Shown here in pieces: positions 1 to 64,000 of a DNA stretch of 64,000 bases. The first letter of the stretch is position 1, and every line of letters begins with the position of its first letter. Both the position numbers and the translations under genes were made by a program. The stretch is from Rhizoctonia solani (Eukaryota > Basidiomycota > Agaricomycetes > Cantharellales > Ceratobasidiaceae). The DNA is taken from NCBI RefSeq assembly GCF_016906535.1, contig NC_057383.1, forward strand, positions 1,798,001 to 1,862,000. Direction: 5' to 3'. The notes beneath the pieces are model-generated. The model saw only the letters and a program-made list of their open reading frames with translations, did no database searches and had not been told where the DNA came from.

Positions 1-1
1 A

Positions 2-622
2 TCAACTCGAGTAGTGTCCCGATCAAGACCCTCAATTTCTGGACGCACAACTCCAAGCTTTGGAAGCAACCCGACAAGCATATTTGGCATGTCCCTCCGT
101 CGACCATCATCCAGGAACTCGTCCAGAAATCCATTCTCCACATCTGTAAATGGAAGTTATGACGGGCCGAGCTCGATCCCTATGCCACTCTCCGCTGCAC
201 CGAGCCTCGCCCGTATCCCAGCCTCGCCCCTCCCCGCCCGCACGAGCATAAATCAAGATCATAACCCTTTTGCACGACCAATCACACCGGTTGGCCTCGC
301 GATGTTGCCCCCTCCTGTCCCTGCCGACCGTAGCCCATCGAAATCCGAGAGTTTCAATATGCGAAGGTCCACCAGGACCCTTTCCATGCATCCGTCTGGT
401 CATACTGGACGTGGTACAGCCACCAATCCCCACTTGCCGGGCTTGAGTGGCGCTCGTAAGGTGTCATCCCCTCCCCGCGGAGGAGCAAATCTAGGCGCCA
501 GTCGTATCGGACGACCCGGTTCGTATGGACTCTCAGGGAAACAATCAGGCAAAGACGACAAGAAGGCAAGTCCCTCGGGTCGATTGCGGAGTGGGAGTGT
601 CGGTTGGAACCGAGAGCGGTAA
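2..622 (+). CDS. 3' end of an unrecognised Ser/Pro/Arg-rich protein
   Basis: The reading frame is already open at the window edge and runs to a TAA at 620-622, so this is the C-terminal part of a gene that begins upstream. The roughly 206 visible residues are dominated by Ser, Pro, Arg and Gly and contain basic Ser/Arg patches such as RRPSSRNSSRN. I see no catalytic motif, membrane segment or repeat. Such tails are typical of disordered regions of fungal signalling or cytoskeletal proteins, with RRxS-like sites that kinases could modify, but that is only inference. The codon bias is towards C/G in third positions, unlike the AT-richer DNA that follows, which supports real coding. The function is unknown. 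Confidence 0.6.
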   Translation, partial: STRVVSRSRPSISGRTTPSFGSNPTSIFGMSLRRPSSRNSSRNPFSTSVNGSYDGPSSIPMPLSAAPSLARIPASPLPARTSINQDHNPFARPITPVGLAMLPPPVPADRSPSKSESFNMRRSTRTLSMHPSGHTGRGTATNPHLPGLSGARKVSSPPRGGANLGASRIGRPGSYGLSGKQSGKDDKKASPSGRLRSGSVGWNRER

Positions 623-2557
623 ATAAAACCATGCCATGCAAAAAAAAAATGCTTCCGTTTGGTGTTTATATATGGCTCTTGGGTTTCCATACTTTCTCCT
701 GGTCTTCGGGTTCTATGCACTCCTATTTTTTTCTTTCTCTCTCAACAGTCACGATAATTATAACGAGGAATTCGTCTCGCTCCGCCCATTCATTCTCCAC
801 TTCTTCTCTGCGTGTTTGACTGTTCTTTGAACAACATACACCTCCCCCATTCTGCATGTATCACGAACCGCCTCGTTTCTATTTGCTATTTTCTGGTTCT
901 GGCTTACATATATACTTCCTATACATTCGTTACTTTTTCCTTTTTGTCATTTAGTCGAGGTTAGCACATGTTATTGGGTGTCGAGCAATAACAAACAGTA
1001 AATAGGTATTCGACTACTATCGTGGCTTGGCCTGCTTATGATTAGGATTAAAATGACATTTATGATTTTGACACGACACGATTTCCATACCTTTTCATAG
1101 AGTCTGCAATAATTCAACAAGCGCTAGCCTCGAGATAACCATATGTGTTTACGTGTTGGGTCTTAGACCCCAAGTGGAACCATCGTCCGTGCAAACCATT
1201 CTACTCATTCACAAAGTTGGGAAGAGTAGATGATAATTCTCAAAGTCCTGGATATCTTAGGGTTTGGAGCGAAGTACATGTGGAATGGGTTCCTATCTGA
1301 TACGATTAGAATCAGGAGATCAGCCAGTTCTCTGATCGAATCTCTAAACGCTCTCCTTTAGGGTATCTTCGTTACAGTACTTGCGATCATGCCGTTCTAG
1401 ATACTGACCACTTTTGTTCCGTCTGGTCATTATTTCGTAGATTTGACGCCAAAGACGGGGTACTGGAGTTCTATAGCTGTTGAGGGATGAGCAGGAAGGT
1501 AGAAGGGTGTCCTGGGTGCATGTATCCCCCCAACCTCCTGGTCTGACGTTACTCTGGTACTAGTTGACAAGACCAAGTACTCGAACTTTCTTAGCATCAC
1601 GATTGCCCACGGCACAGCCAGACAACCGCTGGCATATCTCTCAAGGAGCTAAAACACTATTGCTTTGAATGAGTAGTCATAGTCTTAAATCCAACGCAAT
1701 TAAGAACTCTGCTGGGATAGGCCAACCAGACCATCTATTGAGTTCGAGATTTATCTTCACAGGTTAGTTGGAGGTGCTTGACGCTCCATTATTCAAGCCT
1801 AGCTATGCGTATTGAGTGACCGTACAATATATGCGGATAGATTATCATTTCGGCTGTGTTCCCCGGTGCAATTCGCAATGTAACGCATGGCAGCGGCTAA
1901 TTCCTGCCTCTTTCACGGGCGCTAACATTATCTTTCGACATCATTCGACGTGCCAGACAGCTCCAATGATCACGAAGATGCTATGATTTATGGCAACCTT
2001 GGAATCTCTATCGTTATGTGTTTGCAGCGAGCCATGCCGTCCAGCATCTCGAGCTATGCGCGCTCTTCTCAAGCCACATGACTGTATTAGTAACAGGACT
2101 TACATGATGAGCATCGCAGTACTCAAGTACACTACCTGCGTACTAAATGATTTATTCGTGTCCTTTGTCGCCATCAAACGCACTATGCAGATGTGCTTGC
2201 AAACTATCGGAAATGGGAAATGGGAAATAAAGAAATCGAATATGTGGCCCATATACCGCATTAGCTCAGGAACACCCAACGGTAGCAAGAGAATTTAGGT
2301 TCTACGCCGTAAGGTTGTGGGGCTGTGGTTTCATCAGAAGCAGACTCAAGAAGGTAGTAGGAGATAAGGCAGGTAGCATAATATAGGTGCCCCAGTAGCC
2401 TCGTGTGCGAACCTTCCGTTTCCAGCTGATGATAGATAGCATGTACTTCTCTCAACTTGTAGAACCAACCTAACGCGGGAAGGTATTTAGTCTGGCCTCC
2501 CACCAGTGATAGTTGTCACTGTTTGAGCGTTTTATGACTTTGGGTCCTCCTTCCGCC
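623..2557. other. intergenic, no gene seen
   Basis: After the stop codon comes a T/C-rich 3' flank and then mixed-composition DNA without a convincing reading frame. The short ORFs here have no recognisable domains and lack the codon bias of the neighbouring genes. I see no RNA gene. The stretch ends just before exon 1 of the broken P450 copy. Confidence 0.5.
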
Positions 2558-3618
2558 ATGATTGACAAGGCACACGTACGGTTGACCAATTGTAACCCAT
2601 TTGTTGGATGGTCTGTTGGCTGCCTGCTTCTGCTATTCCTGTTATGGTGTTGGAGTCAACAAACCAACCGCTACAGAAACATGCCTCCAGGTAAGATTCT
2701 AGCTGTTGTTAGCCTTGTGCCACATCAACTGAAGTCCTGGTGGTGTGCCCAGGGCCTTCTGCACTTCCAATCATAGGTAATGCGCATCAGTTGAAACCTG
2801 CAAACATATACAAACAGTATGTGATGCCCTTTGTTGGCTTGTTATTGCTTATTGTAGCCACTGTGTAGATTCCAAGACCTAAACAAAAGATATGGGCCAC
2901 TTGCCTTGCTGAAGGTTGGATACACCAATATAGTTGTTATAGGCGGTGATGGAACACTTGTGCAAGAGCTACTTGACAAGCGTGGCGCAATATACTCTAA
3001 CCAACCCATGGAGCTTGTAAACAACATTGCAGGTTGTGGTGACCATATTTTGTAAGTCCTAAAAGTAGCAGGAATGAGTTCTGACCACATAGGTTATTTG
3101 GCAGATTTCAAAGAGATACAGATAAATGGCGTACTTCTAGAAAGCTGATTGTGCAACATTATGCTCCCCATGTAGCCAAGACAGAGCACATCTGTCTTCA
3201 AGAGGCTGAGAGTGTTCAATTGATACACAATTTTCTGCGTCAGCCTGAGCGGTTCATGGAGCATGTGATGAGGTATACTACCAGTGTTGTTACTTGTTTG
3301 AGTGAGTAATGCGCAACGCTAACCTGGATAAGTAATCTGAGTACCAAGCACTGGAAGATTATGGGGTATGTTGTGGAACATATCAGGACCCAGCAGTCCG
3401 CAGCATCAAGCAAATAATGGAGGAGATTACTGCATTGAATATCCCAGGAGCCAAGCCACCGGTAGAAGCATTTCCATGGCTTTGGTATGGAAAGAGCTCA
3501 TCCATAATTACTTGCACTAGACATCCAATATGCTGACCCTGAGTTAGGTACTTACCAGATTTTATGATGATGCACTGGAAGTCTAGAGCCAAAGAGGTTG
3601 GAGAGATCATGGACAAAA
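2558..3618 (+). pseudogene. cytochrome P450 copy 1, segment 1 (exons 1-6)
   Basis: This is the 5' part of a P450 gene that matches, exon by exon, the complete paralogue at 24471-26766. Exon 1 encodes an N-terminal membrane anchor (GWSVGCLLLLFLLWCW) and the proline hinge NMPPG. Later exons encode RYGPLALLKV, VVIGGDGTLVQELLDKRG and FQRDTDKWRTSRKLIVQHY, all still open. The introns lie at the same places as in the paralogue. The start ATG at 2558 is chosen because it precedes the anchor by a similar distance. The coding sequence stops at the codons for IMDK, where a Tc1-type transposon is inserted at a TA. The gene resumes at 5416 and again at 20394. It is a duplicate destroyed by insertions rather than by stop codons. 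Confidence 0.85.
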
Positions 3619-3620
3619 TA

Positions 3621-3827
3621 CACTTGCGCCCAAAAAGATTGAGCCACATGAGCTCAAATCAATGACGCTCATGTGTCACCTGCACAATTGAGAATTTGTT
3701 TACAATGTAATAGTAAATTATGTAGATACAGTAGTATAGAACATATGTACAAAGTTTCAGATCAAAATTAAGTCTCCTTGTGGAGATACAAGTGAGCAAA
3801 ATTTTTGGGCTGGCTCATTCTTTTTGA
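3621..3827 (+). repeat. left terminal inverted repeat of Tc1-type element
   Basis: This 207-bp stretch matches the reverse complement of 5207-5413. The outer end CACTTGCGCCC directly abuts the TA. Several mismatches with the right copy read as independent hits on one CpG (for example ctgc here against ccac in the complement of the other end). Confidence 0.9.
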
Positions 3828-4337
3828 TCACTTTATATAAGCTACTTGGTCCTCCTCATTGAGTGCCATTTACCACCCCTTTTTACGCTCAAATACCTGC
3901 CAAAAGTGCGCAAATGGCTTGATACACTAGTCCCAAGACTAAGGCTCAGATAATTGCACTGAAAAAGCTTGAATACTCAGATTGGGCAATTGTTCAGCTT
4001 TTGCAACCTCAGACCAAGGTCTCTCATGCAACTGTTGGTTGTATCTGGGCCAAGTATGGACTTACTGACCGCCCACTTGATTGACACAATCCCATTCCTG
4101 GGCGCCCACAAAAACTAACCCCCAGCAACATCAGATTTGCTGCTTTGGCCCTAGCTTGGAGTAGAGTACCAACAGCAGCAAATATTAGACGGCAGTACTT
4201 CCCTGCTGTTGGGTCCTCTACCCTCTGCTGCTACCTCTGAGAGCTGGGTTTACAGCCGTACAAACGCTGCCAAGTACCCCTGCTCACTTATTGGCATAGA
4301 AAAGCCCATTGCGCATGGGCCCACAGTTGATTATTCT

Positions 4338-4510
4338 TGTCATAAACAGAGGAAAATAGAACTAGCCGGAATTGAACCAGCTTGACCACTAAGCCATAGA
4401 GCCCTATTATTCCTCTGCTGACAACCCATGATTACACCTGCTACCCCCCAAATTTGGGCTTGGGCCAGCATGCAACCACTTGTACTGGTCATGTGACCGT
4501 GTCCAGGACA
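4338..4510 (-). mobile_element. solo LTR of the tRNA-like miniature LTR element
   Basis: This 173-bp sequence begins TGTCATAAAC, ends GTCCAGGACA and is flanked by a perfect 5-bp direct repeat, ATTCT (4333-4337 and 4511-4515). By eye it is identical to both LTRs of the full element at 19586-20020. A single LTR with a clean duplication is the expected product of recombination between the two LTRs of an inserted element. The strand is assigned from the polypurine tract of the full copy. It contains a tRNA-derived module (4357-4403). Confidence 0.92.
4357..4403 (-). other. tRNA-derived module in mini-LTR (anticodon arm missing)
   Basis: Read on the minus strand, the 47 nt give an acceptor-like 5' strand GGCTCTA, then a D arm (GCTT, loop AGTGGTC, AAGC), then a T arm (GCTGG, loop TTCAATT, CCGGC, sharing GC with the D stem), then TAGTTCT, which pairs at 5 of 7 positions with the 5' strand, one of them a G-T wobble. 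The A box (TGGCTTAGTGG) and B box (GGTTCAATTCC) fit Pol III consensus but are only 7 nt apart because the anticodon arm is absent. TTTT, a Pol III terminator, follows at 4356-4353. It cannot be a functional tRNA. Confidence 0.75.
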
Positions 4511-5206
4511 ATTCTGGCCACAATCATGCTGGGACAACATTGTCTTCTCAGACAAAGTCCAAATCAAGTTATTTGGGGCCAACAGCGGCCAATATTACTG
4601 GAGGCAACCTAGTGAGTCCCTGTATAATCCCCAATACACCAAAAAGACAATATCTCATGGTGGCAGGGGTATCTTCATTTGGGGGTGCATTACCCAAGAG
4701 GGAGTTGGGCAATTGTACCTTATACAACGCAAGCTGAATGCCCTGGGATACATTGAAATCCTTGGGGACGCCTTCTTTGGAACCCTTGCCAACTATAAAA
4801 TCACCCTGTTTGACATTACATTCCAGCACAACCAAGATCCAAAGCATACAGCCAGGCTGACACAATGTTGGCTTGCCAGTTGGGGTGTAAGCGTCCTCCC
4901 ATGGCCATCAAAAAGCCCAGATTTGAATATAATTGAGAACATCTGGTGGCATCTGAAGGAGCGCATGCATACTCACCAACCTCCCGCTTTGAATAAGGAA
5001 GAATTATGGAAAATAGTGAGGGACAAATGGAAACAAATTTCCCCAAAATATATTGGCAATTTGTATGATTCATTACCGCATTGAGTACAAGCTGTGTATT
5101 TAGCTAAAGGTGGAAACACCAAATACTAAAATTTGTATCCAAATTATTCAGTTTTGCATGTCATTTTGGGTGCATGCGTGCAGTTGCAGGTGCAATTTGA
5201 AAATGC

Positions 5207-5413
5207 TCAAAAAGAATGAGCCAGCCCAAAAATTTTGCTCACGCGTATCTCCACAAGGAGACTTAATTGCAATCTGAAACTTTGTACATATGTTCTATAC
5301 TACTGTATCTACATAATTTACTATTACATTGTAAACAAATTCTCAATTGTGTGGGTGACGCGTGAGCGTCATTGATTTGAGCTCACGTGGCTCAATCTTT
5401 TTGGGCGCAAGTG
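5207..5413 (-). repeat. right terminal inverted repeat of Tc1-type element
   Basis: This is the inverted partner of 3621-3827, the same length and ending GGGCGCAAGTG before the TA at 5414. It retains more CpG than the left copy (acgcgt against atgtgt). Confidence 0.9.
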
Positions 5414-5415
5414 TA

Positions 5416-6113
5416 TATGGCGGTGGAAATCAAGTCTTTTTTATTCAGCTCCAAATAATACTTACACTATGTCATTAGATCTAGCCAAGATTGGACAAGA
5501 GCAAGGTGTTAGTGGTTTGAACACTAATACTCTGGCCCACAAACTCCAAGTAAGCAAAGATAGTAGCGGCCTGACACAGCGCCAGCAAGCCTATACGTGT
5601 GGAGTTGTCCTTGAGGGTGGCTCTGATATTGTGAGTCAGCAGCCTGGTGGAGGTTGATTTAATAATACTTGCTATCTTTATAGGTTGCGGGTGCAATCTG
5701 CACGTGTATATTGGCGTAAGTTTTACCTTACTCTTATTGAGGCGTATGTTTATTTGTTTCAGCTTGATTCAGAATACAATATATCAAAAACGTGGAAGAG
5801 AGGAGATTGATGGCCTTTATGATGAAGAGACTCTACCCAGGTGGGAGGACAAACAACAAATGCCGTTTGTAAGAGCAAGTAAGTAAAACTCCTGTCTCAA
5901 CTTTTGTGCAATAGCCTATATATATGTTGAACGCAATGAGTGGTCAAAGAAGTTTTGCGCTGGCGCCCACCTATTCCCGCAGGTGTTCCTCACCGACTCA
6001 AGCAAGGTAAACTATGCCTTCAAATACTCTAAATCATAAGGTTCATTACAAATAATTCTCAGACAATTTTTACAAAAACTATTACCTTCCAAAAAATTCA
6101 ACTAGTAAGCCAC
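5416..6113 (+). pseudogene. cytochrome P450 copy 1, segment 2 (end of exon 6 to start of intron after the ExxR exon)
   Basis: The segment resumes the P450 gene after the Tc1 element. It encodes LDLAKIGQEQGVSGLNTNTL, then the I-helix region TCGVVLEGGSDIV, then GREEIDGLYDEETLPRWED and the K-helix region VVKEVLRWRPPIP, which contains the ExxR pair (E and R of EVLR). The paralogue at 25584-26200 has the same exons. The last exon ends at ..AACT A and its donor GTAAG is retained at 6105. Gypsy A is inserted 9 nt inside that intron with target duplication GCCAC (6109-6113). Confidence 0.85.
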
Positions 6114-6400
6114 TGTCGTAGACACAATCGATACCAGGGAATTTATTCCCAATTTCTCGAATTTAAACGAAGGCAATCGGAGAACATTTTCAATCACGTG
6201 ACATCGGCGCTTATATCCTATGCTAAGCGCCAAGCCACGTCCCCATCCGCGCTTATCTCAGCACACGTAGCCACCTCCACCTGATGACATCATTATGACA
6301 CGTCAGTGACACGTATGCATGAGTAAGGCCAACTGCGGAGCGGGGTTCTTATTTGATACGGTATTGGATATAATGTAATTGTAAATAGCTTGACTGTAGA

Positions 6401-6410
6401 ATATATAAGG
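6401..6410 (+). promoter_or_regulatory. TATA box of Gypsy A LTR promoter
   Basis: ATATATAAGG lies about 30 nt upstream of 6432-6436, the expected start of the R region. The same arrangement occurs in family B. Confidence 0.65.
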
Positions 6411-6435
6411 AGGCCAACCAACCATGGTAACACCC

Positions 6436-6448
6436 AGGTCAGTTACCT
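6436..6448 (+). promoter_or_regulatory. self-primer sequence at predicted 5' end of Gypsy A RNA
   Basis: AGGTCAGTTACCT is the exact reverse complement of the 13 nt just inside the LTR (6689-6701). The position, about 30 nt after the TATA box, puts it at the 5' end of the transcript. This is the geometry of self-primed Tf1/sushi-type elements, where the RNA 5' end folds back and primes minus-strand synthesis. Confidence 0.75.
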
Positions 6449-6688
6449 CTTGTCGCATCCACCACTGTACGAGGGCCTTACAGCCCAGTAAAGTTACTTA
6501 GTTACACGCCTTAAGCGTCGTTCTCGCAGTACATACGTAGCTCGCTGCCGCCTTATAGCGCGTGGCCATCGTAGTTAGTTAGTCCGTCGTCGTAGGGTAA
6601 CCCACCGCCGCCTTAAGCGGTTCATTGTATTAGTTACACGGCCACAAGCGCCCGCACCCTCAACGTCCTTACAGGCGTCCAGGACACT

Positions 6689-6701
6689 AGGTAACTGACC
6701 T
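6689..6701 (+). promoter_or_regulatory. primer-binding site of Gypsy A (self-priming)
   Basis: AGGTAACTGACCT begins two bases after the 5' LTR ends at 6686. It pairs perfectly with 6436-6448 and does not begin with the TGG expected for a tRNA-primed element. Confidence 0.75.
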
Positions 6702-7201
6702 TAAGTCGGTTGCAAACCGTGCCCACAAAGCACACCCTACTCAGCCTCGACAAACGAGAAGGTCCCCTGTACTAGCACGAGGGAAATCACCTGATCAGGC
6801 TCGCCTTTTGCTATCAATAATCAAACTAGCGTCGGCCCCAGGTAGTACCAAATTGCTATAAGGCAGACGGATCCTGATCGTCCGCTTACCACCGGTCACC
6901 GCACCCTTTGTCAGCAGAGCTAGTCAGCAGATCCACCCGCTTGCAGAAAACCCGTTCCACATCACGCCCGTACACGGCAGTTGATTGGTCAATAGGGACT
7001 GTCCAACGCTAGGCGGTTGACGCAAGCTCTTAGCGCCAGTACAATAAAGCGCCCCATAAGTCCTGATACAGGCACCCTTGGCTACAACAGCCCCCATTAC
7101 CCCTATTCTTGCCCACCATTACGTCACGCACCCCCTCTCGCGCTTCCTCCCGCGCTTCCCAACGCGCCACCTCCCACCAAGGCCGTTCATATCCTCATGA
7201 A

Positions 7202-8553
7202 ATGGCAACCCGCTCCCGGAGCACCGCTCGTCCCCAATCCCCTCTTGATCAAGGAGAGTTGGGACCCACTCTTCAGGCAACCGCCGATGAGTCAGGGAGC
7301 CTCGAACCAGAGGTCTACGGGGAAATATCCCTCAGCCGCGCAATCTCCCTCATTCTGGGATTGCAAAACCAAGTCATCAGGCTCGAGCGGGAACTCGAGG
7401 AAGTCAAGGAAATCAACAAGGAAGCCCGAGACTGGATGGGAGCAGTCGACCAAGCCCTCACTTGCATCGAGGCTAGGGGTGAAACCCCACACACACCAGA
7501 AGACCGGAAACCTCCGGCAGTCGAGGCCACGCCCAGGCCCTTACCCAAAGCCGACCCTCTTCCAGCGCCTAGCGCGCCCCTTGTTGCCTGGGCTAACCCC
7601 ACAAAAGCTCCCCCCATCTTTGCCCAACCAATGCCCGTCCGAGCTCCCCCGCGAGTCCAGACTCCCCCTGCACCTACGCCTATCCGGCTCCAATCCCCCC
7701 AAGTCCCACAACCAGTGGCCCCTGTAGCCACTTATCAAGCCCCGGTCAAGGTGGACCACCCTGACGCCTATACGGGGAAGATAGGGAACAAAGCCTGCCA
7801 ATGGCTTACACGGATGCTGGCATGGGTACGTCTGAATCAACGGATGTTCCCCACGGATCAGGAGGTTCTGTTGTTCCTCCTAATGAACATGAAGGACGTA
7901 GCAGGAGCCTGGGCTCACCCCCACCTCAACCAACTAGGGTCCCACAGGGCCCTCATCCAAACGGTTGACAAGTTCAGGACGGAGTTTTTAGCTGCATTTG
8001 GGAACCCGGATGCCACGCGAGCCGCCGAGCGGCAAATCACACAACTTACTCAGACAGGAACCTGTGCTGAGTACATTACAAAGTTTAGGACCATCGCCAT
8101 GGACCTAGACTGGAACGACGCCGCCCTTCGTGGGCAATTCGCACGTGGCCTCCACTGGGAGGTCAGCCGCCTCATCGCCACTTGAGAACGGCGCCCAACT
8201 ACCCTCCTGGAGCTGCAGAACGCAGCCCTGGTCATTGACAACGCCCTCCGCAAGGAGCGTGCCAGCCACCCGCCTAAGGGTAGTAAGTCTGGAACTTCCT
8301 CCACCCCCAACAGGGGGCGAGTACCGGCCAACAGGCCACAAGACCAGGGCGCTTATCCAGCGATCCCAATTTTGTCCCCGAGGAGGAGCAAAACCGCCGC
8401 CGGGCCAAAGGCCTATGCATCAAATGCGGCAAGTCGGGACACAAGTTTGCGGAATGCCGCACTGGCTGGAAGGCCACACCTAAGGAGGAAAGTGTCAAGA
8501 AGGAAGCCGCCAAGGTTGGCAAAGAATCTGGACCCGAATCGGGAAAAGATTAA
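7202..8553 (+). pseudogene. Gypsy A gag (one TGA stop, one frameshift)
   Basis: The likely start ATG at 7202 gives MATRSRST; the frame is open further upstream. After an acidic/proline-rich N-terminus and a coiled-coil-like segment (QVIRLERELEEVKEI) comes the retrotransposon gag region with WLTRMLAWV and CAEYITKFRTIAMDLDW. A TGA at 8183-8185 replaces an expected CGA. A single-base frame change somewhere in about 8190-8360 is then needed to reach the CCHC zinc knuckle CIKCGKSGHKFAEC. The gag stop is TAA at 8551-8553. Gag packages the RNA into virus-like particles. The homologue in Gypsy B (11953-13146) shows the same layout. Confidence 0.9.
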
Positions 8554-8582
8554 GGGCACCTGCCGCCGCGCGCAAGGGCCCC
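8541..8582 (+). promoter_or_regulatory. -1 ribosomal frameshift signal at Gypsy A gag/pol junction
   Basis: The heptamer G GGA AAA (8541-8547) is in the gag frame and fits the X XXY YYZ slippery rule. A 6-nt spacer (GATTAA, which contains the gag stop) precedes a potential hairpin: GGGC at 8554-8557 with GCCC at 8578-8581, plus an inner TGC/GCA pair. Pol continues in the -1 frame (KRLRAPAAARKG..). The same heptamer and spacer recur in Gypsy B. Confidence 0.7.
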
Positions 8583-9621
8583 AAGAACTCTGGCTCATGT
8601 ATCGAAATCTGTAATATATCTAGTAGTAGAATGTCACCCCTGTTCACCATTTCGATCAGACCAGAGAAAAAAGCGGAACCACTAGAAGCCCTGATAGATT
8701 CAGGCGCCACCTCATCCTTCCTCCACCCCCGTACCGCGGAACTACTCCGCCTCCCACTCATTGATCTCCCTACACCCCGTACCGTCACTATGCTCGATGG
8801 GTCGAGCCCCCAGGCAGGCAAAATCTGGAAGAAGGCAGTCCTAACCTTCTCCTTTGATGGCAAAAAAATGACAGAGACCTTCCTTATATGTAACACCGGG
8901 TCTCATGCTGCTATCTTAGGATTGAAATGGTTGGATGCCCACAACCCAGAGATTGATTGGAACATGCGCACCCTTACCTTCCCTCATGCAACCCCCGAAC
9001 ATGTGGCCATCGCCGAGGAAGAGGAAGCTGATAAAAACCCCCTTGAAGGAGTACCCTCCGAGTACCATCAATACGCCAAGGTATTTGGGGAAGAAGAATT
9101 CAACAAGCTCCCTCCACACCGGCATTACAATATTGGAATAGAACTCACGGAAGAAGGACCCCTTAACTCCCCCCTTTACAGTATGGCAGACGCCGAGTCC
9201 GCTACACTCAAGGACTGGCTCAGGGATGAGTTGAAAGCTGGGAAAATCCGCCCTAGCAAGTCTTCCATCAGTTCCCCCGTGATGTTTGTCCCAAAGAAAG
9301 ATGGTTCCCGTCGCTTGGTTGTTGACTACCGTTGCCTTAACAATCGCACCAAGAAAAATGTTTATCCACTTCCCCGCCCAGATGATCTTATGGCCCAGCT
9401 CCGTGGCGCCAAGATCTTTACCAAACTAGACTTATGGTGGGGCTACAACAACGTGCGAGTTAAAGAAGGAGATGAATGGAAGACCGCATTCCGAACCAAG
9501 TACGGCCTCTATGAATCCCTGGTGATGACTTTTGGTTTGACAAACGCCCCCGCCGCCTTTCAGCACTTCATGAACGAGTTGTTCAAAGACTTACTGGATG
9601 TATGCGTCATCATATACTTAG
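8547..9621 (+). pseudogene. Gypsy A pol, part 1: protease and N-terminal RT
   Basis: Reading in the -1 frame relative to gag, this part contains the aspartic protease motif LIDSGATSSF and the RT fingers/palm motifs RLVVDYRCLNN, FTKLDL and FGLTNAPAAFQHFMNEL. It ends at CVIIYL, exactly where the catalytic YLDD should be completed. A solo LTR of family B splits the aspartate codons, and the reading continues at 10183. Confidence 0.92.
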
Positions 9622-10182
9622 TGTCATAACCTCCTAACATATACCACTGGAATCGCACGATTTTTCTATTATTTTTAGTATTTTTTACGGACTTGATATC
9701 TTTTGTTTTTCGATCACGTGATCTCGGCGCTTATTATGCCGAGATGCCGCGCCGAGATGCCGTGCCAAGGGCGCTTAGGAGAAATCCACGCTTCTGTGCA
9801 GCCCGCAGCACGCTTCTCATTTGTCTTAGCTACTTCTTTCTCTCACGCGCACAGACCATGTAGATAGTGTGCTTTGTCTATATATACAGCAGGGAAATCG
9901 CTTGGAGACACCAAGTCGATTTTACCTCGTCTCTTATTCACTAGAGAAGGTAGCCAGCCAGCTAAGTAGCCGGCCCCAGTAGTAACAGTAGCACTCACCC
10001 CTTTTACTTGACCTACCACACCTCCAGGCCTCAGGCCCCATCGCCATCAGTAGATAGTAGTAAGCCGCCTTAAGCGGTATTAGATAGCCTTAGATAAGTA
10101 GAGTACATAAGCAGTGTCTGTAGTAGTTACGGCCTTAAGCGCCCCCCACTAGCGAGTACCCACCTTACAGTGGTGTACAACA
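9622..10182 (+). mobile_element. solo LTR of Gypsy B family inside Gypsy A RT
   Basis: This 561-bp sequence begins TGTCATAACC, ends GGTGTACAACA and is flanked by the duplication CTTAG (9617-9621, 10183-10187). It aligns along its length with the 562-bp LTRs of Gypsy B, including the TATA box and the CAAGTCGATTTTA self-primer sequence, but is more diverged from them than they are from each other. It is what is left after LTR-LTR recombination. Confidence 0.92.
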
Positions 10183-10870
10183 CTTAGATGACATCCTGAT
10201 TTACTCAAAGGATGACGCATCCCACACTCAGCACGTTCACGAAGTCCTACGCCGGTTAATGGAAAACCAATTGTTCTGTAAAGCGTCCAAATGTACCTTC
10301 CACGTCACTTCCGTGGAATACCTGGGAATCATTGTTTTGGACAACGGGTTCAGCTTGGACAAGCTCAAGATCCAGGCTGTACAGGAATGGCCCACACCCA
10401 CTAAGGTTAAAGAAGTTCAATCGTTCCTAGGCTTTGCCAACTTCCTCCGTTGATTTGTTGCCAACTTCAGCCACATGGCTAGGCCGTTACACAACCTAGT
10501 CAAGAAGGACACTCCTTGGAAATGGGAATCAAGGGAACAAGAAGCTTTCCAAGGGTTGAAGGACGCAATCACAAGTGCACCCGTACTTCGCCACGCAGAC
10601 CCCACCAAACCCTATTTCCTGGAAACGGACGCATCCGGTGCAGCTTTGGGATCCATACTCAGTCAACGTCAGGAAGATGGCCGGTTACACCCATTAGGGT
10701 TCCTCTCAGAGTCATTTAAGGGAGCAGAACAGAACTATGATACGCACAACAAGGAATTACTTGCAATCATTTGCTCTTTTGAATATTGGCGCATCTTCTT
10801 GGAAGGAACAGTCCACCCAATCACGGTCTTTACGGATCACCGGAACCTAGAATACTGGAAGGAGTCAAGG
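10183..10870 (+). pseudogene. Gypsy A pol, part 2: RT thumb and RNase H
   Basis: Joined to part 1 this completes YLDDILIYS and continues through FCKASKCTFHVTSVEYLG, a typical RT connection, into RNase H (YFLETDASGAALGSILSQR, DTHNKELLAI, FTDHRNLEYW). A TGA at 10451-10453 interrupts FLR-FVANF where Gypsy B has Arg. It ends at WKESR, where Gypsy B is inserted with duplication CAAGG. Confidence 0.92.
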
Positions 10871-11432
10871 TGTTACAAACCCCTTGATTATACCATTGGA
10901 ATCGCCTGTTTTTTCTATTATTTTTAGTATTTTTAACGGACTCTATATCTTTTGTTTTTCGATCACGTGACCTCGGCGCTTATTATGCCGAGATGCCGCG
11001 CCGAGATGCCGTGCCAAGGGCGCTTAGGAGACATCCACGCTTCTGCGCAGCCCGCAGCACGCTTCCTTTTCCCACCATGTACTTCTTTTCTCACGCGCAC
11101 AGACCATGTAGATAGTGCGCCTTTGTCTATATATACAGCAGGGAAATCGCTTGGAGACCCCAAGTCGATTTTACCTCGTCTCATATTCATTGAGGAGGAT
11201 TAGTCAGCCAGCTAAGTAGCAGGCCCCCAGTAGTATTCAGACGCTCACCACCCCTTAAACTCACCACACCTCCAGGCCTAAGGCCCCTTTGCATTAGTTA
11301 GATAGTAGAAGTCCGCCTTAAGCGGAAGTAGGATAGCCTTATTAGTTAGATTACGTACAGTTTGCTTGTAGTAGTACGGCCTTAAGCGCCCAACTCCACC
11401 AGCGAGTGCCCACCTTACAGTGGTGCACGACA
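10871..11432 (+). repeat. 5' LTR of Gypsy B
   Basis: 562 bp, TG..CA. It contains the TATA box TCTATATATACAGC (11126-11139) and the self-primer sequence CAAGTCGATTTTA (11161-11173). Its partner is 16565-17701 minus an insert. Confidence 0.95.
11161..11173 (+). promoter_or_regulatory. self-primer sequence of Gypsy B RNA
   Basis: CAAGTCGATTTTA lies about 30 nt downstream of the TATA box and is the exact reverse complement of 11436-11448. The same geometry as in Gypsy A, with unrelated sequence, argues for conserved self-priming. Confidence 0.75.
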
Positions 11433-11435
11433 TTG

Positions 11436-11448
11436 TAAAATCGACTTG
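11436..11448 (+). promoter_or_regulatory. primer-binding site of Gypsy B (self-priming)
   Basis: TAAAATCGACTTG starts 4 nt after the 5' LTR end (11432) and pairs over 13 nt with 11161-11173. No tRNA 3'-end (TGG) start is present. Confidence 0.75.
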
Positions 11449-11952
11449 TGTAGGCTTTGATCGACAACGAGAGGACCTCCAGTACTAGCACGAGGGAAAT
11501 CACGTGAACGGACTCGCCTTTCGCTATTAATAATCAAACTAGCGTTGGTCCCACGTAGTACCAAATTGCTATAAGGCTGACAGGCTCTGATTGCCCGTAT
11601 ACCACGAGTTTCGCCGGAACTCTGCAAGTAGCGCTCCTAGACAGCTGAAACACCCGCTTGCAAAAAACCCGCACATATCACGATTGCCAGATCTGCTGAT
11701 TTGCTGTAGGGATTGTCCAACGCTAGGTGCTTGACGCAAGGAGTTAGCGAACAACATCTTGCGCAAAAACCGCTCATAAGTCCTGTACCAGGCACCCATT
11801 CCCCCCCACGCCGTTTCAATATTCCCTCCACTCACTCTGGAGTCCCACACCCTTACTCCCGGCCTTCCTCTCGCTCCTCTTGACGTTCCATTCCATCCCA
11901 CTCCCAACCGGCCTCTCGCAGCACATCTCCCACTCTGCAAGACTTGCCCAGA

Positions 11953-13146
11953 ATGGAACCAGAGCCGTCCCCTACCGCTCTCCTCGAGGCTATCACAGCC
12001 CTCACAGCCACAGTTGGGTCCCTGCAGGACCAAATCCGCGCCCAAAGCCAACAAATCACTGAGCTTAGGGCCATATGCAAGGAAACAGCGGACCTCCTCG
12101 GGGATAAGGATCAAGGAGTCCCTCAAACCAAGCCTGGCCCATCGACTGGGCCTGTCACTCCCCCTACCCACGCAGGGGGAGAAGCCCACACTCCAGGCAC
12201 GGTTAGGCCTGGGCTCAAGGCCCCATTCAGGCCATCAAGAGGAACGGGATTTGATTCCGAAGAAGACGAAGAGCCAAGGCGCCCCAAAAAGGAGCCTCAG
12301 GGAACGCCTAGAAGGCACCTCGGGTCCCTCACCCCCTTCGATGCTGGGTCCAGCGTAAAGAGACCTAAGATGGACCTCCCGGACCCATACAAGGGAGACA
12401 CCAGGGGCCGCAAAGCCACCCAATGGCTGGATTGAATGATGCTCTGGGTTGCCCTTCACAGGGACCAGTTTGACGAAGAAGAGCAGATGGTCGTGTGGAT
12501 CCTCTACCACATGACAGATAAAGCAGCTGATTGGGCACTCCCCCTCATAGGGGCCATCATCAAGGGCGAGGGTAACCCGCCAACCACCATCCAGGCCTTA
12601 ACGGCCAAGTTCAAGGAGGCATTTGACGACCCTGATGCCAAGCGGGCGGCCGCCAGGAAAATAGCCGCGCTAACTCAGACCACTACTACGTCTGAGTACG
12701 TCACCGAATTCCGCAACCTCATGGCGGAACTCGACTGGAACACCAAGGCGTACATTGCCCAGTTCGTGCGCGGCCTTCACTGGAAGGTAAAGGAGCTCCT
12801 GTCCACCAAGGACAATATCCCAGACAACAACCTCGAGGCTATATTCGCTGCCTCGGTCAAAATAGACAATATTCGTCGGGAAAACGAGGAGAACCGCCCC
12901 AAAAAGGCTCCCACCAAGGCCCCGGTCATCGCGACCACTTCCACCACTACCACCACCCAACGGGTCCGCCTCTCTGAGGACCCTAATTATGTCACACCGG
13001 AAGAAAGGGATTGCCGCCGCGCGTCTGGCCTTTGTGTCAAGTGCGGCCAGAAAGGGCATGGGATCAAACAGTGCCCTAACGGGTGGAAAGCCACAATCAA
13101 GGAGGTAGCTAAGGTTGCTGAAGATGTCGAGTTGGGAAAAGATTAA
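11953..13146 (+). pseudogene. Gypsy B gag (single TGA stop)
   Basis: The ATG at 11953 (MEPEPSP) precedes a coiled-coil-like stretch (TATVGSLQDQIRAQSQQITE), a charged proline-rich linker, the gag core (SEYVTEFRNLMAELDWN) and a CCHC zinc knuckle CVKCGQKGHGIKQC. The frame is continuous to TAA 13144-13146 except for TGA at 12433-12435 in QWLD-MMLW, where Gypsy A has TR and an Arg codon CGA is the likely ancestor. Gag forms the particle shell and binds the RNA. Pol overlaps in the -1 frame from the slippery site at 13134. Confidence 0.9.
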
Positions 13147-13175
13147 AGTCGAGGACTGCTGCCAAGCCCCCGACT
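13134..13175 (+). promoter_or_regulatory. -1 ribosomal frameshift signal at Gypsy B gag/pol junction
   Basis: G GGA AAA (13134-13140) sits in the gag frame two codons before the stop. After a 6-nt spacer (GATTAA) AGTCGAGG (13147-13154) can pair with CCCCGACT (13168-13175) with one mismatch, giving a hairpin at the usual distance. Pol follows in the -1 frame without a stop (RLKSRTAAK..). The spacing is the same as in Gypsy A. Confidence 0.78.
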
Positions 13176-16100
13176 AAAAAGGACAATATAGATAGTTGCG
13201 TTGAATTTGTATCAGTTGGTCTTGACTCAAATAAAAAACCTCTATTATTTATCGATCTATACGTCCAGAATTTCCCGGCAGAACCTCTCAAAACTTTAAT
13301 AGACTCAGGAGCCACATTGAACTTCATTTCCCCCTCGATTGTGGAAAAATACAAAATCCCAAAAACCCAGCTCGAAAATCCACGAGTTGTGAGAATGTTA
13401 GATGGTACCATTTCCCAGACTGGTCGCATTTGGCACCAGGTTCAACTCGCGGTCTCGGCCCATGGCCACACACACTCCATCCCCTTCCTTGTCTGCCCAA
13501 TAGGCAACACCCCGGCAATACTTGGCATGACATGGCTAACCCAGGAATCACCTCTAATAGACTGGTCTTTAGGCACCATCACATTCCCAGACCAAGTCCA
13601 GATCGCCTCAGAGGAGGAAGCAGACCCTAATCCCTTAGCCGACTTACCCGCAGAATATCACAAATTTGCTCAAGTATTTGGCAAAGAAGAATTCAAGGTC
13701 CTTCCCCCCCATAGGGAATATGATATTGCCATTGATTTAATCCCGGATGCCAAACTCTCCCCTGGGCCCATTTATGGCATGACCAACGCAGAATCAAAAG
13801 CCCTGAAGCAGCACATTGACGAAGAATTAGCAACAGGCAAGATCCGTCCCAGCACTTCCTCAGCAGGTGCCCCGGTCATGTTCGTGAAAAAAGCTGATGG
13901 ATCCCTCCGCCTAGTTGTCGATTACAGGAAGCTGAATGACGTAACTCACAAGAACGTCTACCCGCTGCCAAGACAAGATGACCTCATGGCCAAGTTAAGA
14001 CATGCCAAATTATTCACAAAACTTGACTTACGCTGGGGTTACAACAATGTGCGAATCAAGGAGGGAGATGAATGGAAGACGGCCTTTAGGACCAAATATG
14101 GGCTCTTTGAATATCTAGTTATGCCTTTTGGTCTTACAAATGCTCCTGCCGCCTTCCAGCATTTCATGAATGATCTATTCAGGGACCTCATTGACGTCAC
14201 AGTGGTCATTTATCTGGACAACATCTTGATCTTCTCAGAAAATCCAGAAGAACACCCAGCCCACATGAGGGAAGTACTATCCAGGTTAATGGCAAACCAA
14301 CTCTTCTGCAAACTCTCAAAGTGTCATTTCCATGTAACCACGGTCGACTACTTAGGCATTGTTATCTCCCCTGCTGGGTTCTCAATGGACCAGAAGAAAA
14401 TAGAAGCGGTCACAACCTGGCCCACTCCCAAAACGGTCAAACAGGTTCAGGCTTTCCTAGGATTCGTCAACTACCTCAGACGGTTCATTCCCAATTTCAG
14501 CTTGGTTGCACGCCCCCTCCACAACCTCACCAAAAAGGAAACCCTTTGGTCATGGGGTAACCCAGAAGAGGAAGCATTCCAGGAGTTGAAACGCCTAGTT
14601 ACTTGGTCACCAGTGCTTATCCATTCCAATCCTAGCCTCCCCTACTACCTTGAAACAGATGCGTCAGGGGTAGCCATGGGAGCAATCCTCAGTCAAAGAG
14701 GGGAGGATAACCGTTTACACCCGGTAGCCTATATGTCGAAATCCTTCTCTGGTGCTGAGGCCAATTACGACACCCATGACAAGGAACTCCTGGCCATCAT
14801 CAAAGCCCTAGAGGAGTGGCGTATTTTCCTAGAAGCAACAGATAGGCCAATTCAGGTTTTTACGGACCATAGGAACCTAGAATACTGGATGCAGGCACGG
14901 ACCTTCAACCGTAGGCACGCACGATGGCGTATTTTCCTGAGCGATTTCAATTTCGAGATCCACTATCGCCCAGGAAAGCAATCAGGGAAACCAGACGCGT
15001 TATCTAGAAGGTCAGATTATGTGGACACGTCCCCAGAACCAGAGGTCATGTTACCATCGGAGGTCTTTGCCAATACGTCAGAGGAAGAAGTCAAAATTGT
15101 CACAGAAATTCGCTCTAGACTCAGGGAGGATCCATCACTGGAACCCATCATTCAATTTCTCACAGAAGATGCGGACAATGCACCTCCCTCCATTTGGAAA
15201 GCTTACAGAGACTACGATTGGGAAGAGGACCTTCTATGGTACCAAGGGAAACTAGTTGTCCCAGACTTGGAAACCCTGAAAGAACGGCTGCTGAGGGAAT
15301 TCCACAACTCACCACTGGCCGGTCACCCAGGTCAACAGAGGACCCTTGAGCTTCTAAGTCGCAACTACTGGTGGCCAGGCATGAAATCATCCTCCAAAGA
15401 ATGGGTGGAATGCTGCCCCACATGCCAGGCCAACCGCCGAGCACGCGCCCCGGTCATTGCCCTCAAACCTCTGGAAGTTCCCCCGTACCCATTCCACACG
15501 ATTTCCTATGACTTTATCACGGGTTTCCCTAAGTCAAACGGCCATGACGCAATCTTGGTAGTCATCGACTCCTTCTCCAAATTCGGGCATTTCATCCCAA
15601 CTACCAAGAAGGTTACATCTAAAGGCCTAGCGGATTTATTCATCTCACATGTGTGGAAACTCCACGGGTTACCAGTCAAAACAATTTCAGACAGGGGGAC
15701 AACGTTTACTGGAAAGTTCCTAAGGGCACTCTATCAACGCCTCGGAGTAAAACCAGCCTTTTCATCAGCCTACCACCCGGAATCGGACGGACAAACAGAA
15801 AGGGTGAACCAGTTCATCGAGTTCTACCTCAGATCATACGTTGCCGCCGACCACTCAGATTGGGCCACCTGGTTGCCACTAGCGGAATATGCCTATAATA
15901 ACGCAAAACACTCTGCAACCGGAAAAACTCCTTTTGAATTGGTTTATGGAAGAAACCCCATCATGAATCCGTCTAACGTTCCCGCGAATGTTCCAGAAGC
16001 AGACCTTGTAGCCGATACCTTGGCCCAAGAATGGAAGGAAGCAGAGTCAGCGCTGAGAATGACAAAAGAACGCATGACTAAAACAACAGGGATGATACCG

Positions 16101-16553
16101 GAATACTCCATAGGCGAAAAAGTCTGGCTAGATGGAAAGAACATAGAACTTAGGACAAACTCCAATAAGCTAGACCCCAAACGCCTAGGCCCATTCAAGG
16201 TTACAGAGAAATTATCCAGCCACGCCTACCGCCTGGAACTCCCCGAAACCCTGAAAATCCACAATGTATTCTACGTGGGATTACTATCAAAGGCACACGA
16301 GTCACCAAGTCAGCCGTTCCCAGAACGACCCCCTCCTGAAACAATAGAAGGGGAGGAAGAATACGAGGTCGAACAAATCATTGACTCTAAACGCCAACGG
16401 GGAAAATGGTTTTATTTGATCAAATGGAAGGGTTACGGTCCAGAGGATAACTCATGGGAGCCAGAGGAACTGTTGGAACACAGCCAGGAAGAGATCAAGC
16501 GCTTTAACCAAGCCAGACTCAGAAAGGCTCGTGACGCCGCCAAGAGCCTTTAA
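13140..16553 (+). CDS. Gypsy B pol polyprotein (PR-RT-RH-IN-chromodomain)
   Basis: The frame is open from the frameshift site to TAA 16551-16553. In order: aspartic protease LIDSGATLNF (codons near 13296); RT with RLVVDYRKLND, FTKLDLRWGYNNVR and FGLTNAPAAFQHFMNDLF; RNase H with YYLETDASGVAMGAILSQ and FTDHRNLEYW; integrase zinc module H..H..CCPTC and DDE core (VVIDSFSKFGHF, TISDRGTTFTG, SAYHPESDGQTERVN); and a chromodomain with EYEVEQI, FYLIKWKGYG and NSWEPEE, whose aromatic cage residues are present. The RT active site reads YLDN because codon 14220-14222 is AAC; GAC is expected, so RT is probably dead. The enzyme complex copies and integrates the element in the nucleus. Confidence 0.93.
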   Translation, partial: RLKSRTAAKPPTKKDNIDSCVEFVSVGLDSNKKPLLFIDLYVQNFPAEPLKTLIDSGATLNFISPSIVEKYKIPKTQLENPRVVRMLDGTISQTGRIWHQVQLAVSAHGHTHSIPFLVCPIGNTPAILGMTWLTQESPLIDWSLGTITFPDQVQIASEEEADPNPLADLPAEYHKFAQVFGKEEFKVLPPHREYDIAIDLIPDAKLSPGPIYGMTNAESKALKQHIDEELATGKIRPSTSSAGAPVMFVKKADGSLRLVVDYRKLNDVTHKNVYPLPRQDDLMAKLRHAKLFTKLDLRWGYNNVRIKEGDEWKTAFRTKYGLFEYLVMPFGLTNAPAAFQHFMNDLFRDLIDVTVVIYLDNILIFSENPEEHPAHMREVLSRLMANQLFCKLSKCHFHVTTVDYLGIVISPAGFSMDQKKIEAVTTWPTPKTVKQVQAFLGFVNYLRRFIPNFSLVARPLHNLTKKETLWSWGNPEEEAFQELKRLVTWSPVLIHSNPSLPYYLETDASGVAMGAILSQRGEDNRLHPVAYMSKSFSGAEANYDTHDKELLAIIKALEEWRIFLEATDRPIQVFTDHRNLEYWMQARTFNRRHARWRIFLSDFNFEIHYRPGKQSGKPDALSRRSDYVDTSPEPEVMLPSEVFANTSEEEVKIVTEIRSRLREDPSLEPIIQFLTEDADNAPPSIWKAYRDYDWEEDLLWYQGKLVVPDLETLKERLLREFHNSPLAGHPGQQRTLELLSRNYWWPGMKSSSKEWVECCPTCQANRRARAPVIALKPLEVPPYPFHTISYDFITGFPKSNGHDAILVVIDSFSKFGHFIPTTKKVTSKGLADLFISHVWKLHGLPVKTISDRGTTFTGKFLRALYQRLGVKPAFSSAYHPESDGQTERVNQFIEFYLRSYVAADHSDWATWLPLAEYAYNNAKHSATGKTPFELVYGRNPIMNPSNVPANVPEADLVADTLAQEWKEAESALRMTKERMTKTTGMIPEYSIGEKVWLDGKNIELRTNSNKLDPKRLGPFKVTEKLSSHAYRLELPETLKIHNVFYVGLLSKAHESPSQPFPERPPPETIEGEEEYEVEQIIDSKRQRGKWFYLIKWKGYGPEDNSWEPEELLEHSQEEIKRFNQARLRKARDAAKSL

Positions 16554-16564
16554 GGGGGGGGCAA
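16554..16564 (+). promoter_or_regulatory. polypurine tract of Gypsy B
   Basis: GGGGGGGGCAA lies directly between the pol stop and the 3' LTR, the position where plus-strand DNA synthesis is primed. Confidence 0.8.
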
Positions 16565-17701
16565 TGTTACAAACCCCTTGATTATACCATTGGAATTGCC
16601 TGTTTTTTCTATTATTTTTAGTATTTTTAACGGACTCTATATCTTTTGTTTTTCGATCACGTGACCTCGGCGCTTATTATGCCGAGATGCCGCGCCGAGA
16701 TGTTGTGCCAAGGGCGCTTAGGAGACATCCACGCTTCTGCGCAGCCCGCAGCACGCTTCCTTTTCCCACCATGTACTTCTTTTCTCACGCGCACTGTCCT
16801 AGACGTCTGTAAGGACGTCAAGGGTGCGGGCGCTTACGGCCGTGTGACTAATACAATGTACCGCGTAAGGCGGTGAGGTTCTACCCTACGACGTACTCAA
16901 CACTATCTACGGTGATAAGACGCTTTAAGGCGTCGGTGAGCTACCTAAGTACAATGGAGAGAACGCTTAAGGCGTGGAGCTAAGTAGTTACTGGGCTATA
17001 AGGCCCTCGTACAGTGTGATGAAGCGACAAGAGGTAATCGACCTGGGTGTTACCATGGTCGGTTGGCCTCCTTATATATTCTACAGACTATCTAATTACA
17101 AATGTACTATATCAAATGATGTATCAAATAAGAATCCCGCTCCGCAGTCGGCCTTACTCATGCATACGTGTCACTGACGTGTCATGATGATGTCATAGGT
17201 GGAGGTGGCTACGCATGATGAGTAAGCGCGGGTGGGGACGTGGCTCGGCGCTTAGCGTATGATATAAGCGCCGAAGTCACGTGATTAGAAATGTCGTCCG
17301 TTTAACTTCGTTTAAATTCGAGAAATTGGGAATAAATTCCCTGGTATTGAGTGTGTTTACGACACGCACAGACCATGTAGATAGTGCGCCTTTGTCTATA
17401 TATACAGCAGGGAAATCGCTTGGAGACCCCAAGTTGATTTTACCTTGTCTCATATTCATTGAGGAGGATTAGTCAGCCAGCTAAGTAGCAGGCCCCCAGT
17501 AGTATTCAGACGCTCACCACCCCTTAAACTCACCACACCTCCAGGCCTAAGGCCCCTTTGCATTAGTTAGATAGTAGAAGTCCGCCTTAAGCGGAAGTAG
17601 GATAGCCTTATTAGTTAGATTACGTACAGTTTGCTTGTAGTAGTACGGCCTTAAGCGCCCAACTCCACCAGCGAGTGCCCACCTTACAGTGGTGCACGAC
17701 A
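16565..17701 (+). repeat. 3' LTR of Gypsy B, interrupted by solo LTR A
   Basis: The LTR is 562 bp after removal of 16795-17364 and one 5-bp duplication. All five differences from the 5' LTR are C to T in this copy, three of them in TCG, and one alters the self-primer (CAAGTTGATTTTA). Confidence 0.93.
16795..17364 (-). mobile_element. solo LTR of Gypsy A family, reverse orientation, in Gypsy B 3' LTR
   Basis: The 570-bp insert begins TGTCCTAGACG and ends TTTACGACA, the reverse complement of a family A LTR (573 bp). It has target duplication CGCAC (16790-16794, 17365-17369). It shows that family A elements were still transposing after Gypsy B had inserted into Gypsy A. Confidence 0.93.
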
Positions 17702-19383
17702 CAAGGACCTTTAACCAACGTCACGCACGGTGGCACCTGCTACTAGCAGGATACAACTTCCAAATCGTATACCGTCCGGGAAAACAGTCCGGCAAACCAG
17801 ACGCCCTGTCCCGCCGATCCAATCATGCTGACGTTCCCCCGGCCAGCCAGACCATGCTGCCAGACCCTGTCTTTGCCAACATAGCCAAAGTAACGCCCGA
17901 GAAGGAGATCCAGCGCCTGATTGAAACCGCCCTAGACCAAGACAAATCCTTGGAGGAAATATTACAATTCCTCCAAAACAAGTCCAAGGCGCCTCCATCC
18001 ATCAAACGCGCATTCAAAGATTACCAGATGGAGGCAGGACTTCTTTTCTACCAGGGCCGAATTGTGGTACCAGACGTAGGGACTCTGAGAACGGACCTTC
18101 TCCGGATTTTCCATGACAGCCCCTTGGCAGGCCACCCAGGAAGACAACGGACACTAGAACTACTATCCCGTAATTACTACTGGCCAGGCATCCGTGCAGA
18201 CACCTACTGGCATGTGGACTCCTGTGAAACCTGCCAACGAATAAGGAAACCAAAGTACTCCTCCATTCCCCCGCAGCTGCTTGAACTCCCAACTAGGCCA
18301 TGGCAACACGTCTCCTATGACATGATTGTAGACTTGCCAAGGGACGGGAACCACAACTCAATACTGGTCATAGTAGACAGCTTCACCAAATATGGGATCT
18401 TTATCAAATGCTCCAAGAAGCTGAAAGCACCCGAACTAGCGGAGTTGTTCCTAGAACACGTATGGAAACGCCACGGCATGCCAGAGAAGACTATATCCGA
18501 CAGAGGGAGGGTCTTCAACAATAAATTCCTACGGGCCCTGTACAAACGCCTTGGCATTGACCCACACTTCTCATCAGCGTACCACCCCCAGAGCAACGGA
18601 CAAACGGAACGAGTCAACCCTTCTATTGAACACTTCCTCAGGGCCTATTCAGGGGTCAATCAACGGGACTGGGCTAAATGGCTCCCTATGGCGGAGTTTG
18701 CGTACAACAATGCTGTACACAGTAGCACGGGTAAAACCCCCTTCAAAGCATTGTACGGATGAGAACCTACCTTAACCCCATCCAACATACCTACAGACGT
18801 CCCGGAGGCAGATGATCTTGCCCAAACTATGGAAGCACAATGGAAGGAGGTGGAATCCGCCCTCCGGCAATCTAAGCAACGAATGATAGCCGGAGAGGAT
18901 GGAAGCCCAATAGAATTTGAAGTTGGGGAAGAAGCCTGGCTAGACGCCAAAAACGTGAAGCTAAAGACCCTGAGTCCAAAGCTAACTGAACAACGCCTAG
19001 GCCCCTTCAAAGTAACCAAGAAGATCTCCAACAGGGCATACCGCTTAGAACTCCCGCCAACAATGAGAATCCACGATGTCTTCTACGTGGGCCTGCTGTC
19101 AAAAGTCAGAAGGGACAGAAAGCGCAACTTCGAAAACCGGCCTCCGCCTGTCACCATAGACGGAGAGGAGGAATACGAGGTTGAAGGGATCACTGACATG
19201 GAAGAAAGGAATGGAAAATGGTTCTTCAGGGTAAAATGGAAAGGCTACGGATCAGAGGAGAATACCTGGGAGCCAAGGGAAAACCTTAAAAACGCCGAAA
19301 AAATACTAGAAAAATTTGAAAAGGAAATGAAAAAGAAGGCCCTCGGCGCTGCCAAGGCCCTTAGAGGGGGGGCAGTGTTGTAG
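17702..19383 (+). pseudogene. Gypsy A pol, part 3: end of RNase H, integrase, chromodomain
   Basis: It continues from WKESR with TFNQRHARWHLLLAGYNF. The integrase has the zinc module (HDSPLAGH.., CETC) and DDE core (VIVDSFTKYGIF, TISDRGRVFNN, SAYHPQSNGQTERVN). TGA at 18760-18762 replaces the Arg of the YGREP motif. The C-terminus has a chromodomain with EYEVEGI, FFRVKWKGYG and NTWEPRE. The frame runs through the polypurine tract and stops at TAG 19381-19383, a few bases inside the 3' LTR. Confidence 0.92.
19363..19375 (+). promoter_or_regulatory. polypurine tract of Gypsy A
   Basis: AGAGGGGGGGCAG directly precedes the 3' LTR start at 19376. Its G-run followed by CAG matches the tract of the miniature element. 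Confidence 0.8.
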
Positions 19384-19585
19384 ACACAATCGATACCAGG
19401 GAATTTATTCCCAATTTCTCGAATTTAAACAAAGGCAATTGGAGAACATTTTCAATCACGTGACATCGGCGCTTATATCCTATGCTAAGCGCCGAGCCAC
19501 GTCCCCATCCGCGCTTATCTCAGCACACGTAGCCACCTCCACCTGATGACATCATTATGACACGTCAGTGACACGTATGCATGAG

Positions 19586-19758
19586 TGTCATAAACAGAGG
19601 AAAATAGAACTAGCCGGAATTGAACCAGCTTGACCACTAAGCCATAGAGCCCTATTATTCCTCTGCTGACAACCCATGATTACACCTGCTACCCCCCAAA
19701 TTTGGGCTTGGGCCAGCATGCAACCACTTGTACTGGTCATGTGACCGTGTCCAGGACA
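19586..19758 (-). repeat. mini-LTR copy 1 (downstream LTR in element orientation)
   Basis: 173 bp, the same sequence as 19848-20020 and 4338-4510. The tRNA-like module maps to 19605-19651 (minus strand). Confidence 0.92.
19605..19651 (-). other. tRNA-derived module in mini-LTR copy 1
   Basis: The same 47-nt D-arm/T-arm fusion as at 4357-4403, followed by a TTTT terminator. Confidence 0.75.
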
Positions 19759-19773
19759 CTGCCCCCCTTTTTT
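19759..19773 (-). promoter_or_regulatory. polypurine tract of miniature element
   Basis: The minus strand reads AAAAAAGGGGGGCAG immediately before the LTR's TGTCCTGG. It resembles the Gypsy A tract, which also ends in a G-run plus CAG. Confidence 0.85.
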
Positions 19774-19847
19774 GGGTGGGCGGCGCCCCTGTGAAAAGTT
19801 TTTCCCATGGTGGGAATAGAACTGGTGTCCTTCCAAGTTCTACCAAG

Positions 19848-20020
19848 TGTCATAAACAGAGGAAAATAGAACTAGCCGGAATTGAACCAGCTTGACCACT
19901 AAGCCATAGAGCCCTATTATTCCTCTGCTGACAACCCATGATTACACCTGCTACCCCCCAAATTTGGGCTTGGGCCAGCATGCAACCACTTGTACTGGTC
20001 ATGTGACCGTGTCCAGGACA
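19848..20020 (-). repeat. mini-LTR copy 2 (upstream LTR in element orientation)
   Basis: 173 bp. The tRNA-like module maps to 19867-19913 (minus strand). In element orientation the internal region begins CTTGGTAGAACTTGG; TGG two bases after the LTR end could mark a tRNA-primed site, but no primer is identified. Confidence 0.92.
19867..19913 (-). other. tRNA-derived module in mini-LTR copy 2
   Basis: Same as 19605-19651. If Pol III used this copy, the transcript would end within the LTR at the TTTT. Confidence 0.75.
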
Positions 20021-20388
20021 ATGAGTAAGGCCGACTGCGGAGCAGGGTTCTTATTTGATACGGTATTGGATATAATGTAATTGTAAATAGCTTGACTGTA
20101 GAATATATAAGGAGGCCAACCAACCATGGTAACACCCAGGTCAGTTACCTCTTGTCGCATCCACCACTGTACGAGGGCCTTACAGCCCAGTAAAGTTACT
20201 TAGTTACACGCCTTAAGCGTTGTTCTTGCAGTACATACGTAGCTCGCCGCCGCCTTATAGCGCGTGGCCATTGTAGTTAGTTAGTCCGTCGTTGTAGGGT
20301 AACCCACCGCCGCCTTAAGCGGTTCATTGTATTAGTTACACGGCCACAAGCGCCCGCACCCTTGACGTCCTTACAGGCGTCCAGGACA

Positions 20389-20943
20389 GCCACTTCTAAA
20401 TGCATGAATGGACACAGTTTCTAACTAGCTCAACCTAGTTATTTGCAACAGTTGGGCAATTCACTCAAATGCAGAGAGGTATAACGAACCACACCTGTTC
20501 AAGCCAGAACGCTTTCTTGGAGACAAGATGTCAATGTCCAACTCTACTTCTCACACAGATCCATTGCAGCGTGACCATTTTGCGTTTGGTGCAGGTATCA
20601 AAGACAAGGAACAGAACACAATTTTTGTACTAATTATCTCTTGGTGTAGGTTGCCGCATATGTCCGGGCATTCAGATTGCCAAGCAAGACATGTTCCTTG
20701 CTTTCTCCAGACTCCTCTGGGCTTTTGAGTTCTCAGCCCCTCCTGGTACCCAGGTCAATACTGACCAGAGTGCGTTCTTTGGAGAGACTGTGCGCCGTCC
20801 AAAGCTGTTTGAGGTGGTCATCACTCCTTGCTCAGCAAAGCAAGTGGCAACAATCAAGAGAGAGATGGAGCTTGCTAAACAGAACGTATTCTCACTTTAT
20901 GGATCCTACAACGGCAATAAACTCCCAGATTTTGATATTTGAC
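20389..20943 (+). pseudogene. cytochrome P450 copy 1, segment 3 (last two exons)
   Basis: After the nested retrotransposons the P450 resumes within the interrupted intron, then encodes HLFKPERFLGDK (the PERF motif) and, after a short intron at about 20595-20649, the heme loop FGAG-CRICPG with the Cys ligand codon at 20661-20663. The residue two after the last Gly of FGAG, which is Arg in the paralogue, is part of an altered motif: GCRICPG here against GRRMCPG there, TGC at 20652 fitting a CGC/CGT to TGC/TGT change. The exon continues AFSRLLWAFEFSAPPGTQ and ends ..PDFDI with TGA at 20941-20943. The sequence is open, but the gene upstream is broken. Confidence 0.88.
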
Positions 20944-21310
20944 CCTATTTACGGGTCCAAGTGTTCATATAATAAGATTACGGCAAATCTATATTTCTGT
21001 ATAAATTGGATGCGCATAGTGATATAAAAATAAGGTGAACAACTAGCCCTAGTACTACACACTGATGTATCCTAACAAGGACAAGTTCAAGATCACGTGC
21101 ATGATACTATAGGTAATTAGCAACATCTTGAATTCGACTAGCTGCTACATTACAACCATTACATGTTCAGCATATTGTAAGGCCTCCACTTATTGGATGT
21201 ATGTAGACTACTTAACCTATGTTCCGGTGTGGCCCGTGTGTGCGGATGTATGAGTGTACATGTATGCATATGTATATAATTATCTAATTTTATGTGTGTA
21301 CAACATGGTT

Positions 21311-21420
21311 GGTTCTCTACGCGGTACAAGTGGCGGAACCCGGGGCCGCCTTTGGCGGCCTGGGGGTGTCGGCCGGGCCACCCAAGGCTGTGACCATCCG
21401 GATTGAAGACTTGGGTTGAT
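21311..21420. repeat. diverged dispersed repeat, copy 1
   Basis: GGTTCTCTACGCGGTACAAGTGG.. and the following GGCCACCCAAGGCTG..CATCCGGATTGAAGACTTGG resemble 23240-23335, with an extra GC-rich stretch in this copy. The element type is unknown. Confidence 0.4.
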
Positions 21421-23239
21421 GGACAACCACATATATTGGTATTGTGTTGCTGAGAGGGATGGTGGGTGGGAAGAACTCAAAACGGGCCAAACTGTATTGT
21501 GCCTTGCACACGGTGACTGCTTGATGTGGTAATAACAAGTCGCGTATTGGTAGCTCACGTGGCTGCACCTCTGTGTCTTGGCTAAGTACCTCATGTGAAT
21601 CCTCCGCGCGCTGCGGTTCACCTGCCATTAATACGTGGCATGGTCGCGTTGAAAGACAAGTCGTAACACACTTGATTTTGTGGTTGAAAGTAAAGACAGG
21701 GGGAGAGAAGAGTGTAACCCCAGGATCTTATAAAGTGCCCGGGTACAATACATGCGTAAATAGAATAAACCAAATAAGCGTATATAGTTGGTAATCAAAT
21801 AAAGGCCAAGCATGAGTTGGGAGATGAGACGGTGTGTTGGCATGATGGTGTAACGTAAGGGTAACGCATATAGTGGTAATTATTATGCGGATATTGCAAA
21901 CTCTCACACATATTTAATGATGTAATCAAATAGCATACCAAGCTGTATCTCATTAAACTCTATTGAAAACATTAAGTTTGATTCCGCAGGCTTACAGCCC
22001 CGCACCTTGAACCCCAAGTACATACCCTCCTTTAATTAGTCTTACGCAAAATGTTTTACATCCCAACGTATATGCCTACCACTTTTATGTATGGTAACCA
22101 GATGCCAAAAGAGTTGTGAGGTGCAGGGGATGGAACAGCTTATGAGTGGGTATGGGTATCTTAGCCACGCCAGGGCCGCCACCTCGTCTCTGCTTTATCT
22201 TCCTTGCCGCCGTCCCGGTCAGTCCCGCATGTATTGCTTTCACGCGACTCCATGACCCACCTCACATGGTACCACAAATATCCACTGTCGCCATGTCACC
22301 ACCGCTCCATCTCATTGACATTGCCTCTATTTGGGTAATACTAATCTAGTCATCTCTTGGACCACAGTAAGAATTGATCAGCAACTTTCCTCACCTCTTG
22401 AATATATCTCTGTTTTTTCTCTTCTTTCTATTTGTAAGTATATTAAGTTCTACACTGTTTCGCCTCCAGCTGATACTCGGACGTTTGCCACAAGCGCATG
22501 TAGCCTCCTTGCATGTATGCACGCGTATATCTAAGGAACGATGCAAGGAGTCCAGTGCTCTCCATCTTTTCAAATTCAATCTAATTGATCTATCTCTACA
22601 TTGTGTGCTTAGATGTATCTCTTGCCCCTCCAACGTCAGCAAATGCTCTCGAGCTTCTCAGGGCTTTGCGGGCTCTAGAGGTTTCATAGTGGGATAACAT
22701 ACCTCGCCGCTTTCTAAGTTGACGCGCCTGAACAAGTTAGACATACTAAGCAAGTGATTACAAACAATAGTGGTAGGAACAAGCAAATACAAACAATTAC
22801 AAACAAACTCAGGCGAGTTCGACATATTCTGACTGAAACGAATCAGAGTGCAAGCTCAATTGGAGGACTTTTGATCAATGTAATTATTCTATTTTGTAAT
22901 CAGAGTGATGTAATGTAAAGAAAATAACCAAAGACTCAGCCGCACGGAATGAGTGCAGACGCAGGGGCTGGGGCTTGAACACATAGAGATTCAATCTTAC
23001 TAAGACATCAAAGAGAAAGGCGCAGCGGAGAAAGCTATTGTGAAAAGGAAGGAGACAGAGGAAAAGGTAGGTATAGGAAGTGAAGAACTAAGTCCAGTAA
23101 ATAGACGCTAGATGAATCTGAGTAAGTCAGGTATTACAGGTACTGGGAATCTCCAGCCAATACACAGTTATCTCTTGTGTCATAAAGGCATATTATATCA
23201 AAGCTAAATATGGTTGAGCCTGGCACGCTCGTATGCATA

Positions 23240-23335
23240 CGTGAGGTGTGGGTTCTGTGCGCAGTACAAGTGGGGGTCCCGTGGACACCCAAGATGGCAA
23301 CTGTCCGCATCAAAGACTCGGAATGATGAGAGCCA
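23240..23335. repeat. diverged dispersed repeat, copy 2
   Basis: GGGTTCTGTGCGCAGTACAAG.. followed by GGACACCCAAGATGG..GTCCGCATCAAAGACTCGG parallels 21311-21420. The two copies point the same way. Confidence 0.4.
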
Positions 23336-24470
23336 CGTCGGAATTAATAAATCAACTAATCAGTCATTTAATGCATTATAAAAATTTGGGAACAATGGAC
23401 GAATAGTGGAGAATATGATGACGAATTGAAACCTTGTGCTTGGTATGCCATTCCGAGGCCGTGGCATGGAATAGTGTTCAGCTGACTCAAGCAATCGTAA
23501 CCTCTACTCTTGGTCAAGCATTGTATGCAACGGTATTTGGGTAAACCACACTCTCTATACCATACTCGAGTAAATCCCCGTTTTCTCTGATCAGGTGGCT
23601 TAGCTCTGGGGCGTTCCAGGGGACCCAGCTGGATATTTCTGGAGAAGTTTGCTCCAAACATCTCTGGAGAGCTCCAGAATTAAGTTGTCTTTTTGAAGAA
23701 ATAGAAAATTTTGCTGAGATGCTTCTGTACCCTGCGGCTTACCTGTCACTCTTTTGCACCGAAAGTGCATCCAGTCAAAACAAAATGAAATAGATTCAAT
23801 CAACACTCACTGGGTCAACATGACGGATAATACACTGATCGAGTACAAGGGTGGGCCACCCTTGGTCGCCTATTGAAGAAATTGGGGCTGTCCTTATGCA
23901 CATAATCGGTTCCCAGCGGCCGCAGCCACCAAGCCGCCGGTGCCGAACACCCATCCATGTCCTGTCATGGCGCTGAAGTGCTATAAGTGCATCCCAGCCT
24001 ATACCATTTCACGGGAATATACATATCTGAACTGTAGCCATATACTTATTCGCGTCTTCCTTGCTATTCATTGGGCTTCGTCTACTAATATACTCACAAA
24101 CTATCAAAGGTACAAAAGAAGTCAGATGCATCCTGCACATATGCACTTCATCCGCGATTCCTAGCACTACCGATCGATCCCAGATAATAAGAACTCGCCA
24201 CCGTTCACAGTTTAAGAGAATAGAAGCATACTGCTGCCAAAGCGATTCAATCGGCGGATGAAATTGGGTCTCCACGCCATAAGAAAGGCGTCACAGGGAT
24301 CCAGAGGGATTCTATTTTTACGATTAATCAAATCGATCGTATCGAACTTTTAGAACGTCGCATGAGGCAGGAGGGGTATTTAATCATGTTAACGTTGCTC
24401 CTTCAGCTCACCAGCCAACACCCCCTCGATCGACCAATACGCCCCTTTGCAATCAGACTGCAGTATTATT

Positions 24471-26766
24471 ATGTCCGAGAATCCGTACGCCTGGATAGGC
24501 AGCCCTTTCATCGGGTGGACTATCAGCATTTTTCTTGTATTCTTTTTACGCTACTACTGGAGTCAGCGAAGCACCCCCTACAAGGATATGCCCCCAGGTG
24601 AGGCACCGATCTTCACGCCGGTCATCACTAGCTTCCTGGTTTGCGTTAAACTGAGGCAATACGCCTAGGTCCACCTTCGTTACCAATCGTAGGCAATGCG
24701 CACCAACTGAAGCCTATCAACATCTTCGAGCAGTGGGTCTGTTTTTTTATCGACTATTGTCATTCATTCTAGCTACCATCCAGGTTCCGAAATCTGAGCG
24801 AAAGATATGGACCACTGGCATCGTTAAAGATTGGATCCAACAATATAGTCGTAATAGGAGGCGATGGAACACTTGTACGGGAACTGCTTGACAAGCGGGG
24901 TGCAATATACTCCAATCGGCCTCTGGAGCTTGTGAATGAGATTGCAGGCAATGGTGACCACCTTCTGTAAGCTCCAAAGTAATAAGAAACATGTTCAATC
25001 TTATTGATTATTTGGCAGGTTCCAGAGAGATACAGATAAATGGCGCACCTCTAGGAAGTTGATCGTGCAACACTACACCCCTCGTATATCCAAGACAGAG
25101 CATGTTTGCCTCCAAGAGGCTGAAAGTATCCAACTAATGCATGATTTCCTGCACCAGCCTAAGCAGTTCATGGGACATGTAATGAGGTACACCACCAGTG
25201 TTGTTACTTGTCTGAGTGAGTACCATTCTAGTGCTTATACAAAAATCGGAGCACTGAGGTTGGGTAGATTATGGTGTCCGATGTACGACATATCAGGACC
25301 CTGCGGTTCGTGGCATCGAGCGAATAATGGAGGAGCTTTCCGCATTGAATTTATCCGGAGCCAAGCCACCGGTAGAAGCATTTCCATGGCTCTGGTACGG
25401 CTATTATGAGTTTGGTGCGAACTCAAGTTCATGCCTGATTGGCTGAGATAGGTATCTACCGGACTTCATGATGACAAAATGGAAGTCCAGAGCCAAGAAG
25501 ATTGGGGAGATCATGGACAAAGTTTACGGAGGTGGGTGCCTAGGCTATTTGGTTACCGAGTGAGCATGATATTAAATTACTAGACCTGGCCGAGATTGGC
25601 CGGGAGAGGGGAATTAACGGATTAAATACTAACACTCTGGCGAACAAACTTCGACTAAGCGAGGAGAGCAGTGGCCTTACTCGCCGCCAGCAGGCTTATA
25701 CGTGTGGAATTGGTCTCGAGGGTGGCTCCGATATTGTTAGTCGACAGATCGTTTGAGCTAGACAAATTTAAACTCATTTCTCTCACAGGTTGCGGGAGCG
25801 ATCTGTACATGCATATTGGCGTAAGTCGTAACCCACTCTGCAAAAGATGGCAAACTCACGGGCCTTAGGCTAATTCACGATACGGCATCTCAAACACGAG
25901 GAAGAGATGAGATCGATAGTCTTTACGATGAAGAGACTCTACCCCGCTGGGAGGATGAGCAAAAAATGCCGTTCGTAAGAGCAAGTAAGTAAAACTCCTG
26001 TTTCAACCTTTCTGCGGTGCCCTGTACTGAACCCGACCAGTGGTCAAGGAGGTTTTGCGCTGGCGTCCACCTATTCCCGCGGGCCTTCCTCACCGACTTG
26101 AACAAGGCAGGCCGTGAATCATGTACCCAAATGACAAAACTAACCACTGTTCAATAACACAGACGACTACTATGGGGGATATTTTCTCCCAAAGGACTCG
26201 ACTAGTAAGTTATTCACAAACATATTACCTCGACCCGTATATCTAACCATTCTGAACTTTTTCAGTTATCTATAGCACCTGGACGATCCACTCCAACCCA
26301 GATAGATACGCCGAGCCCCATCTGTTCAAGCCAGAGCGATTCCTCGATGACAAGATGTCAATGGCACAATCAACTGCACAGACAGATCCATTGAAGCGTG
26401 ATCATTATGCATTTGGTGCAGGTAAGCCGGACCCCTACCGTGGACTACATCGGTACTCACCCTATTGCCTATATGGCAGGACGTCGCATGTGCCCAGGCA
26501 TTCAGATCGCCGAGCAAGACATGTTCCTCGCTTTCTCCAGACTCCTCTGGGCTTTCGAGTTCTCAGTCCCTCCCGGTACGCAGGTCAACACCGACCAGAG
26601 TGCGTTCTTTGGAGAGACTGTACGCCGTCCGAAGCCGTTTGAGGTGGTCATCACTCCTCGCTCAGCAAAACGGGTGGCGACGATCGAGAGAGAGATGGAG
26701 CTTGCTAAACAGAACGTATTCTCCCTTTATGGGACGTACAATAATAATCAAACCACAAATTTTTGA
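24471..26766 (+). CDS. cytochrome P450 monooxygenase (intact paralogue)
   Basis: A multi-exon class II P450 that would sit in the ER membrane and oxidise a small molecule using electrons from P450 reductase; the substrate is unknown. Exon 1 (24471-24597) encodes the anchor IGWTISIFLVFFLRYYW and the hinge DMPPG. Further exons start near 24669, 24784, 25019, 25268, 25452 and 25584. Motifs: I-helix region TCGIGLEGGSDIVAGA, which lacks the usual AGxDTT; ExxR in KEVLRWRP; PERF in LFKPERF; and heme loop FGAGRRMCPG with Cys ligand at 26491-26493. It ends ..NNNQTTNF with TGA. About 11 introns of 45-70 bp. It is a duplicate of the gene broken at 2.56-20.94 kb, with which it shares exon structure. Confidence 0.9.
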
Positions 26767-28554
26767 TAATTAGCGTCTGTAAACTCAATTTTGTACCTAC
26801 CTCGAGACTGTGGTGAGGTCATTGCCTTTGATGAAATGAATGAATTATATTATCGAATGGCTCTGTAATTACTTGCAGTGACTGAGGAAGTTTGATTAAA
26901 TGTGAATCAAGTACATGTATGCGTCATGCAGAGAGACAGAAGAAGCGAGTTGATGGCAAGGAGACGAACTCTGGGAGCCCCTGAGCTAAGTCGCTCGTGA
27001 GCCGAATTTGATCCAGCACTATAATAAAAGGTAATGAATGGTCCATAGTGTGTATAACACGAAGTGACAAGTGCTTTTAATCGAAGCCACAAAACGGGCG
27101 GGACAAGAAAGGACGAAATGATAATATAAAAGGGAAAAGGGGCACGTGACTTACCGAGGAACTGCAACTATGCAATCTGCACAAAACCAACCTAGGCCCT
27201 CTCTTCACTACTATATCCCTCAAATCCCTTCAAAAAAGCACTTTTAAGCCGGTAACCATTCAGAATCCTGTTTCTCGTATGTTGCATATATAGCAATTGT
27301 CTATAGGCTCAATCTGGAAAGTATTGCTTCTGGCATAATCGTTTTAATAATTCATCGAGAAGCGCTCGCCCCACAGCAGTGAGTCATGACAGAGATAAAT
27401 CTGGGTATCAAGAAGAACTATACCAGATTCCGTTGGTAGGAAATCCACTATTAACAAATCGGCAACTATGAATAGTACCAGTTACTAACGTGTTCAGCTA
27501 CAATCTTAATTTTCATACAACAATTAAAGTTTCAAGGTTACCAGATGAAGTCATTCCGCTGAGGATCACAAGGTTACATAGTCTCGTGGTAGGCCATTTG
27601 AACCCGTAAAAGCTCAATGCGCATGCGTCGCCAGCCCTAAGAAACACTCCCCATTTTGACATTGGCCAGATTCGTAATGGTCCTAATCAATCGAGAGAAA
27701 GGGAGATCGTACGAATACACAAGCGTCGTCGTAGTTCCAAGTTCGAAGAATAGTCAACAACTATGGCGACTTTGTCCGGCCGCATAAGGGGCCGACCCCC
27801 TCGTAGGCTAAGAACCCCCCCCCCATAACCGAGTTTCAAATCCGAGTTCGAATTCTAGCTCCGTTGAGGGTAGCGAGTCGAGTAAAAGGGATCGCCCACC
27901 CCCCCTTGTATCTCGGAACTAAACAGAAGCGAGTAAACAGTCTAGAGTCTCAACGGCCGAGCGCGTACGGAAACACCCCTCGAGTCGTTGCGAGTCGCTG
28001 TTTTGCAAATAGCCAACATAGGGGGAAGGGGCTCAGCCGATGAAGATCCACCCTGAAAAACCAATAAGGGAAAATACGAGCAGAACCCTAGCATGCGGTT
28101 TACCACACAGAGGCATACGCCCATCCCCATCACTTCCAGCTTGTAGATTATCCAAATGCCAACGAGGTGATTTGGCTCACTTGAGAACTATCACACCTGT
28201 AAACGTCCCATCAGTAGCTCTCCCCCCTTCTTTCCCCCCGAAGATCTCACTTGATTTGACCTCTCAGAGAGGTGCAGTAATCTAGAATTAAATAGACTCG
28301 GTGGGGTCGAGGCCTGATGGGCGATCTATGATCTCCACCCTCAAGTACCACGGATGCGCCATCAAGGCGATTGGCCAAAAGACCCAATCACTCACTCCGA
28401 CAGAATCATAATGAAAGGAAACACTGTGCATATCACCCTTGTCGCTAGAATACAACTTGAAACCGAGCAAGTCTATCCTCCATAATAAAACGAATATATC
28501 CCTATCATCTTGTGCCGCCAACACATAACCCCCCCAAAATGGGTATCTTGTTGT
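26767..28554. other. intergenic, no gene seen
   Basis: It holds the 3' flank of the P450 and the 3' flank of the CCC1-type gene. There are several C- or G-runs near 27810-27900. No reading frame with a recognisable domain and no RNA gene is apparent. Confidence 0.5.
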
Positions 28555-29989
28555 TTACTCGGAGGCTTCGAGTGCGTGGACGATTCCGAATGCTGCTCCA
28601 GCTGCAAAGCCACCGACGAGGAGAGTAGAGACGGCGCCCCAGATATAGCCGCCTGTTCCGCCGGTTGCGCCTGTATAGTGCGTCTTGACGGCCCCGAAAA
28701 TGAGGAGGGTGATGCCGGTTACAATCTGTGTAATAAGTTGATGAGAGGCTATTTCAAAACTAATTAGAAAATATGAGTAAACTCACGCAAGAATACAACA
28801 ACCCGATCCGGGCGCTATCAACAAAGAAGTACGGAACGAGGGGAACAAGGCCTCCGACGAGGTATCCTGCTCCAATGGTAAACGCCGAAATGTACAAACG
28901 AGCAGTTGGGACTTCCTCTGTAACAATTCATTAGAACCAGAATTAAATTAGAATTAAAATAAAAGGACGCACCCATTCCTTCACCAAACTTGAGCAAAAA
29001 CGCTGTCAAACCGACATCTTCCTGCCACCTCAAGGGCTGAGACTCTTCCTCGACCACCTGGGCGGGCATAGCAGTCTTGCGGCCCCACGTGCCAAGGCTC
29101 ATCCAGCTCTGTCGTTTGGTTACCGTTCCATGGGTATCGGGCGTAGCGGTGGAAGAAGCCGAAACGTCGACTTCGACTTGGCGCAATTCTGTAGCGAGCG
29201 AACGAGAAGTTTGTTCGGATACGCCAACGGGCCCAAGAACCGCATGGACCTCGCGCTCCATTTCACCGCTGCATGAGCGCAGTACGCGGTCCCGGGTCGT
29301 GCGGCGGAGGTATCTAAAGTGGTCTCGTTCCGCTTGCGAGGCGACTACAGATGTAGAGTAATGAAATGAGTAAACTGATTGAAGGGGAAATTGGTTGGGC
29401 AACTTACGGAATCCACCAACGCCCATGCTAATAGCACCGGCAATCAACTCGGCAATTCCACCAATAACGACCAAGCGTGAGTTTCCGATTGAGGAGAGAC
29501 CGGCTGTGAGAGCAAATGGAACAGTCAAGCCGTCAGATAGACCGATGATTCTGGGAATATGGTAAGCAAAGTAGCGTCAGCCGAGTGCCGCCGAGAATCA
29601 TGACGCAATGGCAGCGAGTGGGAGAGAAAGAAAAAAAAGGACATACACGTCGCGGACAATATCTGGGTCAATCAAGTTGCGCTCGTCATCGCCCTTGAGT
29701 TCTTTGCAGCAGACTCCTTCACGTGCTTCGCTGTGTCTGTCGCACTTGCTGGGCAGAGGCGCATCTTGGTTGGGAGACGAGTTGATGGACCACACAGGGG
29801 GCTTGTTCGATATGTCGTCGTCGTTGCGCTTGCGTTTTGGGAGCGCTACTTTTTGGACAGTCGGTGACGAGGACGAAGAGGAAGAGCTCGAGGATGCACA
29901 TTGGCACGTCGATTGTCCGTTGTCTACCATACAGTTAGAAATATTCAATTAAAACCAGGAAAACTCTTACTATTTTTGCAGCAGGCCAT
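28555..29989 (-). CDS. CCC1/VIT1-family vacuolar iron/manganese transporter
   Basis: The family moves Fe2+/Mn2+ into the vacuole. The proposed start is ATG at 29989 (MACCKN), whose exon splices over about 47 bp to NGQSTCQC, giving a Cys-rich N-terminus, then a Ser run and DPDIVRDV. The next exon gives IIGLSDGLTVPFALTAGLSS and IAELIAGAISMGVGGF, the hallmark first two helices. A long cytosolic segment with charged SQAERDHFRYLRR follows, then three more helices: ISAFTIGAGYLVGGLVPLVP, IGLLYSCVLTGITLLIFG and WGAVSTLLVGGFAAGAAFG. The stop is TAA at 28557-28555. Four introns are visible on the minus strand. The start is less certain; an alternative ATG lies at 29948. Orthology to yeast CCC1 is family-level only. 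Confidence 0.88.
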
Positions 29990-30914
29990 GGCAGATGATA
30001 GAGGGGATGGAGAAATGGAGAGACGGTCAAACTATTTATGAAGTGGCGCCCAATCTTTTGCCGCTTATGAATGTTTGCGGGGAAACCATGGCCCACGCCG
30101 GACCAATCAAAAAACATCTTTTTTGACAGACCTACCTAATTCCGCTTATATAACAATAAATGAGCCCCTCACGCCAGCGATTGCGCAAATCTCGACACTC
30201 TTTTCGCCGCGACCCTACTGGTTCCTGGGGGGGCAAGCAAGCGAAATGCATGCTAATCCAGTTCTTGAGCTGATCCCCGTCCGCCTCGTTGTCTGTATTC
30301 AATCGGCGCATATACCTCGATGAATCTACAACAACTATCTCGCCATATTGTCCTAGCCCTCGGCCCTGGACGTAATTTCTCTGCCCATGCCATCAAATAT
30401 TCCAACTAGTTCTCTATCTTTGCACCGTCCTAACGTACATGGGTGTATATATATCTTGTACTCTCGCACGCCCATCCACCCCAGGACATATTCACACGGA
30501 GTCATTTACATGGGGGGTGGACCCTGTCGATCCTCCTCATCAGTATGTGGCAGTGACCCCCCGAACTAAACGGTACTTTTCATTTCGCATGACCGTTGTT
30601 CTGCTCTTTCACAAGTTGCCTATCTACCATCCCCGCAATAATCACAAATCCAAAAGAAAAGTATTCGTCGATGCAACTATTTCGCATCGCATGATCCAAA
30701 TCGGCGCCATGACGACGAGCCGAACCCAGGCGCTTGCGCTCGACGACCACATTCATCAGTCTCGTTGATCCAGCCAGCAGCAGGTCTGCCATTCGTTCTT
30801 TCCCTCTTTCCACTCTCTTTCCTTCTTTTGGTCTGGCGTGGGCCGGCCCATGCCTTGCCTGGATTATATTCTATTGACTAGCACGCTGGATTCCTTTGTC
30901 TGATTGTTCGTCGG
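29990..30914. other. intergenic between divergent genes, no gene seen
   Basis: This lies between the starts of the CCC1-type gene (-) and the membrane protein gene (+), so it should hold both promoters. TTATATAACAATAA at about 30144 is a TATA-like site. Pyrimidine-rich tracts near 30800-30840 precede the rightward gene. Confidence 0.45.
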
Positions 30915-33463
30915 ATGAGCTTGCTCTGTTTTTCCCTCGCAGCAACACTTCGCTGTGCTGGAATCCCAAGAATACAATCTGAAGTTTTGATTATTCCCCC
31001 TGCTCTCGAAGCCTTGACCTCGCTCTTTTTAATATGGACCGTATGGCGCAACGGACGGTAAGTCCGAGGAATTACCACATGCACTGGCTTGCTGACCTGG
31101 CACAGGAAACGATGGCTACTCGTCGCAGAGGCCTGGATGTTTCTCATACTCGCCATTCTCGATTATGTCTCACACGCACTCGTACGCGGCATGTCGTCCG
31201 TTTCGGTGTTTGAGCCCATGGACAAGGCAGTCGGTGCGTCCCTATTCGGATTCAATTCGGGCACAATTAATGATTTTTTTTTGTAGGCGCACTGTCTGGA
31301 ATACCCATACTGGCATACACATCTTTTCTCTTTCTCCTCATCCGTTCCGACCTCTTACCGACCATTACCCCCTCGATTCTCCGCACAACCCTCCAATTCA
31401 CACTCATCTCGCTCATCCCACCTACCATCATGTCCTACGAACTCGGTTCCTTGCTCGGAGTCACATACAGGATAAATCCAATTACACTTGTTCCAGAAAC
31501 AGGTTTCGCAAACTTGACAACCCGCTCGCTCTCGTACGCATTCACGACCTCGTCCATCGTCATTCTCTCCAGCTTCCAACTCTTGATCTTTCTCTTGTGC
31601 ACGTGGAGAATCTCACAAGCATGGGACCGGGCCAGTCAGCCGTGTTTGTTTCTGCCATGGGAGGGAGGGCGAGGAGCAACTCGACGAGCACGTCCTACCT
31701 CGGAGACGAACGTGGTATTCGCGGATTATCCTGGCTTGCTCTCGGGCTCGCTATTGGCGCAACTGAAACCCTGCTCTCGCTCGGCGCTCAAACCTTTATC
31801 CTTGTCCTTGTCCGGCGCATCTTGCGTGTCCTGGCCCGGGCGTCCCTCATTACGCGCTCTACCGCGGCTCGAGCGACGGATTCTCGAATCTCGAAGAACA
31901 GGGAATGGGAGGAATGGGAGGAATGGGAGGATCAGGAGGAGGGGAAATGGGAGGAATCAAGAGACTCATTTCGCACCCCCGGTTCAGCACGTTTGCCCAA
32001 CTCACGCCCACCGCGACGTCCTTTTACAACCAACGAAACCCAATCTCGGATCCGAGCACGCCTCGTTCGCGCGTCACGGTCTTGTACGACCTGAAATCCG
32101 CCCCGGTGCTGCAGATGCGCTTTTCGGGATTGGATGTCCCCGATTCGAGCGAGTTTAGGGCGAGGAGCGGGAGCGGGAGTGGGAGTGGGGATGGGAGTGT
32201 GGCTACGAGTATGCTTGGACATGGTGGACATTCGACTCGGACGCCTCTCTCGCGCACACGAACGCTGTCTGAGAAACGGTCCGGTCCGCCCTTGGCGTCG
32301 ATTCAAATCCCTCCGAGCGCAGTGTTATCCGGTGTCGTAGCCACGCAGAGCGCAAATTCATCAAGAAGCAGTATTGTCCCGCCCGTCCCGAGTCTCCCGC
32401 TCCGGTCTCAGTCCGAATCCCAAACCCGCCTCGCATTGGGCTCTCGAACCGGTCCTCGTCGACCCAGTCGTTGTCTAGGAACAGGTCCAACTCGAACCTT
32501 GGATCGAGCGAAGAACCAGGGTCGTACGAGCGCAGCACGTCGCTTGAGGGCGTCCGAGAACTAACGAACCAGTTCCCCGTTATACCCGCGCGCGCAATGG
32601 TCCGCCGAGGCCCGACCCAACTCGCCTATGCGGTCCAAGAAGAAGACGAGATCGACTCGAGTTGTCTCTGCACAGGCGGGGCGGCTCGGATTCGTCAGGA
32701 GGACGAGGACGGGGGAGTTCGAGTGCGTCTGGTGGTGAATATGCACGGGAGCGCGGTCATGCACGTACGGATACCGCAGACTCGAACCTGTCGCCTCTGA
32801 GTGGGATGAGCTCTCCGAGACGGAAACCTGTCCCGGCACATACGCCTAGAGGAACGATTATTGAGCTTCCAAGAGTCGGGTATGGCCAAGGACAGGACAG
32901 GGACAGGGACAGGGGCGAGATCGAGAAACGAACCGACCGGGTATACGAGAGTCTATTTCGGGAGAACAAGTCGTCGTCGATACGCATAGCGCACTGTTCC
33001 CCCCGGAGCGATACGACTATACAAGCAGTCGCGCGTCCTCCGACTCGGGCACTTTTACGCTCACAGCGACGGGCACACCCAGTCCAGCCGAGATCATCAC
33101 AGGCCGACCGGCCCGACTGGCCGAGCGCGCAGCCCAGCTGGAACGACAAGAACGACAAGAACGGTTGAGCGGGGAAGAACACGCGTGGATGATGCGTGCT
33201 CCGCAAGTCCCCGTCCAGATGAGCCAGAGTGTCATTACTCGGACGCCCGAACTCAAGACGGTGGCCGATTTCGAGTCGTCGCGGGTCGAATTGGAGGGCG
33301 CCGCTTCTCCCAAGAGCGCATGGAGCGCTCGGACGAGGGGGTCCGTTCTGGGACTGAACATGGGCATGAACACGAGTCAGGCGGGGCTCTGGCCTGGCTC
33401 CAACGTCGAAGGCTGGGGCCGCAAGTTGAGTGATACCGACCGAGCCAGGTCCCTCCGGGTTTG
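30915..33463 (+). CDS. multipass membrane protein with long low-complexity tail, function unknown
   Basis: I do not recognise the family beyond its resemblance to uncharacterised basidiomycete membrane proteins. ATG 30915 opens a frame that splices at about 31050/31107 and again near 31233. Hydrophobic helices follow: IPPALEALTSLFLIWTVW, LLVAEAWMFLILAILDY, IPILAYTSFLFLLI, TLQFTLISLIPPTIMSY, SIVILSSFQLLIFLLC and WLALGLAIGATETLLSLG, six in all. A Gly/Met repeat (near 31905) and a Ser/Arg/Pro-rich tail to RARSLRV with TGA at 33461-33463 follow. Linking the helices to the tail needs several frame changes after 31620 that I cannot assign cleanly to introns, so small introns or consensus indels are likely. 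The exon list is unreliable after 31.6 kb. Confidence 0.55.
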
Positions 33464-34259
33464 AGGGTACTCGCAACGGAAGAAGCGCGGGCGGTCGACG
33501 ATTCGAGGTGGCGCGATGGCCAAATCCAACGACAGGAACCTGAATTCGTGCGCCGGAGTCTGGTTTCGAACCGTAGTCGTCATGAGCGCGATCCCTTTGC
33601 GGGGGATGAGCCACATGCGCTCTAGACAGGACGATGACGTGCCGCAATCACAGATAAACACGATTGATTAGACCGAGGGGGTGCGTGTGGTCTGGAATCT
33701 GAATTTCCGCAGCAGTGTTGGTTTCATCCTACTTGGTTCCAGTTTTAGATTCTATTTTATTGTTCTTTTTCTTTTCTTTCTTTTTTTGAAAAAACAGGGC
33801 TGCGGGACTGTGGACTTGTATTTGTGTACTTTTGGACCGTTGCAGTGCGCTTGTATCATGAACATGTGCATACGTCAAGCATTATAACCCTATCATGTGC
33901 CCACTCTCCAACAAAGTTCGCAAAAAAGCTAAATCCAAACAAGGAGACAAGTACAAACAAATGTTCCCATCTTTGCTCTCGAGCCCATTTTGATATACGC
34001 CATCGCATCTTCTGTTCCCATCGGTGCGCATCTTCCTTCCGAGTTTCCAAGTTACTTTCACAACTATATCGCCCTCACCTTGCGCATCGAAACGGCTAGT
34101 TCCATACGACCCGCGGTCCAGACGTATTCTTTCTATATCACGCAAACCGGTTACCCGTTTTTGTTTCTTTTTTCCCACACACACGCGCGCGTGTGTGTAC
34201 CCAAAATAAAGCACACAGGGACAACTGCGCATTACAACAAAGAGAAGAAAAGAAACTCA
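33464..34259. other. intergenic or 3' end of the F-box gene
   Basis: T-rich DNA with a short alternating GT/CG tract (about 34179-34199). A minus-strand frame here could be a last exon of the F-box gene, but I cannot show a splice into it. Confidence 0.35.
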
Positions 34260-36165
34260 CCGCCCAATTTCGTTGTTGTGAGACGACATTGGCAAGCACC
34301 GGTCCTGCTTCCAATAGGAGACCGGCCTGGGCCCGGGTGAGAGCTCGAAACTTGGGTCGCAAAGGTTTCGGGTCGGCCGAGTGGTGGGGTGGTTGGGGCT
34401 GTCGCCAGCGGTTGCGGTTACGGTCGTGCGTCGTGGTTGTGACGGTTGGGGAAGTGTCGATGAGGGTGTGTAGGTGCTGTGCAGCTGGCAGAGCCTCGAT
34501 GATCAAATCCTGTATCGCATATATTACGCAGCGGTTGCATCACAGCCCACACCAACCCCAAAGAAAAACTGACTTTAGTTATACGTAAAAAAAATAAGAA
34601 AAAATCAAGGAAAAAAAAACAGTGGGGTAGAGTGTGCGAGAATAAAACGAAAAGCGGGTGGGTTAAAAGGCGGTGACGCACCAAGTCGTCAAGGACTCCA
34701 CCGAGCTCCAGACTAAGTTGCTCCAAATTGGACACGTGTTTGAGGACGTCAGCCACGCTATAGGCAGAGAGAGCGAGCTTGAACAGTTCAGTCTTCGCAG
34801 TGTCCGTCCGTGGGTGGTTATAAGCCCGTTGACGAGCTTAGGACTTAGCGTTCGATGCGATGCGAGTCGGAGTGTCAAGGACTGGCGAAGCGCATACAAT
34901 CAATCCAAAGTGCCGATAATCCCGGTGGCGGAGACATGGAGAGAGATTACACGTACGTACAAATCGACATTTCGGATCGCTTTGAGTAAATGCCGAAATA
35001 AGCGTTGTGCGAGCGGATCGGTCGTGGTGGTGTGCCGGTCCGGGTCGGGCTCGCTGGGGGCTCGATCAATACCGATAGATGTCGGAGCGTTGGGAGGGAC
35101 GGAAAGGTGGCGCCCAACGAGTCGTATTCGGCGTCTCGAGGGAGAGTAAATGTGAGTGATTCGAGTGGGAGGGAAGTGTCGGTGATGATCGAGAACAATG
35201 AACACGGCTCGATGCGGAGGCAATTAGTGATGCTGAGTGATTTGAGTTTGGGCGTGTTGGACAGTATGCGTGTGAGCAAAGGAGAATCGAGGTGGTAGGT
35301 GTTCGAAATGGTGAGACTTGAGAGAGGTGGACCGACAGATGTGATCCAATCGACAAGTGCGCGAGTCGCGCCGAGCGAGGGTTTATGCAAGGCCATATGC
35401 TCGACGGGACCGAGACGTTGGAGAACGTGAGCGTCTGTTGACGAGAGGCCATCCTCGGTTAGACTGAGGCGCAAAAGCTGGGAATTTGTATTTGATAGAT
35501 CATGATGCTGGTCGAACATGCAAGTGTTCTCTGTCGAGGTTCCTGCCCTAATGGGGTTGGGCGTACCGTTCCCAGGGGCCAAGATGCGCAAGATGTTGAG
35601 TAGAAGAGAATCGTAGAGCCCGGCGGTTGCCCATGAGAAAGAAGCCAGGCCCGGAGTGTGCTTGACCACATGGATAGATGCCGAATGAATTGTGGGTGAG
35701 GAACGCCTTTGTAGAGAGGAACGGCCCGAATGTCTGAGAAGGCGGAGAGAGACCGGTGCATGTGGTCGGTTGTCAGGCAAGAGTGGTGGCAATAATGAAA
35801 TGTTGCGCACCGAGAGACTTGAGATGCCAAGAAGATCAGGCCGAACACTCAGTAGCTCGACCGGACACAGGATCTTCGAGGGTCGAGGGGATAGGGGCAG
35901 GGACAAGTTAGAACCATGAATTAATTGAATGAAATTCAACTAACCTGGCCCCACTGTTTAGCGAGCAAATGGGTGTATCGGATATTCGCGTATATTTTGG
36001 GCGTAGCTGCGGCATTGAACAAGTGGCAAACAAGAGCGAGGGATGGCAGGTCATGGGGGCTGATGTATGCGACAATGAGATGGACAATGTCAAAAGGCAG
36101 CTCTCGAGTCGGGTCATGGCTGGTGGGCCAGAGTGGGCAGTGGTGGAATGGAGGGTATAGCTTAT
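34260..36165 (-). CDS. F-box protein with leucine-rich repeats
   Basis: The N-terminal part encodes ELPFDIVHLIVAYISPHDLP and SLALVCHLFNAAATPKIYANI (about 36118-35960, minus), which fits an F-box that docks a substrate receptor to SKP1 in an SCF ubiquitin ligase. After an intron near 35945 comes a large exon (to about 34950) with spaced leucine-rich segments: LLRLSLTEDGLS, PLSSLTISNTYHLDSPLLTRI, KLKSLSITNCLRIEP and PLESLTFTLPRD. Later exons give NLEQLSLELGGVLDDL and LIIEALPAAQHLHTLID. Basidiomycetes have many such single-copy F-box/LRR genes and the target is unknown. The first exon with its ATG and the exact 3' end are not resolved. Confidence 0.7.
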
Positions 36166-36554
36166 TAAGCAGGAAGGGGGTGGAATTGAAAAGCTAATCT
36201 TATCGAGGGACAGATGGCCATTTTTGGGTGTATTACTCTCCGTCGACGAGATGAGACAGGCGAAACCGAGGTGAATAATTTGCAACTGGTGCGATTGTCG
36301 CTACGGAAACAAACAAAGCAGACACGCGAGAGGCTATGGGACCGGAGGCAAAAGCGCTCCGAACAATGGTTTCAGATCACGTGGTTGTGATCGCCCCCTA
36401 TGGCTCCATTCGAATTCATCTCGGACTCGCGTTTAAGCCGGAATGAGTGGCCGAGCGGACGTGCATTGTGTCCGCTTTTTGTCGCTTCTGGGTGGGATTC
36501 ATAAGCCGCGTTCATTTCGCAGATCTGACCCCATCCCCCATCGCCACCCATTCC

Positions 36555-37361
36555 AATGCCCTGCTATCGCCCCTCCCGCTCCAAGCGCACTGCCGACACT
36601 CCCCAGGACACCCGCTGGCAGCCCTCTCAGGATGACTTTGAGCTCCTGCTCGCTATGCTCTTCCAGTCCCGCATCGTATGCTTCCCCACCAAGGAGGAGC
36701 GTGTTGCAATGGCCAACCGCCTGAATGTGTGAGTTCATTTCGTTGCATGTACAGCCCAGCTCGCTTACTTACTTGTTTTCAGCACCGAACGACAAGTCCA
36801 GGTCTGGTGCCAGAACAAACGACAGAAACTGCGTGAGAGTGGGATCGGATACTCGGACCCTCGGGCGCCTGCGCTTGTCATTGCAGAGCGCGGCAAGGTC
36901 GCTCCAGCGAGTATGTCGGTTCCCCCGCTCCCCCAGCTCCCCACGCCACCCAAGTCCCACCGCAAACTGCCCAAGTCACGCGCTCCTTCCGAGTTCACTG
37001 AGCCCTCTCTCGACGACACAGAGTACATTCCTCGCGCCACACGAACCCGAACACGGCCATTACGCCTATTGAACTTGCCCCTGTCTCCCGAGTGACGCTC
37101 GATGTCACTCCAACTGCCTTCACACCGCCACCCCCTAAGCTTCCCGAGCTCGTAATCCACACTCACACTTCACCCCGTCACATTCTGCGCGAAATCGTCC
37201 GCACTTCTCCATTCCAAGAGTCCCCGATCGCCTCTTCGCCACCAGAGCTCTCATTTGACGATGACGATGAACTAGAGTCGATCGCGACTGCCTCGGAATT
37301 CAGCTCGCCCCCTCCCCATCCCACTCGTCCAACCCACCTGGGACTTTCCTATGGTCACTAG
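36555..37361 (+). CDS. homeodomain transcription factor
   Basis: ATG 36555 (MPCYRPSRSKR) starts exon 1 (to 36728); after a 54-bp intron exon 2 begins at 36783. Together they encode a homeodomain: WQPSQDDFELLLAMLFQ, then FPTKEERVAMANRLNV, then helix 3 TERQVQVWCQNKRQKLR. The WCQNKR motif replaces the usual WFQNRR but keeps the DNA-contacting Asn and Arg. A Pro/Ser-rich tail follows. The frame ends at TGA 37093-37095, but the next frame (PIELAPVSRVTLDV.., stop 37359-37361) looks coding, so a small intron or one-base indel before 37090 probably joins them. There is no sign of a paired mating-type homeodomain gene. The protein acts in the nucleus; its targets are unknown. Confidence 0.8.
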
Positions 37362-38508
37362 TCCCTCATTCCAGGACCGTCTCACAACTTGGGCCCAGAA
37401 CCGCTTTCCCGAGGCAGACCTCAGGCTAAGATCCAAGTCCTCGGACGACCTCGTCAAGCCTGTTTGGTGATCACGCGTTGGATTTCCCACTCTTGCCGTA
37501 TACCCGATCGCTCTCCCAGCTTTTTTGTTTCGTCTGGCCGCTATTGCGGATCACATACCCCATTCTCTTTTTGTCGTCTCGATTAGGCAACTGTTACCCG
37601 TTTTGGATCTATATGATTGGCATTGTGTGTCCTCATTTCGTATATGTTTATGTATCCTCATTTCCTGTACCTATATGTGCTCGTTCCTTCGTTATGGCCT
37701 CACGATCACGCTCTGTTGCTGTTTACGCGCTTTCGTTCTTCCCGTCGTTGTTGTTGAATAGTACCAGTGTTAATTTGAACTCGCTAGTCTGAACTTCGAT
37801 ACGCCCATGTTGCGAGATGAATAGTCCGACCGGACTCGGAACTGCGTCCAACCCATAGTCCCTCCCCCTTGTTTGAAGGGGTTCGAACCTTGGTTTGAAC
37901 AACAAGACCGATCTAGTCGAGACGCGCATGTGATCGTGTCATGCTCACGCGGGATTGGCTGCGATCGTTCGAACATACTGTACACTTCCGTGCTTCTTCC
38001 CAGAGTAAGGAGGGGGTGATCATGTCAGAAACGAGGGCAATATGGGTGCGTACATCATGCTTCCTAAGGGGGTGATAGTGTCTCCCCCAAGCTTCGACGT
38101 TCAACATCAGGGGGGAAAGATGCAAGTTCTATGCATATCCAATTCCGGGGCCCACTCTGCTTTGACAAGAGCATATGGAGCTGCATATGGACATAGCGAA
38201 GCTTGTTTGTGCTCGCCACCCTTTGCTTGTCCAACCTTCAATATTAACTGGGTTCCCTGCCCCCTGTGTCCAGGCAACTCGAGAGAATATTAGGCCGATA
38301 TTAGCTTATGTCAGACCGACCTCCGGCTCTTTCCGGTTCTGATCGTTCACGACGATAATGCACATCGCCTTGGACTTCCCCGCTTTCGCATTCACACGGC
38401 GCAATCGATTATTCTGAACTAGTTTTTGTGATTTGGACAGTGTATAATACTCCGCACAAAACTCTGATTATATCTGTGTGGAGTTGTCTCCTCGGTTAAC
38501 TTGGGACA
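37362..38508. other. intergenic, no gene seen
   Basis: T-rich 3' flank of the homeodomain gene, then mixed DNA. The ORFs present have no domains. The right end would hold the promoter of the dioxygenase gene. Confidence 0.45.
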
Positions 38509-39945
38509 ATCGATAGATGAATATGAAGATGGGCACGACACTGATGCGTGGTCGAGCGCTCTTCTAGGTCTGTCGCGCCCTGCTCGTTTCATTTCGAGCA
38601 CGACTCCTCGGCACCTTGTCGCACGTGCCCCAACGCGACGATATCTTGCCACGACAACCACCGCAGCCGTCTATCCGTCCAACCACACCCCACGGCCCTC
38701 GAAATATCCGATTCCGCCCTCGACCTCTTCCCCCAACCGCTTTCGCTTTCCTACGATTGGCTGCGGGACAGTTGCCAGTGTCCCCAATGCGTCCATCCCT
38801 CGACCAAGCAGAAACTGTTCCGAACCGGAGACTTTGCCCGCCCTCTCCCCACCGGCGCTTCCTTCGCCAATGATGGGTCCCTCCATGTACAATGGCAAGA
38901 CGGCCACCCCTCGGTGTTCTCCCTTGATTTTCTCCGTCGGTGCGGTGATCCGACCGGCCGAACGCGGGCCAAGTCCCATTTCGAGCACACGATCGCACGC
39001 CGTCCGTGGGACCTAAATCTGCTCCCGTCTGAGCGATTTATGGACTACGAAGCCATCAAGCGCGACCCGCTTCCTGCCTACCTTCAATTGTTGCGCTATG
39101 GCATCTTGATTGTTCGCGGCTTGCCTCATCAGACAACGGTGCGTGGACCCAGGTCCGTCCGGCGGGGGTGTCGGCTATCGGTCTCGTGCGTGAGACGTTT
39201 TACGGTCGGTTTTGGGATGTGATTAGCGTTCGGGGGAGCACGAATATTGCGTATACGGACCTGAATCTGGACTTGCATATGGACCTCTTGTAAGCGCGCG
39301 TCCCTTGGCTCGTCGGTCTTGCTCTTTCTCCGATTCACGCCTTGCATTTGGGGGTTGGTTATAGATACATGCAGCACCCACCGCATCTCCAGCTCTTGCA
39401 TTGCATCAAGAACCGCGTCGAGGGTGGGACGTCTGTATTCGTCGATGCGATCAAGGCTGCCAACGATCTATGGCATCAGGACCGCGCGTCGTTTGAGGTT
39501 CTCGCGAACACGCCCATTCCATTCACTATGAAAACGACGGACACCATTTACATCGCTCCCACCCGACGATCCAGCTTGCCCCTCCCCATCTTCAATCAAC
39601 CGACCCGTCCGGTCCACCCGAGATCGCGCATATCAACTATTCCCCTCCGTTCCAGGCCCCGCTTGCGCCCGATACTCCAGCACTGGTATATACCGCTCTC
39701 CGCAAGTACGCCGAGTTGCTCGCTCGGCCGCATGCTCGGTTCGAGTACACGCTGGCCGAGGGGGACTGTGCCGTGTTTGATAATCGTCGAGTGTTGCACG
39801 CCCGTACCGCGTTTTGGGATAAAAATGCCAAGCAAGGCAAAGCTGAGGAGACGAACCGGTGGTTAAAGGGGTGTTATGTCGAGGTGGACGATTTGTGGGA
39901 TCGGACGCGGGTGTTATTGGCCAAAGCAGGGGCAAGGGAGGTGTA
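38509..39945 (+). CDS. TauD/gamma-butyrobetaine-type Fe(II)/2-oxoglutarate dioxygenase
   Basis: The protein resembles gamma-butyrobetaine hydroxylase (last step of carnitine synthesis) or its relative trimethyllysine dioxygenase. The N-terminal domain has LSYDWLRDSCQCPQC plus a following His, the zinc-binding CxCxxCxxH pattern of this group. The catalytic domain has DLHMDLLYMQHPP, supplying the HxD iron ligands, LQLLHCIKNRVEGGTSVFVD, and near the end the second His in DNRRVLHARTAF. It ends GAREV with TAG. One intron (about 39291-39364) is clear. The first frame (ARFISSTTPRHLVARAPTRR) looks like a mitochondrial presequence, but reaching the next frame needs a one-base change near 38660-38700, and another is needed near 39140. 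These may be tiny introns or consensus indels. Confidence 0.78.
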
Positions 39946-41581
39946 GGCTTAATGGGTGTGGATTTTATGAACAATTTGGGGGTAAATGTGAATGTACAAG
40001 GCGGTGCTGTGTCGTCCCGGTGGCAGTCGGGATAGCGGTCACTTGTCGGTTTTGTGAGATGTGAACTCGACTTGGTATTCAGTGAACGTTTACTTCCTTG
40101 TCAAGTGTGCTATTACTCCCGAATCGTGTATATTTCTTTAACAAGGGTTGACTCCAAGGGGGCTGGGTGAATCTCCCAGCCGTTCCGTTTTAGGAAAACA
40201 AGATGTTGAAAAGTAGCTCGATATATTTAATTCACATGCTCAAGCACAGAAACAAAAAATTCTAACTTTTTACTACAAGGTTCAGACTATCAAGCCCTCG
40301 GCTTGTTCGACTCCGCCTTGTTCTCAAGTTTGATGGATTTACCTTGGAGTTCATTCTGATGGAATGCATATACCCGTCAACCCAGTTCAGCCCTGCCGTT
40401 CTCTTTCTCAACCGCGCGTTGCGCTTATACGAGCAGGTTCCGTTCGATCCAGCCCAACCCCAAGATGAGCGGTTATTGCAGTATCTTTAGCGCGCGAACC
40501 CCTCCACTAATGAATCAACATTCGAACTGACGATTACAGTTAGCCGTATTCCCTCCCTGCTTCTAATTCTCTCTCCAACACTTGTTTACCATACGGAACT
40601 CGGTCGCCGGAGCGCTCTAGACCTGAATTCGTTCTTCCCCCTCCCCCCAATTTCCCAAAGTTCATGTTGACGGGGGGACGAACAATGGCTAGACCATAAA
40701 CGCGCATCCGGGCCGAACCGCAATGTTCATTGCCTATACCGGTTTCGAACATATCACCCTCGATCAAACATTCGGTACCGGTTTATATGTTGTGCCCACT
40801 GGTCCATACGGGTACTGTATATGCATACATACACAGGTTTATGCGTGGTTTGTTTTGTCTTGACATGGGCGGTATGCCCTATCCCTCGGGTAGTCATGAG
40901 AGTCAAGGCGCCAAGAAGGGGGGGGACAAGGTTGTCCATTGAGGGGACGTCATGGGGTTTGAAAGGTGTCGAACCACAAAGGTCGTCATTATGATTGATG
41001 AACCCGCAACCCAACCACAACCCAACATATTTGCGATGGCAACGTTAATATATGCACACACCCTCCAAACCCGACCTAACCCAATCGTCACCAGCCGAGC
41101 GGTATGTGGATCAAGTTGCCAATCCACTTTTTACAAACAGTGCCCAGGCGATAGATATTCATTTACTAAAGCAATAGGGTCGGGTTCGCGGAATCGGGGT
41201 CGTATGCATGATGGCCCCCTAACTTTAACGGTGACGAGGAGCGCCTGAAACCGTGTTCTATCGGACCGGCACCGGGGCTTTTGCGGAGTCCTTACGGGAC
41301 GCGAATGTCAAAGTGTTTTACCTGAGTATAAATGGCATGCGTCTTACCTTTGCGCGCGTGACACTTCCCACGCCCTTTTTTTCCTTCTCTAGATTGTGCT
41401 GGGACATCACAACCCTCCACGTAAGCGAACGAGGACACGTAGGCAAATCCTGTAACGTGTAAAAAGAAAGTGTATGTCACGTGTAATGATGATGCGACAG
41501 GGTGCCACGTCGCTTTGGAAATAATAAAACCGCTCCTAGTGAGGCGCGTAGAGTTAACGCAAACCACATCCAGGCCCCGAC
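39946..41581. other. intergenic, no gene seen
   Basis: Divided composition without a domain-bearing frame. The last 150 bp precede SEC61 and include CACGTGTAATGATG-type sequence near 41478, which might be promoter-related, but no site can be assigned. Confidence 0.45.
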
Positions 41582-43285
41582 ATGAGCGGCTGTGAGTACA
41601 CCTGTTTCCCACCGTGCACGCAGTAGCCAGGGACTGACCAGCAAGGCTGTATGCAGTCCGGTTCCTTAATCTCGTGCGGCCATTCCTGCCTCTACTTCCC
41701 GAGGTTTCTTCGCCAGAGCGCAAGGTAAGTAGTGTATTCGATTTCGATTCAGACGTACTGAAATGGCTTGTAGATTCCGTTTAACCATAAGATATTATGG
41801 ACTGCCGTCACGCTCCTTGTTTTCCTGGTGTGCTCCCAGGTTCCTCTCTACGGTATCATGTCGTCCGACTCGTCAGATCCGCTCTACTGGATGCGAGTCA
41901 TCCTTGCCTCTAACCGAGGAACACTGATGGAATTGGGTATTTCACCCATTGTAACATCCGGAATGATCATGCAACTCTTGGCTGGCGCAAACCTCATCGA
42001 AATCGATTTTAATCTCAAGGAAGATCGTGCGCTCTTTGGTGCTGCCCAGAAGCGTGAGTAAAAAAATTGTATATCAGCGCGTGTACGTGGCATGTGCTGA
42101 CCTATATGCAGTCTTTGCTCTGATCATTTCCGTCGGACACGCGACCGTCTATGTGCTCACTGGCTTGTATGGACAGCCATCTGAGCTCGGAGCCGGTGTT
42201 TGCTTGCTCCTCATTCTCCAGCTCGTCGTCGGTGCCTTGATTGTCATCCTCCTCGATGAGCTCCTGCAAAAGGGATACGGTCTCGGCTCTGGTGTTTCCC
42301 TCTTCATTGCTACCAACATTTGCGAAAGCATTGTCTGGAAGGCTTTCTCTCCTACCACCGTCAACACTGGCCGTGGTCCTGAATTCGAGGGCGCCATTGT
42401 TGCTCTCTTCCACATGCTCTTCACCTGGAACGACAAGTCCCGCGCGCTCAAGGAGGCCTTTTGGAGGGAGCGTCTTCCTAACATCATGAACTGATCGCAA
42501 CTGTCGTTGTTTTCGCCGTCGTCATCTACCTCCAAGGATTCCGCATTGAAATCCCCGTCAAGAGCAACCGATTCCGTGGCCAGCGTGGCAGCTACCCTGT
42601 CAAGCTCTTCTACACCTCTAACATGCCCATCATGCTGGAGAGCGCTCTTACCAGCAATGTATACATCCTCAGCCAGATGCTCTTCAACCGTTTCCCCGAC
42701 AACTTCCTCGTTCGCATGCTTGGTGTTTGGGAGGTTAGTTGCCTTATTTCATTTCGTAAATATCAACTTACGCATATATTGTAGCCTCTTGAAGATTCGC
42801 AACAGCTCATGGCCAAGTCGGCATCGCCTACTACATGTCTCCCCCTCACACCCTCAAGGCCGCCTTCCTCGACCCCATCCACACCGCTATCTATGTCACT
42901 TTCATCTTGACCGCCTGCGCTCTATTCTCCAAGACTTGGATTGAGGTTTCCGGATCTGGACCTCGGGACGTTGCCAAGCAGCTCAAGGACCAGCAGATGG
43001 TCATGGCCGGTCACCGTGAAGGAAGCATGTACAAGGAACTAAGCGCGTTATCCCTACGCCGCTGCCTTTGGCGGTGCCATTCTCGGTTGCTCTCCGTCTC
43101 TGCAGATCTCATGGGTGCGCTCGGTAGCGGAACTGGTATCCTCATGGCCGTCACCATTATTTACAGCTGTAAGTTGTTTGATCCCAGTTACAACGCACCT
43201 CATCCTGACCCCTCTTACAGACTGGGAAATCGGAATGAGGGAATCGGGTGGTCCTGAGATGGCCGCACTTGGTGATCTCATGTGA
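41582..43285 (+). CDS. SEC61: Sec61 alpha subunit of the ER protein translocon (frame broken by apparent 1-bp deletions)
   Basis: The ten-transmembrane channel through which nascent proteins enter the ER. Exons: 41582-41591, 41657-41724, 41774-42053, 42112-42733, 42785-43168, 43221-43285. The start is [15 protein letters not shown]; diagnostic segments include [88 protein letters not shown] and the C-terminus [12 protein letters not shown]. The length and order match the family. However, the frame is lost at about 42491, 42820, 43039, 43058 and 43087; each is repaired by adding one base, often in a short run. Either the consensus has deletion errors or this is a recent pseudogene. SEC61 is essential and usually single-copy, which favours error. 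Confidence 0.88.
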
Positions 43286-46200
43286 GCTGCTTTCCTTTGC
43301 GAGTCGAGCTTGTGGGAGGGTCGGTCGGGGTTGTACGGTAGTCTTAAAATATTAGATGAAGTATTGGAGACTTCGTTTGGGATACCACGCTGTAGGATGT
43401 CTTTGGCTCGAGTGTATGTACCAAAAAGTATCCCTCTCAATCTAATTTCTATTTATTTGATTTGTGTATTTTTAAGTGGCCCGCATATACGTGAGTCGTA
43501 ATGAATGGTGGTTGAGTGTATATCACGAACAACCCACAGTAATAGTTGGTTGGTATGAATTAGCTTGGTTGCTCGACGTAGTCATCAGAACGCCCCAATA
43601 GGCTTCAAAGAATTCGCTGTTTTATTGAATTGAATAAATGCACCTCATAACCATGAAAGAGAAGTACTTGTTTTTTCAACATTGGTCCATACCCAAGTCT
43701 TGTAAGGTACCGGTTGCTTGCTTTGATATTAACCCTCCCAAGCAACATCGTAGAATTGTCGACTATGTACCCGTAAAACTAAATACGACACTGGGCTCAC
43801 ATTGTTTTTCTATGGGCTTTTAGGAAAGAGATTTATTTATCTGGTCTACCACCAATAGTGGCTACCCGATGTGGCTACGACAAGAATTTTGATCTCATAA
43901 TTACTCAGCAAGCTTCGACTCACTCGAGTCCCTTTTACTTGAATAGTCTCATCACAATGCAGCTGAGTCTCTTGCATGAAATTGTGCCCAGTTAGGAGGC
44001 GCGGATGAGCATCCCTTGGGGTAGGATTCAAAGTGTTAGTCCGAGAGGGCATGTCTAACTTTGGCGGTGTCCGGCAAAAACCGAACTGAGAAACCCCTTG
44101 GAAAGATCTGCATATGCAATTTTCTGTCACAAATCCAAGTGATCTGTTCAAAACGGCTCTTCTGATCCACATGTTTATTGCCAAATGATATTCGTATACC
44201 CAGTCCTTATATAATTACACTTTAAGTTTTTTCTAATCTAGTAAGTCCCGGGGTTGGTTCATTTCGAATAAGAGATAGTAGTGCAATAATAAACTAAACG
44301 AGTCAAGAGGAAATCGGAAGGAATGGATTTAGAATCGATAGGTATCCTAAACCAAATCGTATAAACCTTCTACTGCACCCATTCACCTAAATTTACAGCC
44401 CTACTCCAACACTCAAAGTTCGAGTGCTATGCTTGAAACAATATTAGACTGGCCCCAGGGTCGCCGATCTTGAGCTCCGATGTATCTATCGAAGCCGGAG
44501 ATCAACAACTCCGACGTTTAGGCCATATGCATGCCTAGAGGTCATACAGTCTAAGGGACATGAACCTGCGAAATTGATTCGGGGCAAGGAAACGAAGCAT
44601 CATTTAATCTGAGAATAATACCAAGCTTCTCCACCAAACCCCAAAGCGGAGACTGGTGTTAAAATGGTACATGATGCGGGATGAATCCAGCGACTAGAAT
44701 AATTGGCCCTACTTCTGCTCGCTATGCCCGGTTTGGCTTTATTATGCTATCCCAAAGATTGACCCCAACGGCCCCACTGCTCCACTTCTCGTTTACTCTC
44801 CACCCCGGCTCAAATTTGCTATTCGTCTCACCACACCTGTGCATCGTAAATTTAGGATGGGCCTGAAAATTACTCAGGTTTACGTATCCTCGTTTGGAAC
44901 CAATTCTCGGATCTTAGCCACAGCTTAAACGAGGCAGGTGGGGAATTATGAGCGGACTTTATTTGTTCTCTAAGATCACTTAGGGGATAAACAACAGGTG
45001 TGGACAGATTATTAAAGTGCTGGACTGATTACACTGCAGTCATTTAGCTTCTAATTTATGGTAACTCATTGAGCCAGGGAACACAATCCCCAAAGCGGAT
45101 TATGCGCGAGTCCAAAGTTAGGCACAGAGTACTAAAATTAATTTGAATCATCGCACATGCCGAAAAGGTCATCTCGTTGAAAATGAAAGAAGGATCCATG
45201 AACAATGGGAGATGGGTGCGAAGAATGAGGATGAAGAGAAGGTGAAATTGTCTTTCAGACACCCCTGAAACTCACCAGGCTCGCTCACATGTCTTTAATA
45301 GACCCTCAGGTAGCCTCCGTGTATAACTTAGCCATAGCTATTTTACATGACCTAAGTCCTTGCCAACCTTCAATGGGCTGGCATTTGTAACTACACGTCT
45401 ACGAGTACCAAACCGAACCGATTCGAGTTCCATAGATGATCTCTACTCTTGAAGCGTCTCGCCAAAATTGTTGCTAAACTATAAGTCTTCTATCCCGCTC
45501 CATTAATCATGAGACATTGGGTCGTTGTTGGGTGTGTCAATGTGCATTCTGTTTGGGCCGTACCTCTGGGAATAGCCACGTGAAACGATAGCACATTCTA
45601 TATATCCCTATATAATTAGGCCCGCCTTTAAAGTCAAGTGTTCAGTCCAACCTGGCCCCAAATTTTCGGTGGCTATCGGTTCCGAAAGACTAGGAACCAA
45701 AATCCGCATTGGGTTGGCCGCTCACGTAACTTTAATGATGCCATTGCAGTATATATAGCTATCTCGGCCACCCTCCCTAATATGATACCAGTACATTGTT
45801 AAGCCTTGACCTACCTAAAATAAACTCAGTTGATATACTTTTCAGATTTAATGATACAGAAGTGGCGATAGCATTTGCACCGAGTCTATCATACAACCGG
45901 GACTTTCCAGAACAATAGACTAGATTGGCAAGTGTCCTGCAATGCAATTTCGTTGACCTTTGAAGTTAGTGGAGGTAAACATGCTTAGTTGAAATACGAA
46001 GGTGTAAGAAGATCGGGCTACTGAGTGCCGATGTCATCAATATTTAATTCTTAACGTGACTCCCAGCGATCGGATTGAGACTAAAACTTACGTCGCAGTT
46101 CCTCGGCTAGTTCCTCGGCGTAGAGGCCTTGATATCCCTGCGTCGAGCCCGTGTGCTATCACTAGCTAATGATAGGGTGCGCATTAACATCTGTCGGAGT

Positions 46201-48492
46201 TTCGTGTCTAGAACCGAGGAGCGACGGGTGGCAGGGATAAAGCTTCTTTGAGTTCGTGATGTATGCATGCAACTGGTGGCATGAACATTCGCGGGCCACA
46301 CATCTCCTCCGGTCACCATGCAAAAACCCATCATAAATTTGCGATCGATTATTGCTTGCACTCGCGGCGAGAGGCGGTACATGGTGCTCCAGCTCTCACT
46401 GAGATCCCCGTCAAATCTAATATGATAAGATATATTAGGAACTAACGGGACATCCTGCTTGATGAAATCTTAAAAATTAAGACTCGGCTCATATTCTATC
46501 CGTTTCTGTAATGATGACCGGCGTCGACCGGACAGTAGCACACCCGAGTCTCTGCTACCAACTACGCTCGAGTGCAGCATTGGCCCTGGGTTCGGAGAGA
46601 AGTAGCTGAGTATGTATAGAGGTAAATCATAACCCTTTTTCTTTTGACGCCCGCCAACAAGCAACTCACGCATATAAGCCAAGCCCACTAAGCTCACTCA
46701 GAATTGAGAGAGAGGAAATACTCCATCTAGTGACCGGTACATTATTCATTCCTTGTTAGTCCGAATCTGTGAATCGACCGATACTTTGTTCGCCGAAGCA
46801 ACCTTGCACAAAGAAGATATGGCACTCGTGGCTGAACTGTATCCTAGATCGAGGGAGTTCCCAGATGTCATCTTGGTAGCCACCATTTGCAACCAGCCAA
46901 GCTTGGGGCAATCACTGAGGGTGCCGCCCTGGTACAGGACGTCGCCGGGAATACGTCACACCTTAGACACAATTGTGACCTCCTATGAGGCAGTCACTCT
47001 CATAATAGCATACTACCTCACTCCAAACGTGAACGCATGCAGTGATCTATATGCAATTTTGTTAAAAGTTCACTTATGTTGTCTTGCTCGACTCGGTTAA
47101 ACACCTAGCTGGTCCTTTTCCCTGTGCGGTTAGGTTGGGGCATACTCCGATTAGCAAACCTATACGCTCTGGACACACGATTGTAAACAGCATATCGACA
47201 CATATCTTAATGGATATGATAACTATACCTGGAAAATGTTGGAGTCTACCAAGTAACGAGTCAAATGAAGTGATAAGGTTGCGGTGGCTGGATATAGACG
47301 CCGATCGTGATTTGACTCTCCTAAGTATTTTCAGTGAGCACGGTGATTGCCTCCTTCCGTTTTAACCGAGGAAGACCAAAACGTGCCTGCAGCATGACAT
47401 TTGTGCGTGCGAAACACGTAGACTGGCTCGCGTTTACGCATTGCCAACATAAATGGTATAGTGCATGTCGTGTGCTCCATTAATATTTGGCCTCTTGATG
47501 TTCGGCTGCGGATCACTAGGGCGGTTCACTCCGGGTTAAATATCTGGCGATTTTGGTGGAATTTGTTGTGCATGCGGAGTGACAATACCTGTCCCTTCGG
47601 AACCCTTCTAGAATGAATCTCTGGACAACACTCATCATTACTCACGGGAGGTCTGCCATCCTAATTAGGAAATTTCTGCAGACAAGTATGGTACGCAGAA
47701 GTGCCTCCATTCCCATGTGTATCCTAGTGTGATTACTGGGTTCGCCCATAATACTGAGCTCTGGATTGTGGTTAGATAGAAGCTACTTCTCTAGAAATAT
47801 ATTGGTAAACAACTTTTCAGCCTAACAAACCCATAGGCTTGGGTTCTGGACCAAACTACCTTCCATTATCAGAGCTCTGGATTTCCCAATGCCTAAAACT
47901 TCCAATATATTGTACACAGTCATGTCATCTTGAAGGGGCTTGTGTTTTGGTTTGTAGCTCTACGGCGTTCATATTTTATAAAATCAAATAACTTAAGAAT
48001 CTCGTTAGCGATGAATTGAATTCATCGATTTCTGTCCGGTATTCTTATCAGGTATAACCGAGTAACTAATTGACACGAGGAAAATTTCTGCTCAATTCAA
48101 TAAACATCGAATATGTTCTCAACACTCTTCGTTATCGTAAAGTATCTACAAAAGGAATTCGGATAGTATGGTTCGCTGTGTTGTCAATATACTGAATGGC
48201 TCATCCACACCGGGCTGGTTTCAGGCATGGTCGTACGTGGTAACCAAATCTGTTTGCTCTTCAACATGTGGCCATGCTAGGGATGAAATAGACTTCCCTC
48301 GAGCTTACACGCGTTGTAAGTGGGGTATCGAATGGTAAACCACAATTGGAATAAAATGTCACACAGCGGCAGGGTGGTAGTGGGAAGATGCCGGCTCTGG
48401 GTAGCATGGTAATAGCGGTAGCGCGGATCCTCGATTATGGAAGTGCCGAAATAGAAATAGAATATAATAACTGAATACATCGCCGATTATAT
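43286..48492. other. 5.2-kb gene-poor stretch
   Basis: No frame here shows a known domain, codon bias or convincing introns. It may hold decayed transposon DNA, but I found no terminal repeats or target duplications. No RNA gene was identified. Confidence 0.45.
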
Positions 48493-51114
48493 TTGGTGGG
48501 TCTGGCAGACAAATGCCCAGAGAACAGCCTTACGTTGCCAATCCGGGCCCACTCGATCAACCGCCGGGTGATGTCAGTTCAGGGTGCGGCCTCCCACCAC
48601 CACCTGTTCGAGTTTCCTCCCCCAATATTTCACCAGAATTCGATGCACACACCCGGGAACGTTCCTACGACGGAGCAAACGCCACTTTTGTTTTCCTCCG
48701 ACTCTGACTCCTCATCCTCCTCATCCTCATCGGATCGAGATTGTCGACCCAAGGCGCAACATACTCCGGTCCCGTGGACATACCATGTTGTTACCCTCGC
48801 TTTTGTCGCACTATCTCTTGTCTTATGCTTGGTTGTAACCCTAATATTTACGATTCACTCATATGTGGGCCCGCTTCTAAGAGCAGACCCTTCGGTACTG
48901 GCTCAACGTTCTCTCATAGTCGAAGGTCCATCACGCTTCAAAGTCATAAACTACACTTCTGATGGAATTTGGTGCGAATTGGGCGGTCTAGCCGCTATTG
49001 ATGCATCCCGAACATTTGGTCTTTCTTCCAGCCACCTTACCGATAGAATCGCTAGTTGGGCGGCGCGGCGAGTTGGCAGCGTCACTATAACAACACCCGA
49101 GGTCCAGGTCTTCTCCTACGATGCTACCTTTTTGGCTGCGCTAGAGTTACCAGCCATCAATTTACCTTTAACAACAAGCTCCCCTCCAAAACTCAAGAAC
49201 GTTACGGTCCAGGCTCTGTTCCGACCAGCAAGAAACATCGACAATATACTCAAGTTCGCTTCTCATTCCTGGGAGACCGGAGCTGGAGAGCTTAGATTAC
49301 GAGTACCTAAAGGCGTTGTAGTTGGCGGAAAACGTCCCTCAGGATGGAGAAAATGGATTCGTATCGAAAAACATGATATTGCAGCTAGCATCAAACTCAA
49401 CAGTACATCCCTCGTCCCGGTTAACTTTTTTTGACCGTTTTACTGACTCGTTTGTAGTTCCTCCTATTCCAGGACTTCCTCCAGCACCCCCTAATGGCCC
49501 ACGCCCAACTCCTGATCTGGCGAGCCTTGTATACCTGCAATCGTACCACATTTTACCCCCACCCCCAACTCTCCGACTTGTGGGTACAGCGACTCTCCCC
49601 AACCCACTTCCTTTTATTTTACAAGGAGCAATTGAGCTATCGCTCCCATTTGTGGTCTCCCTTCCTCCATTGGACTCCAAAGATCCACTTCCAATTGCTC
49701 GCGTCGAAACCGCTCCGCTTGCACTCACCGCGCCAAACATATCCCTGGCGATCTCTGGCCACGTTTTGCCTTTGCCTTCTTCATCAAGCTCTATTTCCCC
49801 TGTTTCCAAATTCGCCTCGGACTTCTTGGCTGCGCGCTCATCACCCGTTCTCATCACCACTGATTTCTTACGAGACCTTGGGGTTGCGGGGGAGATCACG
49901 ATGAAAGCAGAGTTCCCCGCTAGTGGTACGCGGCCAGACTTACTTCGCGACGTCCAAATTTCGGTAAGTGCATAAATGATCCCCTACTTTGTGTGACTCA
50001 TCATCCAACAGAACATGCGAATTTCCTTGCGTGGAGAACAAATACTCGCTTCCGCATTTGTTCGGGCCCATATTGTTCCTCCAAATAGCCTATCGGCTGT
50101 TCATATCAACGCAACGCGCGTTTGGCCAGATCTTCTTGTTTATGATGGTCCTGCCCCACAACTCTGGCCGTTTGATGATCCAAGTCCTAGGGCGTATAGT
50201 GGTATCGAGTATGATGAACACTGGACAGAACCTGACCCAATGCCACTCCGCGCCCACTACCGCCCAACGCATTTGCCCGCATTAGACCTGATTCATGGGT
50301 GCTTGCACATACCGAGTCATCAGATGGTCAACAGAGTGGCGAAAACCAGGGCGTTTGGGTGCATGCACAGGTTACTGACATTCCGTTGGATGTTTTACCC
50401 GGAAGAAACCCTGAACTACAAAGGTTCATTCGCAAGGTCTTGTTCAACCCGAACGGTGCTCGGGCAGGGGTCGCCGGGATTACAGCTGTAGCAGCACGTG
50501 TCGGCGGACTTGTTGTAGGCAGCAGGGAGAGCGGGGAGCTTGAGATGTACGGGCTTCCTTTACGTGGAGAGACAACGGTTGGGAAAAAGAGTCTTTTGGG
50601 CTGGAGTGTTCCCTCTCCTGACGACTCCATTCCTACACCAATTGCTTCATCAATTCCCACGAGTACCCGGACGGTTCCCACTCCATCACAACACCCACCG
50701 GTTTTAACATACGTACCAGAGCCGCCACGTCGACTAGAGCCTGTACCAATGCGGGATCCTGAGCCCGAGCCTGAGCCAGACGCGGAACCAGAGTATGAGT
50801 CGGAGTTCCGAGCAGAACCCCAACTTCAACCAGAACCAGAGGTCGAGGTCGAATCCGAGCCATACTTCGAGCTTGATGACGAGTATGAGTACGAATACGA
50901 GCCGGCACCTACGCCCGCACCCAGTCCTACGCCCGCACCTGCGCCGGTACATAGGTCTGAACCAGAACCTCAACTCGAACCAGAGTTAGAATATGAGCCC
51001 GAACCACCAGTTGAGAGATGGCCAAGTTATGGAGGCTGGGAGGATCCTGAGGACAAGTTGACTTATGAAGTACAGGGTTCTGAGGAACTCTGGCAAGTTG
51101 GAGTCGCATATTGA
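48493..51114 (+). CDS. single-pass (probably vacuolar) membrane protein, possibly Tag1-like
   Basis: The protein has a short cytosolic N-terminus containing TTEQTPLL, an acidic dileucine motif that commonly sorts fungal proteins to the vacuole, then a Ser run, one membrane helix (HVVTLAFVALSLVLCLVVTLIF) and a large lumenal region with beta-rich repeats (EGPSRFKVINYTSDGIWCE, SLPFVVSLPPLDSK, GVAGEITMKAEFP). One intron lies at about 49968-50011. The C-terminal part is a long Pro/Glu/Asp repeat ending in LWQVGVAY. The layout resembles yeast Tag1, a vacuolar membrane protein linked to ending autophagy, but that match is from general resemblance only. Frame breaks occur at a T7 run (49426-49432) and near 50290; with six Ts the first is repaired. 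Confidence 0.65.
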
Positions 51115-51238
51115 GGTGCGGCTCAGGCTGTGTTTCGTTTCTAGGCTCGATTGTGCATCATAATTTGCTTCCTGTAGATTAATGGTTTTTTCTACCGCTT
51201 TATCTTGGACAAAGTCTGGGACAATTATTTAATCATTT

Positions 51239-52768
51239 TCAAACTCTGCCTTGCTCTTCGCCTCCAACTCCCGCGTTCCAAATCCCAAATCCGACCTCCC
51301 CTGCGCATGTGGCCAGCCCATGTGCCCAATCAACGCCCAGTATCTTTCCTCTTCGATTTGAGCCACTTTTGTCTTTTACAATGTGCTCGAATTTTGCTAA
51401 AGACGTCCGGGGGGAGCGGATGTCCCAAACTCGCAAAGCCCCGTCATGAGCACCGGTTAAGAGATGGTGCGCAGAATCAGGGTGTGCGACAAGGCACGAA
51501 GGCGTTGACGGATGTGTAAGTGTCTTGGTAGTTGATTGCGCGCCATCCGAGCGGAAGTCAATCACAGAAATCGATCGATCCGCAGACGCAACATAGATTG
51601 CACCGGTTCGGGATATCGCGAGATCCAGATGAGCACGGTCCGGTAGAGTCTACAAATATCTTAAAATCCGGGTATTCCCTTTTGGCCGTTTCAAACTTAC
51701 CACTGTGTTAAGACACACGCCACTCTCGACGTCCCATGATCTGACGGTGTTATCCCACCCGCAACTGTATGCTTTCTCGTTCTCATTCAACAGGTCAAAT
51801 ATGGATTTTGAAACCCGTGCCATGTGGGATTTGAGTACGACTGCTGGACCCTGGAGGCGTATCAAGCATCTGTTAAGGTGAGACAATCGGCGACTCACTT
51901 TGCGGACAGCGCTAGAGGGCTGGTCTTGCACTTTTCGTCTCTTTTTTCTTCCTATGACCTCTTCCGCTTCAGGAACCTCGTCTTGGTCAGGTATAACAGT
52001 CGACCAAACTCCAACCAATCCATCCCACCCGGCGGAGATTATGTATTTTCCATCAGAGCTAGCGGAAACGCTTGCAACAGGGGCGGTGTGTAGGTGAAGA
52101 GATGCGAGTGTATCCCATGATGGGTTGCTGAGTGATGATAGGCGGTTGATGTGTAGAGTGTGATCCAAGGAAGAGCTAGCGATAATTTTTTCTCCGCTCG
52201 GAGATAGGCTTGATTCGCCTGGCACCCAGCAAGCGGAAGTAACCGGGGCGGCGTGCGATAGAATAGTAGCGACTGGCTGTTGGGTACTATCATGGACTTG
52301 GACAGATCCATCGTATGAGGATGTCAAGAAAAAGCTAAACTCAAATTGAATCAGATAGGAAGAATTGTAGTCAAGGAGGCTCACTTTTTGTGTTGACATG
52401 ATATTGAAGTCATCCAATCATCTGTTTCCCGCGACGAGAGCACTTCTGGAGGCAGAACCGATTCAATATATTCAATCTCCAGCGTTTCTTCCTGTCATGG
52501 GTCAGCCAGGTTTGGTTTCATAATATGCGCATGAACCCACCTCGCCCACATTGTGTTCGCTGCACCATTCCGCTAACGAACCTACCAATAGCTCTCCGTT
52601 AACTAGAAAGTCGAATGGTACAGGCTGTGCTGATGAAAGGACTTTATTAATGAGTTGCGATAGGTGATACCTCGCCCATGACGTAGGTATCATATATTTT
52701 GAGGATGGGATAGCATAGGCTGTTCTAGTAGTTAGAATCACGGGATGCGTCCGAACCGATTCAGACAT
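51239..52768 (-). CDS. YTM1: Ytm1/WDR12-type WD40 ribosome biogenesis factor
   Basis: It acts in the nucleolus with Erb1 and Nop7 (PeBoW complex) in 60S subunit assembly, and its N-terminal NLE (ubiquitin-like) domain is the binding point for the Rea1 ATPase. Start ATG 52768 gives MSESVRTHPV. The NLE region includes YMIPTSWARYHLSQLINKVL and PFDFLVNGELLVGSLAEW. WD repeats follow: FLTSSYDGSVQVHD, KIIASSSLDHTLHI, YIISAGWDGLVGVWS, AYSCGWDNTVRSWDVE, IYVASADRSISVIDF and HLLTGAHDGALRVWDI. A basic KKRRK insert sits between repeats. The stop is at 51239. At least four introns. The order NLE then WD40 distinguishes it from other WD proteins. Confidence 0.9.
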
Positions 52769-53852
52769 AGTGGATGTCAGTGGGGAGACGGGTTTAAATT
52801 TAATTTGCAATATCCTTGGCTTATATCGCACGTGACTACAGGGTCATTCGATCTCTCGGCGACAAGGAACGTGTATCCAGAGCCTAATTGTCCAGCAAGG
52901 TAATGTATTTACCCCACTATAAACCTGGAGCTTCATGACTCTTGAATATAATATCCGCCTGGGCTGTCCAGCCCTCAGTGTTCAAGTGCAGACATTATTC
53001 AGTCCCGCAATGTATCGGGCACATGTGTTAAGCACAAGGGAGTTGAGTAATTTTGTGGGAGTCATGATTTCTTTGATGGCAGCAACGTTGCCCAGCTCAC
53101 AGTCTCAGAACTTCCATGATGCATTTCGCTTCGGCTGTGGCGCTTTTATGATGGCTTCTTCGACTAGGATAGATCTTTGGTTGGCTATTTCAAGCTAAAT
53201 CAACACGCCTTTCATGGATAACAGCATCTAAGGTACATAGTGTGAACTCCTGTGAAATGGATGTTAGCACTTTGATTGGCTAATAACCACGATCGATCAT
53301 CGATCGACGCCGAATTTTGGGAACAGATAGCTTCCCCAGTACGGGTTCGTCCCAAACTCTGGGAAAAGTAGATTCCCGGGAACAGAGGAAGGGTAAAAGA
53401 AAGGCTGGAACAGCATAGATATCGCGTGTTCAATTTTCTCTAGCAGATCCATGTGAGTTCGAACCGATGCATTCAATTCTCTGCCACAGGAGACTTTCGC
53501 CTCGACGACACCACCGCTCCGAAGTTATGATTTGACGGTATCCAATCGTAAGCTTACAGGCCAATTACCCTTGCCCGTTTCCGTGGAGTGGTACACTAAT
53601 GGCTCCAGGAACGATAACGGAGTACGCCTTCCGATCCCAGCACATGGGGAGAATTCGGCGGACACAATTGACGCCTCTAGTTCTTATTGCGGCTTCTGGC
53701 GCTGCGTACCGAGCGATAATTATAAAAGCATCGAGAATTCGCCTTCAGATTAGCATACACATCCGCTTCGAGAACGAGTTGTACTACTAAATAACCACGC
53801 CCTCCTTTAGTACGGCTGTTTCGTATCCCAAGCAGGACTCTTCAGTTCATCA
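52769..53852. other. intergenic between divergent YTM1 and velvet genes
   Basis: No convincing gene. It should contain both promoters. Short repeated CGATCGATC sequence occurs near 53292-53306. Confidence 0.45.
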
Positions 53853-55300
53853 ATGTACACCAATTCTGTTACCTATCCAGGAATCCAGGAAATGTATATC
53901 GGGAAACCCATTCGAAACGTTAGTGGCCCCTTCGCTGGTCGCACAATTAGGTATTTGGGTTATATCAACTAGGGTTATTTCTCCAACCAAATCTCTATCA
54001 CGCAGGTCTCAGTTGCAAGAATATCAAAAACCTGACTTAGGACGAAAGCAAGTAATATACGGCGAGAAAGTGAAGACCAGTAATGATAATGTCTTCACAG
54101 GTTTGCTAGGCGCGATAGGCGTCCTGTAGATCCACCACCAGTGGTTCGGCTCCGTATGTTCGAAGTATTAGAAGAGGGAACAGACAACCAACATGAAGAA
54201 GAAATTTCAGCTGAGTTAGTCCATGGTTTGACTATCATAATGATCGATCTATAATTCCCCCTAGTTCTATAGAAACGACGGGACTCGTAGCTCATGTGGA
54301 CCTTTTCGCGGTCAGCCCACCGCCTGGAATGACTTTTGAACCCCTGGATGATTCCATGCAAACACCTTCGGATGACTGTGAAAAAGGTTCCTGTGATCAA
54401 GGTAGTAGTAGCCAGGAAGACCGAAGCGACGAGACTTCACTTGTCGTGGACGAGAACTCGGTTTTAACATCGGCCGTTTTCGGTTCATCATTTGTTAATG
54501 CGGTTAAGATCCACGATTTGAATGGAGAAATAGTCATTCTTTTCGTTTTCGCGGTATGTATTTTAGCTCACCATGTTCTTCTTTCGTTGCTTAGTTGGCG
54601 TATAGGACTTGTCCGTGAAAATAGAGGGACAGTAAGCTTATATTTATTGGCATGGATCTTGCGTGCAGATACTGAGCAACATAACATCGTAGCTTTGTGT
54701 ATCGCTATCGGTGCTTTAATTTGTCCAGGTATGCTTCATTATTAGTGCGATCATCACGTAGTGCTGATCGAATTATACGCCTAGTCGCGTTGCTGGCTCG
54801 GATGATATCCCAATCATGGCAGAATTACGCAGGTATGTTTGAATGTATAACTTGACTCAGAATATTCTGAACCCATCTTTTGTTCCAGCGGAATATTCAT
54901 TATCTATTCGACGAAAGAGTGTGTACAATAGTTTATGATGGCCAAATACTCAATTAACGGGATATATGCAGATTTCCTGGACTTCAGGCGTCCACAGAGC
55001 TCACCAAGGTAAGTTATGATTTGGTATTTTATGTATGCGACTCAATGGCGCCCTCCAAAGCATCTGGGCCGGTGGGGAGTACGGGTAAACTTACGGGAGC
55101 ATAGTCGAGGCAAAAGGAATAAACAAGGTGAAGAAGATGGTGAAGAAGATGAGATTTCTAACGGCGGAGGGGAGATGATTGTGGACGAAGAGCATGGCCT
55201 GCAATTTTACAGCAGACACTTCTTGGCTCAACAAAGGCAGATTGTGTTCGGGCCTCCAGCATCTCATCAGGGAGGAGGGGGTTATGAACATGGACCGTAG
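53853..55300 (+). CDS. velvet-domain regulator
   Basis: Fungal transcription regulators with the velvet fold control development, sporulation and secondary metabolism, usually as dimers that bind DNA. ATG 53853 (MYTNSVTYPG) leads to GPFAGRTIR; the next exon gives SQLQEYQKPDLGRK; the next gives ARRDRRPVDPPPVVRLRMFE; then LVAHVDLFAVSPPPGM; then NAVKIHDLNGEIVILFVFA; DLSVKIEG; GIFIIYSTKE; FPGLQASTELTK; and HLGRWGVRVNLRE with an acidic Lys-rich tail ending GGGGYEHGP. These are the velvet blocks in order. Introns are many and short. The piece between DLSVKIEG (about 54630) and GIFIIYS (about 54890) is not resolved. Which velvet type (VelB, VosA, VeA or a basidiomycete clade) cannot be decided by eye. 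Confidence 0.82.
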
Positions 55301-55629
55301 CTGAGTGGAAACGAGAGTTTTGCTATTTGTACCGCGTATTGGGTGTATGATTTTTGTAGACATGGATGTTCTCCTCTAAATACCCCATCTCCATCAGTGG
55401 ATGTTTGTTTCCCCTAGCAATGCATTCTCACGTTTCACGCATTCAGGTTGGTAATACACTCAAAGGCGACAAATCTATACTGTCCTGTTTCAAGTGAGCG
55501 GTCTAAGCAGTATTGTAGCAGTACCAACACGAAGCACACGTGGAACGTAATAGTAAATATCCCCAAGAGAATATTCCACCGCCATCGACCAGGAACTTGG
55601 CGCATTCGATCACACAAGCGCCCAGTGGT
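55301..55629. other. short intergenic between convergent genes
   Basis: 3' flanks of the velvet gene (+) and the Tcd-type gene (-). Nothing else seen. Confidence 0.5.
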
Positions 55630-57479
55630 TTATATCTCCCACCGGGCAATCGCAGCGGCCTCCCTTTGACGCACACGAACTACCTCCAAAGTCTCTGATG
55701 GCCATAGCCCTCTTTGCACCACTTCTTCCCCAATACCTCCGTGTTCTTGCAGAAGTTGGGCCTCTTGGTGGCTCAAAACAACGCAATTAGAAGTTGTCAA
55801 GGGCTCTTTTGCATTCCAACGTGATAACTGTGGCCTTGCGAGTACCGAATGAGGAGGAATAGTAGAACGCCCACGGTGTAGGTCCTCAAAAATGTATGCA
55901 ACATCTTGTTCTGATAGTGGGAGTTTGCTGAAAAACCAGTCGTATGAGCATGCTTAGCGTTACGGCACAGGTAGACTCACGATATGCCACCCCCAGTAAC
56001 CTGGTTCTCCCGGTTAAGGAGATCCCGCGCAAGTTTCTCGTAGAGTTTTCCTCTGTTCTTAACCGGGAGAGGGTTAGGTATAGGTTTCCCCGCAATATCG
56101 CACACGATGTACGTTGCAATATGAAGTCCGAATAGAGCAGGAAGGGGCCCTAGGGTGTCTGGGTGTTAAGCTTCTGCAGAACAAGCTGGGTAACAGAAAG
56201 TACCTAATACCGGTAAGATCCGCACCCTAAAATCGTCAAATGCACCAAGCTCATGGACATTGCCTTTCTCATACTCCTCTTGGGGCAACGGGAGCAGCTT
56301 CACGTCACTTGGCTTTTCGGTCGAATACACAACACTAACCCAATCATTCGATTGAAAGCTTAATCTAGGTCTGGACTCACGGGATACCTGATTCGATGTT
56401 CTCTAGACGCAGACGACGCCTGACGGACCTGGCCAAGGGGTCCTCAAAGGTATTGGAGATGTCGCTGAAAATGTCGTAAACGGTGGAAGTGGGAATTCGG
56501 AAGCCGAAGCACTGACCTGATTTGTACCCTCGTGGGGTCACTCTTTGTCCCAGCTCCCATTGACGCAAAGACCTGTATTAATCATTTTTAAAAACACCGG
56601 TGTATAAAATTGTTTTTATTACCTTTATGTTTTGTGACCTGCAATATCGCAGTAACTGAACCTGGCCACTATCATTTCAATTGAAGTGGAAGTACACGTT
56701 TGGAAGCATACACACCTTTGTGGTAAGGTTATCGATTGCATCTAATACTCCGCCCATGAATGAGAGAGATAAATGCCAAGAAGAATAGTGTGCTAACCAA
56801 TTACCCAATCCACCGGTGAGCCACCCCACCACAACAGGTCTTCGCCTCCTGACCCTTCTTTCCAGAGCTCGACACGTGCATCGACCTTCGCCCACGGTGC
56901 AACCCGCTCAAAGAATCGCTTACATGCTGTGACCTTTGGCACGCCTACATCTGCAAGTGTTGCTACTGCATGGCGATTAAGCGAGGAGAGTGTAACCATA
57001 TCGAAGTCCACGAGGCGTATATGCGACACACCGCTATTACTAGAGTTAATACTAAGCATTATGAGAACAAGATGCGCTTACGAGCGCATAAGCATCACTG
57101 CGGCCCAACTCCCGACACCCCCACAGCCGACCACCACTACTCGGCCCCCACGAACCTTTTTCATTGATTCCTCTCCAAAGAACGCGTAGTTACGAGCTAG
57201 CATTTCCTTGATAATTGTTTCATCATATCTTCGAGCGGCTATATCCAAACGCGACTCATCAAGCACTAAATCCGCAGCAGATAATTGGCTAGTTGAGTGA
57301 AGCTCGGGTTCCGGGGGGGTCGTTGCCAAAGCATCTTTAACTTCCTTTTGTAATAGCTCCCTACGTTTTTGCTTCATAACAGACTGGTAGGTAGTGACAG
57401 ATAGCAGAGTCAATGCAGACGCAGCCACTGCTGCTCCAGCCAGTCTAGCATTTTCAGACCTTAGCCAACTAGAAGACAT
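55630..57479 (-). CDS. tRNA threonylcarbamoyladenosine dehydratase (Tcd1/Tcd2, TcdA/CsdL family)
   Basis: An E1-like ThiF-fold enzyme that uses ATP to cyclise t6A to ct6A at position 37 of tRNAs; the yeast proteins sit at the mitochondrial outer membrane. Start ATG 57479 (MSSSWLRSENARLAG) is followed by a hydrophobic segment (AGAAVAASALTLLSVTTY) that could be that anchor. The nucleotide-binding loop is VVVVGCGGVGSWAAVML; then GVSHIRLVDFDMVTLSSLNR, with the conserved Asp and SxLNRH; then DAIDNLTTK, VFASMGAGTKSDPTRVQI and DISNTFEDPLARSVRRRLR, all diagnostic. It ends REAAAIARWEI with TAA at 55632-55630. Several introns. It is divergent from ATG7, another ThiF-fold protein. Confidence 0.88.
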
Positions 57480-57761
57480 TGAAGTGCACGCTTTTATGAA
57501 GTCCTAGGAGCAGCAAAGAGCCGAGTTCCGTATATGGGTAGGTGTGGCCAAGTCTAGAAAGAGAACCACCAGAAAGATGGACAAAAATGTTTAGGGGGGT
57601 CGTATTAGTCATGGCTCCACACCCGTAAGCGACTGTTACGGATCTAGTCACGTGCAACTTTCACGAGTCACCCTCGACCTCCATCTAGTGGCTCTGAGGC
57701 GAAGATCTGACCGATATACGTGAACTGCTTGCTTTCCTAGAGATATTCAAGGGAAAAGATT
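57480..57761. promoter_or_regulatory. shared 282-bp divergent promoter region (Tcd gene / ATG7)
   Basis: The two start codons are only 282 bp apart on opposite strands, so core promoters must be close or shared. A CACGTG-like TCACGTGCAA occurs near 57648. No TATA box is obvious. Confidence 0.55.
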
Positions 57762-60493
57762 ATGACTGTGATTCAATTCACGCCCCTTTCGTCCCTAGTT
57801 CAACCCGCATTTTGGCATGACCTTGTGCGCCTGAAGATTGATGTACTGAAACTCTCTGCCGAGTCCCAACCTGTTACTGCATCCTACTCTGCCGGAAAAT
57901 CAATTGTAGATAGAGAAACCGGTCAGGATGTTGCGCTAGGATGTCAAATTGCGCTAGGGGGGGACGCGTTTGATAAACAAGCCAGGTAAGTCTATACGTG
58001 CCACTTCGCCAATCTTGTCAAATCCAACAAAATACTAGTATACCCGCCCATACAGTAGCTGTCTGTGGAGTGCTCAAGAATTTCAATACTATTGAAGAAT
58101 TTAAGTCTGCCGATAAATTGGCCCTCTTCAACGGACTCGCAGACGAACTCTGGACTGCGGTAAACTCAGAAACTGCATTAACCGATTTATCGTACTTGAA
58201 CAAGTTCTTGGTTTTAACCTTTGCCGATTTGAAGAAGTACAAATTCTTTTATTGGTTTGCATTCCCAGCCCTTGTTGCCAAACCGGCATGGGAGATCGAT
58301 TCGTCGGGATGGCTGTCAGCTGAAGAACGGCTGGGAGGCGAAAACGTACGTATGTCGCACTCTAGAAGACCGAAATAGCTCACGAATCATCGTGCAACAG
58401 TTGCTATCTATCTACGATTCGTTTTCAGACCTCTCCCAGGGTAAACCTTCTCATCCACCATATTTCATTGCACGACAATCTGCCAAATCTGGTTACGAAG
58501 TATCGAGTCTGTCTGAGTGGAACTCATTTTTTAAAGACACGCCTGAAGATAAGGTACGAAACTCTCATTGCATCAAGTAACATGTGAAACTGTATGCCTT
58601 TTCATAGCGAATCCTAGGATTCGTGGACCCATCAGCCAATCCTCAGAGTCCAGGGTGGCCTTTGAGGAACTTGTTGACACTCGTCAACGTCCGGCTTGGA
58701 GTCAAAGGGCCATTAAATGTACTAGCGTGGAGGGACACTGAGGTTACGGGACCCAACCATAGTTGGCATAGTCGACTTGGCGTAGTGTCCATACCTGGAG
58801 TAGAACAACTCGATCCCCAGGTAAGACCTACCGCGGTAGGCTGGGAGAAAAACACCCAAGGGAAGCTCGCTCCCCGTCTGGCAGACCTCGCTCCGATGAT
58901 GGATCCTGCCCGGTAAGTCGGTATCTTGACTGTTAACAGAAAGCCGAATTCAGTATTAATCGTCATACGATAATCTATAGCTTGGCAGATCAAGCTGTTG
59001 ACTTAAACCTTAAACTGATGCGGTGGAGGATTCTCCCTGGTCTAAACTTAGAGAAGGTCGCCAAGACCAAATGTCTGCTTCTTGGAGCCGGAACTCTGGG
59101 ATGTTATGTTGCGCGTACGCTCATGGTACGTCCAGCCTGGCTTAAACCCGTCTGTGCTAAAGTGCGAATCGTTTTACCTGCATGCTAGGGTTGGGGAGTG
59201 CGTACTATTACATTCGTAGACTCGGCACGAGTGTCTTTCTCCAATCCAGTTCGGCAGCCCTTGTTTGAATTCGCGGACTGTCTTGAAGGTGGCAAACCCA
59301 AGGCTGCTTGTGCCGCCGAAAGCCTCAAGAAGATTTTCCCTGGTATGGTATGTCATAATTTAACTCTCACTAGTGAGGTTTGGGCAATACCATATCACAT
59401 TCACATCACCACGGTTCAGTTGAGATTCTGATTCCACGTGGTGTTCGTGGTGCTGGTAGCGTTCCAGTGTTGTACACTGGTGATTGGTTTATGCTAAATT
59501 CGTCTTATTCAAAGGATGCGACCGGAATAGATATGTCCATTCCAATGCCGGGCCATCCGATCCCCCCCGCACTTTTGGAAAAGACCAAAACGGATGTCGC
59601 TCGACTCGAGGAACTTATTGATAAACACGATGCTGTTTTTCTCCTCATGGATTCACGAGAGAGCCGGTGGCTCCCTACAGTTATTGGCGCATCAAAGGGA
59701 AAGGTACGATTCCTGCTTACGGCCACAAGGTTAGACTATTAATATATTTCAGATTGTGATGAACGCCGCCCTTGGATTTGATTCATTCCTTGTCATGAGA
59801 CATGGTGTCCGTGCAAGTAGGGCAGATGGAGATTCGGCCAGACTTGGATGCTATTACTGCAACGACATTGTCGCCCCTGCGGATGTACGTGATTTTTTTA
59901 TCCCACTTGGTTGCGACCGTCGCTTAACATGCTATGATAATTATAGTCATTGTCCGATCGTACTCTTGACCAGATGTGTACAGTCACTCGGCCAGGACTG
60001 GCTGCTATTGCCTCGAGCACGGGGGTCGAAATTTTGGTATCACTTCTCCAGCACCCCAAAGGGTTGGTCTAGTAAGATTAGTTTGGATCGTCGCTAATTG
60101 TCGGACAATCAAGGCTCAATGCACCTGCACCTAAACCCGGGGATGAAAGCTCTGAGAGTATTCTTGGAGTTGTACCTCATCAATTACGAGGATTCCTGGC
60201 TCAATTCAGCAACAAGCTCATCACGGGGGCAGCTTACGACAAATGCACGGGTTGCTCCGAGACAGTGAGCATACTTCAGATTTAATTGTGTTTATCATGT
60301 CAAATTAACCCGATATTAGGTCCTAAAGGAGTACGAGTCTCGCGGGTTCGAAATGGCATTGCGTGCGTTTAATGAAACTGGATATCTTGAGAAATTAACA
60401 GGGCTCGACAAGTTACATGCTGACAGCGAAGCAGCAATGGAAAGCGTTGACTGGGTGGAAGGGGGTGATGGTGAAGGCGATGATGATTTCTAA
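57762..60493 (+). CDS. ATG7: Atg7, E1-like activating enzyme of autophagy
   Basis: It activates Atg8 and Atg12 with ATP and hands them to Atg3 and Atg10, so it is needed for autophagosome formation. Start ATG 57762 gives [18 protein letters not shown]. The N-terminal domain contains [12 protein letters not shown] and [20 protein letters not shown]. The adenylation domain has [13 protein letters not shown], the nucleotide loop [43 protein letters not shown] and SIPMPGHPI. The catalytic Cys is in [12 protein letters not shown] (TGT at 59977-59979), encoded just after an intron; [13 protein letters not shown] and the C-terminal CTGCSE supply zinc-ligand-type cysteines. The C-terminal acidic tail ends EGDDDF with TAA. 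About ten introns; the one at about 59349-59513 is the longest, near 165 bp. The frame is intact throughout. Confidence 0.93.
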
Positions 60494-60864
60494 GGCTCTG
60501 ATTTAATGATCTGTGCATGTATACCAATTGGCCGTGAAATATCAAAGATAATCCTTGGTACAGTGCAAGTGAACTTTTGCATGGATATATGAAAGCTTTT
60601 CGCTTGATTTCCTTTGGCTCGGCCATTTGCGTACTCTGCTCTCAGCCTTATTGCGGAGTAGCAGACCAATCTTTCTAGCAGACTCTATATTATTGGCGAG
60701 CCACATCATATGTAAGCTTGCCAGCGTACCCGTAGCTTTTACTTATGTTGGTGGATTGGGGTCTGAAGCAACTCGTTCAGCTCCAATATGACACTTCGGG
60801 GTAGAATGCTAAACGCATATACGCTGTAGATTAGTATTGATTGGGACTCACTGATAATTATTTG
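60494..60864. other. short intergenic, no gene seen
   Basis: 3' flank of ATG7 facing the minus-strand gene; nothing recognisable. Confidence 0.5.
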
Positions 60865-61550
60865 TTAAATTCGCCCTTCAACCCTCCATCTCGGACTCAG
60901 ATGTCTGCATAACCATTGGCACCCCTGTGATAGCCCATGTATGTAGGTTTCCCATGCCGTGTATTGGTTGAGAGGAACGGACACCGCAGGAACGGAAGGG
61001 TTCGTAAATGCATATATACTAGCCGGACCATTTCGTGTATCAAATGAAACCATAGTTTCAGGGCCACCATCACCCCCTCCGACATAAGCCGTATCAAGGA
61101 GAATGGGTTGGAGGAAGTAGAAATGAGGGCCAAATCTAGCCCGAGCTCAAAATTGAACTGAGTAATTGAGCCAGTTGGCTCGAATGAAGGGTTATTCAGA
61201 ATAACTCCTCGAACATAGCTTCCGCCGACTGATAGGAATAGGTCAATACTCTTTGCCGGGTATTCAGAGAGTTTTGGACGTAGCAAAGTTTAATCTCATT
61301 GTTAATCGGACACTCTGGCTACCCTCCGCGGGCTAGATACCCGCAAGTAAGTCAATATATTATCATAGTGATCTCATTTGAGCTAATATATACTCGCCCT
61401 GCTGAGAGATACCTAAAATCCAAGTCGGCGTATCAACGATATGAGCCATCTCATCGTCAGATATAATTATGCCGCTCTTTCGGGACGGTAATCCTCGAGC
61501 AGTCGCGAGTAAGAGGAGGGAGAGGAGCAGCGAAGCAGGCTTTATTGTGC
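60865..61550 (-). CDS. possible secreted protein, unrecognised, start uncertain
   Basis: On the minus strand a leader-like segment (PASLLLSLLLLATARGLPS, near 61545-61485) is followed by GIIISDDEMAHIVDTPTWIL, a likely intron (about 61415-61290), then LSEYPAKSIDLFLSVGGSYV, FNFELGLDLALISTSSNPFS and ASIYAFTNPSVPAVSVPL. The leader suggests entry to the secretory pathway. No ATG is found in frame before it (ATA stands where a start might be), so the gene may have lost its start or begin in an unseen exon. I recognise no family. The 3' end is uncertain. Confidence 0.4.
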
Positions 61551-61662
61551 TTATATAATAGGACTATCATGTGACTGGAATGGATGTGACTTTGATTTGC
61601 ATCCGGCAGCAACGCATCAACGAATCTTACTGTCCCCGTTCCCCTCGACTCTGGTGCACGAA

Positions 61663-62325
61663 ATGGTAAGTGGAAAAGTAGCAGATCATAGGCGAAATAC
61701 GGTTAAGAACGGTCTTTGCGGTGAACTATTGAGCGTTGCGACGGATTGATGGTGAAAATCCGGATGGACACAACTTCCTACCCAATTGCTGTTTGCATGC
61801 GTTTCTTGCACACGCTAATGCTACCTCCAGGCTTCTGCTGAACTCGCCGCAACTTACGCAGCCCTCGCCCTTGCCGACGCTAGTCATGAGATTACTGTAA
61901 GTCTGAGAGACCTTCAATTGGTGTAATGGCTCATTAGTCCTTCAGTCCGAAAAGATTATTGCTCTCACTAGCGCGGCGGGCATAGAACTCGAGCCTATTT
62001 GGGCAACATTGCTCGCCAAGGCGCTTGAGGGAAAGAACGTAAAGGATCTCTTGTCGAACGTTGGTGGTGCGTGACCATACTTACGAGTTTACATAACGCT
62101 AATGGCGCCTATTTGCTAACTCAGGCGGAGGAGCACCTGCTGCTGGTGCCGCTGCCCCCGCGGCTGCTGCTGCAGGAGGTGCTGCCCCCGCAGAAGCAGC
62201 GAAAGAGGAGAAGAAAGAGGAGGAGAAGGAGGAGTCAGACGATGACATGGTACGCATACTTCACTAAGAAATTGCAATAGATAGCTCATATAGCACGCTT
62301 CTAGGGTTTCGGTCTCTTCGATTGA
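61663..62325 (+). CDS. RPP1: 60S acidic ribosomal stalk protein P1
   Basis: A stalk protein of the large ribosomal subunit that pairs with P2 and recruits translation GTPases. Exon 1 is only the ATG (61663-61665). Further exons: 61831-61896, 61946-62065, 62125-62249, 62305-62325. Splicing gives [17 protein letters not shown], then [19 protein letters not shown] and [20 protein letters not shown], an Ala/Gly hinge, a Glu/Lys stretch and the signature SDDDMGFGLFD C-terminus. About 110 residues, normal for the family. The N-terminal sequence identifies P1 rather than P2. The last intron separates MGFGLFD after the Met codon. Confidence 0.95.
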
Positions 62326-64000
62326 TCTACTCACTTATCTCCCGCCCTCACTGTGTCTTTGGCCGCCTTCCATTGTATTGTCAAGCATTCCAAAATTTAT
62401 CACGTTATTGGTGAACTTCAATCCGAGTACATTTAAACATTTTGCTATGTTATCGGATGGGTCCAATATACACACCAAGCAAGCAGTGGCTTTAAGGATG
62501 TTGATTGACTCAGTAGTCAACTTTTCAGGCTGAAGGTATGATCTACAGTCTAGGCAAACTATAGCGCACGGCCATCATCTACGCCCCAACTTGAAACACG
62601 CCTTAAATATCGACTAGACCAACCCTGGATACCTATCCGGGCTTTCGCGAGGACCGAGTTCTTTGTCCATTATCCGAATTCGGAGCTTATTTCGCCGTCG
62701 GTCTGTCAACTCTGATTCATAAGTGAGATCATACAAGGAATTAATCAATGTAATTCAGCTCGCTGTGCTTCTGGGTTTCAAGCGCTGTTGCCAATGTCAA
62801 GTTTGGTAATCGGAATTTGAGCAAATTTTGACACACTCTATACAATACGCACATTCCAGTAGACCTATTGGGGCTGAATACCCTCTCACACTTTGAGAGT
62901 ATCTCAGAATTCGTCATTGGGATCCCGCGGGCTTGGTCATTTTGGAAACGGGTTTTGCCAGATAACCAATCAAATTTTGGAATCGGTACGAAATTGATGG
63001 AGACCGATTGTCCTGTTAAGACAGGAATACAAATTTGTCCTTTGAGAGGTAGCAATCGAAGCACGATATCGCACTTTATCCTTTATCCCCTCGCTGGAGC
63101 AGACCCCGATTGCGTTCAGCCCTGTGGCACTGGCCCACTGGGGGAAACCCCACCATGCCTCTATTCATACACACCCACTCAAAAATGCGTCGATCTTCTG
63201 TGCCACATGCTTGCTCTCTAGTGGCCAAGCACACATGCTTTTGACGGCCGCCTTGCTGCCGGCTATATCGCAGCCCAGATCGTATTCAGGATTAATTATG
63301 GTAGGTAACGAGGGCGCTTGTGATTAGCTATGCATGAATAGCATGCCCCTTCACACACACGCGAAGAATATTAGACGTAGAACACGTTCCTAGTAGCCCT
63401 GAACCAAGAGGATTATGAGATCATGGTTTTCTTTGTTTATCATAGAGTTGGCATGCGATTTGTTTCCGCCCTAGTAGGTCCGGACGGCCTAGGGAACGAT
63501 GGAGCCCGGGGGTCGGGGCGTAACCTAATGCACACTTAAACAAGATAATCTCGAAGTCGCTAAATACGAGCACCCGAATATCCGAGCAAGTATTCAGATC
63601 AAGAGCTAAGTGGATAGCCGAAGGTTATGATTGAATGGAATTACATGAGCGGCAAAACCTGTAGGCACAGATGAAGGAGAGTTGACTGTTAGGAAGCGCT
63701 CTGTGTGTGTCGTAAGAAGAGCCAGCTTTCCTTCCCGGGTGTGGGCTGACTCAGTTATTTCATTGATGCTGGGTCCGATATCGATGTTTTGAGCACCCGC
63801 CTAGCCTTTGTTTTGGGAACCGGAGCTAGGACAAAGTGGGATGTGAGCGCACACCATAAGTTGCAACTGGGGGCTAACCATTTGAGTTTTCTGTCATATA
63901 GAATCTCCGAAGAATCATAATGCATTCCTCCCGCAGATATCCAAATGATGCTGGGTAGGATGGGTGGGCAGCACTTGGGCTAATGATAGAAGCGCATGAA
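62326..64000. other. intergenic to window end, no gene seen
   Basis: The ORFs here are short, without domains, and do not show the codon preference of the neighbouring genes. No RNA gene or repeat was recognised. Confidence 0.45.

Follow-up and report, generated by a model that had tools for sequence, protein, structure and literature searches.

Structure of the locus

The window (the whole stretch of DNA analysed, 64 kb) contains a small non-coding LTR retrotransposon, below called the mini-element, the insertion target of which was the 3' LTR of a larger Ty3-type element, element A (Table 1). The limits of the mini-element had been placed correctly in the initial annotation, and the identity of its LTRs over 173 bp, the 89-bp interior, the TG..CA ends, the 5-bp duplication ATGAG and the minus-strand polypurine tract (PPT) next to the LTR were likewise borne out; at the empty site in the other LTR of element A, ATGAG occurs only once. 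With the insert and one copy of the target site duplication (TSD) left out, the two LTRs of element A are equal at 560/573 positions (97.7%), so the mini-element was inserted after element A. The features of a TRIM are all present, namely two short LTRs, a short interior, no coding sequence, a proposed primer-binding site (PBS), a PPT and a TSD of constant length. A viral contig collection yielded no matches.

Table 1. The mini-element, its tRNA-like modules and the neighbouring chromoviruses (positions in the window)
Feature	Position	Strand	Basis
Mini LTR retrotransposon, whole, 435 bp, non-coding	19586..20020	- (sense)	LTR/interior layout, other genomic copies
5' LTR, 173 bp	19848..20020	-	identical to 3' LTR
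3' LTR, 173 bp	19586..19758	-	identical to 5' LTR
Interior, 89 bp, without coding capacity	19759..19847	-	24 copies in genome
TSD ATGAG, left	19581..19585	.	flank comparison
TSD ATGAG, right	20021..20025	.	flank comparison
Polypurine tract AAAAAAGGGGGGCAG, adjoins 3' LTR	19759..19773	-	sequence
Proposed primer-binding site TGGTAGAACT at LTR+2	19836..19845	-	complement of module end AGTTCTA + CCA
Module of 5' LTR (LTR 105-154): 7-bp acceptor, D-like arm, T arm, no anticodon arm	19867..19916	-	box search, folding, tRNA comparison
Module of 3' LTR (LTR 105-154)	19605..19654	-	as module of 5' LTR
A box TGGCTTAGTGG, LTR 115-125	19896..19906 (5' LTR), 19634-19644 (3' LTR)	-	pattern
B box GGTTCAATTCC, LTR 133-143	19878..19888 (5' LTR), 19616-19626 (3' LTR)	-	pattern
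TTTT directly after module position 154	19863..19866 (5' LTR), 19601-19604 (3' LTR)	-	sole run of at least 4 T in LTR
Empty site, single ATGAG in uninterrupted 5' LTR of host element A	6319..6323	+	LTR comparison
Solo LTR, mini-element family, 100% identical over 173 bp, TSD ATTCT	4338..4510	-	sequence comparison
Element A: Ty3 chromovirus with nested insertions, TSD GCCAC	6114..20388	+	domains, LTRs
Element A, 5' LTR	6114-6686		
Element A, 3' LTR, interrupted by mini-element	19376 to 20388		
Element A, self-primer 6436-6448 matching PBS	6689-6701	+	13 nt
Element B: Ty3 chromovirus, 5' LTR 10871-11432, TSD CAAGG	10871..17701	+	domains, LTRs
Element B, self-primer 11161-11174 matching PBS	11435-11448	+	14 nt

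The two chromoviruses form a nest (6114-20388): element B (10871-17701) interrupts element A, which is further broken up by a solo LTR of the A type that sits within the 3' LTR of B at approximately 16795-17361. Protease, RT, RNase H, integrase, Tf2-1-like SH3 and chromo domains were found in the long frame of element B; in element A, four pieces assigned by position carry gag, protease, RT, integrase, SH3 and chromo domains. Both elements made 5-bp TSDs, and both have a self-primer in the LTR that is complementary to the interior at LTR+2. The self-primer lies 34 nt (A) or 33 nt (B) after TATATA and, judging from this arrangement, the Pol II RNA (mRNA) of each element should begin there.

The solo LTR of the mini-element family at 4338-4510 overlaps the start of an open frame (4497-5084) with a weak DDE_3 transposase match, so that it seems to have disrupted the gene of a DNA transposon. 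At 41967-43257 the window contains exons of a translocon gene of the SecY/Sec61 type.

Copies in the genome

In the genome searched (40.7 Mb, 16 contigs) there are approximately 300 LTR copies of the mini-element. A 34-nt stretch of the tRNA-like module occurs at 307 places with at most three mismatches, and a 34-nt LTR stretch outside the module at 317, the reversed-pattern controls for both giving none. When the interior was used as a DNA query, 24 candidates were obtained in the genome, and all 24 matched.

We examined 106 full-length LTR copies, which were chosen mainly by an exact module match and hence are biased to young copies. They comprise the LTRs of 21 intact elements and 64 others. 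Among the intact elements, 20/21 have exact 5-bp TSDs and 13/21 have identical LTR pairs. Four of the 64 non-paired LTRs belong to three non-intact elements (in one the 3' LTR matches at 171/173 nt, in another it ends at position 70, and the third is interrupted by approximately 6.8 kb), leaving 60 solo LTRs, of which 49 retain exact 5-bp flanks; solo LTRs are thereby far more numerous than intact elements in this set. The A box is present in 106/106 LTRs and the exact B box in 100/106, in a sample mostly picked by exact module match. Genomic copies lacking the 5-bp duplications or the LTR-interior-LTR layout, or a module missing from most copies, had been named beforehand as results that would overturn a TRIM-like family with a tRNA-like module in its LTR. 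The counts above do not overturn it, and this reading holds on the layout, the module and the mostly exact 5-bp TSDs of the copies examined. The mini-element almost certainly belongs to a Helenus-type family of LTR retrotransposons that is young, multi-copy and non-autonomous.

Neither the numbers of places (at most three mismatches or exact) nor the changes per site among 93 copies indicate that the module is conserved more strongly than the rest of the LTR. Exact matches to the module stretch number 99 genome-wide, compared with at least 100 on contigs C1-C7 alone for the stretch outside the module. Changes per site were 0.36 in the module, 0.32 in LTR 1-104 and 0.16 in LTR 155-173 (93 copies of 173 nt; the 13/106 with indels were dropped). 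None fell at LTR 148-154, in what is mainly an exact-module sample. Most changes among the 93 copies are concentrated at two CpG sites, LTR positions 12-13 and 143-144, a pattern suggestive of cytosine methylation, or of a mutational process like it, in the fungus.

Several individual copies deserve description. A subfamily of at least four LTRs (L153-L156) has two T-arm changes in common (TTCAATCCTGG), one of them at a CpG, and a G-U pair keeps the stem. At C3:3222937-3223273 (L033) one LTR of the family has been inserted near the 3' end of another, with the TSD CTCTG. Two copies on contig C10 (418809-419242 and 794881-802137; L008, L087, L088) have the flanks CCGAT/CCAAT in common, and one of them is probably a segmental duplicate. 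The latter interval was considered as a candidate long element and rejected, as it seems to be a mini-element into which another insertion of approximately 6.8 kb has been placed at the PPT.

The tRNA-like module

The acceptor strands of the module, TAGGGCT and AGTTCTA, form 7 bp including two G-U pairs; the D-like arm holds the A box, and the T arm holds the B box. The 7-nt spacing of the boxes and the TTTT that directly follows module position 154 agree with the initial annotation. A search of both strands of the window for an A box and a B box of the patterns used, within 120 nt of each other, gave three places, all three being LTRs of the family, and the third is the solo LTR at 4338-4510. 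On folding, the stem of the module extends outward past the acceptor into the LTR, producing a long hairpin. The LTR RNA folds better than 200/200 shuffles (z = -4.84), and the module alone (48-51 nt) folds unremarkably (z from -1.1 to -1.7).

The module does not qualify as a functional tRNA gene with a recognisable fold and an anticodon: ARAGORN does not report it as a tRNA, Rfam at gathering scores gives no matches in the 64-kb window, module included, and there is no space for an anticodon arm. In a comparison with 40 host tRNAs, the closest to the whole module is a tRNA-Gln call (score 49.6, equalled by 0/1500 shuffled modules). For the 5' half of the module a tRNA-Leu outscores tRNA-Gln, so that tRNA-Gln is a candidate parent only. 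In a search for other module-bearing families, two patterns in which the A or the B box was altered gave 0 and 1 place, and the single place reads like the module of the mini-element; hence there is no sister family for a covariation test.

Fit between the module end and the primer site

LTR retroelements are primed by host tRNAs, by tRNA fragments or by the 5' end of their own mRNA. In the mini-element, the longest plain match of the LTR to the interior at LTR+2 is 4 nt, and the LTR has no TATA. If the module is ended at position 154, the base before the sole T-run of the LTR, and CCA is added, it is complementary to TGGTAGAACT at 10/10 positions, exactly at LTR+2. This fit had escaped the initial annotation, as had the Tf1-like chromoviruses around the mini-element.

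When LTR 50-mers with added CCA were paired with the first 32 nt of the interior, the 50-mer ending at 154 gave the most stable duplex (-29.0 kcal/mol); the next-best 50-mer with CCA reaches -25.4 kcal/mol and the best one without CCA -23.6. The value of -29.0 was equalled by 5/3000 shuffled interiors and 8/3000 shuffled modules. In a local alignment of the interior with the antisense module, 51/20000 (strict) and 36/20000 (permissive) shuffled interiors scored equally well; random genomic 32-mers gave 489/20000 and 379/20000, respectively, a comparison that we set aside, as the pool is full of mini-element copies. A 10-nt match at LTR+2 formed with CCA by any 7 nt of the LTR was seen in 46/4000 shuffled LTRs; with all offsets from 0 to 5 allowed, and with or without CCA, 9/800 reached 10 nt. 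For the 7-nt part at the single predicted register the chance probability is approximately 7e-5, but the register was picked after the match had been seen, and the true value lies between 7e-5 and approximately 1% (register free). Chance is thus a possible source of the fit, at approximately 1% over all registers.

The primer site is perfect in 23/24 interiors, and its complementarity to the module is strict over 10 nt only. At interior positions 26-32 there is a second AGTTCTA, which pairs with the primer site to form a local hairpin; TAGAACT may therefore serve some other function. This hairpin forms in the fold of the LTR end together with the interior, and not in that of the interior alone.

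Given this fit, we tentatively propose, at somewhat less than even confidence, that the mini-element may be primed by its own RNA, that is, by an element-encoded, CCA-tailed primer.

Host tRNAs as primer candidates

The strongest competitor is an ordinary Helenus element, in which the module would be a Pol III promoter only, a host tRNA outside the sample compared here would serve as the primer, and the 7-nt agreement would be due to chance or to the hairpin in the interior. This is a serious contender, if a rather doubtful one. Helenus families are said to use host tRNAs (PMC10886601), the TGG at LTR+2 is expected from any tRNA 3' end, the 46/4000 shuffled LTRs match as well at some position, and the local TAGAACT/AGTTCTA hairpin gives the site a possible second reason to exist.

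The sample of host tRNAs consisted of 40/61 listed matches, a set without Asn, Asp, Cys, His, Met, Pro or Val labels and with mitochondrial tRNAs outside it; isotype labels assigned by ARAGORN are unreliable where introns are long. Speaking against this reading, the longest primer-end pairing with the primer site among the 40 is 5 nt (offsets 0-5). Speaking for it, somewhere along its length a host tRNA labelled Trp (L132) reaches a duplex energy of -25.9, compared with -29.0 for the module. In the local alignment a host tRNA-Gly scores 18 against 21 for the module (strict) and a tRNA-Glu 27 against 30 (permissive); host tRNAs score nearly as well here because T arms look alike.

Sites at which AGTTCT(A) comes directly after a T arm numbered 3, 6 and 4 in three pattern searches, compared with 20, 4 and 0 in the reversed controls. 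ARAGORN found no tRNA at the three sites of the first search, nor in six stretches representing two sites of the second search and four of the third. Two of these six stretches are old LTR copies, and the other four sites of the second search lie in LTR copies as well. With the patterns used (T loops TTCGA and TTCAA; TTCAATTC loops, the module's own, left out), a host T arm that leads into AGTTCT(A), lies outside the LTR family and carries a tRNA call was therefore not found. Also against a host tRNA, the match ends precisely where the sole T-run begins. A separate candidate, the anticodon loop of tRNA-Gly(UCC), fits CTTGGAAGG in the interior by eye and was rejected, since this stretch is approximately 10 nt from the LTR, which is too far for a primer site in the usual position.

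Candidate partner elements

The mini-element and element A have in common a 2-nt CT spacer and a G-rich PPT ending in CAG, and they are 77% alike over a 30-nt stretch covering the PPT and the LTR start. Since the primer-site spacing at LTR+2, the PPT, the LTR start (for A) and the 5-bp TSD are all alike, we infer that resident Tf1-type chromodomain Ty3 elements probably mobilise the mini-element in trans.

Alternatively, a Copia element could move the mini-element, which would be compatible with any reading of the primer. For rust fungi, a Copia partner was deduced from similar PBSs, TSDs of 5 bp and a single case of an interior in common (PMC10886601). Here it is improbable: elements A and B, which belong to Ty3, also make 5-bp TSDs, and it is the PPT and LTR start of element A that resemble the mini-element. 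Genome-wide, the pattern ACANNTGGTAGAACT, which joins LTR ends in ACA to the primer site, occurs at 66 places with at most one mismatch, compared with 75 for the reversed controls. Of these matches, 24 are exact and 42 have one mismatch; 23/24 exact ones are the mini-element, and the other, at C1:529680, has different spacer bases. Among the 23 of the 66 places that were inspected, there was no sign of a longer relative sharing the LTR end (ACA) and primer site, a Copia element included.

The remaining variant, Tf1-like self-priming in cis without CCA, in which AGTTCTA in the element RNA would pair with TAGAACT at LTR+5 and be cut into a primer, is very improbable: although Tf1 has been demonstrated to prime itself and Tj1 is proposed to do so (PMC4600332), elements A and B carry self-primers in their own LTRs and the 7-nt pair is present in the mini-element, the pair is 7 nt long rather than 13-14 nt, it lies at LTR+5 rather than LTR+2, where the plain match is 4 nt, and no TATA would place the RNA 5' end there.

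Proposed mechanism

If the mini-element is primed by its own RNA, the module would be transcribed from the A and B boxes, probably by Pol III, and its RNA would end at TTTT, be trimmed to the base before TTTT and receive CCA like a tRNA. The CCA-tailed RNA would then anneal to TGGTAGAACT at LTR+2 and prime minus-strand synthesis, replacing the 5'-end self-primer carried by the chromoviruses. Copying would be done by the chromovirus RT and integration by the chromovirus integrase. A point against own-RNA priming is that the stem continues past the acceptor and could hinder trimming.

A stop of four T is weak in yeasts. Transcription that runs on as far as the TTTT in the 3' LTR could yield a template RNA of approximately 325 nt, provided that transcription starts near LTR position 96; the module would be the repeated R region of this RNA. 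A leader-trailer stem, possible only in the read-through RNA, would keep the template from trimming. The extended proposal, that one Pol III unit in the LTR gives both the CCA-tailed primer and a read-through template with module ends, is a doubtful one.

Comparison with known systems

The overall interpretation in the initial annotation stood with respect to layout, module and family status, and failed on the lack of a fungal precedent. Helenus TRIMs (TRIMp3; Kojima 2024, PMC10886601), which have tRNA-like LTRs, are already described from fungi, animals and plants, those of fungi having 5-bp TSDs and comprising 113 families in Pucciniales and several Agaricomycetes; the main text of that paper does not mention Rhizoctonia. 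Like Helenus, the mini-element is a short non-coding LTR element with a tRNA-derived A and B box in the LTR, a PBS and a PPT, and its boxes TGGCTTAGTGG and GGTTCAATTCC agree with the Helenus box patterns (TRGCY..YGG; GGTTC). Like the fungal families, it has 5-bp TSDs and many solo LTRs, and its 435 bp lie within the stated range of 311-1263 bp (PMC10886601).

Three differences from Helenus as described concern the missing anticodon arm, the primer site and the partner. The Helenus report gives no complementarity between the tRNA-like sequence and the PBS and concludes that this sequence does not start reverse transcription, and an active Pol III promoter is, by the same account, unproven for Helenus too (PMC10886601). 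In the mini-element, by contrast, the primer site fits its own module with CCA and none of the 40 host tRNAs, and the signs point to a Ty3 chromovirus rather than to the Copia partner inferred for fungal Helenus. In the open literature, searched by title or abstract and partly by exact phrases, we found no report of an element-encoded tRNA-like primer, and no match naming Rhizoctonia solani.

Cassandra, the plant TRIM with 5S rRNA, and Ajax resemble the mini-element in being TRIMs whose LTR contains a small-RNA gene of the Pol III type; unlike these elements of 5S rRNA origin, it lies in a window with no Rfam match at gathering scores. It also resembles tRNA-derived SINEs in its putative A/B-box Pol III promoter from a tRNA, and differs from them in having LTRs, a PBS, a PPT and constant 5-bp TSDs. 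With Tf1, Tf2 and Tj1 it would have in common a primer of its own that pairs beside the LTR; elements A and B have the matching self-primer sequences at LTR+2. However, the primer of Tf1, Tf2 and Tj1 is the 5' end of the mRNA, whereas that of the mini-element would be a CCA-tailed, tRNA-like 3' end. The LTR stretch that is complementary without added bases, typical of the Tf1 type, amounts to only 4 nt in the mini-element, compared with 13 nt in A and 14 nt in B.

As Helenus is already described, fungi included, the layout is that of a new family of a known kind, and the novelty lies in the priming, if the primer reading holds. In that case, LTR retroelements would have one more priming route beside host tRNAs, tRNA fragments and the 5' end of their own mRNA, namely a CCA-tailed tRNA-like primer encoded by the element, the tRNA modules of Helenus would have a job beyond that of a promoter, and such an element would be freed from the host primer supply.
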